A stretch of 64,000 nt of DNA from Isoetes taiwanensis (lineage: Eukaryota; Streptophyta; Lycopodiopsida; Isoetales; Isoetaceae). Location of the stretch: assembly GCA_021234155.1 (NCBI GenBank), contig JAJEKV010000099.1, forward strand, positions 240,560 through 304,559, written 5' to 3'. Made by a program: the position numbers and the translations under genes. The notes beneath the pieces were generated by a model. That model was not told the origin of the DNA and made no database searches. It was given only the letters and a program-made list of their open reading frames with translations. This document shows, one piece after another, positions 1-64,000 of the stretch (positions are counted from its first letter, which is position 1; every line of letters begins with the position of its first letter).

Positions 1-540
1 CTTAACATTCTCATCATGCTATTTTTCCCTCCTCTTGTAAGATTTCATTCTTGAGAACAACGGTCTCCACGGATATGTAAAGAAAATAGAAGGTGAAGGA
101 TGTCGGAGGACCACAAATATTACTATTATCCATGAAGCTTAGCGATTTAATCCACCCATATCTTAGCCTTCTCGGTATGAGGGGCCAGGATCTCCTCGAC
201 ATCTTGTGCAAACTCTAGAGGAACCGGATTACGTAAAAATGCATGCCCGCGAAAACAAGCGGCGACAATGCATGCAAGAGTGCAAAAGGAAGGAAACAAT
301 AATATACTGTCTTGTTTAGAGTCGAGGAGGAGATGAAGCGTGCACCTAAAACTCGATCCGGTGATCTCCGTAAAGGTGATCCAAGAAGTTCTGCCCCATA
401 TCTTCCGGCGTTTTCAAGCGTGCAGCGCCTATAGCACCTTTTAAGCATTAAAAAGCACACATGGCATGCCGATGGCTGTCCAGAGCATTATGTTTGATGC
501 ATGACATACATGCCCACAAGATAATTTTATTATATAAAAT

Positions 541-569
541 ACTAGAAAAGTGCCCGGCATTCTTTGGGC
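541..569 (-). mobile_element. Helitron 3' terminus (minus orientation)
   Basis: Read on the minus strand, this ends in TTTTCTAG followed by T, preceded by GCCGGGCAC and an imperfect GCCC...GGGC hairpin (552-569). A hairpin just before CTRR, with insertion before T, is the known Helitron 3' end. The clearer terminus at 35,788-35,816 has the same GGGCAC-(short spacer)-TTTCTAGT arrangement, so the two probably belong to one family. The element would extend to the right of 541; I could not place its 5' TC end. The stem is degenerate here (4 bp against 7), which lowers confidence. Confidence 0.45.
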
Positions 570-1244
570 TTTTCATTGAAATTAAATTTCAGAATTAGTA
601 AGTTATAGTTAAGTCGTTTTTATAAAATGTGAAAGTGGTTTTATAAAATGTCTTGGCTTCTTCTCATCTTGAAAATAAATTTGATATTCGGTATAGGGAA
701 AAGAAAAATCGTCGCTTGATCTTATTTATTTCTTGTTGATGCGAAAAGAAAAATAGAAAAGATACAACCCTATTTATGCCTTACCGAAAAGAATGTTGTT
801 GTGAAGTTTGCAGAAGAGGTCACCACAATGTTTAATATGAGATCATAATCCTCGGACATTTTGGAAGTAATGTCCTAAACATAATTAGAGCCACAAGTTT
901 AGGAAGTAAAGTCTAGACATAATATTAGGTTTTAAGCTGGTTTTTTTCGGGTATAAGTGGGCATTTTTTTCATAGCCAATAGTTATTCCTTTGTTTGAGC
1001 AATATTTATTCATGTTTAATTAGAGTTTAACATTAAGATTAATTTATCAATGGTTATGGTTCAAACGTTAAAATGATTTAGCGGCCCAAGAATCCGGCCA
1101 AATACATTCGAGGTAATCAATACCAAATTCAAGATCTTGAAAATACATGGCGCATTATAGGAGCTTACAATGTGTTTGGTTCTGCGAGGATCCGTGAGGC
1201 GCTTAGTCATAGATCTCCAATACTGACAAGCCCACGGACTTAAG
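570..1244. other. AT-rich stretch, no gene seen
   Basis: AT-rich sequence without a convincing open frame or repeat. If the Helitron end at 541 is real, this is probably Helitron interior. Confidence 0.4.
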
Positions 1245-1533
1245 TGGATTTTGGGACCTTTAATGATGTTCTCATTTGTATTTTTTCGCATGCTTTCGGA
1301 AGGATTTGCTCAAGATATTGGCGGTGTGTTGAAAAAAGAATTATCATGACCGGCTGTCATACCATATGTATGAACCTCTATCTCTTTCTTAGTCAATGGG
1401 CATCGTAATGTTGGATGTTAATTTGGAAAAGAAATGCCCAAGTATATTTGAATCCGATCTATGAATATGCAGACTTAAGTGATTTTGGGACCTTTCTAAT
1501 GATGTTCTCATTTGTATTTTTCGCGATGCTTTT
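1245..1533. repeat. Diverged direct repeat, two ~60-bp copies
   Basis: Two copies (1245-1301 and 1471-1533) share a segment running from CTTAAGTG through GGGACCTTT and ATGATGTTCTCATTTGTATT to a CGC/ATGCTTT end, with small indels between them. The copies are about 225 bp apart, which suggests an old local duplication. The intervening DNA has no recognisable protein. Confidence 0.6.
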
Positions 1534-1785
1534 GGCGGTGTGGGGATGAGAAGGATTTTCAGAGGAGGGCAGCGTGTTGAACACATTTATGAAATTTAGG
1601 CTAGATTAGAATAAGCTTCTAAGGAATCTCTTTGTCGGATGTATTATGGCAAATGTGAGCTTTGCATGAATCAAGGGCAATGCATGATGATGTGAGCATG
1701 CAGTCTCCTCATTTTTGCACGCCATAATTATTGGCATTATTGCAACAAAGGTTATTTTGAAGGCTATGCATCCTTTTATATAATT

Positions 1786-2440
1786 CATGTCAGATGCAGC
1801 TCTAGGGAATGCCATGATCGGGGCCTTTGTAAAATCATGCAAACTTTGAAATGCTGTAGAAATCCTTGAACATACACCCGGCAAAGTCTAATCTCTAGAT
1901 GTTATTTTCGGATGGATAGCTATGCTCGAGGTTTTATTGAAAATGGATATTCCGGTGAAGCCCTAGACTTCTTTAGATATGCTTTAACAAAACATGGTTT
2001 CATGGATAACCATGCTTTCACTTTTGTGTTTGCCAAAGGATACATCAAAAGAGGTCTTTGCTATCTTTAAGCGGATGCCTCATCTTAATCGGTTTTCATT
2101 AAATTTTATGATTTACGCACATGTCAAGAAAGGCAAGCCCGAAGGAGGCCATTCAATTGATGGAGGAAATGCGGACAAGAATGTAGTTAGTTGAATTCCA
2201 TGCTTGCGGAACTCTTGTCGAGGAGGCATTTGATCTTGTTAAGCACATTTCTAAAAAGAAACTTGCTATCATGGAAGCATGGAAAGGTCTATTAGAGGAG
2301 GCTAGCCAAGCCTTTGAACAAATTCCGCCATACGATGTAGGATCTTCATTTATCCGGCGGATGCCTTCGCAATCTTCTATCATTAATATTGGTTGTTTCG
2401 CTATGCTCACCGGCATGGATGTCAAAATGCCTTGATTATA
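1786..2440 (+). pseudogene. PPR-protein pseudogene fragment
   Basis: Pieces of pentatricopeptide-repeat sequence appear in shifting frames: ALGNAMIGAFVKSCKL, then YARGFIENGYSGEALDFF, then NMVSWITMLS, then KEAIQLMEEMR (recovered only after a frame change near 2143), then LEEASQAFEQIP. The spacing and residues fit PLS-type PPR motifs, in which VSWxxMIxxYxxxGxxxEAL units repeat. Stops and frame changes occur every 50-150 bp, so it cannot encode a working organelle RNA-binding protein. It lies next to a minus-oriented Helitron end and could be Helitron-captured or simply a decayed copy. Fine boundaries are approximate. Confidence 0.6.
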
Positions 2441-3217
2441 TCGAAATTGTATTTTGAAGGTGGTACGCAAGTGCTAACATGGTTGGTAGCATACCTTGTG
2501 GATGTAGCCATGATGGCCTAATGTCATGAGCCATAGTAAACAACATGCGATTCCGAGCCGGATATGACCTCATGGAAAACCTTGGGCGAGCAAACATGGA
2601 TATCTATGCATGTGACATGGTGTATATGGGCATGCTTGAGCAACATGGTGTCAACAAAATCTGTCGAATTACGACATGTTATCTAAGAGAACATCAAGAG
2701 GAGTGAAACAATAAAGTTGGTCTAGACATATATGGAAAGACTCTTAGCCGTGTCATGCCACCTTAATCAAGGCAAATACAAAACAAGAATACATGAAGGT
2801 CATTTGCATCAAAATGTGAGGAACTATCATCTAAACTATAAGGTGTTGGAGAATGAGGCATACCTTGACAAATGACCTCGATTACCTTCCCTCAATCCAT
2901 TTCGATATAGATATCTTTCCTTCAAATCCACGAACACACCCACTGCGGTAGCTCATCCACATTTATACTACATTTAATGAGTAATCTCTTGTTGTCACAT
3001 TACCATAACCTTAATTATTGATCACATCACACAAATGCTTTGGTTCAAAAGACTCCCATGTCATGATTGAGAGACAACAAGTCTAAAAATAAACTCATAT
3101 GGAGTATGTAAACCATCAGTCCCATGTGTCTTTGCTAATTCCGAGGAGGAGTATGTGACAAATCAGGTGAGTATCTCGTGTCGAGAGAACAAATGGCTGT
3201 CAATTTCATCTTTGTAA
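2441..3217. other. No recognised gene
   Basis: Short open frames only. Weak PPR-like residues may continue for about 200 bp beyond the pseudogene, but I cannot support a motif. Nothing else is seen. Confidence 0.4.
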
Positions 3218-3823
3218 TTTTTTTTGCAACACAAACCATTAACATCCAACATATAAAAATTAAATCCCCAACACATAACAACCAACACATAACAACCATT
3301 GACATTAACAATCAACACATAACTACCATTGACATTAATTAACACAACCATTGGGTCCAACACATTTAAAATTAAAATCCCCTTAAACCCCCTTTGGATT
3401 GGGTGCATATTCACCTGAGGGGGTGACTCAGGAACAACGTTGGATTGGATAGGCATATTGCCCTTATTCCTTAATCTATACCGGTACATAAAGTTCCTGG
3501 TTTGTGGGGTATGCAATTACAAAATTTGCTATCTTGTATAACAAGATTAGCAAAATACTATAAGATTTCAAGCGGAGAATACTATATGGTGTTGATTTCA
3601 GATGCGTGCAAATACAATTATGAAGGCTCATTTGCCCTCGCCACCCGTGTGAATATGCACTTAAGGGGATTTTAATTTAAATGTGTTGGACCCAATGGTT
3701 GTGTTAATTAATGTCAATAATGATTATGTTGATTGTTAATGTCAATGGTTGTTATGTGTTGGTTGTTATGTGTTGGGGATTTAATTTTTATGTTGGATGT
3801 TAATGGTTTGTGTTGCAAAAAAA
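3218..3823. repeat. Fold-back element with ~175-195 bp inverted arms
   Basis: The left arm (3218-3411) and right arm (3649-3823) are reverse complements over almost their whole length, with a few mismatches and a short indel near the inner edge. The spacer is about 237 bp. The arms contain many CAACACATAACAACC-type tandem units. The apparent minus-strand reading frame across the left arm is a by-product of these repeats. The structure fits a fold-back or MITE-like DNA transposon, or an inverted duplication. No flanking target duplication is obvious, so the class is uncertain. Confidence 0.8.
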
Positions 3824-4555
3824 CCCCTCCCGGGTGTGACAAAAAAACTTTAGAATTCAAACCAGAAAAAACTAGAATTCATTTGAGGCTTTCATCACCA
3901 GAGCTTTTTTGAATTTGATCACAATAAAACAAATAGAACATAAAGTAAAGATTTACCATAAAGATAGAGCAGATTGATCCCCTTATTCTGAAAGTCATAA
4001 AGTTTGCAACACAAAGAAAACCCCTTGTTATTATGCTACATATTGTTACTTCGCTACAACTATTTCTCTTTTCACAATGACACCATTGTTTATCAATCCG
4101 GATGATTTTATGCTCCATCTCTAGCTTAAAGGTAATGCATGATTCACCTTACGGTTTGATTAAAGTTCCAAACCTACAATCTAAATGCATTCTTGGCCAA
4201 TGTTTGGTGATCTACATTGACATGGAAAAGGGCGGAATAATCCGCTGTTATTGTGCATAAGAATCCATTTGTTGATTGAAGCTAAATCGGGCTACTATGA
4301 ACAATCCGTGCCGAGGAATATCCAAGAGTTGGAAGCAAACAGAGGGCCTAAACTTGAATGCAAGAAAAATCTTAGGAAGGAAACAAGGGGATTTTGCAAA
4401 GACTACATTGTAGAATCAGGGAAACCAATACCTTGTAAAAACCATTATGCTAATGAAGAAAACATTAAAAACAAATACCTTTGTAAGTGTGAGCAAAAAC
4501 TCCATCTAAGTGGTAGTAAAATCCACTCGGCAATAAGAATCAAGAGGGCAAGTAC
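3824..4555. other. No recognised gene
   Basis: AT-rich DNA with only weak open frames. The frame that starts near 4251 runs into the microsatellite and is not supported as coding. Confidence 0.4.
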
Positions 4556-4685
4556 ACATGCACATGCATACATGCACACATGCACTTGCACTTGCACTTG
4601 CACTTGCACTTGCATTTTGCACATGCACAATACACATGCATACACATGCACATGCATGTGCACATGCACATGCATGCATACGCAT
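4556..4685. repeat. Compound CACTTG / CACATGCA microsatellite
   Basis: Five near-perfect TGCACT hexamers (about 4580-4612) are followed by CACATGCA-type units. From 4630 to 4685 every base alternates purine and pyrimidine, without a break, for 56 nt. All six frames stay open here only because the repeat lacks stops, which creates several false open frames. Confidence 0.9.
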
Positions 4686-6650
4686 CAAATGTTCATGCAC
4701 AAACACATGCAGAGAAAGACAACAACCCTCGGATTGTTCCCACCAACAAAAATCAAGCATTTGCCTATAAATGGTGCACTCTAGAAATACTATTTAGTAC
4801 ACCTCAAGCTAATACAACAACAACGAAATCATAGAAAAACCATGTGAAAAGCCGATATAAAAATCTAAAAGTAGCCTGATTGTTATTGTGCTACATATGG
4901 AGCATAATGGAATGGCAGCAAGATCTCTCCAAGGTTTCTTTTTCCTTTTCACTCATTCATTCACAAGGTCATGGACACCTCATATGAATAACAAAAGATA
5001 AGAAATACATGAGTAGGCCAAATGGGCACCAGATAACTTAGATCCCCTTATTCTAAGCGTATATAAAGCTAGCCCATTTTTCTAATGATTAAAAACATCT
5101 TTGGAGTCTCTTCCACACATTCATGCTTGCATTTAGTTTAGTCTCGCTTACAAATGTCTCATAGACCCAAAGTGGTCTCGGTAGATGTTAATATAATCTT
5201 TCTTTGTCTAAACTACTTTTCTGTGATGCTGTCGCGGTATCAATATATAAGGTAAATGCAGGATTCTAGATGATGCATTGGCATGATTTAAGAAAAAATG
5301 CAAACATAACAATGTCATATCAATATACTTGTTGCAATAAATTGCTTCAATTTAAAATTTTCATTAGAATAACACACAACTTAATTAGATTCAAGGCCAA
5401 TAAAAGTGGGTACCAAAATACTATCCACAATAAGTAAAATTTTAATAATAAACACCCAAATTCCAAAATGCAAAGATATAGAAAATGGCGTAGTTCATCA
5501 AGAATGGCACACAAAGGCAAGGAGATAATAGAGGAATGGGTACCATGGTTCTACCATAATATACCTCAATTCAAATAGAATCAAAAAATCATGATCGGGT
5601 CCAATTCAACTTATAATTAAAGCCATGGATAACAAATGGAAATGCTATGGCAGAAGCAACCAAAGAAAGCTATGACCCGAGTTATCAAATATCAAGAAAT
5701 CTAGACATTAAAAAGAAGACAAGTAAGATCACTTATCCGGAATGGTATAAAATCTCCTCTCTTTTAAGTTGAGAGAAATAGGACAAAGGAGAAATGCACT
5801 TTGTTACTTGCCAACATATAATAGATCCCTGTGATGCTTAATATTTCTGCTCACCACGGCTGCAGAACTTGATATAACTATTCCCCGAGCCCAATACTTT
5901 GCTCGGCGACTCTTTTTTCCCTTTCCATGCCTTGACGTTTCTAATTCTTGAATGCATTGGCATGCTTTCCAAAGATAAACCATGTTAGAAGTTGCATTGT
6001 AAACTCCATACTTGTTCTATAGTTCTCCTTGAAAATTGTCTCAAAGAATGTAAATATTTGAGTTTTGGCCATAAATGTGGTAGTGCGTCTTTGGAAAAGG
6101 CGGCCCAATCTCTTCTTTTTTCCCGGTTCTACGTGAGAACATGAATCGGGGCTGGATGCTCACACCGACAGAAAAAATAATCCCCAAAAGAGGGTAAAAC
6201 TTTATCCGGATGTGGCCAGTATCAAATCCTCACGCCCTCATATTTGAAGCTTTAAATTCAAGAAGAATAGAAAACTACAAGAATGCAGCCTCTGGCGAGG
6301 ACAACTTCACATATATGAAGATGCTTCTTTCTCATTTGGCGATAATTTCAAACATTGATTTGCTAGAAAAGGCCGTAAAAAGCATGGCAAAAACTAAGGC
6401 ACGTAAGAGGCGAAATGAGGGCTCTGTTTGAATTTTAAACCTAAAGTATGGCAACGCGAAAAAAGAATAATGAAAAAGGAATCGTCGAGGAAAATAGTTT
6501 GGACTCGAGGAAATGCCTCCTCGCTGCACGTAGGTGAGCATGGGCTGGTGATTTTTCAATAAGACTCCGCACAGTGCGCGCATAAAAAAAAAACCGCCGA
6601 ATCCAAGGACCAAAATAAGTTAAAAAAACTATCCTAAAACGCCATTATTA
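4686..6650. other. No recognised gene
   Basis: Nearly 2 kb of AT-rich DNA with frequent stops in all frames. The frame at 6210-6431 has no recognisable domain and I do not call it a gene. Confidence 0.4.
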
Positions 6651-6727
6651 TTATATATAGATAGATAAGATCTATCTATCTATTTTGCTCTATGTATTTT
6701 AGTGTCAGCATCTCATGTAGTTCTTTT

Positions 6728-6764
<37 letters not shown>

Positions 6765-7374
6765 GGTCATTTTTCCATTTACCCATTTTGCTCCATATGT
6801 TTTATTAAGATTTCTTTTTTTTAATTCGGCCTTCTTTTATTCTTTAACCTCTTTAATCGTCTTGGTTCATCTCTTTATTTACCCAGTTGCTCCAGTTCTT
6901 TATTTGTCCTTTCAATTTAGTTTAACCTCTTGAAACCCCTTATTTGTTCTATTTGGCCCTTGCAGTCAACCTGATCTTGGTTACTTTGTTCTTTTTTATC
7001 CCATTGATCGCGCTGTGCCTTTCATCTCCCTCACTCATTCCACGTCATTTGCTCCATGCTTGTTTCGCCATCTATTCTTTTCTAACTTCTATTTGTGCCA
7101 TTGGTTCCTTTTTCTCGCCCCTTTTTCTCAGTCTCCTAGCTTGCTCCATTCGTTTTATTTTGTTCTATATTTATCCATTTGCTCCAGTTCCTCATTTGTC
7201 CTTTCTTTTCGATTGTCCATTTTACCTCTTTGATCATTTTAGTTAATCTATTCCTTAATTGTCCATCTCCTTCGCTTGTTGGCTTGTTGTTTTCCGCTTT
7301 GCCTTGGTTCCCTTGGCCCTCTTGATGTCCATATATCATAGTTTCGCCCTTTGCTCTGATTATTTTGATTGCTG
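6651..7374. repeat. T-rich low-complexity tract with T33 run
   Basis: A GATA/TATC near-palindrome (about 6656-6684) is followed by 33 uninterrupted T (6731-6763) and about 600 bp of pyrimidine-rich sequence with many TTTGCTCC, TTTACC and CTCTTT words. The open frames here are Phe/Ser/Leu-rich artefacts. The T run could be the reverse-strand poly(A) tail of a retroposon, but no coding sequence supports that. Confidence 0.7.
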
Positions 7375-7380
7375 TGTTGG

Positions 7381-7411
7381 GGTCTAAGTTAGATATTGGG
7401 GTACAAAAAGC
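7381..7411 (+). repeat. Left terminal inverted repeat
   Basis: Thirty-one bases, reverse complement of 14458-14487 except for one extra A in an A run. Preceded by TGTTGG (7375-7380), the proposed target duplication. Confidence 0.85.
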
Positions 7412-7666
7412 GAGAAGCGGAAGCGAGAAAACGCAAAGGCGGTGCGGGGACACGACTTTTCGATTCAGCGCCTTTTCGGCGAACAATGATTTTGATTGTC
7501 AGAGGTGTAAGTATTCGCGCCCATTGTTACTAATTGAATTGTACAGGCCAATTTGCTCCTCGATTGCACTTCGATTCCGGATTTTACAAATTGAATCATC
7601 CTCTTCAAGGCGCTTTTGTTCGACCTCTTTGTTTCTTGCTACTTTTTTAAACTATCTTCTTTTCTC

Positions 7667-8900
7667 ATGGCTGGTGAAGGAATCATCCCACAAAGAAAAG
7701 CTGAAATGGTTTATGGAAAATGTTTTACTGATGATCGAGCAGTGTTTGGTGCGAGCCAATGGTTTCGTGCAAAATCAAAATCTACTTTGTTAAGCCCTTA
7801 TTTGAAGAAGTAAATTGGATGGCTTGAACGATTTCTTGTATGGAGATGGAGGTGTCGAATAATGAATTGAGGAAGCTAGTAGCATTATCATTTGCATGGG
7901 AAAAACTGTAGTCGGGCAGAGCATAACCTTGAGGCTCATAGGGTTGATTGGGATGCTTACAAGAACGGGTTAATGTTTGGTCCGGGAGAAAAAGGGATGA
8001 CATTGATGTTAAAAAAAGAAGATGTTAAAAGGATCAAAAATGAGTTCCTTCATGCCAAAAGTACACCAGAAGCTTGGCGTGATCAACACCTCAACTTGAA
8101 TTTTTGGGGAAAGCAGGTCTTTCTTCCGAGTTTTTCGTTTCCAATTTAAGTTTCAACATTTCTTTGATTGAAGAGGAGGTTAGTAAGTTGAAAGCGATTT
8201 AGACTCAACCTGCATAACCGATCGGTAAAAATAATTAGTACCATTGAGGTAGATAAGAACTCTTTAGCAAGGGAAGAGAGGATGATTGAGCTTGGAAGGA
8301 ACGAGATAGCAAGAATGGAGACGAGTTGTCCGCTTTGAATGCCAAAGCTGATAAGAATGATGGAGACACGGCGATTGAAGAGTTAAAGGCAAAAATAAGT
8401 GGTGAAATATATTTTGCTCTAAACTGGAGGCTTGCCTTCCAAAGGTTAGTGTTGAAGCATTACAGGAGAAGGAAAAGAAGGAAAGATTAAAAACTTCTTT
8501 GGAATTGCATTCTGAGAAAGGTGAAATATTTAGAAGTCGGTAGACAATTGATGGACTCAGATATATCAAAAATGTCTATCATAACTGAAAAAGCAGGTTG
8601 TCTGGTTTCATGGAAGATGCATGTCTTTGCATGTGGATTGGTCTTCAATCCAAAATATAAATTGAGTATGGCATTACCATGTGAACATGTCTATCACTTG
8701 GCATGCTGCATGCTTTTGTATGAAAAGAAGACATGCTTGTGTGCTTGAAGGAAGTTTTGTGGAAGTTTTGTGGAACTTGGTCTAGAGGTTGCAGTGAAGA
8801 AGACTTGATTCAGTGTGCGATTGCATTTGAGGTAGGCACTAGTAGTGCATTTGCTTCACGATAAGTTTTTCCAGTCTTGTTACACTGGTGGTTTCACACC
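7667..8900 (+). pseudogene. Transposon-borne gene: coiled coil and Cys/His finger
   Basis: A frame opens with MAGEGIIPQRKAEMVYG at 7667 and continues in broken pieces. They include a charged stretch at 7892-8149 (EKGMTLMLKKEDVKRIKNEF), a heptad-like coiled-coil stretch at about 8230-8520 (REERMIELGRNEIARMET), and a Cys/His-rich segment at 8600-8750 with ACGLVFNPKYKLS, PCEHVYHLAC and CLCA. The last resembles a RING/PHD-like zinc finger with the spacing seen in some moss and fern transposon-linked proteins (from memory). Stops and frame changes separate the parts, although some may be introns. It lies just inside the left repeat and points toward the middle, so it is probably the 5' part of the element's plus-strand gene. 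Function unknown. Confidence 0.45.
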
Positions 8901-9178
8901 ACCTTTATTATTTAATAAAACTGTGGCACTGTTGCTTCACCCGCTTCCGAGTCACCAAAAATGTTGTATCTATGTGATCGCTCAAGTGTCACCAAGTCCA
9001 AGAAGGAAAGTCAGTAGAAGCTTTTTGAAGGTAAGACTTTGATATTTCTTATTTGTGTTTTTAACTAACTTAATCTCATTTAAATTGATTTGTGTTCTAA
9101 GCAAAGAAAGTTCGTAATTCATTTTAGTAAGGGGCCAAAGAAAAAAAAGGATAAAACGCTCACGTGTTGTTGAGAGCA

Positions 9179-9560
9179 GCTGAGGGAAGAATATTATGAA
9201 CAACCCGCGGCAAAAGGTTCCTGCAATTGGCATAAAGACCAGGTTGAGGAGTGCAATCAGGAGAAAGTTCTATCATTGCTACCAGATGTTCACGTAAGGA
9301 TGATGAAGAACAAGCAAATGAAGATGATGTTGTTCTTTGCAGCTTGTCAAGATGTCTTTGAGAAAGATAAGGATAAGGGTGCAAAGAAGCTTGAAATGGA
9401 GGTAGCAACAACAAAGAACAAAAAGAAGATTGGGAGACCCTCAAAGAAGCCACCTCAAGCACCAAAGCAAATAGGTGATCAAGTTGATATTATTTTGAAA
9501 ATGTTAAATGGTAGTTCAGTTCGTTTCTCAAGATATCAAGTCATTGAGTTAGTTTCGTAA
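9179..9560 (+). CDS. AT-hook-containing exon of the transposon plus-strand gene
   Basis: An open stretch follows a plausible acceptor (TTGAGAGCAG at about 9169-9178). It reads EEYYEQPAAKGSCNWHKDQV, continues through an acidic-basic stretch, and reaches KKKIGRPSKKPPQ (about 9420-9465). That segment matches the GRP core of an AT-hook, which binds the minor groove of AT-rich DNA. A donor-like GTAAGA lies at about 9030, giving an intron of about 150 bp upstream. It ends at a TAA at 9558-9560, which could be a true stop or a missed donor. Its neighbours, the finger segment upstream and the phosphatase domain downstream, suggest one multi-exon gene. It is called as an exon, not as a complete protein. 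Confidence 0.4.
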
Positions 9561-9761
9561 CATAACATATTGTGGTGTATGTGAAATAATTGTTTTACTT
9601 GTTTTATGTTGTTTGAGAACATTGTTTGAATGTAATTTGGTTTTCTTTAATTAATCACCGTGAACCTTTAATTGTTTTTTCCGCTTTAATATTGTAATTT
9701 TCAGAATTTTTTAATTGTTGTCATGTTGATGTTTAAGATTCTTTTCTTATGAATGTTGCAG

Positions 9762-10620
9762 AGGATTTAGAAAAGAAAAAACTTGTCATCTTAGACATTA
9801 ATGGAGTTTTGGTCAACACCTTCCAAAAAGGAGCAAGATTAAAAATTCCACCCGTGGCTCAAGAAGCATTACACACGCCAGAAAAGTGGTTATTTGCGAC
9901 CTTTTTTTACAAGAGTTCTTGGATTGAGTTTTGAAAGATTTGAAGTTGGGATTTGGTCTAGCATGATGAAGCACAACATCATACAAATCCTTAATGAAGA
10001 TTCTCGCCAAAGACACTACATTGCTAAATTCAAATTCATATGGGGTCGAATGAGTGTGAGGCAATGCCTTTTATGTTTCCGTGCAATGCAACCAAACTCA
10101 GATTTATGAAGCCAATTGTCAAAGTTTACACAGCTTTTAATGATGTACATGTGATGTTGTGCTTGTGGATGACTCTTTGTACAAGACTTTCTTGTCCCCA
10201 CCTGCACACATGTTTAATAGTTGAGAGCTTTGACAATGAAGAAAATGATAAGGTATTCAACTACCTTAAAGCATGTTTGCACACTTGGCTTCATTCAAAG
10301 AATCCTCAAAAGTGGTTGCACCAGCAGCTTCATGTTGATGTGGTCAAGGAAGTAGACATCAACAACATACTCAATCTTATCGTTGACCACTTGAAAGAAC
10401 TTGCAAGATGGAGAGTAGCAATTGAGGGAAGCATGCAATTGGTGAAAGCTATTGTTGGTGTTGAAAAATTGGATGAACATGCAAAAAAAGAAGACATAAC
10501 ACGATTCTCCATAACCGACACGAAACACATTGAAGCTAATGATCGACCGCCATTGCAGATACCGATAAACAGGAGGAAACTGCAAGAGAAGAAATAACAC
10601 AAGATCAGACCCACATTGAA
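9762..10620 (+). pseudogene. NIF/FCP1-like (HAD) phosphatase domain inside the transposon
   Basis: The reading KKLVILDINGVLVNTF gives the DxxGV(L) aspartate loop of the FCP1/SCP (NLI-interacting factor) branch of HAD phosphatases. After a frame change comes FERFEVGIWSSMMKHNI, the conserved WSS motif. A further frame change gives VDDSLYKTF (about 10165-10190), the third HAD motif, then a C-terminal helical region (KACLHTWLHSKNPQKWLHQQ). FCP1/SCP enzymes dephosphorylate RNA polymerase II tails; whether this copy ever did is unknown. At least two frameshifts make it a pseudogene unless introns hide them. A tract like TTATGAATGTTGCAG just upstream could be its splice acceptor. It sits between transposon ends and is transcribed toward the transposase-like gene. 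Confidence 0.65.
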
Positions 10621-11049
10621 GATGCTGACTTTGAGAACATTGAAGATACCGGACTTTAAGAACTTCATGTAACTTTAAGATGTAACTTAAGTTATAACAA
10701 CCGCTTTTTTGTGAATATCGGATATGAGTACATAGTCAGACACTTTTGTAACGTAAACGGATATTAATGTAAATCCAATGTTTCGTGCATTTACCTACAC
10801 TTGTGTACACTTGTAAACTTTCAACTGCTTTTCCATGTCCATCAAGTCCTGCTTTTCCGTAAGTTCATCAAGTTCCGTAATAGTTAATCGAAAACATAAA
10901 GCATGTAAGCGCATTAAAGCATAAGTATGAAAAGGTAATCCATCCGAGCTTTTTTTTTTAAAGCCGTGGAGGACAATGAACATTTAAAAAAGAAAGAATT
11001 TGTTAGTTTTCATTGATAACGAATTATAAAGAATATAAGAAAGAATATG

Positions 11050-14000
11050 GCAGGAAAGAGCCAGTGTACATCTAAAAACTCAACTTCTGCTTCTTCGAAG
11101 CAAAAGCAGAAAAAACGGGCAGCAGAATTAGCACTCTAGTGGAAGGGATGCCATAACTTTTTGGCATGTCTCTTCACTCATCTTGAAAATGTTGTTACCA
11201 AGATTCTTCATATCAAACTTCACCTGTCTGACAAGGTGGCTATACAAACTAGCAACCGGCTTGTCCAATAGCAACTCAAATTGAGTGCATCCGCTTGTTT
11301 GTAGTAATGGCTTAAACTATAACTTCTCCTACACCAAATGCAAGACCCCAAGCATCTTCATATGCATCTAACAATGTGTGTTTAGTCTCTCAGACACCTA
11401 AAAACATAAAAGTCAACTCCCTCTTCATCTTCCTCGATGTGCATTTTAACAAAGTTATCTCCAACTTCTAGAAGAGAACTAAGGTAATCTACTTCTTCAT
11501 CTTCTTCTTCTTCATCTTCTTCTTCTTCCTCCCCGACTAATTGTTGTGGATGTTTCTTCAAAGAACCTTTGGTTTCGGGGCTCATTGGAGCCATGCTCCC
11601 AAACGTGTTTTGTTCGCGGCAAGAATCCCTTTTACCATGAAAGCAATAGGAACAATAGCAAGAGAGGCATCTCAGAAGCAACTTTGCGGTGGTTCTTTTT
11701 GTCACATGGTCCGATGCAATGAAGTTTAGAGCTCCCACATAGTGTTTTCCACTCCTTCCTTTTCAGATTTGTCTACATTTTGGGGATCAATATGCCAAAA
11801 GAACCTCGCAATATAAAACAGATTCATGCAACTTCAAATCTAAGAAAAATATAAAAAAAAAAGAATTTACCTTCTTATATGAGGGTCGGGTGGATTGTTC
11901 ATCATGTACCGCTTCATGAAATCGACAATGTCTTTGGCACGCCCAATTTCCGTGACTCATACTTCAATTGCTCTCTTGCCAAAACCCTTTTCAATATTGC
12001 ACCTTGTCCATCATGTTCTCCTTTGCCATGAGAACTGCAAAGAAATTCCACTCATACTCAATTCCTCCACTACACACATAGTTCCTTCCTAAATACCGTA
12101 AAGGCCTTGCTCCTTTAAACTGGGATGTGCAACCATCACTCCAAAAATATGTTTCTTGTACTCAATGTTATGTGCTCTAAGCCACAAAGATGTACTTTCA
12201 AGCAATGTTGTACAAACTCGTGGCTATGCTCCCTGTCATCCAAATATAAAATTGCACTTCCTTTATAATTCTCCTCCCGATTGGTGCCGATGATCTCCTC
12301 GACTTGTCTTCTTCTTTCTTTTCAGCTTATCCCGCCTCGCTTTCTTTGCTCTCGCCTTTTAACTTCCATCTCCTCTATCTCAATTTGGGTTGTATGTCTA
12401 TATGTGATATGAACCGCAATTGAGGTCTGGTCCGTGGTGCTGGCAAGATTGTGCCTCCTCCTCAATTTTAAAACTGTAATTTTCAGCAAAGTCAATTACA
12501 GACAATTGCATCTTCGTGAAAGGTATCCAAACACGCCCCGAATTGCTTTTGCTCGCCAGTTGTGCCACATAATTGTGTGTGACAAATTGTACCATTGTCT
12601 TGTTGGCATGCTTCATGAACTCGGCGTACTCTCGCTCTTGTATGCAAGTCTTGTTACTTTGGTCGGTTTCCTCCCTCCCATTTTTTTCTTGGTAGTCTCC
12701 TTCATGTATCCAACTTCTTGTCGATTTCGCATCATGAACATTTCGTCGGCTTAGTTTGCGTTTGTTTAAAAAGAATGTTAAACGAAAGCACAATTTAATT
12801 AAACCAAACAGTAATACCTTTTCAAACCTGTTTCCACTCCACTTTGTAATCGGTTTTATCTTCTCCTTAGGACAAAAGCAAACCTGTTTATAACACCACA
12901 ATTAAAGTTAATGAAAGAAAGAATATCTTTCATAACATTGAAGAGACAAACTTAAGAGTACCTTTTCAGCCCACAATCTTTGCATGCCAACCGCATTACA
13001 TTGATGTTTGTGCCATTCTTCATCTTCTTCTTTAGGGCGCACCATTTGCCTCCAAAAATCACTAGTGGATTTATAAACATGGTTCTTGGCACTACGTGGT
13101 TACCATCACCACAAAAAGCACAATTACAATTGCATTCTTTGTGCACCCCATTTGATCTGTTTCGATTTTGTTGAGTGCTTGCATCACATACTCAAAGTGC
13201 ATGTGATATTTAAAAAGAATGTGTGTCTCTTTCTTTAAACGCTTCACAAAAGATGGTTTCAAGAATTCAAATGTGCTACCGGAAATCTTCATTTCATTGA
13301 ATTCCTTTTGAATGCCATGTAAAATTGCAACTATAAACAAAGCGTAAATACGAGTTCCAAAAAATTAAAAGCAAAGAATATAGTAAAGCGTAACAAGCTT
13401 GTAAAACATATAAAGCATAATAATTACTCGAGAAATTTCAAGCAGCTTGTATTGATGATCAATTTTTTCACCATCTTTTGTAACAAACTTTCTCACATGC
13501 TTCCCTCGTGATGGTGAGACTCTTGTGTTTTCTCGGTCGTAACTTGTAAACGTAATTTTAACCTCATCGCTTATTGCATCCCGATCTCTTTTTCCTTGAA
13601 AAACATTGACCCACGGACCACATTCTTGTTCTCGCCATTACTCTTCTTTCCGTTGTTCGCGAAAAAACAGATTTTCTTGATACATGAAGGAGGCGCGGGT
13701 AACCAGACGGTGGTTGATTTTGTTTGTCGTTGAAGATACCATTTGCAATGTGGACTTTCTTGCTTGCATTATATCCCGCCTTCCTTAGTTTCTTTTGTTG
13801 ATTGAGTGTCTCTTGAACATTTCTAATTACATTCTTCATGACCTTGCTTTTGATCATGATCAACAAAATCCACCTCCAAAGGGCAATTTCTTTCTTCACT
13901 CTCTTCACAAACTGCACCACCAGTGCCTTATCCCCTTCTTTCAAAGGCTTTTGGATATTATTGAAATAATCGCCCAAATTCTGGACAATTCTTGAAGCCT

Positions 14001-14163
14001 TCTCGCACTCAAGCCACCGGCCAACTTGAGGGATGGATATTTTCTTTCTCCCTCTCCCTATCTCTTTTCCTCTGCCTAGATTGCCTTCTTCTCTCTCGGC
14101 TTGAATTTCCCGGAAAATTTGAAGTCGCTTTTCTTCATCTAAATCTGATGCTGATTGATCCAT
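11050..14163 (-). pseudogene. Transposase-like gene with DFAENY / WSDG-QFK / HGKG-DG motifs
   Basis: The gene probably starts at ATG 14163 (MDQSASDLDEEKRLQIFREI) and runs leftward. Recognisable blocks in order are: a basic N-terminal region (14163-13564); KPSFVKRLKKETHILFKYHM (about 13255-13195); a Cys-rich patch (about 13140-12960); FMKHANKTMVQFVTHN (about 12635-12588); IDFAENYSFKIEEEAQS (about 12500-12450); WSDGCTSQFKGARPLRYLG (about 12150-12090); EYEWNFFA then SHGKGEHDGQGAILKR (about 12055-11985); a Cys-rich and acidic C-terminal part (11738-11382). Together they match, from memory, a large and poorly named protein family found in animals, mosses and ferns. The Asp residues of DFAENY, SDG and HDG could be a DDE-type catalytic set; that is inference. 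A donor at about 11870 (AGAAGGTAAATT, minus strand) indicates real introns, but several frameshifts remain. Confidence 0.65.
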
Positions 14164-14457
14164 TTAGAATCGTGTTGTGCATAGAATTGTGTTGTACAGA
14201 GAAACCGTGCTGCACAAAGAAAATTCTGTTCAGGGGTACAACACCGGATCATGCTTCCCGCCATTGCCAAATCTATTCACTCTCCATGCCATCTCACAAC
14301 AACCCCGCCAAATTGATTCTGTACCGAATTTGATTTTGCGGGTAGCCATGTCATCGATCCGGAAGCAATTTGCTAAAAACGGATCATCGCGTTCCCGCTC
14401 TCCAAGCACCTCCAAGCACAGCGGACCAAGCACGAAAAGCAGCGCGTCCGGACGGGT

Positions 14458-14487
14458 GCTTTTGTACCCCAATATCTAACTTAGACC
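14458..14487 (-). repeat. Right terminal inverted repeat
   Basis: Thirty bases, reverse complement of the left end, followed by TGTTGG (14488-14493). Confidence 0.85.
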
Positions 14488-14493
14488 TGTTGG

Positions 14494-15740
14494 CCTTGCT
14501 TCGCCAATTTTTTCTTTATTGTTCTCTTTGCCTGATTTTTTCTAGTCGCCCCTTTATTTTTCCTATTTTTCCTTTGCTTCACTTTTGCCATATTTTTCCT
14601 AGTTTGCTCATTCCTGTTGAGGTAGATTCCTCTTCTATCGGCCAGTTGGTTGTATCATAGGACCCATCCTAAGGAATGCCCATTTCTTGATTACGTCAAA
14701 GGATCATGTTAGAATTCATATGTTGTTAGGACTGGGCTATATCAAATGATCCTCCTCATGTTGGAAATGATCTAAGTTTTTTTTATCATTTAGACACCAT
14801 TTATTGAAACGATGCTCTCAATGCCGAGCTACTTGCACGTGCCTTAGCTTCACTTGGATTATGACCGAGCACAATCTTATGTCGAGCTGTTAAAAAGAGA
14901 GCTATTTGGAGTTTTCTAACTTTCCACTTCTGAGCAACAGACTGACAATTTGGCCATCTTCCTGCATGCTGCAGAGTGCTATTTTGAAAGAAGGGTTACA
15001 AGGAGGCCTTCATGTTCAGCCATGTAAAGACCTTAAATGCTGGCTCGGGCAGGTAGTTGACCCATTTCCAGGTCACAGGCGGTCAAACAAGACAAAGCTT
15101 TCAGCAAAGACAAGAAGGCACAATACATTGTAGCATATCAGTGGAAAATATTCTACCGCCTTAATCGGCATCCTTAGACATTTTAGAGAAGAGTGTTACA
15201 CAAACCCTTGCAACCTATAGGAGGTAACATCTCCTTTCAACAATGGGTACAACATATTATAACCATCATTCAATTAAATTGGGATTATGTCTTGATTTTG
15301 GGACAAATTTCATATTGCAAGTTTTTTAGTAACTTGATTAAAGTCACTATACGTTAACATATAATCACACACCTTAATATAAATTCACACCTTAACTTCA
15401 AATTACAAAATCATATATCATGAAACTCAAGTAGTACACAACTTTTATTAACTGTGATTGATACATAGTAACTGTTTTTCATTTTTCCACCAGCATCCCC
15501 AAGGATATGAGAACCTTATTCCTTACATCCTAAGGTATTGTAACTCTCATTTGTTTTACTTGGAATAGTTTTGGAGTCCACGAGTACAATACAGCTTTCA
15601 ATGTTCAGCCAAAGATCATGACCACTAGGATTTCTCCTCCACCCTTTGTCCAACAATCTAAATATCTTTCTTTATCAGTGACATTACTCAACTGATGTAC
15701 TGGACACCACTATTCCACGCGCACCTTATTGAAGTTAACA
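14494..15740. other. No recognised gene
   Basis: Starts with about 160 bp of T-rich sequence resembling the other flank of the transposon, then AT-rich DNA. An open frame at 14906-15133 has no recognisable motif. Confidence 0.4.
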
Positions 15741-18384
15741 TCACCTTCTTCTTTGCAAATATCCAAGATAGTGTATCCCAACCACAATGGATAGGTCTGC
15801 TGTGGTTTTTACTACAAATTGGTGGCACTCCACGCCTTGAGAAGGTTCATAACAATCTATGCCTAGATATTTTGGTCTATCCTTCTTAGGACCAACATAG
15901 TGTTTATTAGATTGAGGAGGAGCATATGCCTTCACAATGCTACTAATGGTACCATCATCTTCACAAGCACAGCCTAATGTTTTCCACTTACTTTTAGGGA
16001 ACCACCCTTCTTTCAAATTTTCCGAGGATGTGTCTACCTCATCCAACAAGTTGATCACCTTCTTCCAATAATCTATCAATGCACGATTAGTCTCATCTAA
16101 ATTAGTTTGCCAATGCTTGATGTAGTCATTGATGCCATCCTTAGTCAATCCCAATTGCTTGACTTCTTGGTTGGTTTTAGAGCTTTTGGTTGACCGTGAG
16201 GTATCATAGGCTTGCCATTTGCATCCTTTTGCCAAATTTTTGCCCCACCTCTCCACTTCTCCTCCTCGAAGGTCTCATTTTCCATTGCATGATTGGAATC
16301 CCTTCTCTCACCCAAAAGTGAATTGAAGAGGTCTAGAATGACCTTCCATGTCGAGAGCATAACCATCCACAAAACTCTTCCAATCGTGCACTTCTTCTAT
16401 GAGAGATCCTATAGGAGATGGATTTGTACATCCATGAAATATTTCCAATAGCCCGGGAAAGTTGGTAAATCGTCATTGCCTCAATACATGACTATATTTT
16501 CCAAACAATGCGTCCACATCCTCATGAGTATGTCTGGGCATTAGGAACCCCAAATTGACTCTTTCAAAAATACCCATAGGTGTTAAGTAGGATAGGAAAG
16601 AAAACATCCACCTGTTCTTATTTTGACCAAAGACAATTATCTAGTTGCAAGAGAGGCTTTCGGGCAGATCTCGAGGTTAAGCACGAGATGTTGAAGCTCC
16701 AACATGTTCATTAGGTCCATTACTCCTAAACCTTGCCTTGCTAAACTTTTCAATACTATTAGGGGTTCCATCCAACAATGCACTATGTAGTGCCTGGCTA
16801 GCTATAGGATCCTGGAGGTGACCATTGTAACCTTTATCATAATTTCTTAAACACCTCATGATACTCCCAATGTGAAAATCTGGACCATCACTCCACAACT
16901 CTAAACCTAAAACGACCATAGTAGGTCCGGAGATCGCCCATGCAATATTGCCCCGCCATTGAAATCAAAGGAAAGGGTATGATCTTCCACATGACTTAGG
17001 AATGTACTTTGAATTGTGGAAGACAAGTCTTCTCTGTTGGTCCATTTTATCATGTATAAGACATAGATAGTATTAGGTTCCATTGCGTATAAGGTCCTCC
17101 ACATCCAATAAGTTGATCTACATGATAGTTGATCCTGTCATATGGTCCTTCATATGTTCCCTTATCTTTGCCCTTAGACTTGGTTGTACGCCTTATCTAG
17201 TATCTCCTTCCTTTAACACATAAATTGCACTTGGCAAAGTTGTTTGAAGTTGCTATGGTCACATGCTTGAAATGCTTATTCCTTAGCCTACTAAAACTGG
17301 CTGGGATATAGAGGCCACCCAAGTTCCCAAGCAATGCATTTATTTCCTCTAATATGCTCTTCCGGGTACAATGGGATGGCAATCTCTTTCAACAATAACT
17401 CTACCCCCTGTTCATCCTTCTTACTCTTATGTGGCATGTTTTTCAGATTGAAATCCACATATCTTTCAAATATTTCCTTTGCACTATAGTTCTGAGGTAG
17501 GCCTTACTGTGCCGCTGTTCCCATGCAATGCAATTTTACTACCATTTTCATGTCTCTTTTCCAGTTGTGCCAAGAAGAGGTTGGAATTCCATGTATAGCC
17601 ATCCATGCTTTTGAACATATCCACTTTCCATTCAATGGGAATCTTTTCTTCTTTGATCTTTCATCCCGAATTGCATAGCCAAATATGGTGTACATGAAAT
17701 TCCTCCCGCTATCACACTTATGTTCCCGATATGTAGCTCTTGCTACCACCATCTCCTCTATTGTGAACATTCTAATACTGTGAGGCCCAACAACATTCAC
17801 TTCCTCTAACCTTCACTGTGGCTTCGTGGAGAGAACAATCATAATCTGACTTGCATCTTTTGGTGGGATAATGTTTGAAAGTTGGAAGTGGCCTCCTGCT
17901 ACACTCCAGGTGAACATTATTGACAATGGTTCTACATCTATAGGAAACATGTAGTTCCCTCCAGTTGAATATTGTCCCTAGGCCATGCAACAATAGTTGG
18001 AACCTCTAGTTGCTTCACACAAGCAAGGCATTCTTGTTTGCCTGAACCCTTTTCCTTCCAATTGTCATATAATTTTGAGATTGCCACACCTAACCCTGTC
18101 CTCCCCTAATCTTTCATCATTCAACGCATTGATAGGATTTGCTAGAACAATAATCCCTTCTCCCATCGCCTCTCTGTATGCATGCATGGGATCTTGACCT
18201 TTTTGTTTTTCCAATCTAACCCGAGTATAAAGTACAATTTCCTTTCTTTGGCATCATCCTTTTCATTTCTCGGTCTTTTCCTTTCCTTTGCCATCATCTT
18301 TGTCATCTTCATTAGTTGGGAATTTTTCCTTGCCTTGATCAAAGATCATTGGGGGCCTTGGGGATTTAGCATTTTGCATGCCAT
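15741..18384 (-). pseudogene. DUF7869-type transposase-like gene remnant
   Basis: Reading leftward: a Lys-rich start (18342-18142), then KWICSKAWMAIHGIPTSSWH (about 17625-17560), resembling the 'VCRKAFLxxxGI' block before this domain, then HVTIATSNNFAKCNLCVKG (about 17260-17205), then EDHTLSFDFNGGAI (about 16990-16945). A DN, split by a one-base shift from FGQNKNRWMFSFLSYL (about 16640-16590), gives the DNxxGQNKN signature. It is followed by FLMPRHTHEDVDALF (about 16545-16500) and a C-terminal part to 15741. GHTHxDID after QNKN marks the family Pfam lists as DUF7869 (from memory), widespread in plants and animals and often taken as a transposase. A stop follows the HTHED block (about 16480) and there are several frame changes. 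No terminal repeats were found for it. Confidence 0.7.
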
Positions 18385-18415
18385 TGACCTAAAATGCATA
18401 AAAACATATAGTAAG

Positions 18416-18830
18416 TTAGCATATCCAAATAACATCTCCCTAGCATATCCAAATAACATCTCCCTAGCATGAGTTAACCTATAATATATTAACCTATAAT
18501 AACCTTAAATGTTGTAACCTTAGAAACAACTTTTAAGGTTATTATAGGTTAGCAATTTTTAGGTTAGAAGTTAATTATAGGTTATTATAGGTTAGAAGTT
18601 TTAAGGTAGGTTATTATAGGTTAAAAAGTTAAGGTTAGAAGAAGTAAGTTTGGTTAACTTTTAAGGTTAGAAGTTATAAGGTTAAAATTTTCTAACCTTA
18701 AATAAATATAACCTTAAAACTTCTAAAACTTAAAACTTCTAAATTCTAATTCAAACCCTTAAACTTAAAACCTTAACTATTAACTTATAACATTAAAATA
18801 TTACCTTAAAATTTTTATCCTAACATATAT
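18416..18830. repeat. Short tandem duplication and AACCTTAA-type repeats
   Basis: A 24-bp unit beginning AGCATATCCAAATAACATCT is perfectly duplicated (about 18418-18465). From 18478 to about 18800, words such as AACCTATAATAACC and GGTTATTATAGGTT alternate on both strands and make many potential hairpins. It borders the 5' side of the DUF7869 gene remnant and could be its subterminal region. Confidence 0.7.
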
Positions 18831-20790
18831 AAAGCAAAGCAGGATTTTTGTTTGAAAAAAATAGGTTCTAATATTTCCGTCACGAGAAGGGCTCTCTAGT
18901 GGACACGTTAGTTTTGGCCATTTCTCATTTTTTTTTTTTTCCCTTATTTTCTTTGTCCCACACGTGGTGGTAGGGAACTAGTTCTTCGCATCCTTTTGTT
19001 CCACCATAGCCGTAAGCTCCAAGCATTGGGGCTAGGAAATTTCAAGGGCCAAATCCATGCATGTCCGCCGGCTGGGTACGCCGTGGCCGCTTTTGTTGGA
19101 GCAAAGTCTAGGTACTCCGGTGGCAAACCGCTTTGAATGTGGGTTTTATATATTTGCTTCTCGAAGCTCGTGATCATTGCCGATGTCGTGCCTATTCCGA
19201 TGCATAACGTAATCTTTTTTTTTGAGGCCAAGGGGAAACTATTTGTCTTTGTGTCGCTAAATCTCGCTTTGAGATTGTAGAATTTATCCGATAGCAACAG
19301 AGCTTAGCCCAAAAAACAGCTATGTTTCAAAGATTGATCGACTGCAGATCGCATCGTAGAAGAACCCAAATTTAAAATTGAGAGTGTACGAAGGGAAACA
19401 CGAAAAGGGAAACAGAGTTGTTGGGCACAAACATGGCCGACCCTTAATCTTCAACTCTAGAAGCTTTTGGTAGTTCAAGAGGTAGTCTAAGGCGTGAGAT
19501 CGCGAGCGCTAGCCTTAGAAGCGGCAGTGTATGAAACTGGGTTGCATCAAACAATGTGTTCGCAAAATCTTCTCCGTTTGCAAGGTCCATCAGCAGAAGA
19601 TGATGAAGAAGCCTAAATGACCCCATTGCAGAGTTATTTTGAGCTAACAAAGAGAAAAAAGGTCAGCCGGGTATTGTTCCCGTTTCGATGTTGACCTTTA
19701 TATGAAGGTATTTCCATTTGTCAATAACTTTTCTACGCGCTATTCAAGGTTATATTTTGTATGTGCATAACATGTTTTTCCTTCACAGGCCCAGGTCATC
19801 ACAGATTATATATTGAAGAGTCTTTTATGCAAGAAAGTCTATTTCAGTTTTCTTAAGGATAAGTGCTCTGCAAACTTCCGCGTGATTGCCGATCCCCGGT
19901 TTCCTAGATTTCTTGGATCACCGCCAGCTTTTGGATCGTTTCTTAAAGGACACGAAGGGCAGGGCTGTGGTGCGATCCCGACGTTACTAACTATGAGGAC
20001 CCCGAAGCCTTTGTTACTAGATTAGAGATGGCAAATATTAGAAAAACCCTCGCTTTTGAGCTACGGCCGAATATCGGAAATGTCCTCCCCCGCCGCGGAT
20101 AAGAATCTAAATCATCATAATTTGATGCTCGCATCCGCCTATGGTGCCAACTGTGGGCGATTTTGTGCTTAGTACCTTTAAGCTTGGGTGTAAAGGTACT
20201 TGCTCTCGTAAAGCAATCCCCGCCTGGATCTTGAGCAAGGTCGATGTCGGGGCCTAAAGCGAGGCCCAAGCCGTGAATCTAATGGGGCATGGCTTTGGAA
20301 GCCCTAAGTGAGGCCCAAGATGTGAATCGGTGGCTCATGCAGAACCCATTGTTAGAACTCCACAAGCTCAAAACAATGGTTCGGTTATGACATTTTTCCT
20401 AATGGGCATTGCAACGGTAAAAACCATTTCTCTAAAGCATCAAGATGCTCTATACCATCTCCTCTCCTCTATCAAATTTATGTCCGTGGAAGAGCCGGCT
20501 GCAAAGATCCCAGTGCCATTTTCGAGGACTACGTTTTCGATCTCATCGAGTTTTAGATTTGAGATTTTTTTGGTCCGAGACCGCACTTAAAATGATCGGT
20601 CCCGCGCCTTCTAATTGGGTTCTTCTCCATCGGGATGATATTTCGCAAACTTAAGATTCTGGTTGCGGGTTTTCTAATTTACCTCTTTATCCTCCACTGC
20701 ACGGGCAATGCACTGCATGCACGAAAAACTCTTCTGTGTTTGGAATTTCTATAGAGTTAGTAAAAATTATCACCGTATGCATGATTGGCT
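18831..20790. other. No recognised gene
   Basis: Several open frames of 60-120 codons on both strands (for example minus 19297-18944 and plus 19813-20025) overlap one another and contain no motif I recognise. The upstream exon of the P450 at 20.8 kb may lie near 20.3-20.7 kb but cannot be supported. Confidence 0.35.
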
Positions 20791-20799
20791 ACTAGAATA

Positions 20800-21731
20800 G
20801 TTTGAAGCGGAAATCTACCTTTAACCCCATGCCCGGATTCGGATATGCCTATCTTTGTGGACCCCGAGAACGTTGAACACATTTTAAAGATCAACTTTCC
20901 GTAATTATCCTAAAAGGTATTCATAGTTTACCTCATCATTTTTTAGTTTCAATTGTGGTCATTTGGGATCTAATTCTAATTGATCTATCAATTAGGGAGA
21001 ACAATTTCATGAAGTGATGGAGGTTCTTTTAGGTGATGGCATTTTTAATTCTGATGGAGAGCTCTAGAGAAGACAAAGGAAAACTGCTAGTTTTGAATTT
21101 GCATCTACGGTTTGAGAGATTTTTAGCACACCGGTATTAGGAATTATGCTATAAAAGCTCTCAAGCATTATCCAGCGTTCAATTGCAAGAGAAACTACAT
21201 TTGACATGCAGGTAAGGAGACATTTTACCCTAAATCTGTCTTCCAAGTCCTTATACTAAAAAAACTTTGATGCCAATTTCATGTCTAATGTTAAAATTGA
21301 CCAAGTCTATGTCAATTTCATCATCTAAGTTTTGTATGAACAATTTACACCAATCTATTCATCTTATCCTTGATTTGCAGGACCTGTTTATGCGCATGAC
21401 CCTAGACTCTATATGCAAGCTTGGATTTGGAGTTGAAATAGGAACTCTGTCTCCATCGCTTCCAGAGAATCCATTTGCAATTGCATTTGACAATGCAAAT
21501 GCCATTGTTACACAGATATTTGTGGACCCTTTCTGGAGAATCAAGCGCTATTTTAACATAAACCAGGAAGCATTACTCCATAAGAGTGCAAAAATTGTAG
21601 ATGAATTCACCTACAAAGTGATCAGAACAAGAAGGGCAGAGATTGAAGCAATTAAAGCCATGTCTCTGCATAAAAGTGGAGTCTCGGGAAATAAACTAGG
21701 TAGGGGGATATTAAACCTGAAATTATGTTAA
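20800..21731 (+). pseudogene. Cytochrome P450 (CYP704/CYP86-like) pseudogene, 5' part only
   Basis: The reading DPENVEHILKINFP (about 20858-20900) is the typical N-terminal block of CYP86-clan fatty-acid hydroxylases. An intron is followed by FHEVMEVLLGDGIFNSDGEL (about 21007-21065) then a TAG where the family has Trp, and RRQRKTASFEFAS. A donor GTAAGG at about 21212 and acceptor TTTGCAG at about 21380 lead to DLFMRMTLDSICKLGFGVEI (21381 on), then IFVDPFWRIKRYFNI and HKSAKIVDEFTYKVI. These enzymes omega-hydroxylate fatty acids in cutin and sporopollenin synthesis, in the ER. The oxygen-binding helix, ExxR and haem-Cys loop are absent downstream, so the gene is truncated after roughly half its length and has at least three stops. 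Confidence 0.75.
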
Positions 21732-23304
21732 CTGAAGGTCATCTAAGGTTGGAAATGGAGTAAATGATGCCCGGTCGTCGGGCAAATGCAAGTAAAGCCA
21801 TTTTGATTTTCATTCCTAACAATATTCTTGGGACTTTGAGCAAATAATCACATTTTTTTTTTGTAATTCCTCTCATCAATAACATTTTTATAAGCAACTT
21901 TGAACATTTTATTTATCTATCTTTTTGACCTCCTGAAAGTTGTATTCAAAGTAATATTAATGCGATTTTCAAGGAAAAATATTAAAAAAAAAATAAAAAT
22001 ATTTTTTCAAAATACAAAGAATAAAGCACCCACTCGAGTGTCCGGGACATAAAAGTTTTAATGCTTTCCCTTATTATAAGAACAAAAATTTCCCCATGAC
22101 ATGCATTTGCCATCTTGCACTTTGAAATCTAGATGTTTAGTACGATATCATGTTAGGAGAACGTGTTAGCTTGTGGTAGATATTAGATATTAGTATGATA
22201 TCATGTTAGAGGACATGCTAATCAATATGTATTTTGTGACTAAAGAAATCTTTCAATGAGAACTCTAGCATTGAAATGGCATTTTTCTTAGATAATGTCA
22301 ATTATTTCATGTCATTTTAAGGTCTTCTAAAATACATATGAAACTTCTAATGTGAATTCCACATTTTGAATCCCATTTTGAGATATACTATAGATTCAGT
22401 TGGAGATGTTTTACCCCAAGTCAAAGGTGACACAAATTCCCTTGCAATGCATTTAGAAAAAGAAATGTTAGCAGAAATTTCCCCCCACAGTGCATTGAGA
22501 AAGAGAAATGTTCGCTGGCGGCCTTGGTCGCCGGCGTAAATTTCTTTTTTGTAACTTATAACCTTAACCCCTTTGTAATAAATTTTCGGGCAATATTATT
22601 ATTATGGCTGACGAATTTTTAAAGTAGTTATTACTTTTCAATTTACCTCCCCTTTGAACTTAGAATGCGTTCCGAACTTAGGCGTGCTTTTGAACAAATC
22701 TCTACAATCGGTGTGAACTTAGGGTGTCGCTTACAATCTCTCTACAATCTCGGACTTCTCGGCTTCGAGATTTTTCGGACTTCTCGGCCTTCGAAACTTC
22801 ATTTCGCTTTTGGTTGGCTAAACATTTTGAGCAACCGGTAAGTAATTTTTGACTACGGCCCAGGCTTTGAGTTTTACGGCTCTATGTGGCTTACAATCTG
22901 CGCTTTTTTGTGGCTTTTAGGCTACTGATCTTGTTTTTTCTCTGTGGCTTTGGCTTCTACAATCTTCCGCTTTGGTTTTTCTGCTCAAAGGTTTCTACAA
23001 AGCTTTCCAAAAGGTTTCTCGGCTTCTTCTCTAGCTCAAATCAACTTTTGTTTTCGACTTTTGGTTTCGGATCTTGAAGGCAAAGGCTCAAATCTAGGGT
23101 ACGTAAAACAAAGAGGTTAGTATTTCATGTTCTTTACTTAAAGTCACATTATCTTATTCTTTTTTTTTATTCTAGTATTTGAAAGTTCTCGTTCTATCCG
23201 CTTATCTCATATATATGAGCTTTGGGGTTAATCAAGGGGAGTGCTTTGCGGTTTAGACTTTTAGATGCATCGATTCCTATATCGCCTCAAAGACCTTGAT
23301 ATAT
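21732..23304. other. No recognised gene; small hairpin at 21769
   Basis: AT-rich DNA lacking the rest of the P450. A GCCCG-GTCGT-CGGGC hairpin (21769-21783) resembles the Helitron end hairpin at 35.8 kb but has no CTRR after it. Near-duplicate words of about 25 bp (CATTTAGAAAAAGAAATGTT and CATTGAGAAAGAGAAATGTT) lie at about 22449 and 22494. Confidence 0.4.
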
Positions 23305-23450
23305 AGATCTATTGTTTATAAACATCCTCTATTGCTTATAAACATGTTCTATTGCTTATATGATCTTGCTCTATGATTTTGCTCTATCTATTGCTTATAA
23401 ACATGTTCTATTGCTTGTATGATCTTGCTCTATGATCTTGCTCTATCGCT
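23305..23450. repeat. Tandem repeat of a ~60-bp unit
   Basis: The words CTATTGCTTATAAACATGTT and ATGATCTTGCTCTATGATTT recur in order, giving two full copies and a partial one. Confidence 0.8.
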
Positions 23451-23824
23451 CTAAATAATGAACCAAAACAATGAACTAAATAATGAACTAAACAAGGAGT
23501 ATTATTATTATATATCAAGGCTATCTGTTCTTATTCTATCCGCTCTATCCGTTCTATGAGTTCTTATTTCGCTTCTATCTGCTCTTAGATTTGCTCTATC
23601 TATTTCCCCGGCCAGTATTCTATTTTTCTCAAAAGATTTTTTTTTTCTATAGAATGATATGTTAGAATGGGCAAAATCGCGTTTACGCATTTCTAGTTTG
23701 GCTTCTAATTTCCCACTAGGTTAATCAAATCGCAGATCGGCGTTTCTAGTTTGACCTTTCTATTTATACTTTATACAAATCGCCGGTAGCGTGTGAAGTA
23801 GATCTGTGAAAAAAACAATATAGC

Positions 23825-23843
23825 AAACGCGCCTGGCGCGTTT
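23825..23843. repeat. Perfect 9-bp-stem palindrome (AAACGCGCC / GGCGCGTTT)
   Basis: A GC-rich hairpin with a single-base loop in AT-rich surroundings. It belongs to a scattered set of related motifs from about 23.7 to 31.1 kb (see 29572 and 30808). Confidence 0.75.
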
Positions 23844-26000
23844 TGGATTTCCTATATTTAGAATCATTTTCTGGGGAGAGGAATATCATTTGCTAATTAG
23901 TTAATTTCTCTCGTTCTAGTGCATTACACATGGCTGCTTCTAGTTCAAATATACTTCCTGGACGGCACCATCAACGAGCTGGACCATAAGATACTACTTA
24001 ATTGTCTTTGTTCAAAACATTTAAAGAGAGTTGGACAAGCCATATGACAGTCTGTATCAGGGGCCATGGGAATGCTACCATCGCATCACTGGACATATGC
24101 GGCTCCTCATGCTCTTAGTAAGGCTCATGCCAACAAATAAATACGAGGCTTTGATTAGGAGTATCAAGGATCGATACAACACTCGATTTGGAGACTTCGA
24201 CATTCGCGAGGGGACGAAGAGGATGATGTCATATCAGTGGTCAGTGGGACTTTACTCGGTATTGGGCCGATGAAGTGGGCCTATGCGACATTTTTGTAGA
24301 GATATGTAGAGCAAGCTATGTTAGTTCGAGGAAGAACTCGCGGCAAGGCGATTTTCACAAAAAAGGAAAAATGTACATATATTTCTTTTGAATATAAATA
24401 CAATCTCGCGCCTGGCGCAATTTTGCAGCTTAAACTTTTAAGTCACACTTATTTTATTATGTTTTTTTATATGCAATGTCGAAAACATTGAATCCTTTGA
24501 TGCCCTCCAAACCAAGATGACCGAACCCCAAGAAACTACACATTCTCATTAATCAGAAGTTTCATGGGGTTGATAAGACGGCTAAAAAGAACATCAAAGA
24601 ATTCAAAATTCACAACATCACGCAGATGTTATGATATATTCTTTTTTTTTTTACTATCCTTATTATACATACCTTTTGATAATTTAAGACCTATAAAATT
24701 ATAGCATCTTTGTATCGAAAGGTGTACACATACCTTTTTAGGCGTTCTTTTGGTACGCCACAAATGTGCCCACGCTCTCCCCGGATTGTGTCGCCACCGG
24801 GGATGTCTTCTTGGAAGAGCTTCATCGTCATAGTTGCAATTTATAATGCTCACTTTTCAAAAACCTGTTTCCAAGAGGGATGCCATGGCACTTAGATTGG
24901 GGTCCAGGTCTTGATTTTATATAATCCAAGTCGACGCTTCAAGTTTCTTTGTTAATAGATAGCATTCTTCTCCGGTACGATAATTTAAAGGAATGATTTC
25001 ACATGAGCGGTCTTCAAAGAATATAATATGTTTCAAGAACAGTCTTCAAATCCTACTCACCATAGTTCTACCCGACATGATAAGCGTGTCGATCGGTCGA
25101 GGCGATCGCTAAGTCGAGGTCGGTCAGGAGGAGTTGATCAGCGAGGAGGCGTCGGCCCAGGAAGAAGTCTACGTCGAAGTCGATGCGGTTTGAAAAAATT
25201 AGGTGGCGAATGAATAATTAGTGCCACATAAGCGTTTCTTTGAAAATAATAAAAATAAATATTCGTGGATGTGCTTTAATAAGAAAATTAAGTTTTTAAT
25301 TGGAAATGAGCAGGATAAGCGGTTAATATAAAGAGATAAATTGTAATTTAAAATCGGATAGCAAACGGCCGTTCGGATAATGCACCCATACGCATAAATT
25401 TGAATCGCCCCATAACATTGCATTCGATCATCGTTAAAATGATATGGTGTCCGGAGGATCTCCAAGCAATGAGAGGTAGAGGTGAGGAGAGTAGGGAGAG
25501 TCGGGCGGGCCAACACCGTGAAGTTTCGAACGTGCCCATTTTCTGACACTTTCGGGGAAGCGGTATTTACTATTTCTTCTCGATTTCTCAGGGTTTACGT
25601 GTTATTTTTAAGTTTTTTCTCTTGTCTGTGGTCTCTTTTATCATTTTTCTCTTGTCTCTCGTGTTATTTCTATTTTTTATATTGTTTTGTGTCATTTCTC
25701 TTTGCTTTTACTACCTTGTTTTGTATGTTTTTGTTCTAATCTTCTTCTCTACTGTGTTTTTTTTGTTTTTGTTTTATAATCTTCTCAGTATTCTCCGGTT
25801 CATTATATTGTAAGACCGTTTTAATTAGAGTTTCTTGCACTTGTTTGTTTAATAGTTCCGATTCTCGTATTCTCCAATTCTTTTCGATAAGTCTTTTTCT
25901 AGCCTAGTATGTCTCTTATAATATAGCGTCTGTAGGGCCTCTCTCTAAAAACACTTCTGGTAGCGATTTATAATATAGAGCGCGCCATGAACCCCCGATT
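23844..26000. other. No recognised gene
   Basis: Contains short open frames (for example 24031-24273, ending in a stretch with NTRFGDFDIREGTKRMM) that I cannot assign. The GCGCC-T-GGCGC core of the 23825 hairpin recurs near 24408. Confidence 0.35.
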
Positions 26001-27364
26001 GTTTTTGGCTCTCTCTGCTACTTTTCTTGTATACCATGCTTGTTTTCCGTAGTAAGGCTTCTATCAAAAGCGCTCGGCGTGATTTCATTACTCACCATAT
26101 GATTGTAACTTTCGGGATCCTCTAAAAATGTGAAAAGAAAAGCAAAAACCGCAGTAGGTCATGGGACATCGGCATCTAAAAACCAAGAACGGAGGAAAAT
26201 GTATCGATTCGCAGATTTGGCTACGTTGTAGACCATGGACGATAATGACAGGAATAATAAAGGCTCGTGTAGAGCCTCGCGGTCCGTAAGAAGATTTACC
26301 GAGAGGGCTCGAATGGTATGTGGAGATCTTCAAGACTAGCGGAAAAGATGCAGATCTTATGTTCATGTCTAGATTTAAGGAAACAGATCAAATGAAGAAA
26401 CAAGGTATTCTCGATCACATGTGAAGAACAGGACGATTCATCGTTCGTATTACTTGAAGCTGGTCGAGAAAAATAAAAAGTATTGAAGAAGTTAAATTAT
26501 CGCGGTGCCGGTTCCTTTAAAGAGAAACCTAAGAGCGGATGAGGCCGCAGATAACCTCTTCAAATTTGGCTGGTCGGTGGTGAACCATCGACACCAAAAA
26601 AAATATGTGAAGGTCTCTCACCGTGAGAAGAGCAATCAAGACAAAACAAATTGACTAGTGTGTACCTACAAGCTTTAAAAGAGAAGGAAGATGCAAGTTC
26701 TAGAGGAGGAAACACTGCAACGTTCGACGCATAATGACAGGATATGACTAGTGATGACGATAAAGGCGAGACGGTTAGAGGCCATGAGCAAACTCAAGAA
26801 GTATGCGGACAAGTATCCACGGGCCTTAACTTCATGCATCCGATCCATGTCGAATGGGCTTTTCAAATCCACGAAGGCTATGTTTGTCGCGAGAAGATCG
26901 ACAAAAGACGCAATGGAAATAGTCAACAACATGATAGAAAACCTGTGGCAAAGGTGCCAATGCCTGCAGATGTGGTGCCTTTTGATATGAAGCGAAAAAA
27001 AGGTGTTGATATGGAATAAACTTGAAGATTTAATTGGCAACCGGATATTCACTTCATGATAATAGATGGCCAACATTGATGTAGAATGAAGGTTTTGATC
27101 GATCAAGCACAAAAACCGGAAATCGGTTATTCTATAGACTATACTCGGTAAATTGGTTCCTCGGTGGCTCAACAACGGTTGTAATTAGCTAAATCGGTAG
27201 CGCCATTGAATGACATGGGAAAGACATTCCTATACAAAAGGTATTTTATTTTCCCACACATAGCTAGTCTGGAACTTCCAAACCGCCAAAGCCCCATTTG
27301 TCGCTTTTAATGTGCATGTCCTATAGCGTTTCAAATCGCACAGCGTTTTCGTTAATCACGATAC

Positions 27365-27605
27365 TACGAGGAAGCGGCGCTGGCATTTTCTTCATGTATG
27401 CCACATGAAGAAATCGCACCGCGCAGCGTTCTGTAAGTAACGCGATTCAAAAACGCCAGCGATTTTATGTTGTTATTTGTTTTGACGTTTACAAAGAAGC
27501 GGCGCTGGCCATTTCTTCATCATGAAGAAATCGGCGGCGCGCTTTTTGTAAATCCGTGATTGAAAAACGCGTCCTCGGCCGCTTTTATATTGTTATTGCT
27601 TACCA
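27365..27605. repeat. Tandem duplication of a ~120-bp GC-rich unit
   Basis: Two copies (about 27371-27480 and 27494-27605) share GAAGCGGCGCTGGC, a TTCTTCAT...ATGAAGAAATCG inverted pair, a GCGC stretch, a TGTAA, an AAAAACGC and a TTTTATNTTGTTATTG end, in that order. Confidence 0.65.
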
Positions 27606-28651
27606 CGGCCTATTTTATTTATCTAACGGCCCATATTTTGCAGTCCGTATGTGGAGCAGTTGCGGCACGCTCGTAACCAATGGATCGAATATGGAAAACC
27701 AATGCCGACCAGACAAGGGCAATCTAAGAGTGCCGAATTCAAATTACTAGAAAGGACACTGTGCCAAACCATAATACAGGACAAGACTAAGGGCACCAGA
27801 TCAAAGAAGCAAAAAGGGGATGCACAAGCTGGCTCAGAAGATCAAACGGTGCCAAAGGATGCCTGCAAGATTGTTTTTCTTCCCACGGGTATGGGAAAAG
27901 TGGAACGCAATTTTGGGGCGCCTATACGAAAAAGAAGTTGCGGTCGTATGGCGGGTTTCCTCCAAGATATCGCCTCTTTTTTGATATAGGTATCACGAAA
28001 TGAGAAAGGCACAAGGATTGGATGATGCAGAATTAATCTGTTCTAGATAGTTGCATCAGAAAGGAAGTTGTCTACAAGAAAACGTCTGCAGCAAAGCACT
28101 TGACATCTATCGAAGATGCATGCGAATCGCTAAAAAATATGAAAGTCCCCGAAAAAAAGGTGTTATGAAGAACCGCAAAGGCTCACGGGGAGACTTCATG
28201 TTATCGAGATAGGCTTAATGCAAAAGTACAACGTATCTAATGATGACATTAAGAAATATGTGTTTTGGTCAAAAGATTTTGTGAAGCGACAAAGGCTTAA
28301 GAATATGGCAACTCTTAAGGGAATTCACACGAAAGTGGCGTCGACCTAAAAAGAAAAGTTGCTTTGGTGAAGAAGGCGCTTTAAGAGGAGTCTCCTTTTT
28401 CTATAAGGTGTCCACCGGGTTATAAGTGTGCCATACCGGGCGTGGATGATGGGCCAACCGACATCACTCTATTTGTTCTTGATAGCCGCGGGTAACGAGA
28501 TGGACACAAGATGATTCAAACACCTTCTTCAACACATGCGCGGTGGTTTTACGACCGAGATGCATCATACTATCGCGGACAGTTTTGCCACTCCGACATG
28601 TCCCTACGCGATATGCACTAGCCGGCCGCAAATGATCTCGAATGCATTAAA

Positions 28652-29008
28652 GTGATGAGGCAAGCAGTAATGATAGATGAAAACAAAGATAGTGAGTTTA
28701 GTACCGAAAGTAAGATCTCACATGTGCTAGTCCTTATGATAGCCATTATGGATGATAAAGAATATGAAAGACTCAAGGGGAAACCAGAAGGTGAGAAGAT
28801 TGCTTGGCAGTGCTATCGGCTAGATGAACCCCTAGTGAAGAATGTTTTTTATGTCGAATTCAATGCTGATGACAAAGGGAAAGGGACTACAGATGTGGAT
28901 GTGGACTTTATAGAGGACGAAGAGGAAGAGGAAGAAGAAAACTGGGTCGACCATGTTCTTAATTCACCAATCAAGTATGAGCTACTTGACAAGATAAGGG
29001 GAGGCTGA
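28652..29008 (+). CDS. Acidic open frame, 118 codons, unknown
   Basis: The frame reads MMRQAVMIDENKDSEFSTES at its start and has a strongly acidic stretch (DFIEDEEEEEEENW) near residues 86-99. No domain is recognised. It is the longest clean frame in the decayed region upstream of the second phosphatase domain. It may be an exon rather than a whole gene, since no start context or promoter is evident. Confidence 0.35.
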   Translation: MMRQAVMIDENKDSEFSTESKISHVLVLMIAIMDDKEYERLKGKPEGEKIAWQCYRLDEPLVKNVFYVEFNADDKGKGTTDVDVDFIEDEEEEEEENWVDHVLNSPIKYELLDKIRGG

Positions 29009-29571
29009 ATAAGTACGGGTTTTCTTTGGCCCTTCGAAGTTTTTCGATTGAAGCCTTCGCCTTTAGATACAGCGTGTTGGGAGTTTCATGGTGGAGGTTA
29101 TGTCAAAGGGAAGCTGAAGCTAGCTAGGAAATGCCAAAGTGTGGTCTCGATGGTCAAGCCAAGGACTTCCTTGATATTTTTTTCGAGAAAGTGCTAGAGG
29201 TGGCACCTAGGGGTCCGATAGGTAGTGCAAGAAATGAGAAAGCACAAGGAGCACATAAAGATGAATTTCGACAACCAGCCCGGTTAACTATACCTACCGA
29301 GATCGTGCCTATACTTCCAATCACATTGGAAAATCATTTGAAGAAGGGTTGTAAAGAACGCGAAACCAAGAAGACAAAATCCAAGATGATACGATTGGAT
29401 TGAGAAAGCTCTAGTCGAGGTTAGCATAAAGAGTAATGAAGTATCAACCATAGTTCAAACACTAAGTGATGTGGTTGACACTTCCGGCGGAACCAAGACA
29501 ACCGAGTAAAGGTCATCATTCGCGGAAGTTGAGCGGGAACCGAGAAAGGTATGTTCTTCAAACGAAATGAA

Positions 29572-29593
29572 AAATCGCGCCCGGTAGCGATTT
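29572..29593. repeat. AAATCGC / GCGATTT hairpin
   Basis: Seven-base arms (29572-29578 and 29587-29593) around an 8-base loop. A member of the scattered hairpin set. Confidence 0.7.
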
Positions 29594-29654
29594 CAATTTT
29601 CTTTTCCTTGTCTCACAAGCGTGTGCTTTCTTATTACTGAGACCTAAACCCGGT

Positions 29655-30250
29655 TTCCTCCAAAATTCTCGGTGTTCGATTTGAATGGAGTGCTCGCAAA
29701 AGCGTTACCTAAGGCACAATTCGACCTATCATGGTATGCACGAAACCATTTGAGACCGTCTAAAATGGGTATATCCGAGGCCGTGATTCGAAGGAGATGT
29801 TAGACCAAGCTTTCACTTTATTTCATTGTGCAATTTGGTCGTCGATGGAGAATAGAAATATCTGAGGAAGTTTTGAGAGTAGTTTCAATTACATAGAGAT
29901 TGGGCATCCGTTTGGGATCGAGCAAATGTAAGTCATTTAAAACCGAAGGATCCCGGGTAAAAATATATTTGTGAAATGCTTGGCGACATGATGGATGACT
30001 TGGGCATTCGGAGAAGGAAGACATCATTATAGTTGATGATGACGATTTGAAGTGTTGCTTCAATCGGTCCTGATCCACTAAATCCACCATCCTATCATCA
30101 TCGATGTGGTTACCACGAGATGATTTTCTACGCTAAGCTTCATTGGTGTCATGCAAGAAATAGCTTCAGGAAAAACGGTCGAAGATATACAAACACTATA
30201 CCCGCAACTTGATCGGACAGGGGAAATTGACAGGGACCTTGAGAAAATCG
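29655..30250 (+). pseudogene. Second NIF/FCP1-like phosphatase pseudogene
   Basis: FSVFDLNGVLAKALPKAQFD (about 29670-29730) gives the DxNGVL loop. After a frame change, CAIWSSMENRNI (about 29827-29862) gives the WSS motif. A third frame gives EKEDIIIVDDDDLKCCFN (about 30012-30065), the expected third HAD motif with its Asp pair. The order matches the phosphatase domain in the 7.1-kb transposon, but the DNA differs, so this is a separate and older copy. Stops and shifts occur between every motif. It lies at the end of a decayed plus-strand gene, as in the transposon. Confidence 0.6.
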
Positions 30251-30807
30251 TTCTAGAAAGGGAACTCTTTTGATATATATGTATACCGGAAAAATACACA
30301 TTCCATAAAAGTTTTGAATATGAAATATACTTTATACCAAACACATTCGAATATATTGTGTTCTTATATCAGCATTATTGGTTCTGTGTACGTATTGTTT
30401 TTTTATATTATGTGTATGGTTTGCTATACTTGCAATAATTTGTATGTATATACCGTCGATAATTTAGGTGTGTATAAATAGGTATGCATGAAATTGGCAA
30501 ACCATCGGCTTGACCTCATATACGCTTGTTATTATGGCACATTCTATTACACGCAAGATGAACCATGCGGACCTCTCGCGGTGCCTTGAAGCTAGAAATA
30601 GAACTTCGGGACCGGCTTGATGTCGTTGCTATGAATCCAATCGCTTCTATCCTGTTCCTTTGATGTTGTAATCCATCTTATATGGAATCGAGCATGGTTT
30701 GTTCATGATCGGCGGGATCTCGACGCACTTCTGCGGCCTTCTTAAGCGATGAATCAGATTGAATTTTTAGGTTTATGTTCCATTATAATGCGTTATTCAT
30801 GCCAAGA

Positions 30808-30828
30808 AAATCGCGCCACGCGCGATTT
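30808..30828. repeat. AAATCGCGC / GCGCGATTT hairpin
   Basis: Nine-base perfect arms around CAC. The best-formed of the AAATCGC-type hairpins. Confidence 0.8.
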
Positions 30829-31121
30829 GAACCACGAAAATCTCTGTTTTGTAGCAACTTGCACTACAATTTCAATGTTTAGATTTCGTTGCCGTCCGTG
30901 ATGGTACGAATTAATAAGCGATTTCCTACTTTTTATATTGCCAACATTCTGTCATAATATGGGTCATTTGCATCGAATATTTGAATGCCTTTGCATTTCA
31001 ACATAAAATGCATCTTCCTAGCCCGAAAATGAACTCAGTGCAAAAGTGTGGTTAATTCAATATAATGGTCAACAAAAGGCTTATACGGCGCGATTTTGGA
31101 ATAGACATAATCCCAATTTAA

Positions 31122-31328
31122 TTGAATGATGGCTTTATACAACTTTACGATCCCATCAAGGTTCGAAATGAGGTGCCAATACTAACATGCCCAACATTGG
31201 TAATAACAGAGGCAGATGTCGTTGAAGGCTTGCAACGTCTCGCAAATGGCAAGGCTGCAGACTTGGATGGCATGCAGGGAGAGTTGCTAAGGTGGGCAAG
31301 ACCACAAATCTTCTTTTTTATTTTGTGA
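31122..31328 (+). pseudogene. LINE reverse transcriptase stub
   Basis: TEADVVEGLQRLANGKAADL then DGMQGELL (about 31209-31290) matches the block that opens plant L1-type reverse-transcriptase domains, where 'lxxGKAxGxDGxxxEll' is conserved. The endonuclease and the remaining RT blocks are absent on both sides, so only about 200 bp of the element survive. A strong hairpin follows 20 bp later. Confidence 0.6.
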
Positions 31329-31348
31329 TAGTGTTGGGTTGTGTGCCA

Positions 31349-31384
31349 GGGAACCCCGCATGTTACGCCGCATGCGGCGTTCCC
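31349..31384. repeat. Strong 36-nt hairpin
   Basis: GGGAAC-C-CCGCATG pairs with CATGCGG-C-GTTCCC across an 8-base loop, giving 13 pairs with one mismatch. It includes the 16-base palindrome ACGCCGCATGCGGCGT. A CTAA follows 8 bases downstream, so a Helitron 3' end is possible but the usual T after CTRR is missing. Confidence 0.75.
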
Positions 31385-31889
31385 TTCAGTCTAACGTTCC
31401 CCCTTGCGGTCCTACTCAGATGATAGTTGCCTGAATTGAATGCCAGAATTTGTACTGGCGCGCCAGCAGCATTGAATGGAAAAATTTAGTCTGAAGGGAT
31501 GCTTCTCTACGAATTTTGTGCTCTACCATTCTCCTATTTGCATTCTGGCGCTTCAGTTTGGGCCTCAAATCCGGTGCCTCCGCTAATCCGACCTTGCAAA
31601 GGTGAGTAGAAGACCGCATTCGGCTCCTCTATTGGGGTCTTCTTAAACTAACGATTATTTTTTTCTTACCGATGTGTAGGTTCTATTTTCGTTTTGAGCT
31701 GCTGCCTCTGCCCCTCTGTCGGAAATGCTCCAAGCTTCTCTTCCTTCCTTAATAGATCTGTTGTATGCTTAGTAAAAATCCTAATTCCTGATGGGTTCTT
31801 CCGCTTTTGCTTAGCCTCCTCAGCTTTGGAGCTTTTTTGCTAAGCAGAGCGACAACTATGGCAGAAAAAATGGTTTCAGATACATACAA

Positions 31890-32182
31890 AGCTTGGACGA
31901 ATTGTTGTCCCAGTCGGATCTCTCTAACATCTCGGTCTCGGCCATCAGGCAGCAGCTTGAACAGCAGCTCCAGACTGACCTGCCTGAAAAATATGTCGTC
32001 ATCTAGGAGCATGTCGACCAATATTTGAAGCAGGAAAAGCAGAATCAGGTGAATGATGAAGCACCTGGGAAGCAGAAGATTGAGGAGGTCAATGAAGAAA
32101 CAAATGTCAAGGTTTTGACAGTGCAGCAAGAGGAGGAGCCAGGGCAGGCTCGGGAGAATGTACAGCCTACAAATGAACAGAG
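31890..32182 (+). pseudogene. DEK C-terminal (DEK_C) domain exon
   Basis: The frame reads SLDELLSQSDLSNISVSAIR then QQLEQQLQTDLPEKYVVI, a TAG, and EHVDQYLKQEKQ, followed by a Glu/Gln-rich linker. The pattern (short helix, SDLxxxSVxxIRxQLExxL, then L.EK and a final helix) is that of the DEK_C fold, which binds DNA in DEK and in plant SWIB/DEK proteins. A good donor (GAG|GTGAGC at 32183) ends it. The in-frame TAG and the lack of the rest of the gene suggest a captured or decayed exon. The 31858 ATG is in another frame. Confidence 0.55.
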
Positions 32183-34639
32183 GTGAGCTTTCTATTTGAT
32201 CATTTATTTGTTGGTTTGTTTGGTTGTTTGTGTTTTTGCCTCCTTTTGAAAGGATGTTTGCGACATTGTTTTTTCTAATCAGAAACTGATTAGCATAATA
32301 GCTTTTCCATTTTCTTTAACAGTAGAAGGCATGAAAAATCACTTTTCTTATTACAGAAAATTTAGAAGTTTTGTATCATTGTGTCCAGGCTGGCACAATG
32401 GGATTACCTTAAGAGATAAGCCCATTAAGACAATGGGCAGAATTGAACTGCCTATACTATCAACATGGACAATCTTCAGTCTTCTTCTCTTGCTGGACAG
32501 GATTTGGATTTTTAAAAAGGCGTTTGCAAAACACCAGGTAGAACACTTCATTATTGGGCGCCTCATCTTGACCAGATCTTGCTAACAAATATTAACATTT
32601 TTTGCCCAGGATTGAAAGGTTCTGGAGTTGTGCTTCTTGCTTCTGGAGTCGATTTTGGAAGGCAAGTTTTATGTTGTGAGCAGGCAGATACAAGTAAGCA
32701 GCATTATTTTGTGTTTCGGTTTAAGTTACCCTTTTAGAATTGGCCTAAACTTACTCTTCTTTGCAGACAAAGAAGCTTGCTCAGGATTCTGTGGTTCTGT
32801 CGATTCTGGAGCCAGCTTAGAAGGTAAGTATGTTATAAGTATGTTTTAAGTCTTTTTAAAATGTAAGTGAGCAGATTCGTTTGGGGTCTAGGTTCCCCTT
32901 TTCTTGCAGAAAAAAAAAGCTTCAACCCTCGAGATCCATGTGGTTATAGGTTTCAAAAGCTAGGCTGTGTTTATTGTTCTTTGCATTGGCTGAAATAATT
33001 GAAGTCCAAGTGTAAATACTAGGCCTACAAACTGCATTAAACATGATTGGCTTCAAGTAGTCTGCCAGAAGAAGACGGAGACAATAAGATGGGAGCAAAG
33101 AAATGAATTTGATATCCAAAACAAAGAATAGTGTTAGTAGCAGCCTATATCTATCCTATGAGATAACACACCTTTTGTTGAAGCAAACTTAATTGCACAA
33201 GAAATAGAGCTTCAATGGCCTTCAATTTTCATGCATCTGCAGGACATACAGCCTGGTTAAGCAGGGAGGTATTTCGGTGGATGTTAAGCATGATGATTTA
33301 AGGTTGCCTGCTAGGAATTCATTTCCACACAAATGATAGAGAACTGCACATCACTACCATGATGTGTAGGGCCTGCTGAAGTATGAACCTGTTGAAGGAG
33401 GCAGCTTCAATGGTTGCTTGGTTAGTTGAGCTTCCAGCTTGCCATTTAAGAGAAATGGTGGATTATTGCATTAAGAAAGCAAATGGCATTGCTCTTGATG
33501 GGTTGCCTTATTGCTTCAAATTTAGGTATCTTCTTACATGGAGCATAATGTCAGCTAGCTAACATGAGGTGGATCCACCATGCCTGTGCATGCCTTTTAC
33601 TTTTAGATAATTTGCGTTCACACATGCACTTACATAGTGGACTTGCCACCTAAATTTGTGCAAATTTATCATGTTGCCCTGCCAGGTTACATGCTGTCAC
33701 TGTTGTACGCCAGGGAAGATCTTTTGCTGCAAGGGCGCTTCTGTAAGCTCTACAATGGCATCTAGAAGACCAATCAGGTATTATTTAGATTACGTGTTGT
33801 TTCAGAGTTAAATTTTTGCATTTGCTCTAATAAAATTGATTTCTGACTTTTATTCTTCTCCTAGCAACATGTATCATTATTGTAAAGAGCCAGCGACACA
33901 TGTTTGATTTCCTGGACGAATTTAAAATGGCTTGCAAGTGCAAATTTTTAAATATATTAAGCCATATGTTGGAAACAAAGTTGAAATGAAACGATGCTTT
34001 CCTTGAAGTCTGCATACAAAAATGGGCCGGACGGAGCAGGTATTCTCAATTTATTAACATGCCATTGAATTGCATTTCGATTTGCTGCATCCACTTTGAT
34101 TCCTTTTTATCCAGCTTGCTGCAACATCCTGCTCTTCTTATGCACGTTGCTTGGAATATATGAGGCTCTTGCAAACTATAGAGAGATCGGAATGCCAAAT
34201 ACAATTAAAATTTTGGGCAACCAAATGCATTGGATGTTCACAACCTACTTTTTCATGTTGCATGCAAGAATATTTTTTATTTTTGCATGCAAAAAAAAAA
34301 ACAACCAAGACTACACATGTCCACCATTTGTTTATATAAGTGATATTTACATTCTTAAAGGATGTTGGAAATTTAAAATTTTCAATAAACATTATGAAAA
34401 TAATTGTTTGTCAATGAGATCAACTTTTTGTATGAAAACGTTGCACACTCAAATTAATTAAATCAATTGGAATTAGAATATATTTAATATATGATGGTGT
34501 TACAACAACAACGACCAATATCATAGAAGGTTCTTTATGACACAACTATGACCTATATTTTAAAAAGTTCTTATATATTATGTGGCAATTTTAGGCACCC
34601 AGTGTGTTTACTAACAAAACATCTGCCCTAACTTACCGG
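32183..34639. other. No recognised gene
   Basis: About 2.5 kb of AT-rich DNA. The frame at 32331-32585 and possible further exons of the DEK_C gene near 32.6-32.8 kb cannot be supported by motif. Confidence 0.4.
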
Positions 34640-34840
34640 GTTCCCATTCAATGGGTGTAGTTTACATTTGTCGACTTTTTCCCATGGCAATTAACAAGGC
34701 ACAAGGCCAAACAATGAAAATAGTTGGCCTATATTTACCAGATCCTATATTATTTTATGACCAACTCTATCTTGCCTTATCTCAAGTCCAAAGTATAGTG
34801 GTACACAATATTCTCTTAGAACTCGGAAGTGTTTTCTGCA
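34640..34840 (+). pseudogene. Helitron/PIF1 helicase C-terminal fragment
   Basis: FPMAINKAQGQTMKIVGLYL then PDPILFYDQLYLALSQVQS matches the last motifs of PIF1-type helicases as found in Helitron Rep/Hel proteins (FPxxxAFAxTINKSQGQTxxxVGxxLPxPxFxHGQLYVALSRVxS). The substitutions AMTINK to PMAINK, FSHGQ to FYDQ and SRV to SQV suggest decay. Upstream helicase motifs are missing. It lies about 950 bp before the Helitron 3' terminus at 35.8 kb in the same orientation, so both may be remains of one element. Confidence 0.75.
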
Positions 34841-35787
34841 TTTGCAGGGTGCGACATGGACCATAGTCCACGATATTAAGGAGTGGGCCTCTTGCATGCA
34901 AGAGGGATATCTTTTGTTGGAATTTCTTCGTGTCAACAATTTTCATAAAGGATTTCAATCACAATTGTTGGGGCAATCATACAACTTCGACCTCCATTTG
35001 TATGGTCCAAAAGATACAATAACATCCTTAAATAGATAGAGAAGGATAACAATAGCACACAAGGTTTGATACATTGGATATTAGAAGCATATGATAGCAT
35101 TTTGAAATAGCATTTTGTAAAAAACCATTTATGATTTAGGGTTCAAGATTGAAGGGTTTAAAATTTATGATTTAAGGATTTCAACTTAAAGTTTATGGTT
35201 TAAGGGGTTTCTTCAGGTTTAGGGTTTTATGTAGTTTAGGTTTCACATGGTATAACTTTTCACCCAAATGCTGAAACTCTAAGCCGTAAGTTGCCACAAA
35301 ATTGACAGCGTGCAAATTCCTCACAAGTCATTGCATTTGCTAATGAACCATTGCACTTGCTAATGAAACATTTGACTAATGAACCATTTAATCCAATGAT
35401 TTTCTCTAAGACAACTTTGATAGCAAATAGATCACTCTCATAAATATCAATGTTTTTACTATGTTCATAAACTTTATTGCTTTTAAAAATCATTTTTTTC
35501 GGTGGTAAAGGCATACATGTTTTATACAAAAATAGTTCAGCATGTTCACATTTAAAAAAAAGGTTTGTTCACATCCTTCATGCGGATGTATATTCTACTG
35601 TCTATAAGGTGGGGGAGTAAGTAGTATCCATGGGAGAAGTGGCTTACATATATCTATTCCTATTTCTACTCAACAATAATGCAATATGCCTGTTTGCCCA
35701 TTTCATCTAAAAAGATAAATCTATTTATAAATTCTATTGTTGCTGCAGAATATAATACCGTAGCCATTCCACACATTCTTGAGAAAT
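34841..35787. other. Helitron interior, no gene seen
   Basis: AT-rich DNA with TTTAGGG/GGTTTA-like words at 35.13-35.24 kb. No coding evidence beyond the helicase fragment. Confidence 0.4.
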
Positions 35788-35816
35788 GCCCGGCATCGCC
35801 GGGCACACGTTTCTAG
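35788..35816 (+). mobile_element. Helitron 3' terminus
   Basis: A perfect GCCCGGC-ATC-GCCGGGC hairpin (35788-35804) is followed 8 bases later by CTAG (35813-35816) and then T. This is the diagnostic Helitron end, with insertion before T. The element would be in plus orientation and would contain the helicase fragment to its left. Confidence 0.75.
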
Positions 35817-36580
35817 TCATCCCCATCTTGGCTAGCCTCTTCAATAGAACACTTCAAGGAGGCGTTTTATGGGTCCAAAGGGGGACTTCAATTTTCCTCC
35901 GTCTTGTTTACATGTACTCAAAGTAAAGGTTAGGCCTAAAGGGATTAGATGGGCTTGATGAAGAAGACTAGCAACAAGCTTTATTGTTGAGACAATTTGC
36001 ACAATATGTGGCAAAGGAGATAATGTCAAGCTTGTATGGGACAAAGGTGTAAAGCTAGAAAAACTTGCTAGGAGTGGTCTATGCCATGGAAAGGAAGGAT
36101 TTTATATGGTTACCTTTGAAGGTCTAATTTAATGTATATGTAGCTTTTTCGGGCATTTACAAAACTGTAGATTACATCATTAGCACATATAGTTATATGG
36201 TATTCAATGTGTGGCCAAGGTTTTGCTAAGCTAGGGCTTAACTCCCTATGGTCATGCTCTCTTCAGATTTCAGTAGACTTCGCTGAATCGTGTATGGCAA
36301 TGATAAAAGCATGGAATGTCTAATTACACCAGCATTCTCTCCCCGAATTACGTCAAACGGCAGCTGCAGCATCCTCCTCCAATTGCTGCGTTCGAAAAAA
36401 AAAGTAAGTGTTGCTAGTTTCCATTTTTTGTGTAGGATCACTCAGTTTAGTTATTATTTCTGGTGGCCAGACTTATGATCCCTCAAGTTCGGTATCCCTC
36501 GATGGAGGAGGCCCCATCAGGTGTGAGAATGAATTTCGAACACTGCAAATTTCTCTTCTACATAATCACTATCTTGATTC
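35817..36580. other. No recognised gene; possible 5' region of the PPR gene
   Basis: Only weak frames. The frame at 36408-36580 does not look like a PPR or targeting peptide and may be 5' leader of the gene that follows. Confidence 0.3.
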
Positions 36581-39002
36581 ATCAGGCTTTATGAAGAAGT
36601 TAGAAAACAAAAATGGCTGGATGATGCACTTAAAACAGCAGAGACTATGCAGAAGCAGAGAATTTCCATATCCAAAGAGCACGTTTATGGCATCTTGCAG
36701 GAATGCAGTAAGCAGAAATGCTTAAGGCATTCTAGAAAAGTGCAATTTCTAATTATCCATACTGGAATGAATTCCTTTCCAATATTCTCCGACCAGCTTA
36801 TACGCTTATTTACTGTTTGCGAAAGATTGGTTGAGGCAAATGCAGCATTCAATGAAGTCTCCATACCGAGTTTATACACCTGGAGTGCCATTATCACAAC
36901 CCATGCCAGGCTTGGTGAAGGTGAGATGGCATTTATTTTGTCCGATAGGATGCTAATGTCAGCTTCAAAGGGCAATAAATATGTTTATCTTGCAGTCCTT
37001 AAAGCATGCACCTTTAGATTAGACATCTTCTATGGGAGACTTATACATAATCAGATTATTAAAGATGGAATCCACCTAGATGTTGTCATAGGAAATACTC
37101 TTACAAATATGTATGCCAAATGTGGAAGCTTAGATGAGGCAGTCAAAGCCTTTGCTGAGATTCCAGATCCTGATGTGTCATTATGGACTGTAATGATAAC
37201 TGGATTTGTACAGCATAGCGAAGGTATTTTGGCCTTGAACTGTTTTGAGGACATGCAAATCCGAGGCATACTTTTAGACAAGGCAGCATTTTTGAGCATC
37301 CTTAAAGCATGTGGAGTCATTGGTAACATTGCACAAGGGAGGCGTATCCATGAACTAGTTGTTGGAAGTCCATTTCAGGCAGATATCATTGTTGGAAATG
37401 CGCTCATAGATATGTATTTTAAATGTGGAAGCTGGGAAGGAGCATATAAAGTATTTGTTGAGTTGTCAAACAAAGATGTGGTATCATGGAGTGCAATGAT
37501 CACTGGGTATGCGGAGCATGGGGAAGGCCTTTTTGCCTTGGGTTATTATCGAATAATGCAACATTCAGGCATAAGTCCAGACAAATTCACCTTTTCGAGT
37601 GTGTTGAAAGCCTGCGGAAAAATTGGTGCCATCAGGTATGGCAGGCACATTCACAATCAAATTGTTACAAATGGGTTACACCTTGACCTTATTGTAGGCA
37701 ACTCACTCATTGATATGTATGCAAAATGTGGGAGCTTGGGTGAAGCACATGAAGTCTTCAACAAATTGATGAACCGAGATGTTATTTCGTGGGGCGCAAT
37801 GGTTGGTGGATATGCTCTCCAAGACGAAGGTTTCTTAGCCTTAGTTTGTTTCGAGGAAATGCAGCAGGAGGGTGTTAAACCAAATGAAGCCATATATTTG
37901 AGTGTACTAAAAGCATGTGCAAAGGCGGGGCCATAGGATTTGGCATGCATGATCCATGAGCAGATTATTGAAAGTAAGCTTTCTTTTTGAACTTTCTGTT
38001 GGAAATACATTGATTGATATGTATACTAAAATGTGGGAGCCTGAATGAAGCGGGCAAAGTCTTTAAAATCTTGTAAACCGAGATGTGGTATCATGGGATG
38101 CAATGATATTTGGTTATGCTCAACTTGGTAATCTCACTTTGACTGAACAGTGTCTTCAAGCAATGCAACAAGGAGGCATTAACCCATCTAACATGACATT
38201 TACCAGCATTTTCTCAGCTTGCAGTCATACAGGGCTCGTGGAACAAGGCCATAGGTACTTCAAATCTATGAGAGAAATCCATGGTGTCACCCCAGACATC
38301 TACCACTGTAATTGCATGGTTGACCTCCTTAGTCGTGCAGGATATTTGATGGAGGCATGTAGCCTACTTCAAATTGTCAAGATGGACATTATTGGATGGA
38401 CATCTCTGCTCACGGCTTGCAGAACATATGGAAATGTACAACTTGGAAGCAAATGTTTTGATCACATTAGACATTTGGATCCATTATATGCGGCTGCCTA
38501 TGTAATCATGTCAGGAATCTATTCAGATGCTTGCATGTGGAGAGATGCTGCAATAATTGAAGAGCTCAGGCAATGTTCTGGTGCTTGGAAGAAACCTGCG
38601 AAAGCATGGATCGAAGTTAACAACACACTCCATGAATTTTCACCTCAAGACAAAACACACCCACAAATTAATGAAATTTCTCTGATGCTGAGACGGCTAA
38701 CTGACAGGATGAAGGATGAAGGATACATTCCAGAAACCGACTTAGTTTTGCGCCAAATATCGACTGAGGAAAAGGAAGATATTTTATCTGGGCATTGTGA
38801 AAAATTAGCCATAGCTTTTGGCCTTCTTAGTACACCTGGGGATACGATCATCCGAGTTACAAAAAATTTACGTATTTGTACAGACTGTCATAAAGCAACC
38901 AAACTTATCTCCAGGACAGAGAAAAGAGAGATTATAATAAGGGACTCTTACAGGATACATCATTTCAGTTATGGATCATGTTCTTGTGGCGATTATTATT
39001 GA
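36581..39002 (+). pseudogene. PLS-class PPR protein with E and DYW domains, frame interrupted
   Basis: Proteins of this class bind organelle RNA, and the DYW domain deaminates C to U. The first block is open from about 36584 to 37933 (ATG at 36647; upstream in-frame LDDALKTAETM also looks like protein). It holds about ten PPR units, such as VVIGNTLTNMYAKCGSLDEA and DVVSWSAMITGYAEHGEG. Shifts at about 37,922-38,084 break one and a half motifs (MIHEQII, VGNTLIDMYTK). The second block (38085-39002) carries RDVVSWDAMI-type and HCNCMVDLLSRAGYL motifs, the E domain, then DYW with HCEK and CTDCH keeping the zinc and catalytic HxE residues. It ends CSCGDYY, not DYW. Long intact frames suggest recent decay, or that a few base errors separate it from a working gene. 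Confidence 0.8.
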
Positions 39003-39731
39003 TAGATTGCTTGAATTGGCTTGTACAGTATGCTCCTTTGTAAAATTGCAGGAGAATTGGGAGAAACAATGCCAGGGGCAACCAAGTTCGTCAAAAAATG
39101 TAATGGCAAAATCTTAGCCATGCCAAACAAGATAGATACTTTCCCATCATCTCAGTCAGCCAGGGAATAAGGGCAGACATATTTACTCCTGGCCTAAGGA
39201 AAACATAGAATCTACAGTGGGAAGCAGATATTTACGAACTGCATGGTGCCAGTTTGATGGGAAAAATCTACACGATGATTTGTACTAAAATGGTACATTG
39301 AAGCACATAGAAAAGATTCAGACGACAGTCATGGTTCATATAACAATAAAAATTAATACTTTCATTATCAATCTAATACACCTCAGGACCATGTTTTCCA
39401 ATATATCGCATTTAAAATTGCACGTCCTCAAACCCGAACCTGGGAAGCTAATTTAAGAACACATTGCATAAACTTGCAAAAATTCTGGTATTGTATTGTA
39501 TTGTATTAATCATATTTTTGTGCATATTTGAGCTGCTTATTGGTTTAAAGGTCTATTTTTATTTTAGGGTCTTCTTTGTGTGTTTTTTGGGTTGCCCCTA
39601 GGGGGCAATCCCTTGTTTATGTGTTAGCATATACCATGAATATGCCAAAAAACTGCTAAAAGCCTGCTGTAGGCTGTAAATGCTCGGTCGTCCCTGTTGC
39701 CAGGCGGCTGTTGTGTATACCGGCTAACCGG
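39003..39731. other. Likely 3' flank of the PPR gene
   Basis: AT-rich sequence without coding signal. A TATTG microsatellite-like run (TTGTATTGTATTGTATTAAT) lies at about 39.49 kb. Confidence 0.4.
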
Positions 39732-39984
39732 AAGTTTGGATGCATGGAGGCCATCGACATGAGAGAAAGTTTGGATGCATGGAGGCCATCGACATGAGAG
39801 AAATGAGTCGAAAAGCGGGAGCCGACGTCAAAACAATGCAATGCAATGGTCTCGAAATGTTGTTGGAAATACGACACCAGATTTCGTCGAAAAGCGGGAG
39901 CCGACGTCAAAACAATGCAATGCAATGGTCTCGAAATGTTGTTGGAAATACGACACCAGATTTCGGTGTTTCTCCTCGACTGAG
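39732..39984. repeat. Two adjacent tandem duplications (35 bp x2, 89 bp x2)
   Basis: A 35-bp unit (39732-39766, 39767-39801) and an 89-bp unit (39807-39895, 39896-39984) are each repeated once, apparently without a mismatch. The open frames on both strands exist because the copies lack stops; the encoded repeats match no family. The identity suggests recent duplication. Confidence 0.95.
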
Positions 39985-41596
39985 AAAAGAGGCGGGAAAT
40001 CATTGCTGCTACTCCGACGATTCTCTGCTAGTCCGATGAGTGCTGTAAGTTTGTCCTTTTTTTTTTGTGTAGTGTAAACTTTCTGCTCGAGCTTCCTTAA
40101 TTGTTCTTTGCAATGGAGTACGTGGCTTTGTTACAGGACCAGAACCTGATTATCGAACTTCATTACCAGGACCGGAACTTCATTACTAAGCAAAGCTGAA
40201 CTGCATTACCAGGATCAGAACTTTATTATGGGGCATCAGACAAGGTATTTGATATTTGAAGTTTGCAGAATAGAGTTGTTTTTTGAATAAAATATTAGGT
40301 TCCGGCCTATAACTCTGCCCTGTAATTGGATCTGGGTCTGAATTCATAAGTTGCGATCCTTCTCCAAATTTATTATCCCCAGGGTCTGAATTCATTATCT
40401 TCCAAATAATCTGAATCATTCCTTCCAGAGTTATTGACGTTGAAAATAGACTCTTGGATCTCTGTATCAGCTATCGGAAGAGCCTTAATATGGAGAGATG
40501 TGATTCTACTCTTACCAAAGCTGAAGAAGGGTCTGCTGTAAGAAGGGTCTGTGATAAGTGAATCTGCCTCCATGTATTTTGCACATACTATCCTTGCATT
40601 TTGAACATACGAGAGCTTTTGAGTCACCAACATTGGCAATCAGCAATGCAAGCAGTCGATCCAGACTGCAACTTTTTCTTCTCTCATGCACATCTCAAGA
40701 ACAATGGATCAATGTCCACAACTGCAGATCTTATTGCCTCCAAAAGGACATCAGTAACTTCACTTGCATTCTCTTTGCTTCCACAAAATGTATCTGTATC
40801 AGATAGTTGTGGTAAAGATGGAATTGCTTCTGATTCTGATGACGCCATTAAGTAAGCAGAGATATCAAGTCTTGCAGTGCAGGTTAAGTAACCAAGATAA
40901 GTCTACAAGGGCTACACACTGATACTTAAAGCCTTTGTCTTTACATGTCTGATTCCACATCTAGAGCAACAGCATCCAGCACAATAAGATGTTTCTAACT
41001 AATTTGACATTGGGCATGTTGCATGCAATGCTAATTGGCAGTATATGCAAAGGCATACCCAAATGTGTTGCAGCATGCGCACTATACCCAAATGTGTTGC
41101 AGCTCATCTCCATTCGAATCCCATGTTGCATCCGATGAATCCTGCTCAGTACAAATCAAGCTTCAGTACAAATTCGTAATAGCAAAATCAACCTGGAGAA
41201 AAATGAGAAATCAGTGTTTGCATGTAACTGCTGATTGGAAAGGGATGAGATTTTCCCAAGACACATTATACCTCTCTATAACAAATCGATAAAAAACTCG
41301 AACACAAGCATTAAGGGTTCCATGTCCACGATAGCTTCCAGGTAAAGATGTTCTTTGCAAATGATTAAAATGGAGTTGGAATGGCCAAGGGAAGCAAGAA
41401 GAATCTTCCTTCTTAAGATACATATCAGGTTATCGTAGATGGTTGCAGCTAGTAAACTGAAGATAATATTGGTTTTCAGATGGATCAGAAGGTTAGATGT
41501 ATAAGCAAGAAGCATGGCAGATTAACCGATTTAGAGATCCGGAACAAAAGGTGACTACAGCACCAGTCTGGGCTAAGATTTATGCGTGAATAAACA
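39985..41596. other. No recognised gene
   Basis: Weak frames at 40558-40860 and minus 40639-40373, without motifs. A CCAGGA(CC/TC)(A/G)GAACTT word recurs near 40.14-40.21 kb. Confidence 0.35.
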
Positions 41597-43672
41597 ATGG
41601 CAGATGCTTGGAAAATGAGCATTTCAAGGAGGAGCAGGATTGCTTGGGTTGTGGGTGTGAAGCTCAGAGCAGAGTGCAGGGATATGCTTACTTGGATCGT
41701 GGCCAAGCTTGCACAACTAAGGGATCGCGTTATTGCTATTCATGTCACTCGTCCTGCTGCTGATCCAGGCAAGGCCTCGAGTTTCTATAAATTTAAATTC
41801 GTTCCTCTTTTGGTAGAATGTCAAATTATGCAGGCTGATTAACAATAGAACTTGCAAAAAATTTCTTATTTTAGATGTTGTCTACTTGTTGCTAAATCGA
41901 CCTTTCATGAAACAGATTCTAAACTTGATACGAGGGTCAAGAAGGATCTAGATGCTACCTTTCAGGACGTACTTAGAGTTTACCAAAGCATCTGTACCAT
42001 TAAGCAGGTGAATTGCAGCATTATTTTTATAATAACACGAAATGTGAACCTATAGGTTCGACTTGATATCAAGGTGGTACGAGGTCCATCACTTAGAAAA
42101 GCACTAATTGAAGCATGTAGAATAGAAGCAGCAGATAAGCTCATTTTGGGCACTGATAAGCACCATTCTATCAGGTACTTTTAATCCTTATTACAATGTA
42201 GTTTAACATTTTCCAACGAAGGCACTAACAAACCTCTGCAGATTATCTGAATCACTTGCCAAATACTGTGCTAAGCACCTTCCATCTGATTGTTCAACTA
42301 TTGTAGTAGACCAGAACAAGATTGTCTTTCTCAAAAGTGGCACATGAAACTGCTCTGGTAAGACATAATCGTTATTTGGAACCTTTTACGTACTCTAACT
42401 GGTGCATTGGTATTTGATGTGCAGGTTTTCCCACACCAAAGAGCAGCAAGAAGCAACAGGGTCAATCTAAAGAGAAGAATGGTCGCAATATAAATGCTCC
42501 ATGTTCGCCTTCTTATGTCTCAACCTACAATGAAGGTACTACAAAGTGTTTTGTATGAGATTCAGAGAACAGCTGGAATCCCATTTACTCAAGTTTTTTT
42601 TTTAACAGATGGCAAGGGATCACATGGGAATGACAATGTTGGATGGCCTGATATGCTTAGGGACACAATTAAAGATTCACCAAGTAACAGGCATGTTGCA
42701 CACCCAAGGGAAGGTTACAGGTTTCATCTTCGCTGCTTAGTCGATTGTATCAGGGTTATGTTGTCCCTCCAAGCCCAGGCATCATAAAGGGTGTTTGTCA
42801 AAATATTCAACTGGAAAATAATAATATCGTGGCTAATGGATGTCTTCCAATGTCGGAAGTACCTTCAGAGACTGATAAAAAACATGTAGGGCTATCAAAG
42901 ACAAAATTTACTAGGAAATTGAGACTTCTTTCCCAGAAAAATAATTGTACATGCTTCAAATACGAGGATCTCGAGAAAGCAACATGCAAGTTTTCTTTAG
43001 GTACTACACTCTTATCCTAGCATGCATTATGTCTTTAAGATTTAGCTCACTATATGGACATGGTTTTATAATGTTGTCACAAAATCTTGTCGGAACTGTA
43101 GGATGCAGTAAAGTGTACAGGGTATATTAAATGATGGGAAGGTAGTGGCTGTTAAATGCTTGAATGAAGGTGCTGGAACGAACGAAGAACTTCTGACAGA
43201 AGTAGAAATTCTCAGTACTTTAAGCCACCCTAATATTGTGAATTTACTTGGTTACTGTGTGGATGGAGGAAGTCAGCTTATCCTCTAATGCGAACCTGGA
43301 AGAGAATCTTTCTGGTAAGTGAAAAGCATTCATTGCATGCTCCACATTGCAACATCGTTTTTACTTCATATTTTGCAGGGAAAGATCTCAAGTCGATGTT
43401 GCCTTGAGAAGCAAGATTTAGAATTGTTGTGGATGCTGCCAAAGCTCTCTGCTATTTGCATGACTCATGTCCACGACCAATTATTCATAGAGATGTGAAA
43501 TCGAGAAATATAATCGAGAAATGCGGATGATTCTAAAGATGAACACCATTGATGATGCTTGTGCATTCAGATTGCTTGTGCATTCAGATATCTGACTTTG
43601 GACTTGCATAAGTGGGCTCCATCAAATTCATCCCATATTACATGCCCAGATGTTGTTGGAACTCTAGGGTAT
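41597..43672 (+). pseudogene. USP-domain receptor-like cytoplasmic kinase, broken
   Basis: The first exon starts MADAWKMSISRRSRIAWVVG and gives a universal-stress-protein N-terminus (VGVKLRAECRDMLTW, LRDRVIAIHV). Later exons give SICTIKQ, VVRGPSLRKALIEACRIEAA (42074 on), LGTDKHHSIR, then after an intron LSESLAKYCAKHLPSDCSTI (42242 on). A linker follows, then a protein-kinase domain: CFKYEDLEKATCKFSLG (42955), KVYRGILNDGKVVAVKCLNE (43112), EVEILSTLSHPNIVNLLGYC (43201), [16 protein letters not shown] (43470) and ISDFGLA (43590). This order is typical of plant USP-RLCK proteins. The VAVK lysine, HRD Asp and DFG are still present. Stops (LIL*, MLP* for Trp), lost exon joins and frameshifts break it, and the kinase C-lobe is absent. 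Confidence 0.8.
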
Positions 43673-46482
43673 GAACACTAATAACTTTTATCTACAAAAT
43701 GTCATCTCACACATACTAACTCACTTGTTCACAATCTCGCTCCTGAATATACATATGTAAAGTGTTTTTGTTACATAAATTCTTGGTTATGTATTTGAGG
43801 GAGAAGCATCACGGATGCATTGAAGAACATGCTCTTTAGGAGTGTTAAAACTGAATTTTGCTTGTGATTTGTTCGTATAGCAAGACGTTGCAGTGCAAGC
43901 CTGCTGTAGGTAAGGGCAACCAATGCACCTTTACAGAGATGAGAAAAATTTGGCAGTTTTACATGTTTCTTCATTGCTATGCATTCTTCATCACACTGCT
44001 CATGAAGCTTGTAAATTACTGAGAACCTTATGCTCAGAGCAAGATTTTATCAATTTCATGAAAATAGTCAAACCTGACTTTTCCAGGGACGACTAATTTC
44101 ATGATCTTGGATTTGTGCATGCTCTATGAACCCATGTTCATATGTTTATATTCTGCAACTACCTACACAAACTCAGGTATGTAACTACTTACTACAATGA
44201 AAATAAGCAAGATCGTTGGATTAAGGTTTCTTTCCTGAATTGAAACTTAAATGTTAGGAGAATGCATGGTATTTTAAGATGGTTCAAATGTCTTTTGTCT
44301 TCTGTTTAATGTGCATCCTTTTTAGCCTCACCATAGCTTGTGCAATGGCAAGGTTAGATTACTTTATTACTTGTTTTCTTTGAGCTAAGGAGGTCATAGG
44401 TTTGAAACTCGACTCAAACATTTGGGTGATGATTGTACTTGGATGATGATTGAACGTAGAGAAACTCGACCCAAGTATGCAAAATGCTATGTTAGCATTG
44501 GGATGATGGTCATTTGTACAAGATCTATATAGTTGTCATAGCCATTCGATGATGATTATACATATGTTCATATACTCGACTTGATGGTAACAGTCAGGTC
44601 ATGTGCAAGTAGTATTTGATTGCTTTGGCTTGGCTTGCTGATGGGGTCTGTGGGGTATGGGATAAAGTTTTGAAAAGGTTGGGGCCCATTATATAACGAT
44701 AAGGATCCGCCCTTTTGGTGTGTTGCTTAGCACTAAGAGATTACTTCTTTATATTTGCTATCACAACCAAGGTTCAATTAGTGGCAACCACCACCATGTA
44801 ACTAACTAACTTTCGCACCATGTTGTGGATCATGTATGTTACTACAATTTCAACTTGCACAATCCGCTACATGCCATTTGTGACCCTAATAATTCGGTTC
44901 CAATTCAAACATGTATGGAATATATCCAAATACCCAAGCGAAAATACGTAGTTCCACATCATATAGAAATGCCCCATGTTGAATGTTTATTTCCTTATCT
45001 AATACAATCATGTGATGTGACTCATTCAACGGTGCTATAGATGAAGACCTATAGCTTAAAATATTGGGAGTACTAGGAAGTGCTGACATTGCGACGTTTG
45101 GAGTTAGGCTATGCATCAATGTTTCATTCCTCTACAAAACCTGCTCCTCAGATGTTTGAAGCTCTCCGTGACAAAAAAAAACCAATCAAAGGTCTTCAAG
45201 GAGTTCTCTCATTTCTATGCTAACAAAACATGTATTTTCATTCTCTGCTCTATTACACTTGTCCTTATGCTTCTGCAATACTTCTTTCATGCCAAGCACC
45301 AAAGGTTTCTTTGGGCCAATTCCAATAAAATCATGGTATCAAGTATTCTATTGTCTAAAAGTAGCAATTTGAGTTGATTGTCAAACATGACTTTGAACTA
45401 TGATTTAAGCCACTTCACCCTCTAGCCATAGAGGGCAACCCTCCGTGCGCAGCACCTTGTTCTTAATGGTAACAAGAAAAAAATGGATCAAGTTGTTTTT
45501 GGGTAATTTTGTTTCGCAGATACAATGTTGCTTCTATCTTGTCGTGGTGAGACAGTCGGCTCGATCCCTTCTTACAGAGGACGACGTCTACGGCATGGAG
45601 CGGATTTCCTTCACTATTGGGTATGTATTGATTGGCCCTCAAATCCGGGGCAGAGTTTATGGCTGGCTAGGTTTTACAAGTATTTTACTCATGTACTTGT
45701 TTCTCAAATCTGTATGCAGGCAGATTCTTTTTACTTGTCTCATTTCTATAAACACTGTACATGTCAATTCTGTCACTCCAAACAATGGTTACGCTTTAAG
45801 CTTAAAACATAGTTGGGATATGATCTAACCCCGAAATCGACCGCCAGAGTCGACCATCGAAGAAAAACGCCCACCCGAAATACCGGAGAATCGGCTTAGT
45901 TAAGGGTTGTGGGTTCCGGCGGGCTAGGCCCCTTTTTTCTACAATAATTGCAAAATCATTTGTCATATCCAATTTATATCCAATATAAGACACCAATAAG
46001 ATTGCACAATCATCTTTATATTGTGGGAGGGTATTCAAGCAAAGGTTGAGAGTAAGATTTTGGTGTAGTATTGTATTTGAGGTCGTATGAATATGGGATC
46101 CGAGGAGCTTATTGCCAAATTTTGAGCAGCTTAATTTCATGAGTCTTTCTTAGTCGTTCTCTCGATGGTTGAAAAAAGGAATTTCTTTTGTGCCGGAAGT
46201 AGAAAGGTGGTTGGTGAGGACATGACCTCTCGCACTGATTGGCATGTCGATTCTTGTGGATGTGCTTGGTGGGACATTGAAGGAGCATTCAAGTTATGGA
46301 GCGTCTTGAGGGCTTTTGCCTTACCGGGATTATTCTTGTTTGGTCATTTGGGTCTTGCATATCCTCCTCCAGCCAATTATGGAGCAGCATGAGAGGCCCG
46401 GTTATAAGAGAGAATTTTGCAAGAGTTGCTCCAACAGATAACAAGGAGAAGGTTGACTTTGACATCTTAAAATGCATTGTAC
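43673..46482. other. No recognised gene
   Basis: The kinase C-lobe is not found here. Scattered frames such as 45111-45377 and 46165-46392 are unassigned. One short stretch (about 45095-45230: LRRLELGYASMFHSSTKPAP) looks protein-like in one frame but has no family I know. Confidence 0.35.
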
Positions 46483-47180
46483 CTAACTCATCATGCATTT
46501 CTTCATTTCCCTCTTAGGTACACTACCATGGTCAGAAGGGTTGCTACCTTCCTCATCAACTATAAATTTCCTTTTTTGGATCCTAGCACTTTTTGGTTCA
46601 TCTGTTTTTGTTTCCCTAGACTCCTGCTCATTAGGGCTACCATCGTCCTCAAGATTATTTGTTTGCTCACACACTTGCTCAAGCTCAACCAGAAGTGCAT
46701 GTGGCATTGATTCATCACAACCTACAGCTACACAATCCATGTTAGCCAACACAAACGAAAAGCAAATTAAGTACCACTTATGGGCTGCACTTTAGCTGGA
46801 CATGCATGGTGTATTCATCACTAAAAGCAAGGCCACACAATTCACAAGTTCTAGAAACAGAAGTTACAAGAAAGTTATAAATATCTATGGTGATGTTGAT
46901 GGCCTGCAGTTTTTTATTATTCTGTAGCACATAAATTTGAGCGATCTTTGAATGCCATTTTAAAATGCTTACATCATATGAAGCTAGCTAAATCCCATTT
47001 CAAGACCGAAACTTCATCAACCATACAGTTGTACTTGCCTCTATCCATACTCTCCAAAGTCTGCTCGAGAAGACCCCTTAACAAGTCCTCCTCAGTCTTG
47101 AAATTTGCAGCTTGCCTCTGATATTCAACATCATCTTCAAATTCATGCTGGTCCTTTTCTTCAAGTGAGCTAAATGACAT
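46483..47180 (-). pseudogene. Acidic protein remnant, unknown
   Basis: Two minus-strand frames have protein-like composition: 47180-46974 (EEKDQHEFEDDVEYQRQAAN, then LLRGLLEQTLESMDRGKY) and 46752-46483 (acidic, KT/KR-rich). They may be exons of one gene; the gap shows no clear splice pair. I recognise no domain. Alternatively these are chance frames in low-complexity DNA. Confidence 0.3.
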
Positions 47181-47330
47181 AGCAGTGGCACATAAATCCC
47201 TGAAAGGGAAGGGCTATGATACAGGATGGAATGCCTTTGGTAGATTCCGTGGATTTCATGAATTTTTTGCTTTGAATCTAAGCATGGGTGATGATATTTT
47301 ACACAGATGCAATGAGGAGGTTGAATAGGT

Positions 47331-47907
47331 ATGGAGCTGCTGATAGGAATGGGAGTCGCTGATGACTCAGACAATGAAGACTCGAATTTGCAAGGGGTGG
47401 AGGAAGAAGAAATTTTCATACAGCTCAAACAAGAGATGATACATGCTGCTGCACTCAAGAAGGTCCTCAAAAGACCAGAGGCGTGGTCACACAAGAATCT
47501 GAGGCCTTTTTTTATGAATCTTTACCACAAGTGGCAACAAAAAAGAAGCCCATGTTCTAGAAACGGGCACTGGACTTCACCAATTACCGGTTAAGAGACT
47601 TGACCTTCTTGAACATTTTGGGCAGGAATCCGTTTTGGATTTAACCATTCAAGATCCGATTGACGACAAAGAACAAAGGAAATACCAAAGACTCAGATCA
47701 GACCACCTTTTTGAAGATATAAGTACTGGATTGGGATTATCTTTTTTGTTTATCTTCTGCTTTCTTTTGTTCACCTCTCCATCTATGGGGATTGTGAGTA
47801 GAATATTATGATAGGTAGTATACTACTGATGGTATACACCATGACTATGTAAGTTTTAACTTATGAATACAACAACACCTTACCTCCAAAAAAAAAAAAA
47901 AAAAAAA
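47331..47907 (+). pseudogene. Retroposed-looking sequence with A20 tail
   Basis: A frame at 47331-47594 reads MELLIGMGVADDSDNEDSNL, then EEEEIFIQLKQEMIHAAALK. After a frame change it continues as PVKRLDLLEHFGQESVLDL then KYQRLRSDHLFEDISTGLG (to about 47745). About 150 bp later come ACAACAACACCTTACC and 20 uninterrupted A (47888-47907). A coding-like body without introns plus a poly(A) tail fits a processed pseudogene or a LINE 3' end. The protein is not recognised. No clear target duplication was found. Confidence 0.4.
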
Positions 47908-48439
47908 GAAATCCTTATGTGAGTCTGCAGTAAAAGAACCCAGTTCACTTGAAAGTCCTTTGGGTTCCTTGGAGCCTTATTTGTGTGTTGCCAAGCGAAA
48001 GCTCTTGCAAACTAAGTTCGCACGTCATGATTAACCAGCTTCTGGTATATACTGTGGATCAATTCTACCCTAAAAGCTGGTTCAAAATCCTTGATCTTCA
48101 TTTTTCCACATTCAAGGGGACACTTCCAAACTTGCAGCCATTCTGATCCATAACATCGTCCTGCTTCAACTACTTCAGTTTCTTTCCCACAAAAGACAAC
48201 CCACCCAAAATAGCGAGTTTATGCTTTGTTCTATTAATAAAAAGTCGCGAAGAAAATAAAGAAGTCGCTTCCGAGAAATAAAACTCAAAGTTTTACCTTT
48301 CTCAAAGCTGGCTCCAATGTTTGATCATGCAAAATAAAACATGATGCACCTTCTAATGAACTCCGACAAATAAAAACAAGGCACACATTCTAAGCTTCAA
48401 AAGTTTTAGTATGATTAGGAAGAATCTGAGTGTAGAATA
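47908..48439. other. No recognised gene
   Basis: AT-rich sequence without motif-bearing frames. Confidence 0.35.
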
Positions 48440-49270
48440 TTTGGCGTCATTTGGAAGCTTGTCGCTCCCCTTCACCATAGGTGTTAGAAGGGATGTCCGT
48501 TATCTCTAACGCTTTTTGGACTCTATATTGACAAGTTGGAGACCTAGATGCAAGAACATGGAGGTGGTGGCCCACAGTTGCCAGAGGCATATACAATAAA
48601 ACAGTTGCTCTATGCAGACGATGTGGGCTTATTGTCCCATACATCTAGGAGTATGCGAGGGAACATTTGCACGCTCGGTGTATTACGTGACATAGCGGGA
48701 ATGACCGTGAACGGTGCCAGAAAACCAAGATGTTGGCAATCATCCTATGCGCATGATATGCCGGACTTCTATTCTGAGAGGACAAAAGGATGGATGTTGT
48801 AAGGACCTATAAGTATCACGGGGAATCGATTCTTACGCTAACATGCTATGGGATGACTGTGTAGAAAGAAAGAAGGGTCGAGTCTGCGGGGATGGAAAGC
48901 ACGTATGCAATGTGAGAATAATTTATTCTGAGAATAGATCTCTGCGATTGGGCACGTAAAGCGCACCCGTTCAGAGCACTCGTTGAACCCGGTATTCTTT
49001 GTATGGGGTAGAGGTGCGGGGTCCGGTAATTAGCAAGAGCACACAGGATAAGCTTGAGAGAGTCTAGAAGGCCTTCCTAACATACTGACCCTAGGCGTCA
49101 AGGTCACGGTGCCTTATCCGGATTTTGCTATATGAGACGGTTTTTGGCCCTCGCAAAGATTCTCGCTATGGCGAGGCACCTTGCATTATTTCTATAAGAT
49201 TGACATAATGGATGCATAACATCTCCCCTCCTGTATGAGCAAAATTGGAAATCAACTTAGAAAGTCAATG
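48440..49270 (+). pseudogene. LINE reverse transcriptase, C-terminal part
   Basis: Shifting frames give GCPLSLTLFGLYIDKLET (about 48494-48550), then QLLYADDVGLLSHTSRSMRG (48600 on), which carries the YADD catalytic motif, then IAGMTVNGARKP. A later block (about 49020-49190) matches the end of plant L1-type RT proteins, with LTLGVKVTVPYP. The element is 5'-truncated and broken by stops. It ends at about 49.27 kb, where an AT-rich repeat begins. The stub at 31.1 kb may be from a related family. Confidence 0.75.
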
Positions 49271-49423
49271 AATATCTTTCAAGGTGTTAATAGACAAAAA
49301 GACAACACCTCGAATGTGTTAGCAGCATTACAAGAGATAAGTTGAGAAGATGACATGGGATTTAATAGTGGCATATTTAACAAAATTTAAACTTATTCAA
49401 ATCTAATAGATATATATACTTCA

Positions 49424-49997
49424 AGGATGTCATAATAAAATCAACATTATTTTTAACTCTTATTGATTTTATTCATTTGTTTTATTTATCTTTAGATCAA
49501 AAGTATGAAGTTTACAAAAAATATAAAATTGTAAAAGAAATGCTATATAATTGAAATGTTATTTTTTCATATTGAGTAAAGGGAATTTTGGATTTGGAAT
49601 TAATGAAATGATTATGTTTATCTGTAAATACATTGAATAATTTATTATTGATTAAGTTTCAATATATTTTGTTTCATTAATAATAAATTATTTAATAGTT
49701 AACTTTAACGTAACTTAAATATTAACTTTATAATTTAATAGATTTCGACCTAAACACTTTCTTAAATGTGTTTTTAAAAGTATAAAAGTTTATAAATTGA
49801 GAAATTTTGTTAACAGTTTTAAGTCAATCGCTTATCGAACCATCGGATTTCATTTGAAAATTATCAGGATTGCCAAATTTCAAATTTGTTAAATCATTAA
49901 AAATTAAAATTTTATATTCTGGAAATATCTAAATAAATTCAAGTGAAAATTACTCTAAAAAGTATGGCATGTAAGGACTAAATAAATCCCTTACGCA
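49424..49997 (+). repeat. Long direct repeat, copy A (574 bp)
   Basis: Starts AGGATGTCATAATAA and ends CCCTTACGCA, as does copy B (50530-50993). It contains about 110 bp absent from copy B. Highly AT-rich and non-coding. Arrangement and spacing (about 530 bp) suggest either long terminal repeats of a small element or an old tandem duplication. No TG...CA ends are present. Confidence 0.85.
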
Positions 49998-50529
49998 TAG
50001 CGAATGCAATTAAACAAGAAAGATGGCACAATTACCAAATCTCTAAAGAAGGGATTAGATATTAGATTGACTAATGATTTCATTAAGTGTCACCAAATAC
50101 CATTTTTCTAAGAGACTTGTAAGGAAGATAGTGTGTGGCGAGATAAAGAGTTTGGTGACATGGTAGGAGCTATGATAGGAGGAGCGACGACTTTTGCTGG
50201 AGAAGATCTATAAGCCATTCCAAGAGCTTGTCGTTGGATCTCAGAGCTATAAGTAGTTGGCACGGTCAGGAATTGTTTGGAAAGAGTATTTTAAACCATT
50301 TTATAAATCTGCAATTGATCTATTGTATCAAGAACGACATGATAAGGTACTTAGCACCTTTGATCTTCTTTCTAGAAAACGCTCCTTGCATAATGACGAA
50401 GGCCTCATTCTAAGAGCCAAGAAAGCTATAGCTCCAACTTTCCTGCAGTTCAAAGAAGGTCTTTTAGTTTGCTGATATCTAATCCTGAGATGATCTCCGA
50501 TCAATACAGTGAAAACGAGAAAAGATTGA
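49998..50529. other. Spacer between the direct repeats
   Basis: Holds one frame (50257-50475) reading SAIDLLYQERHDKVLSTFDL with no known domain. It may be a captured coding fragment; I cannot assign it. Confidence 0.35.
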
Positions 50530-50993
50530 GGATGTCATAATAAGATCAATAGTATTTTTAACTCTTATTGATTTTAATCATTTGTTTTGTTTATCTTTAA
50601 ATAAAAAACATGAAGGTTACCAAAATATAAAATTCTAAAATAGATGCTATATAATTGAAATGTTATTTTTTTAAAATAGGTAAAGAGAGTTTTAGATTTG
50701 GAATTAATGAAATGATTATGTTTATCTGTAAATACATTGAATAATTTATTATTGATTAAGTTTCAATATATTTTGTTTCATTAATAATAAATTATTCAAT
50801 AGTTATTATAACTTTCTTATAACAGTTTTAAGTCAATCGCTTATCGAACCATCGGATTCCATTTGCAAATTATCAAGATTGCCAAATTTTAAATTTGTTA
50901 AACCACTAAAAATTAAAATTTTATATTCTGGAGTTCAAGTGAAAATTAGTCTGAAAAGTATGGCATGCAAGGACTAAATAAATCCCTTACGCA
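50530..50993 (+). repeat. Long direct repeat, copy B (464 bp)
   Basis: Same ends as copy A, with scattered substitutions and about 110 bp fewer in the middle. One stretch of about 120 bp in the middle is almost identical between the copies. Confidence 0.85.
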
Positions 50994-53900
50994 AGGAAGG
51001 GAACTCACTCTTAAGATGGCACAATTAAATAATGAAGGAAATTGTCTTGCATACTAACCATAAAAATGCCAATTGCCTTGAGAAGGAAAGCCTGAGAAGC
51101 TTATGGGGGGGTTTCTGGACATGGAGCCCACGGGGGCTAATCATAAGCTAAGGAATGGGTATCTCTATAGAATCGAACATTAGTATAGTTAATGGGATTA
51201 ATGGATAAATTATCCAGGGAGAGTAACTGTAAGGGCATTGTAGTCATGTGGCATTGCATTTCTTGTAAGATGTTGTGTTCCTTAAGGAATGACTATGGAG
51301 GTAATGCTAGACCTTTTATGACTCTTGTATAATATATCTAGATAGGTTGAATGTTTAAAAACCATGGTTATGTGTCACGATTGCATTATGTTAGCATGTT
51401 CGTGTTGATGAGACATTATGATATGGTAGCAGATGCATGTGATTTGTTCTCTATGATATTATTGCAAGTGTTGACATTGTTCTATGTTGTCCTTGGTATA
51501 TATACATGGGAAATGCATGTGAGATGATTCTTGGATCATGATGATATATATAATTGAATTTTGGCATGTGGGACATGTGCTAACTTACTGGTTGATGTAT
51601 GAGTGCATATCCTCCGGGGTCAGAGACCGTTTGCGGTGGCTTGGACTCAGGTTGTTCTTGTTCTTACATTGGGCGTTGTCACCTCGGCAAGGGTGCTTTG
51701 TCGTGCTACCTGGCTTAGAAGTGGTTCCTTAGTGTTGGCCGCATGCTAGGAGGGTGTGTACACATGAGGCTTACCCCATCTGTATTTGCTGCAGGTCCTA
51801 ATCAGCCTGGATGGCCATATGAACTGGAGTTGCACTACATACTTATGGATACCTCACGTTATTTCATGGTTTCTCATGGTCTTCTGGTTGTCTATAGTTA
51901 TTGCAAGGTTGTGGCATGAGCATTTACATATTTCTTATAATGTGGTTCTTATTATCATTGTTCATGTTATGTACTAACATTGCATTGCTGGGTTCTAGCT
52001 TAGAAGGATTCTCGGGTGAGGCATCTAAGTCTAAGAATGATTCTTGTGATTGTACATCATACACATTTCTTGTTGATTATGCAAGCGTTTTATAAATGCC
52101 TCAGACCCCTACTTAGTCTTTAACCCCACTTGTTCATGATATAAGCAAATAGACACGAGGTGTGAATGATCACTGTGCAGTTGAGAGCTTGAATGGGGTT
52201 AAAGACTTGAGATCTTTGTGAGCCTTAGCAAGGCCTTGTGGTTACTTAGTAAACTTGATACTATGGATTCTTAACATTGTAAAGCATTTTCATTATATAT
52301 AGTATGATAATATATCTTTGAAAGTAGTGCTCATACATGTTTATTGGATATGGTTGAGACTAAAGATTCAATGCTTTACCTTAAGTTTCGTCTTGAAAAT
52401 GCTATTGCATTGCATGACTCAATTCATGCATACCAACTTGCCAGTGTTCATGCAAGTCTGAATGGGATCTTGGGTTATTTTGAAGGTTAACTCGGCAGGC
52501 CAGTTACAGAGACGCTTTCATCTGTATATCGAAGATATGCAGCTGCTCAGTTCCTAGGTTTTCAAATGGAGGAACTACGACCCTTTAATGATTTTCATCA
52601 GTAAAATGAACAAGCCAGTTACAGGAAACAATGTCACTACCAGTGCCATAGGTTATGGCTGAATTCTCCCATCCTATGAGTCTTTGGCCCTATCAGGTAT
52701 AAATGGAAACAGGGAAATTCTTTTAGGGTCCTCTATGGAGAAAGGAATTATCCAACAATAAGAAGCCTCCGAGCTGTGCTTTAAAAGTTAAATGGGATGA
52801 GAAAATGCTCTCAAGGATGGACATTAATTGGCTCCGAGTAGTGGCAAAGAAAACAAATATTAAACCGAGCTAGTTTGGGAGAACTGTCCATGGCCAGGAA
52901 CCAAGATGCAGAAACGACTACCTTGGTTGACCCATTGGCTGTTCTTAATCCGACCCAACCCGGGGCTATTAAGGGCTTAGCTCCTCCATCATCTGAAAAG
53001 TTGCCTGCGAAAAAAATATCAATCTTCAAGATTAATGTTCGAAAGTTGAATATCGATGACAGTGATAGATCCTCGTCTTCCCTTACACCTCCTTTTGTGA
53101 TAGCCCTGCCCTCTTCAAATGCCCTGACCTAGCCAAATGCACCTCACATGCTAGTCAAATTGAAGTTTAATCTAGAAGAAGAACGAAAAGTGGCAGAGCA
53201 AACTGCTCTTAAACTAGAGCAGTTCAAATGTTTTTGTCCGCTCGGTGCCAATTGGTTTTTGAAAGTCTCTATTTTTTATTGTGAATCAGCTCCGTCTAAT
53301 TTAACACATAGAATACGCTAACGGCCATGTCCAGATATTGGTTAAGAGCTTCAAGACTTAGCCAACATAGGTGCTTACTCCTGCAAATGTGGTGTCGTTT
53401 GACACCATTACAAGGTAATTATTTCAAATTTTCTTTCAAACACAATTAGTGTATGAGTTATTAAGTATCGAAGCTTCAATTTTTCAAAAACAAAGATGAT
53501 TGGAAGGCGCTTGGCGGATTAGGTGGGGGATTATATAATTTTAGGTAACCACGATTTTTATCTTTGCCATTTTGCTTTCCTCATGATGGTTGGAGAATCG
53601 GAGTAGTTGGCCAGAAGAAGGACCAGAGCGCTGAATGAGAACCTATTTTACAAGGAATATATTGAGTTGAGCATTTAGTATAATGAGATGATAGGAAATA
53701 CGGTATACAAAGAACCTTTGATCGAAAAGCTCCAGCAACTGCATCATCACCATAAGTTGTCCTCCTCAAGGACCAATTGGTACTGCAACAACCTCGTTAT
53801 AAAAGGTTTTCTGTATTTTCGGTTGTTGAAGATCGCGGTCACGATTCTAATGACCTTTTGTTTGCAGGATTTTGTTGGCATAGCTATCACTACATTAAAG

Positions 53901-54089
53901 GTCAAGGGCCTTAAGGATGAAAAACGGTTTATAAATATAGAAGAAAGGGTATGGAAAAAATTGATGTAGGAATTCTTTAGCAAGACGTGGCTAAGATACT
54001 TGTGAGGTATGAACTACTTGGACGTTCAATTGGGTATTCGAGAGGTTTGATTGCAAACAAAGAGCACTCAACATCAGAACTCTCACATT
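50994..54089. other. No recognised gene
   Basis: About 3 kb without motif-bearing frames. The frame at 52875-53132 followed by a Lys/Glu-rich stretch (about 53160-53230) is protein-like but unassigned. Sequence at 51.6-52.3 kb has the look of retrotransposon LTR DNA, but no ends or partner copy were found in the window. Confidence 0.3.
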
Positions 54090-54215
54090 TGTGCGGAGAG
54101 AAATTTTATCCTATGCTTGCAGTTTGGTTTGTGGATTTTTCAGATTTCACTGAGGAGAGGATTTGATATAGAATATGTGAAGGGCAAGTATAATAAAGAT
54201 CATGTGTTAACATGA
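54090..54215 (+). pseudogene. Possible Gypsy RNase H remnant
   Basis: GFDIEYVKGKYNKDHVL (about 54157-54207) resembles the end of Ty3/Gypsy RNase H (YxxxIEYxxGKxNxxADxLSR). The ADxLSR ending is lost and no RT is seen upstream. The match rests on about 17 residues. Confidence 0.3.
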
Positions 54216-54469
54216 TGGTTCCATCTACGCCCGATCTGGGTTGGACCTCATTGAAATCTAGGGAGTTTTTTTATGGAAAACTATAGTTGCTTACATAAAG
54301 CCACTCTAGGTTTCCGATAAAACCAATATAGGTTTCCATTAAACTACTCTAGGTTTCCAAGAAACTAGTTTTAGGCCTCAATTGGGTGGAAACTATCACC
54401 AAGATAAACCAGATTTAGGTTTCAATTTAGAAAACCCATCTAGGTTTTCTTTACTACCTATAATGTGTT

Positions 54470-55215
54470 CGCTATAAAAAACAGTAGTTTTGTTACATAT
54501 GATTTTGGAAGATTAATTCTGGTATTCGTATTTAAATACGTATTTTGATGATGGTGGTATCTGGGTTGTGTTTGGAAACCTACATGGATCTGTATTAGAG
54601 AAGGGGCAGGGTTTTCTTCTGAGATTTGGATTGGGTCGCATGTGGAGCGAGCTGCAGGTGTCGATGACTCAGGCAGATGCTAATTCAGCCGCATCAGGTG
54701 TCGATTTGCTTGCTTCAGGTGTTACGAAGAAAAGCTTGGTTGTTTTGCACATGACGGTTTCTAATTCAGAAACACAATCGTGGCTTGGTGTTGTCTGCTA
54801 TATCAGGATGGGTTGAGAGGCAAGGCTGGAACGACCTGCACAGACCAGAGGTTAGCGTCCTGGGCCCTCTTTGTTATCTATTTTTCTTTGTTGATCATGT
54901 CTACTATGAGATGGGCTGCCAGAAAGAGTAAAGCTGGTGCTGCCCATGGGCGTTTGCCCGCTATAAAAAAACAGTAGTTTTGTTACATATGATTTTGGAA
55001 GGTTAATTCTGGTATTCGCGCCTGGGCTATGTTTGGAAACCTATGTGGATCTGTGTTAGAGAAGGGGCAGGGTTTTCTTCTGAGATTTGGATTGGATCAC
55101 GTGTGGAGCGAGCTGCAGTGTCGATGACTCAGGCGAATGCTAATTCAGCTGCATCAGGTGTCGATTTGCTTGCTTCAGGTGTCGCGAAGAAAAGCTTGGG
55201 TGATTTGCACACCCC
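54470..55215 (+). repeat. Direct duplication upstream of the Rep-like gene
   Basis: Copy 1 (54470-54755) and copy 2 (54959-55215) begin CGCTATAAAA, share the frame MTQA(D/N)ANSAASGVDLLASGV, and end near TTTGCACA. They differ by scattered substitutions and by an indel of about 30 bp. Copy 2 runs straight into the Rep-like frame, so the duplicated piece probably carries the gene's promoter and N-terminal codons. Confidence 0.85.
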
Positions 55216-55252
55216 GCAGTTTCTTTGATGCCCTGTCTTCATTTTGCAATAG

Positions 55253-56380
55253 AGGTGCTTTGCTGGCGCAGTTTCCCTGGAGAGGGAGTCTTCTACTGAT
55301 CACCTCCATGTGCAGGCTGTGCTTAGAGGCCGTTACAAGGGTCCTAAGGCCCTGAATGATGTTATCAGAAGGGGGTTAATTGGCCCTCTAAGCCAGCAGG
55401 CGTTATCTTAGTGTGCAAGGCCCTCAAGAATAATAGGATGCATTATTTCGAGGGCATGTTGGGCTACTGCGTGAAAGACGTAGGCAAGATGCATTACTCC
55501 TACTACCTGCACAATATATCTGAGACGATGATTGAGAAAGGAAAAGATTTGTACGTAAAATAGGGTGCTGGGGAGACAAAGGGTCTTTGTGTGTTGGATA
55601 ATAGAAACCTTCTGAACAAGGCTGCCCACTTTATGTTCTATCATGGTGGACGTAGATTGACCCCTAGTTTAACATTAACAATTTGCAGGATGCTGAGAAG
55701 CGGGAAATATACTCTGAGCAGCAGTTGGATAATCCCATCTAATACTGCCCATGTGAACGAGCACAGAGTCCGTGCTGCTTGGAGGGTTCTGTTGAATCCC
55801 GCTCATTGTATGCCATCTGATGTTAGAACAATTCTGTTTGGTTTGCCTGCAGGTTATGTGCCCGTTGAATGGAATGGGCCAGGCCGCCGCCGATATTGAG
55901 ATGATTCTGTGCCATCTGATGAGATGGACTATAATTTCCAGGATATCCATGATCCATCGTTTAGCCTTGATATTGAAATCCCTGATCATGGTGTGGATTA
56001 TATCCCCATCCACACCGGGGATCACACAATGGCAGTTGGCTGACCTATTGTTTGTGTTGTTGCATGTACAGCTTCAATTTTGTCCATGTTTTGCTTTCTT
56101 TCAACATGTGTTTGTGGTGGTAACAACTTGTTGTAGGATAGAGATGGAGACCGATGGGAATCCTCCCGAGGAGACGTATCATCCCATCGTGAGCTTGGAT
56201 CCATCTTTGATAAGCTCTAGAATTGACGATTCTCATCCCGATCCTCAAGTTTATTCTTCCGGGGCAGTTATTCTTTGCAGAGGAATTTATAACGAGCAAA
56301 TAGCTGCTTCCCTTAGGATCTTGGAGAGGCAGTTGACTGGCTATGTGGCCATTGATTCGGCGATCTCTAGTATTGCCTAG
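55253..56380 (+). pseudogene. HUH-endonuclease Rep-like protein (rolling-circle type)
   Basis: One frame runs from about 55253 to 55899 with only two in-frame stops (about 55409 and 55561). Near its start is SLERESSTDHLHVQAVLRG, where HLHVQ (about 55301-55315) fits the HxH motif II of HUH Reps. Then GMLGYCVKDVGKMHYSYYL (about 55452-55510) supplies the YxxK motif III. Spacing (about 50 residues) and the following NIS residues fit rolling-circle Reps. Downstream come HFMFYHGGRRLTPSLT and AAWRVLLNPAHC, an acidic stretch (about 55895-56035), then a probable intron ending TTGTTGTAG and a last exon (to 56380) rich in acidic residues. No helicase (Walker A) motif is seen. It may be a Replitron-like transposon or an endogenous CRESS-type Rep. 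Those names come from memory. Confidence 0.6.
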
Positions 56381-56715
56381 GAGCAGCTTGGTGCCCCATT
56401 ATCTCGAAGTTACATGCTTTGAAGTCTCGGATGAGCACGGCGAGTGCTTGTTGTAGAGGAAATCCGGTAGCTTTTGATCTTTGGATCCGGGGCGGGCTGC
56501 ATCTGGAAAACCCATGAATTAGGCCTTGTTGTTGTTCATCGTGTTTGCAATGTTCTTATTTGTGCAGTTTCATGTGCGTGGCACCCATGCCACATGTACA
56601 TTTCCTAAGCCTATGAATATGTGATATTCTGTTGTTTGATGCTATGCCTTGTTTATGCTTTGTTGACTGCACTTTGTTACTAACATCTGCAGACTTTCAG
56701 AGGGTTTTGGCCCCT
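56381..56715. other. 3' flank of the Rep-like gene
   Basis: No coding sequence seen. Confidence 0.35.
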
Positions 56716-56758
56716 GGGCATAAGGGAGAACCCCTACACTGGGATCTCCCTTATGCTC
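56716..56758. repeat. Hairpin downstream of the Rep-like gene
   Basis: GGGCATAAGGGAGA (56716-56729) pairs with TCTCCCTTATGCTC (56745-56758) through a 12-bp GCATAAGGGAGA core, with a 15-base loop. Confidence 0.8.
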
Positions 56759-56856
56759 GGATGAGCATTGGCATTGCGTTGGGGTTCAATTCCCCAAGCT
56801 CACTAACAAATTGTGTTTGTTGGCTTCCAGGGATCCAAGGAAATCACGGATAGGAT

Positions 56857-56918
56857 CATCAAATGCATGCCATTGATAGCTGGAGCTTGGAATAGCAGCC
56901 AATGGCATGTGTTTGATG
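56857..56918. repeat. Second hairpin downstream of the Rep-like gene
   Basis: CATCAAATGCATGCCATTG (56857-56875) and CAATGGCATGTGTTTGATG (56900-56918) pair at 17 of 19 positions. Confidence 0.75.
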
Positions 56919-57508
56919 GGCCCTATGCATGATCCCAGCGCATTGTACAGGTAAGCCATGAGCTGTGGATTCATCTGGGATTCGATTCCCCACGCTCATG
57001 TCATTCTGTGATGTTCTTCATGTTGTTGGCTCATGGAGTTTTGCCATGCAGCAATCTGCCATGTTGTTTTTATACTATACTGTATTAAAGCGAAAATATT
57101 ATTTTATCCAATTGTATGTGCCTTGATAATGCCCCCTTCAAAGGCGGGTCAACAAGGGCCAGTTTGACCTGCAAAATACTCAATTTGGACGTGTGGATTT
57201 ATGGAAAGGGAATATGCTGCCAGATGCGCTGTTATCCAATGGTTGAGAAGCCATAATACAAGATTTAGCTATAATACCCATCTAGGTTTCCTGGTATGTA
57301 ATCTAGACATATATAATTGAGAGTATAATTTTTTATTTCTGTTCGAATTCATGGAATTTTTCTGGGCTGCAATCTAATCTCATAATTACATGGCACATAT
57401 AATTTCTTTGGACAATCTCCTTCTGTGATTTCGATGCCTGACTATTGGCGATGGCGGGCACGACCTCAGCTCAACAAATGTGGCATGGCGAGCTGTGGCA
57501 GTTTGCAG
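56919..57508. other. No recognised gene
   Basis: AT-rich sequence; nothing supportable. Confidence 0.35.
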
Positions 57509-57638
57509 AAAAAAAGGCGGTTGTGACTATGAGGTATGCAGAGTGTTGAAACTCTCGGATTTGTATTCGGATTTGCTTGGCGGTGGGTCGAAAAAAAAAG
57601 GGTGTTGTGACTATGAGGTATGCAGATTGTTGAACTCT
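57509..57638 (+). repeat. Tandem repeat, ~47-bp homology at 82-bp spacing
   Basis: TTGTGACTATGAGGTATGCA recurs with flanking A runs and TTGAA...CTCT ends (57509-57554 and 57591-57638). The frame across both gives two CDYEVCR units; it is short and unassigned. Confidence 0.8.
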
Positions 57639-58099
57639 CAGAACAAACTCTGGCTGGGCGACTTAAAACCTAGTCTCTGTTTTGCTCGGTAGTGCGAAAT
57701 CACGAGGTTGAAGATCTGAGCAAAATGCTTCTAAGAATTGGCTTTGCTTGGCGATGGGTTGGAATACTTATTTTCTAGTCTTTTGTAAAGATTAAGAAAG
57801 ATTTCGTAGGTAGGAGATGCACAGCCTGAATGCAACCTTGGCCATTAGTGGTGGACGGTGCTTCCTTCCCGCTTTGTGGAAAATTTATCTGGGCAAACAG
57901 GGCGATGGCTATAATTCTTCTAGGACTTTGAAAAAAACCAATGTAAGATGGGAGGCCTCAAAACCCCCAATGTAAGAAGGGCAAGCAGGAGCGGCAACTT
58001 GATCATATTTTTCAGAGACTGATCTTGGTATTTATTTCTTTTTCCTGGTAACCCATGTTTTTCTCAGATTCAACCTGCCTATTCATTTTTGTTGCAGAC

Positions 58100-58382
58100 T
58101 GACAGCAGCCTGCAGCCTCTCTGATTCCTCGACTCAGGTACAAGCTATTTCAAAGCTTTTTGGTGTTCCCAGAGTGGAAGTTTGCCATTTGGCGGCACTT
58201 CTTGGGTGTTGTAGATGGTGATGGTCGGTTTGTACAGCAGTAGAGTTGCAGTTTTTCTGTGAGTTTGTTGTGGAGTGTCGAGGTATCGCTGTCTCTTTGG
58301 GGCAGTTCTCCTTCCTCCTCACTTGCTTTGTAACATTACCATTCTTTTAATATATTGATGACACAGTTCTTCAAAAAAAAAA
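58100..58382 (+). mobile_element. LINE 3' end (probable)
   Basis: The sequence ends ACATTACCATTCTTTTAATA, then TTGATGACACAGTTCTTC and A10 (58373-58382). This is the usual look of plant L1 3' ends, where a TTTAATATA(A/T) stretch precedes a short tail. No RT frame is retained. Confidence 0.4.
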
Positions 58383-58699
58383 CTTTGGTACCTATGTTTT
58401 CTGCAGATGGATCATTATTTTTTGCAGTTCCAACACAATGAGTGGCAAAATCGGTGAAGATGACCTAATTTTGAGTGACTCTGGAAAGACATGGGCTATG
58501 ATGACCAATAAGAGAAAGAGCACTCGAGGGCAGGCTATGGCAGTTCTTTTCAGAAAACAGCTGTGAAAGGGAGGGATTGGGCATAACTCAAGTTTAGTAG
58601 GTCTGCTTAAGCCTCATCTTATGTTGTTTTATTCTTTCCCTTTTGCAGTATAATGTTCGCAGTCGAACTAATGAATGGCATGGCCAAGACAGGAGCCCT

Positions 58700-58901
58700 T
58701 GTAATGAACAAGGAACAAGAGACGCATCCATGAAGAGAGCACAAAGTACCTAAATTACATCTCTTATTCCAAGTTAACAAAAATGTACAAAATTGTGGCC
58801 TTTTGTCCATGTGAAAAGACATGAACCAAAAGACACATAGAAAAATATTGTACAAATACAAGCATAAATGTATATGTCTTTTTGTCCTAAGGTTCCTTAC
58901 A
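58700..58901 (-). repeat. 3' LTR (left)
   Basis: Same 202 bp as the right LTR with about ten substitutions. Preceded by GCCCT. Confidence 0.95.
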
Positions 58902-60677
58902 TTCTCTCCGACTTAAAAAAGACAATGTCCTCATTGTCAGTCCATGTCTTCAAGCCCGAAGAGTTCCCAAGAGTTCGTCTAGAATCTCAGGATAAGCATC
59001 TTTCTCATATAGCATGTGCTTAGAGAAAGTCTCCATTCCTCGTCGTTGTGGGGGGTTATCTTGAATCCTAGAACTTTATTTGTTTATTTAGATTTCTTAT
59101 GGCCAATCTTGTGTCCAAAGATAAGTTTTAGATTAACTTTTGGACTATAAGTGAATAAGAATCATCAAACCTTCTCTTTCTTATATAAGATGCCAAGCAT
59201 CTTAGAGACATCATACAACTTCATATCTAAAAGTTGTTTTAACTTAGTCCTTAGAGTAGTAGAGATTTCACTATCTAGTCGACCATCTCATCATGAGACT
59301 CACCAACCAATTTCATAGACTAACTATAGACAGTTAGTCAGAACACCATTGCCAAAGAGATGGCTAGTGTGAGTTTCTTATGAGAAGGTTCTTAATGTCA
59401 TGTTATCATACTCATAAATCTTAGGTTCCATATTTTCATGAATACTTCTTGCTTTTAGAGTGTTGAAACATTAAGACTTCAAGTCTCGACACATCAAACA
59501 ACTCTAGAATTGATCTTTAAAAGATCATGTTCATGTGCGGCCAACATGGTAATCCACAAATTCTTATGTCCTAAAACAAAATTTAAATTTCATTCTTATG
59601 TTGTTTAAGAATAATAACATTCTTAAGAGAACCTTGAGTAAATGTTCATTTTGCCCAATGTTCTCATGCTTTGCAAATTTTTTGCGAAGGCATATGCTCT
59701 TAGTCTTAACATATTCCTATCGTCCAATTGATGGAACGTAGATCCTTAACCATGACAATTGCCATGGGTCATAATTTCCATTATTACATTCAAAGAGTAT
59801 GGAAATATCAAGACACCAAGCCTTGACACATCAATGAACCCTTGAACTTCGTCGTAAAAGTCCCTCTCGAAACTTGCCTTAATGGAACTTTATCCTAAAA
59901 ATTCCTTTTCGAACTTGTCTTAATGGATTTTAAGAATCCCAAAGGGTTAAAAGTTACAAATACCAAATCCCATAGTGCTCAAAAAACATGCGTGCTTGTC
60001 TTGTGGTCTTAACGGATTCTCTTAAAAAGATCCCATCTCTTAAAATTTCCTCTCGGAACTTGTCTTAGTGGATTAAAATAAATCCCCTAGTGCTGCTCTT
60101 AAAGTCCCTCTCGGAACTTGTCTTAGTGGATTAAAACAAAGCCCCTAGTGCTAATACATATGCGCTTGTTTCAAGTAAGAATCGAACCCCCACCATTTCA
60201 AAACAAAACTCTTAGAAATGCCTCTTAACCATCTTAGTAAAAGCATTTGCTTGCACTTTTAAATGATAAATCTTATAACTCGAATAGTAGAGAATTGTAT
60301 CTTTTTATTTTCCTTCTTTCTTCCCCTTTTTTTGCGACAAGCTAGGGTTTTCATGTTGCGGATGCCTATTCCGGCAGACACCAAAGTGGTCCAGTTGCTG
60401 TTTTGCCACAGATTCAATTTGCCGAATCCTTGGTTGTGCGCCACATAATTCAATTCTTTGCCACCGCCATCCGCAAAAAAAGCAGGGTTTTTGGGGTTCA
60501 TAGAAGCAACGGGAATACTTGTCCCAAAAGACAGATTCCTTATTCTTATTTCTTTGTGCTTGTGCTTATATAATTAGTTCTTAGAACAATACAAATGGAA
60601 GCAAGATTCACACCTTGTTTTATGGTTTCCGTCCTCTTCGTAAAATACCTTTGGATCTTTATTGCTCTGATGCCAAA

Positions 60678-60879
60678 TGTAATGAACAAAGAACAAGAGA
60701 TGCATCCCTGAAGAGAGCACAAAGTACCTAAACTACATCTCTTATTCCAAGTTAACAAAAATGTACAAAATTGTGGCCTTTTGTCCATGTGAAAAGACAT
60801 GAACCAAAAGACACGTAGAAAAATACTGTACAAATACATGTATAGATGTATATGTCTTTTTGTCCTAAGGTTCCTTACA
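60678..60879 (-). repeat. 5' LTR (right)
   Basis: Adjacent to the primer-binding site at 60664-60675. Followed by GCCCT. Confidence 0.95.
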
Positions 60880-60884
60880 GCCCT

Positions 60885-61687
60885 CGGCTCTCTTTTTTGC
60901 CTATGTTCTTGTTGTTTATGTTTTGTTACTTCTAATCAGAGCCCTAAAACTGGAGCCTTCTCCTTCAAATAAAAGTATTGCATTTGCTTCACCATTCAAA
61001 GGCATTGCCAGCTTGCAGAATATGTCTTATGCATTTTAGTTGATGAATTCTATTACTTTATCCAAATTAACATGTACGAGAAAACCAAACCTTGAAAATG
61101 ATTGGATTAGAGTACATGTTGTTGGTATTTTTCTCCTCATTTTCTTCTGCAGGGTAAATTGCTTTGCACTTGCAATTTAGTGCGTTTCACCCAACTGATT
61201 GTGGTTCTTGGTTCTGTGGAAGCAAAATTGTTGTGGCTGGTTTTAGCTGTTATCATAAATAAAAGCAGAGTGTCATCATGACAAGATTAAATGGGAAACA
61301 AAATCAAATAGTATCTATGCTTTTGTAAGTTAAATTGCAAGGGGAGACATGCAACATTAGTGATCAGAGTCAAAACAGGTTGATCAGAAAAATGTGCTTC
61401 CATATCTTTCATTACCAGGGATGCAATCTCCCTTCTGGTTTCTCATGTAGCACTTTCCAAGAACATCTTCCAAGGGATAAGGCTCATCTTCAAAGACATC
61501 TAACCAGCAGCATCAAGTTGTCCCTCCAAAAGAGCTTTCACCTGCTCCTTGGCTCATGTTCGTCAATAACTGCTTGTCTAGCAACATTCATCATAGTTTC
61601 CATTAGGCCAAGTGGATCAATCACTTCTGTGTTTACAATATAACTTTTCTTTTTGGTTAATGCACACGTTAAAGCACATCAAAAACT
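60885..61687. other. No recognised gene
   Basis: AT-rich. A minus-strand stretch at about 61640-61560 (TEVIDPLGLMETMMNVARQA) looks protein-like but breaks after about 35 residues, and I cannot assign it. Confidence 0.35.
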
Positions 61688-62095
61688 TTTGCAAGTTCTA
61701 ACATAGTGTTATAAATATGGTAAGCACAATCTGGCTTCTGTTCCCTGGAATCAAAACCTTTTGCGACTGGTAACATAGTGTTATAATAATTATCAGCACA
61801 ATCTGGCTTCTGGTTCTTGGAATAATACGCAACTTGGCATCCAAAGGCTTTTGCTCTTCATACCACATCCAAGCACAATCTGGCTTCTGATTCTTGGAAT
61901 AATATGCAACTTGGCATCCAAAGACTTTTGCTCCTTGCTTCTAGACTGTTCTGTTGGCTGATCAGCCTGGTTCTCTTGGATTTGTTGTAATAGTTTTCAA
62001 GGATCTGAAGAACATTATCTCCTTTTTTCGTGGTTCTCTTGGGCTTCTTTGTAATAGTTTTCAAAGGTAGAGAACAACAATATCTCCTTTTTAGA
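61688..62095. repeat. Two tandem arrays (~75 bp x3, 63 bp x2)
   Basis: AGCACAATCTGGCTTCTG recurs at 61723, 61795 and 61872, with further shared sequence between copies. TTCTCTTGG...TGTAATAGTTTTCAA recurs at 61971 and 62034. Confidence 0.85.
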
Positions 62096-62460
62096 GCCAT
62101 TGTTTTTCTTAACCAATTTAAAAATGGTTCCAACCATTTTTTTTACACAAACTTACCTGATGATACCCATTGTAGGCTCATATTGTCCCTTGCTAGCATG
62201 ATACTTCAATGCTTCAAACTTGTTCTTGCTATCATGTCCATGGCTTCTCGCCGCGGTCTTAGGTGAGCCAAATAACCCAAACATAAATCCATGGTCTACC
62301 ATTCTTGCATAGAATGCATAACCCAAACAGAATCTAAGGATCCTAAACACCACAACAATGTCAAACTAGGCATATTTGACACTAAGACTTTCTCGCAATG
62401 TTTCGTATCATCATAGTCCAAACTAGAAAAAAAGTCGAACAAAAAAATGTTCGCGGCGGC
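62096..62460. other. No recognised gene
   Basis: Nothing supportable. Confidence 0.35.
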
Positions 62461-62543
62461 TAAAGATAATTCTCACTCGTTAACATTTTGCGCCGCGATA
62501 AATTTATTGTAAAGATAATTCTGACTCGTTAACATTTGGCGCC
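62461..62543. repeat. Tandem duplication, ~37 bp at 49-bp spacing
   Basis: TAAAGATAATTCTCACTCGT with a TTAACATTTTGCGCC end (62461-62494) recurs at 62510-62543 with two or three differences. GC-rich GCGGCGGC and GCGCCGCG pieces beside the first copy can pair. Confidence 0.8.
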
Positions 62544-64000
62544 TGCATCTTCTGAAAATACAGATACAATGCACTTTGGTGCAAAACATAAAGCTAGCCT
62601 GCGCGATCTTCCAAAGTCGGGCATAAATTATAGGCTATGCAAGGCTAGTTAGCTGCAAAAAAGCTCCTGACTGGACAACAGATAAAAATGTAAAATCCGA
62701 GTGGGCCACTTTTTGCTCCCATATCCACTCATGTGATGACAGTGGCATCAAATTCTTTTTCGGAAATGTAGAGTAAGGTTTCAGAATTTTTTGCATAATA
62801 TTTTTTGGAATGTGGGGTAAGGTTTTTTTTACTATCGATTTCCTACCACGTGTTTTTAAAATAAAGAGTCTTGCAAGGAGGCGGGACCATCTCAACAAAA
62901 AGGCCATGCACTCGCTTTCTGAGCTAAAAGCCCGAGATCCGGGCTTCTCATCCGAGAAATTGACATCAAACATTTTCTTCTTTGCACGGAAGATTGCTGT
63001 TTGGGCAAATAGCTCGTCTATTTATCCCCTTTGTTGATATTCATCGCATTTCAAGTTCAACGCATAAAGCGAATAATGAGAAGATCAAAGAGCTTTTAGT
63101 TTTACAACCCTCAAAGACCGAGTCGGGAAAGAGCTCGCGCAAGAAAGAAACGAAAACAGAGCTAAAAACAAGGTTTCGGTTAAATATCATCTTACCTAGA
63201 AACAGAGGACTCTGCCAAGAACAAGAACTAACCAAAAAGTACTTCAAGATTACAAAAGCGAAGTCGTTGGAATGTCACAAAGAAGGCTTCTTTACATGGA
63301 CAATAAACAAGAAGAAAAGGGGAAAAAACACCACAAACTTCGTTGCAATGGCTCAATTTCACTCAAAAGCCCCCGGATACACCCCCGGCGCCAACAAAAA
63401 AACGACGCAAATGAAAGCCCTAGCACCATGGGAAGGACTCGGCCGACCAAAAAAGGAGGAGAGTTACTCAAAAAAAATGGGCGATTGGCGTGAAAGTGGC
63501 CCGCGTTTCGAATTTCCGTTAGGCCGAATGGTCTTATAGGAAGGGCCATTTTGCCCGGCTTGTCAAAGAGCCCTCCGGGCCACTCCCCGATACGGAAAAA
63601 AATGGAACTTTGGCACAAATACATCATGTGATCCCACTAATCAAGTCGAGATAAGAAATCATCAAATGTGCGAAAATCAAATTTCTACATTTCATGCCTC
63701 TCATAGCAGTCTAAGCCTTCTGGCTTTCCCTCCAATGCGAAGAATTTTATAAAGCATGTGTTTTTGGTTATCTGAACCTAGCAAAAACCGTCATGTAAGA
63801 AAAGGCCACTAATATTTTGTTCAGTTCTAGTTGAAGCCAGCATAGCATGTGCGACAAAAATTGGAAATCAATAGACTACTCCAGGACCATGTTTAAGCAC
63901 AAAAGAAATTGTGTTAATTGTTCTACAACCCATTCTTGTTCTACTTGTTCATGGCAGCAACCTCTACATAGTGGCCTGCAGTCTGGAGCTTGCTTTTTGC
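62544..64000. other. No recognised gene
   Basis: The frame at 62982-63539 (185 codons, Lys-rich) is long for this DNA but overlaps other open frames on both strands and has no motif; I do not call it a gene. Confidence 0.3.

Follow-up and report, generated by a model that had tools for sequence, protein, structure and literature searches.

A decayed DNA transposon of Isoetes taiwanensis with a predicted DDE transposase and a recurring NIF-domain gene

Introduction

Does a gene for a NIF (FCP1/SCP-type HAD) protein that lies inside a DNA transposon belong to that transposon, or is it a load taken up along the way? The question arises in a 64,000-nt stretch of the Isoetes taiwanensis genome (the window), which contains a degraded 7.1-kb element bounded by perfect 28-bp inverted repeats. 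A preliminary description of the locus proposed a terminal inverted repeat transposon with a transposase of an unnamed family and, as cargo, a NIF phosphatase. We consider it probable (roughly 0.6) that this is a decayed repeated transposon with a predicted DDE transposase on one strand and, on the opposite strand, a NIF protein that recurs across lineages and likely serves the element.

Results

The element, its copies and its target duplications

The inverted repeats at 7381–7408 and 14460–14487 match perfectly over 28 bp, and a search of the window for the repeat sequence, allowing up to three mismatches, gave two matches where none is expected (100 shuffles). The ends are thus as well kept as was first described, but are not 30 bp long, each arm consisting of the 28 bp and one outer base. 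The ends of other copies read GGGTCTAAG...CTTAGACCC. With the left 100 bp of the element as query, 40 scored matches were obtained in its own genome (1.66 Gb). Both ends are present in 13 of the 20 copies fetched, and in 12 of these 13 the transposase and NIF genes lie together between them, the sole exception having a 3.3-kb internal deletion; among all 20, the NIF gene is found in 18, the transposase core in 17, and both in 16. The transposon carrying these two genes is therefore real, and conservation of the NIF gene among copies, which had been proposed as a test, is borne out. That the repeats are paired by chance around unrelated genes, the refuting case named in the preliminary description, is ruled out by these two-ended copies with the same genes inside, and we regard its probability as negligible. 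The rest of the window contains no further copy of the ends or the element, and no match to Rfam was obtained at gathering scores.

A 4-bp duplication flanks the complete elements, exact in 13 of 16 and with one mismatch in the remaining three, and none of the 16 is exact at a length of 3, 5 or 6 bp. The window element and a second locus (L011) are one insertion, which leaves exact 4-bp duplications in 12 of 15 independent elements. TGTTGG does flank the window element on both sides, as was reported, but it does not represent a 6-bp target duplication; the longer match arises by chance, because base 14488 is T instead of the C found in 14 of the 16 compared elements. The window element, both of whose genes are broken by frameshifts and stops, is a decayed member of a repeated DNA transposon family in which the inverted ends are 29 bp long and insertion duplicates 4 bp of target. 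At four other loci (L030, L033, L034 and L035) there is no convincing inverted end pair within the fetched stretches.

Table 1. Features of the window element (positions in the 64,000-nt window).
Feature	Position	Strand	Basis or remark
Left target duplication GTTG, 4 bp	7376..7379		same register exact in 13/16 complete elements
Left terminal inverted repeat (GGGTCTAAGTTAGATATTGGGGTACAAAA)	7380..7408	+	repeat search and comparison of copies
Accessory gene 1 (decayed, spread over several frames), with an N-terminal part, a coiled coil, a RING-like finger and a basic stretch	7668..9557	+	
RING-like finger of accessory gene 1	about 8612-8775	+	under Pfam cut-off
Putative AT-hook-like basic stretch of accessory gene 1	about 9390-9460	+	GRP motif among Lys, by eye
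Decayed NIF (FCP1/SCP-type HAD) domain, as a second accessory gene or the final exon of accessory gene 1	9762..10656	+	
Transposase gene, decayed; apparent introns, frameshifts	11134..14163	-	convergent with accessory genes
Transposase C-terminal part	11137..11470	-	counterpart of relatives' BAH-like domain
DDE core	12010..12493	-	motif reading and predicted fold of relative P0001
DDE core motif Asp codons	12491-12493 (DFAENY), 12135-12137 (WSDG), 12010-12012 (HGKGEHDG)	-	
Right terminal inverted repeat	14460..14488	-	repeat search and comparison of copies
Right target duplication GTTG, 4 bp	14489..14492		comparison of copies

The transposase is predicted to have an RNase H-like core

The minus-strand frames of the window hold DFAENY, WSDG..SQFK and HGKG..DG..GA..KR, in agreement with the preliminary description, and the three motif Asp residues are located in three different frames. 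A search for transposase relatives identified 22 at E ≤ 1e-3 (best 6.2e-35), with none confirmed in viral contigs or prokaryote genome contigs, and the window residues correspond to D224, D308 and D349 of one of the relatives, P0001. In a structure prediction for P0001 (mean pLDDT 77) the first of these residues lies on strand 1, the second past strand 4, and the third where the helix following strand 5 begins. The transposase is accordingly predicted to have an integrase-type core of RNase H-like fold that bears three Asp residues, and a C-terminal BAH-like domain is also predicted. The features of DDE/DDD elements found here are the terminal inverted repeats with fixed-length duplications in many copies, together with the RNase H-like core and the correct placement of its three acidic residues in the P0001 prediction.

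No Pfam model matches the transposase over its cut-offs, consistent with the unnamed family originally proposed. A Pfam integrase search with six relatives (P0001, P0008, P0013, P0015, P0016 and P0022) gave nothing up to E 1, a PDB sequence search with a transposase profile returned one chain only (Spindlin-1, E 0.64), and a BFVD fold search gave no match at E ≤ 0.001. Retroviral integrases and Mos1 were not matched in these Pfam and PDB searches, and the last acidic residue of the present family is Asp. The L035 transposase matches the Pfam IFT80 propeller model at E 2.3e-4, under that model's cut-off.

Accessory genes and the NIF domain

On the plus strand, a finger, an AT-hook and an FCP1/SCP-type domain had been described. 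The last is well founded, as the window NIF read-through matches Pfam NIF above the cut-off (E 3.2e-10); five open NIF frames match at 2.8e-12 to 3.7e-18, and open frames elsewhere in the family encode about 250–310 aa. The finger is RING-like and falls under the Pfam cut-off (best E 0.0073, followed by 0.012, 0.017 and 0.18), with no RING match in Pfam for L035, and the AT-hook-like stretch is putative. Longer open frames for accessory gene 1 are present in L023, L027, L029, L032 and L033. A search with the full accessory read-through scored 7993 candidates, with none at E ≤ 0.01.

Active NIF/FCP1/SCP phosphatases have the catalytic motif DxDx(T/V). In seven transposon NIF sequences (L020, L029, L030, L032, L033, L036 and L037) motif I is instead D-x-N, the first Asp being kept in all seven and the second replaced by Asn in all seven; the window motif reads LDINGVL, the later Asp pair of the domain is kept in most sequences read, and motif I was not found in the L034 NIF. 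The only solved structure found by NIF sequence is UBLCP1 (3shq, E 1e-7), which shows D-x-D and which, as its name also indicates, we take to be a protein phosphatase. The suggestion of an RNA polymerase II tail phosphatase is therefore not supported, both because UBLCP1 is the one solved structure found and because the second motif I Asp is Asn. Because of this same substitution the NIF protein may have only weak phosphatase activity, or may serve to bind phosphoproteins. A D-x-N motif I is also seen in P0023, a plant host-type NIF protein; the transposon proteins share Pfam NIF likeness, over nearly the whole domain, with both UBLCP1 and P0023, and the Asn with P0023, but they are transposon-borne.

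The NIF gene accompanies diverged transposases

NIF genes are found in lineages whose transposase cores are only 34–62% alike. Gene order is kept at three loci picked by NIF: L029 and L031 (NIF 59–66%, core about 70–80%) and L030 (NIF 39%, core 51–69% by stretch). Where loci were picked by the transposase alone, three of four have NIF (L032, L033 and L034, which form one clade), and none was found in the stretch fetched for the fourth, L035. Two loci picked with a Cucurbita NIF protein contain either a convergent transposase (L036) or a transposase fragment (L037). Among the 133 transposase places listed, at least 49 lie no more than 12 kb from a listed NIF place, where about 0.24 pairs are expected (lists of 142 rows for NIF and 144 for the transposase, reduced to 123 and 133 by omitting apparent second pieces of one place). 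NIF and core identities are also correlated (r 0.82, 5 of 720 permutations) over six loci that include two close pairs, with pieces joined by hand and a first row composed of the L020 NIF and the L026 core. Recurrence beside the transposase across diverged lineages would place NIF in the element's own toolkit.

Several transposon lineages could, however, have captured NIF genes separately, such that the association is convergent rather than ancestral. The apparent lack of NIF at L035 and the low NIF identities among distant loci (24–39%) are in accord with this, and TET/JBP genes are reported in several transposon lineages, with transmission between lineages (Kojima 2025, PMC12730594). We think separate captures rather unlikely, since side, strand and order are identical in the NIF-bearing loci read, and the NIF and transposase distance tables agree, albeit over only those six loci.

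Comparing the window's subfamily with L029, using only copies with open frames, dN/dS is 0.22–0.24 for NIF, 0.18 for the core, and 0.09–0.18 for the coil/RING part. Within the window's own subfamily the ratios look neutral for both NIF and transposase, and no selection is seen. The presence of NIF in diverged transposase lineages, together with the ratio of 0.22–0.24, argues against a recent capture; a recent one-off event is ruled out by recurrence beside much-diverged cores, and the word 'cargo' is not supported if it means a gene taken up recently. An older passenger, captured once from the host by an ancestor and carried without use, would fit the neutral ratios inside the subfamily and the existence of a host-type D-x-N protein. 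It is nonetheless improbable, given the dN/dS against L029, the open NIF frames in L029 and L030 (39–64% alike to L020), the five strong Pfam matches, and the correlated divergence of NIF and transposase.

Discussion

How might a NIF protein serve the element? In the mechanism we propose, the transposase would excise the element and reinsert it through cuts staggered by 4 bp, and its BAH-like domain would guide it to marked nucleosomes. The NIF protein, together with the RING-like protein, would bind a phosphorylated protein of the host or remove its phosphate. Candidate targets are the RNA polymerase II tail, a proteasome factor or a silencing factor, and the result would be that the element is expressed or that its transposase survives. 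Alternatively, NIF could act within transposition itself, for example as a cofactor of the transposase or in end repair, rather than on host regulation. The convergent arrangement of NIF and transposase in the loci read and the correlation of their identities fit such a role, but the sole solved relative found is presumably a protein phosphatase and L035 seemingly manages without NIF, so that we give it a small share of the probability. We infer that the NIF role is host-directed, perhaps anti-silencing.

A bolder proposal, which we put forward only tentatively, is that these elements constitute an undescribed superfamily of plant DNA transposons, with a chromatin-reading BAH transposase and with an ancestral NIF (pseudo)phosphatase that, jointly with a RING-like protein of the same ancestral set, counters silencing or proteasomal control by the host; this would be the first transposon-encoded NIF-domain accessory system. 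Searches of openly accessible papers gave no HGKG/DFAENY transposase and no NIF-bearing transposon. Sola elements make 4-bp target duplications, as do those described here, the likeness being one of duplication length, and we know of no NIF gene in Sola. Sola is a eukaryotic DNA transposon superfamily with three groups, Sola1-3 (PMC4455052). Ginger1 also makes 4-bp duplications, and Dada elements are several kb long with an intron-containing DDE transposase (PMC3706591), as is apparently so here. The same Dada source describes 6–7-bp duplications, Dada-U6 and U1 families without terminal inverted repeats, and insertion into small RNA genes (PMC3706591); on these features of duplication length, terminal repeats and insertion site, Dada membership is ruled out for a family with 4-bp duplications and 29-bp ends. 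A parallel for an enzyme-type accessory gene is in fungal DNA transposons, which keep a TET/JBP dioxygenase gene proposed for escaping silencing (Kojima 2025, PMC12730594), whereas here it is an FCP1/SCP-type NIF gene in a plant genome.

Accessory genes under selection offer a rare view of what limits transposons in their hosts, and the finding of a NIF-domain protein alongside a single transposase family, in lineages far diverged from one another, suggests that some phosphorylated target in the host is important to the element. Chromodomain integrases are a parallel case for a chromatin reader, which a BAH-like domain on the transposase would resemble. Because there are many open copies in one genome, the ideas on both the NIF role and the BAH reader are directly testable. 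Transposon NIF genes may also be mistaken in annotation for a family of phosphatases belonging to the host. A search of the Isoetes genome with a plant NIF protein gave 131 scored matches (from 3466 first-look candidates), and both of those opened adjoin transposase sequence.

Structure and copies of the element

The element is bounded by a 28-bp inverted repeat that is the sole such pair in the window, with none arising from 100 shuffles; the paired ends of the preliminary description are thus present, although the perfect repeat is 28 bp long and not 30 bp. Minus-strand frames between the ends contain the DFAENY, WSDG and HGKG..DG motifs. A NIF domain (Pfam) is encoded in frames of the plus strand, and in this copy each gene is disrupted by frameshifts and stops. 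The minus-strand product is a probable transposase, for which a DDE core and a BAH-like domain are predicted. Elsewhere in the window, a DYW-type PPR gene and part of a P450 suggest that the host is a land plant.

Searching the genome (1.658 Gb, 1110 contigs) with the left 100 bp of the element returned 253 candidates and 40 scored matches, 20 of which were fetched as 10-kb stretches. A partner end is present in 13 of the 20, at a spacing of 3.3–8.4 kb (6.8–7.4 kb in nine). The NIF gene is found in 18 of the 20, the transposase core in 17, and both in 16. Whether copies all carry the phosphatase gene, as raised earlier, can be answered for those with two ends: 12 of 13 have NIF and transposase, and the exception (L016) is a 3.26-kb internal-deletion derivative that keeps both ends but has lost NIF, likely a non-autonomous form. 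In one other copy (L013) the left end alone was seen. This is therefore a repeated element in which gene order and ends are conserved.

Coordinates of features in the window and in related loci
Feature	Sequence	Position	Remarks
Terminal inverted repeats	window	7381-7408 and 14460-14487	28 bp, no mismatch between arms
DUF7869-encoding repeat	window	14493-17282	adjoins insertion
DUF7869-encoding repeat	L011 (second copy)	8453-9388	adjoins insertion; Pfam 1.3e-34
Cytochrome P450-like open frame	window	21234-21728 (+)	1e-6
DYW-type PPR gene	window	36578-38999 (+)	open frames of 452 aa and 311 aa; DYW_deaminase match in Pfam, 1.4e-37
Transposase and RING-like gene	L035	2-1006 and 3676-5385	570-aa open transposase frame; unrelated-looking frames in the gap between
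Inverted repeat of CAC/GTG units	L036, reverse complement	about 585-616 and 6812-6843	32 bp, flanking NIF-transposase pair

Target duplication and affinities

Sixteen complete elements (the 13 copies, the window, L029 and L032) were aligned at the outer base (GGG...CCC). Exact 4-bp duplications flank 13 of these and the other three have one mismatch, whereas exact 3-, 5- or 6-bp duplications occur in none of the 16. The TGTTGG pair, previously taken as a 6-bp duplication, resolves into GTTG together with one terminal T, at a position where 14 of the 16 elements have C, and one G that matches by chance. Because the window and L011 are colinear (91.4% over 10,159 bp, flanks included), they represent one insertion event, leaving 12 of 15 independent exact duplications; this second copy of the stretch lies at C908. 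L032 is complete with a different 30-bp end and a TGAG duplication.

Sola transposons generate 4-bp target duplications, matching the length seen here. Ginger1 has the same duplication length, according to PMC10045372. Dada was ruled out on its features as given in PMC3706591. Fungal DNA transposons with TET/JBP provide a precedent for enzyme-type accessory genes, with an anti-silencing role proposed in PMC12730594. By our reading, the element would move by cut-and-paste, its BAH-like domain might target chromatin, and the NIF and RING-like proteins could act on the host side.

The NIF gene in other lineages

Open NIF frames of about 250–310 aa are present in several copies. Five open frames gave Pfam NIF matches of 2.8e-12, 5.4e-16, 2e-14, 1.3e-16 and 3.7e-18. 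The NIF protein of copy L020 has at least 142 matches in its own genome (132 of 4961 candidates scored), with identities down to 40%. Three loci chosen from this list, L029 and L031 (NIF 59–66%) and L030 (39%), have accessory, NIF and convergent transposase genes in unchanged order. The transposase search gave at least 144 matches (135 of 8900 candidates scored), from which four loci were chosen so that NIF did not guide the choice. NIF is present in three (L032, L033, L034), and the fourth, L035, has transposase and RING-like genes with no NIF within the stretch fetched. Since the L032–L034 cores are 72–88% alike and form one clade, this sample is in effect one lineage with NIF and one without. 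Cores of NIF-bearing lineages, close groups set aside, share 34–62% identity. By listed positions, a NIF place lies no more than 12 kb from at least 49 of 133 transposase places, where chance alone would give about 0.24 pairs; among the matches listed, this holds for 31 of the 37 best transposase places and 18 of the 96 others.

With a Cucurbita NIF protein as query, at least 131 matches of 3466 candidates were scored, at 30–40% identity and mostly in open frames. Two loci picked in this way adjoin transposase sequence, L036 with a convergent transposase and L037 with a fragment, and many of these genomic matches may therefore belong to transposons and not to a family of host genes. The L036 inverted repeat may mark the ends of that lineage, or may be simple repeats. 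A predicted Klebsormidium nitens protein (P0013) has LRR repeats joined to the transposase, and is either the product of a fused gene model or a copy that has been domesticated.

Catalytic motifs and selection

A profile of three transposon NIFs and the plant protein P0023 matched one chain among solved structures, UBLCP1 (3shq, E 1e-7). Motif I is D-I-D in UBLCP1 and D-x-N in all seven transposon NIFs read, as in P0023 (D-I-N). In HAD phosphatases the general acid is the second Asp of motif I, and with Asn in its place, activity judged from sequence may be weak or absent. The later Asp pair is DD in L020, L029, L030, L033, L034, L036 and L037, and VD in L032.

By the Nei-Gojobori method, dN/dS against L029 is 0.22–0.24 for NIF (three comparisons, all with this one sequence), 0.18 for the core and 0.09–0.18 for the coil/RING part; the L026–L030 core value is 0.13, and NIF comparisons with L030 are saturated. 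Within the window's subfamily, two open NIF pairs give 0.63–0.83, and across 16–20 copies N/S ratios of about 1 were obtained for both NIF and transposase, with 0.67–0.86 for the coil part. From these ratios it looks as though copies decay after insertion and the deeper lineage is under constraint. At six loci, NIF and core identities are correlated (Pearson 0.82), with 5 of 720 permutations, identity included, as high.
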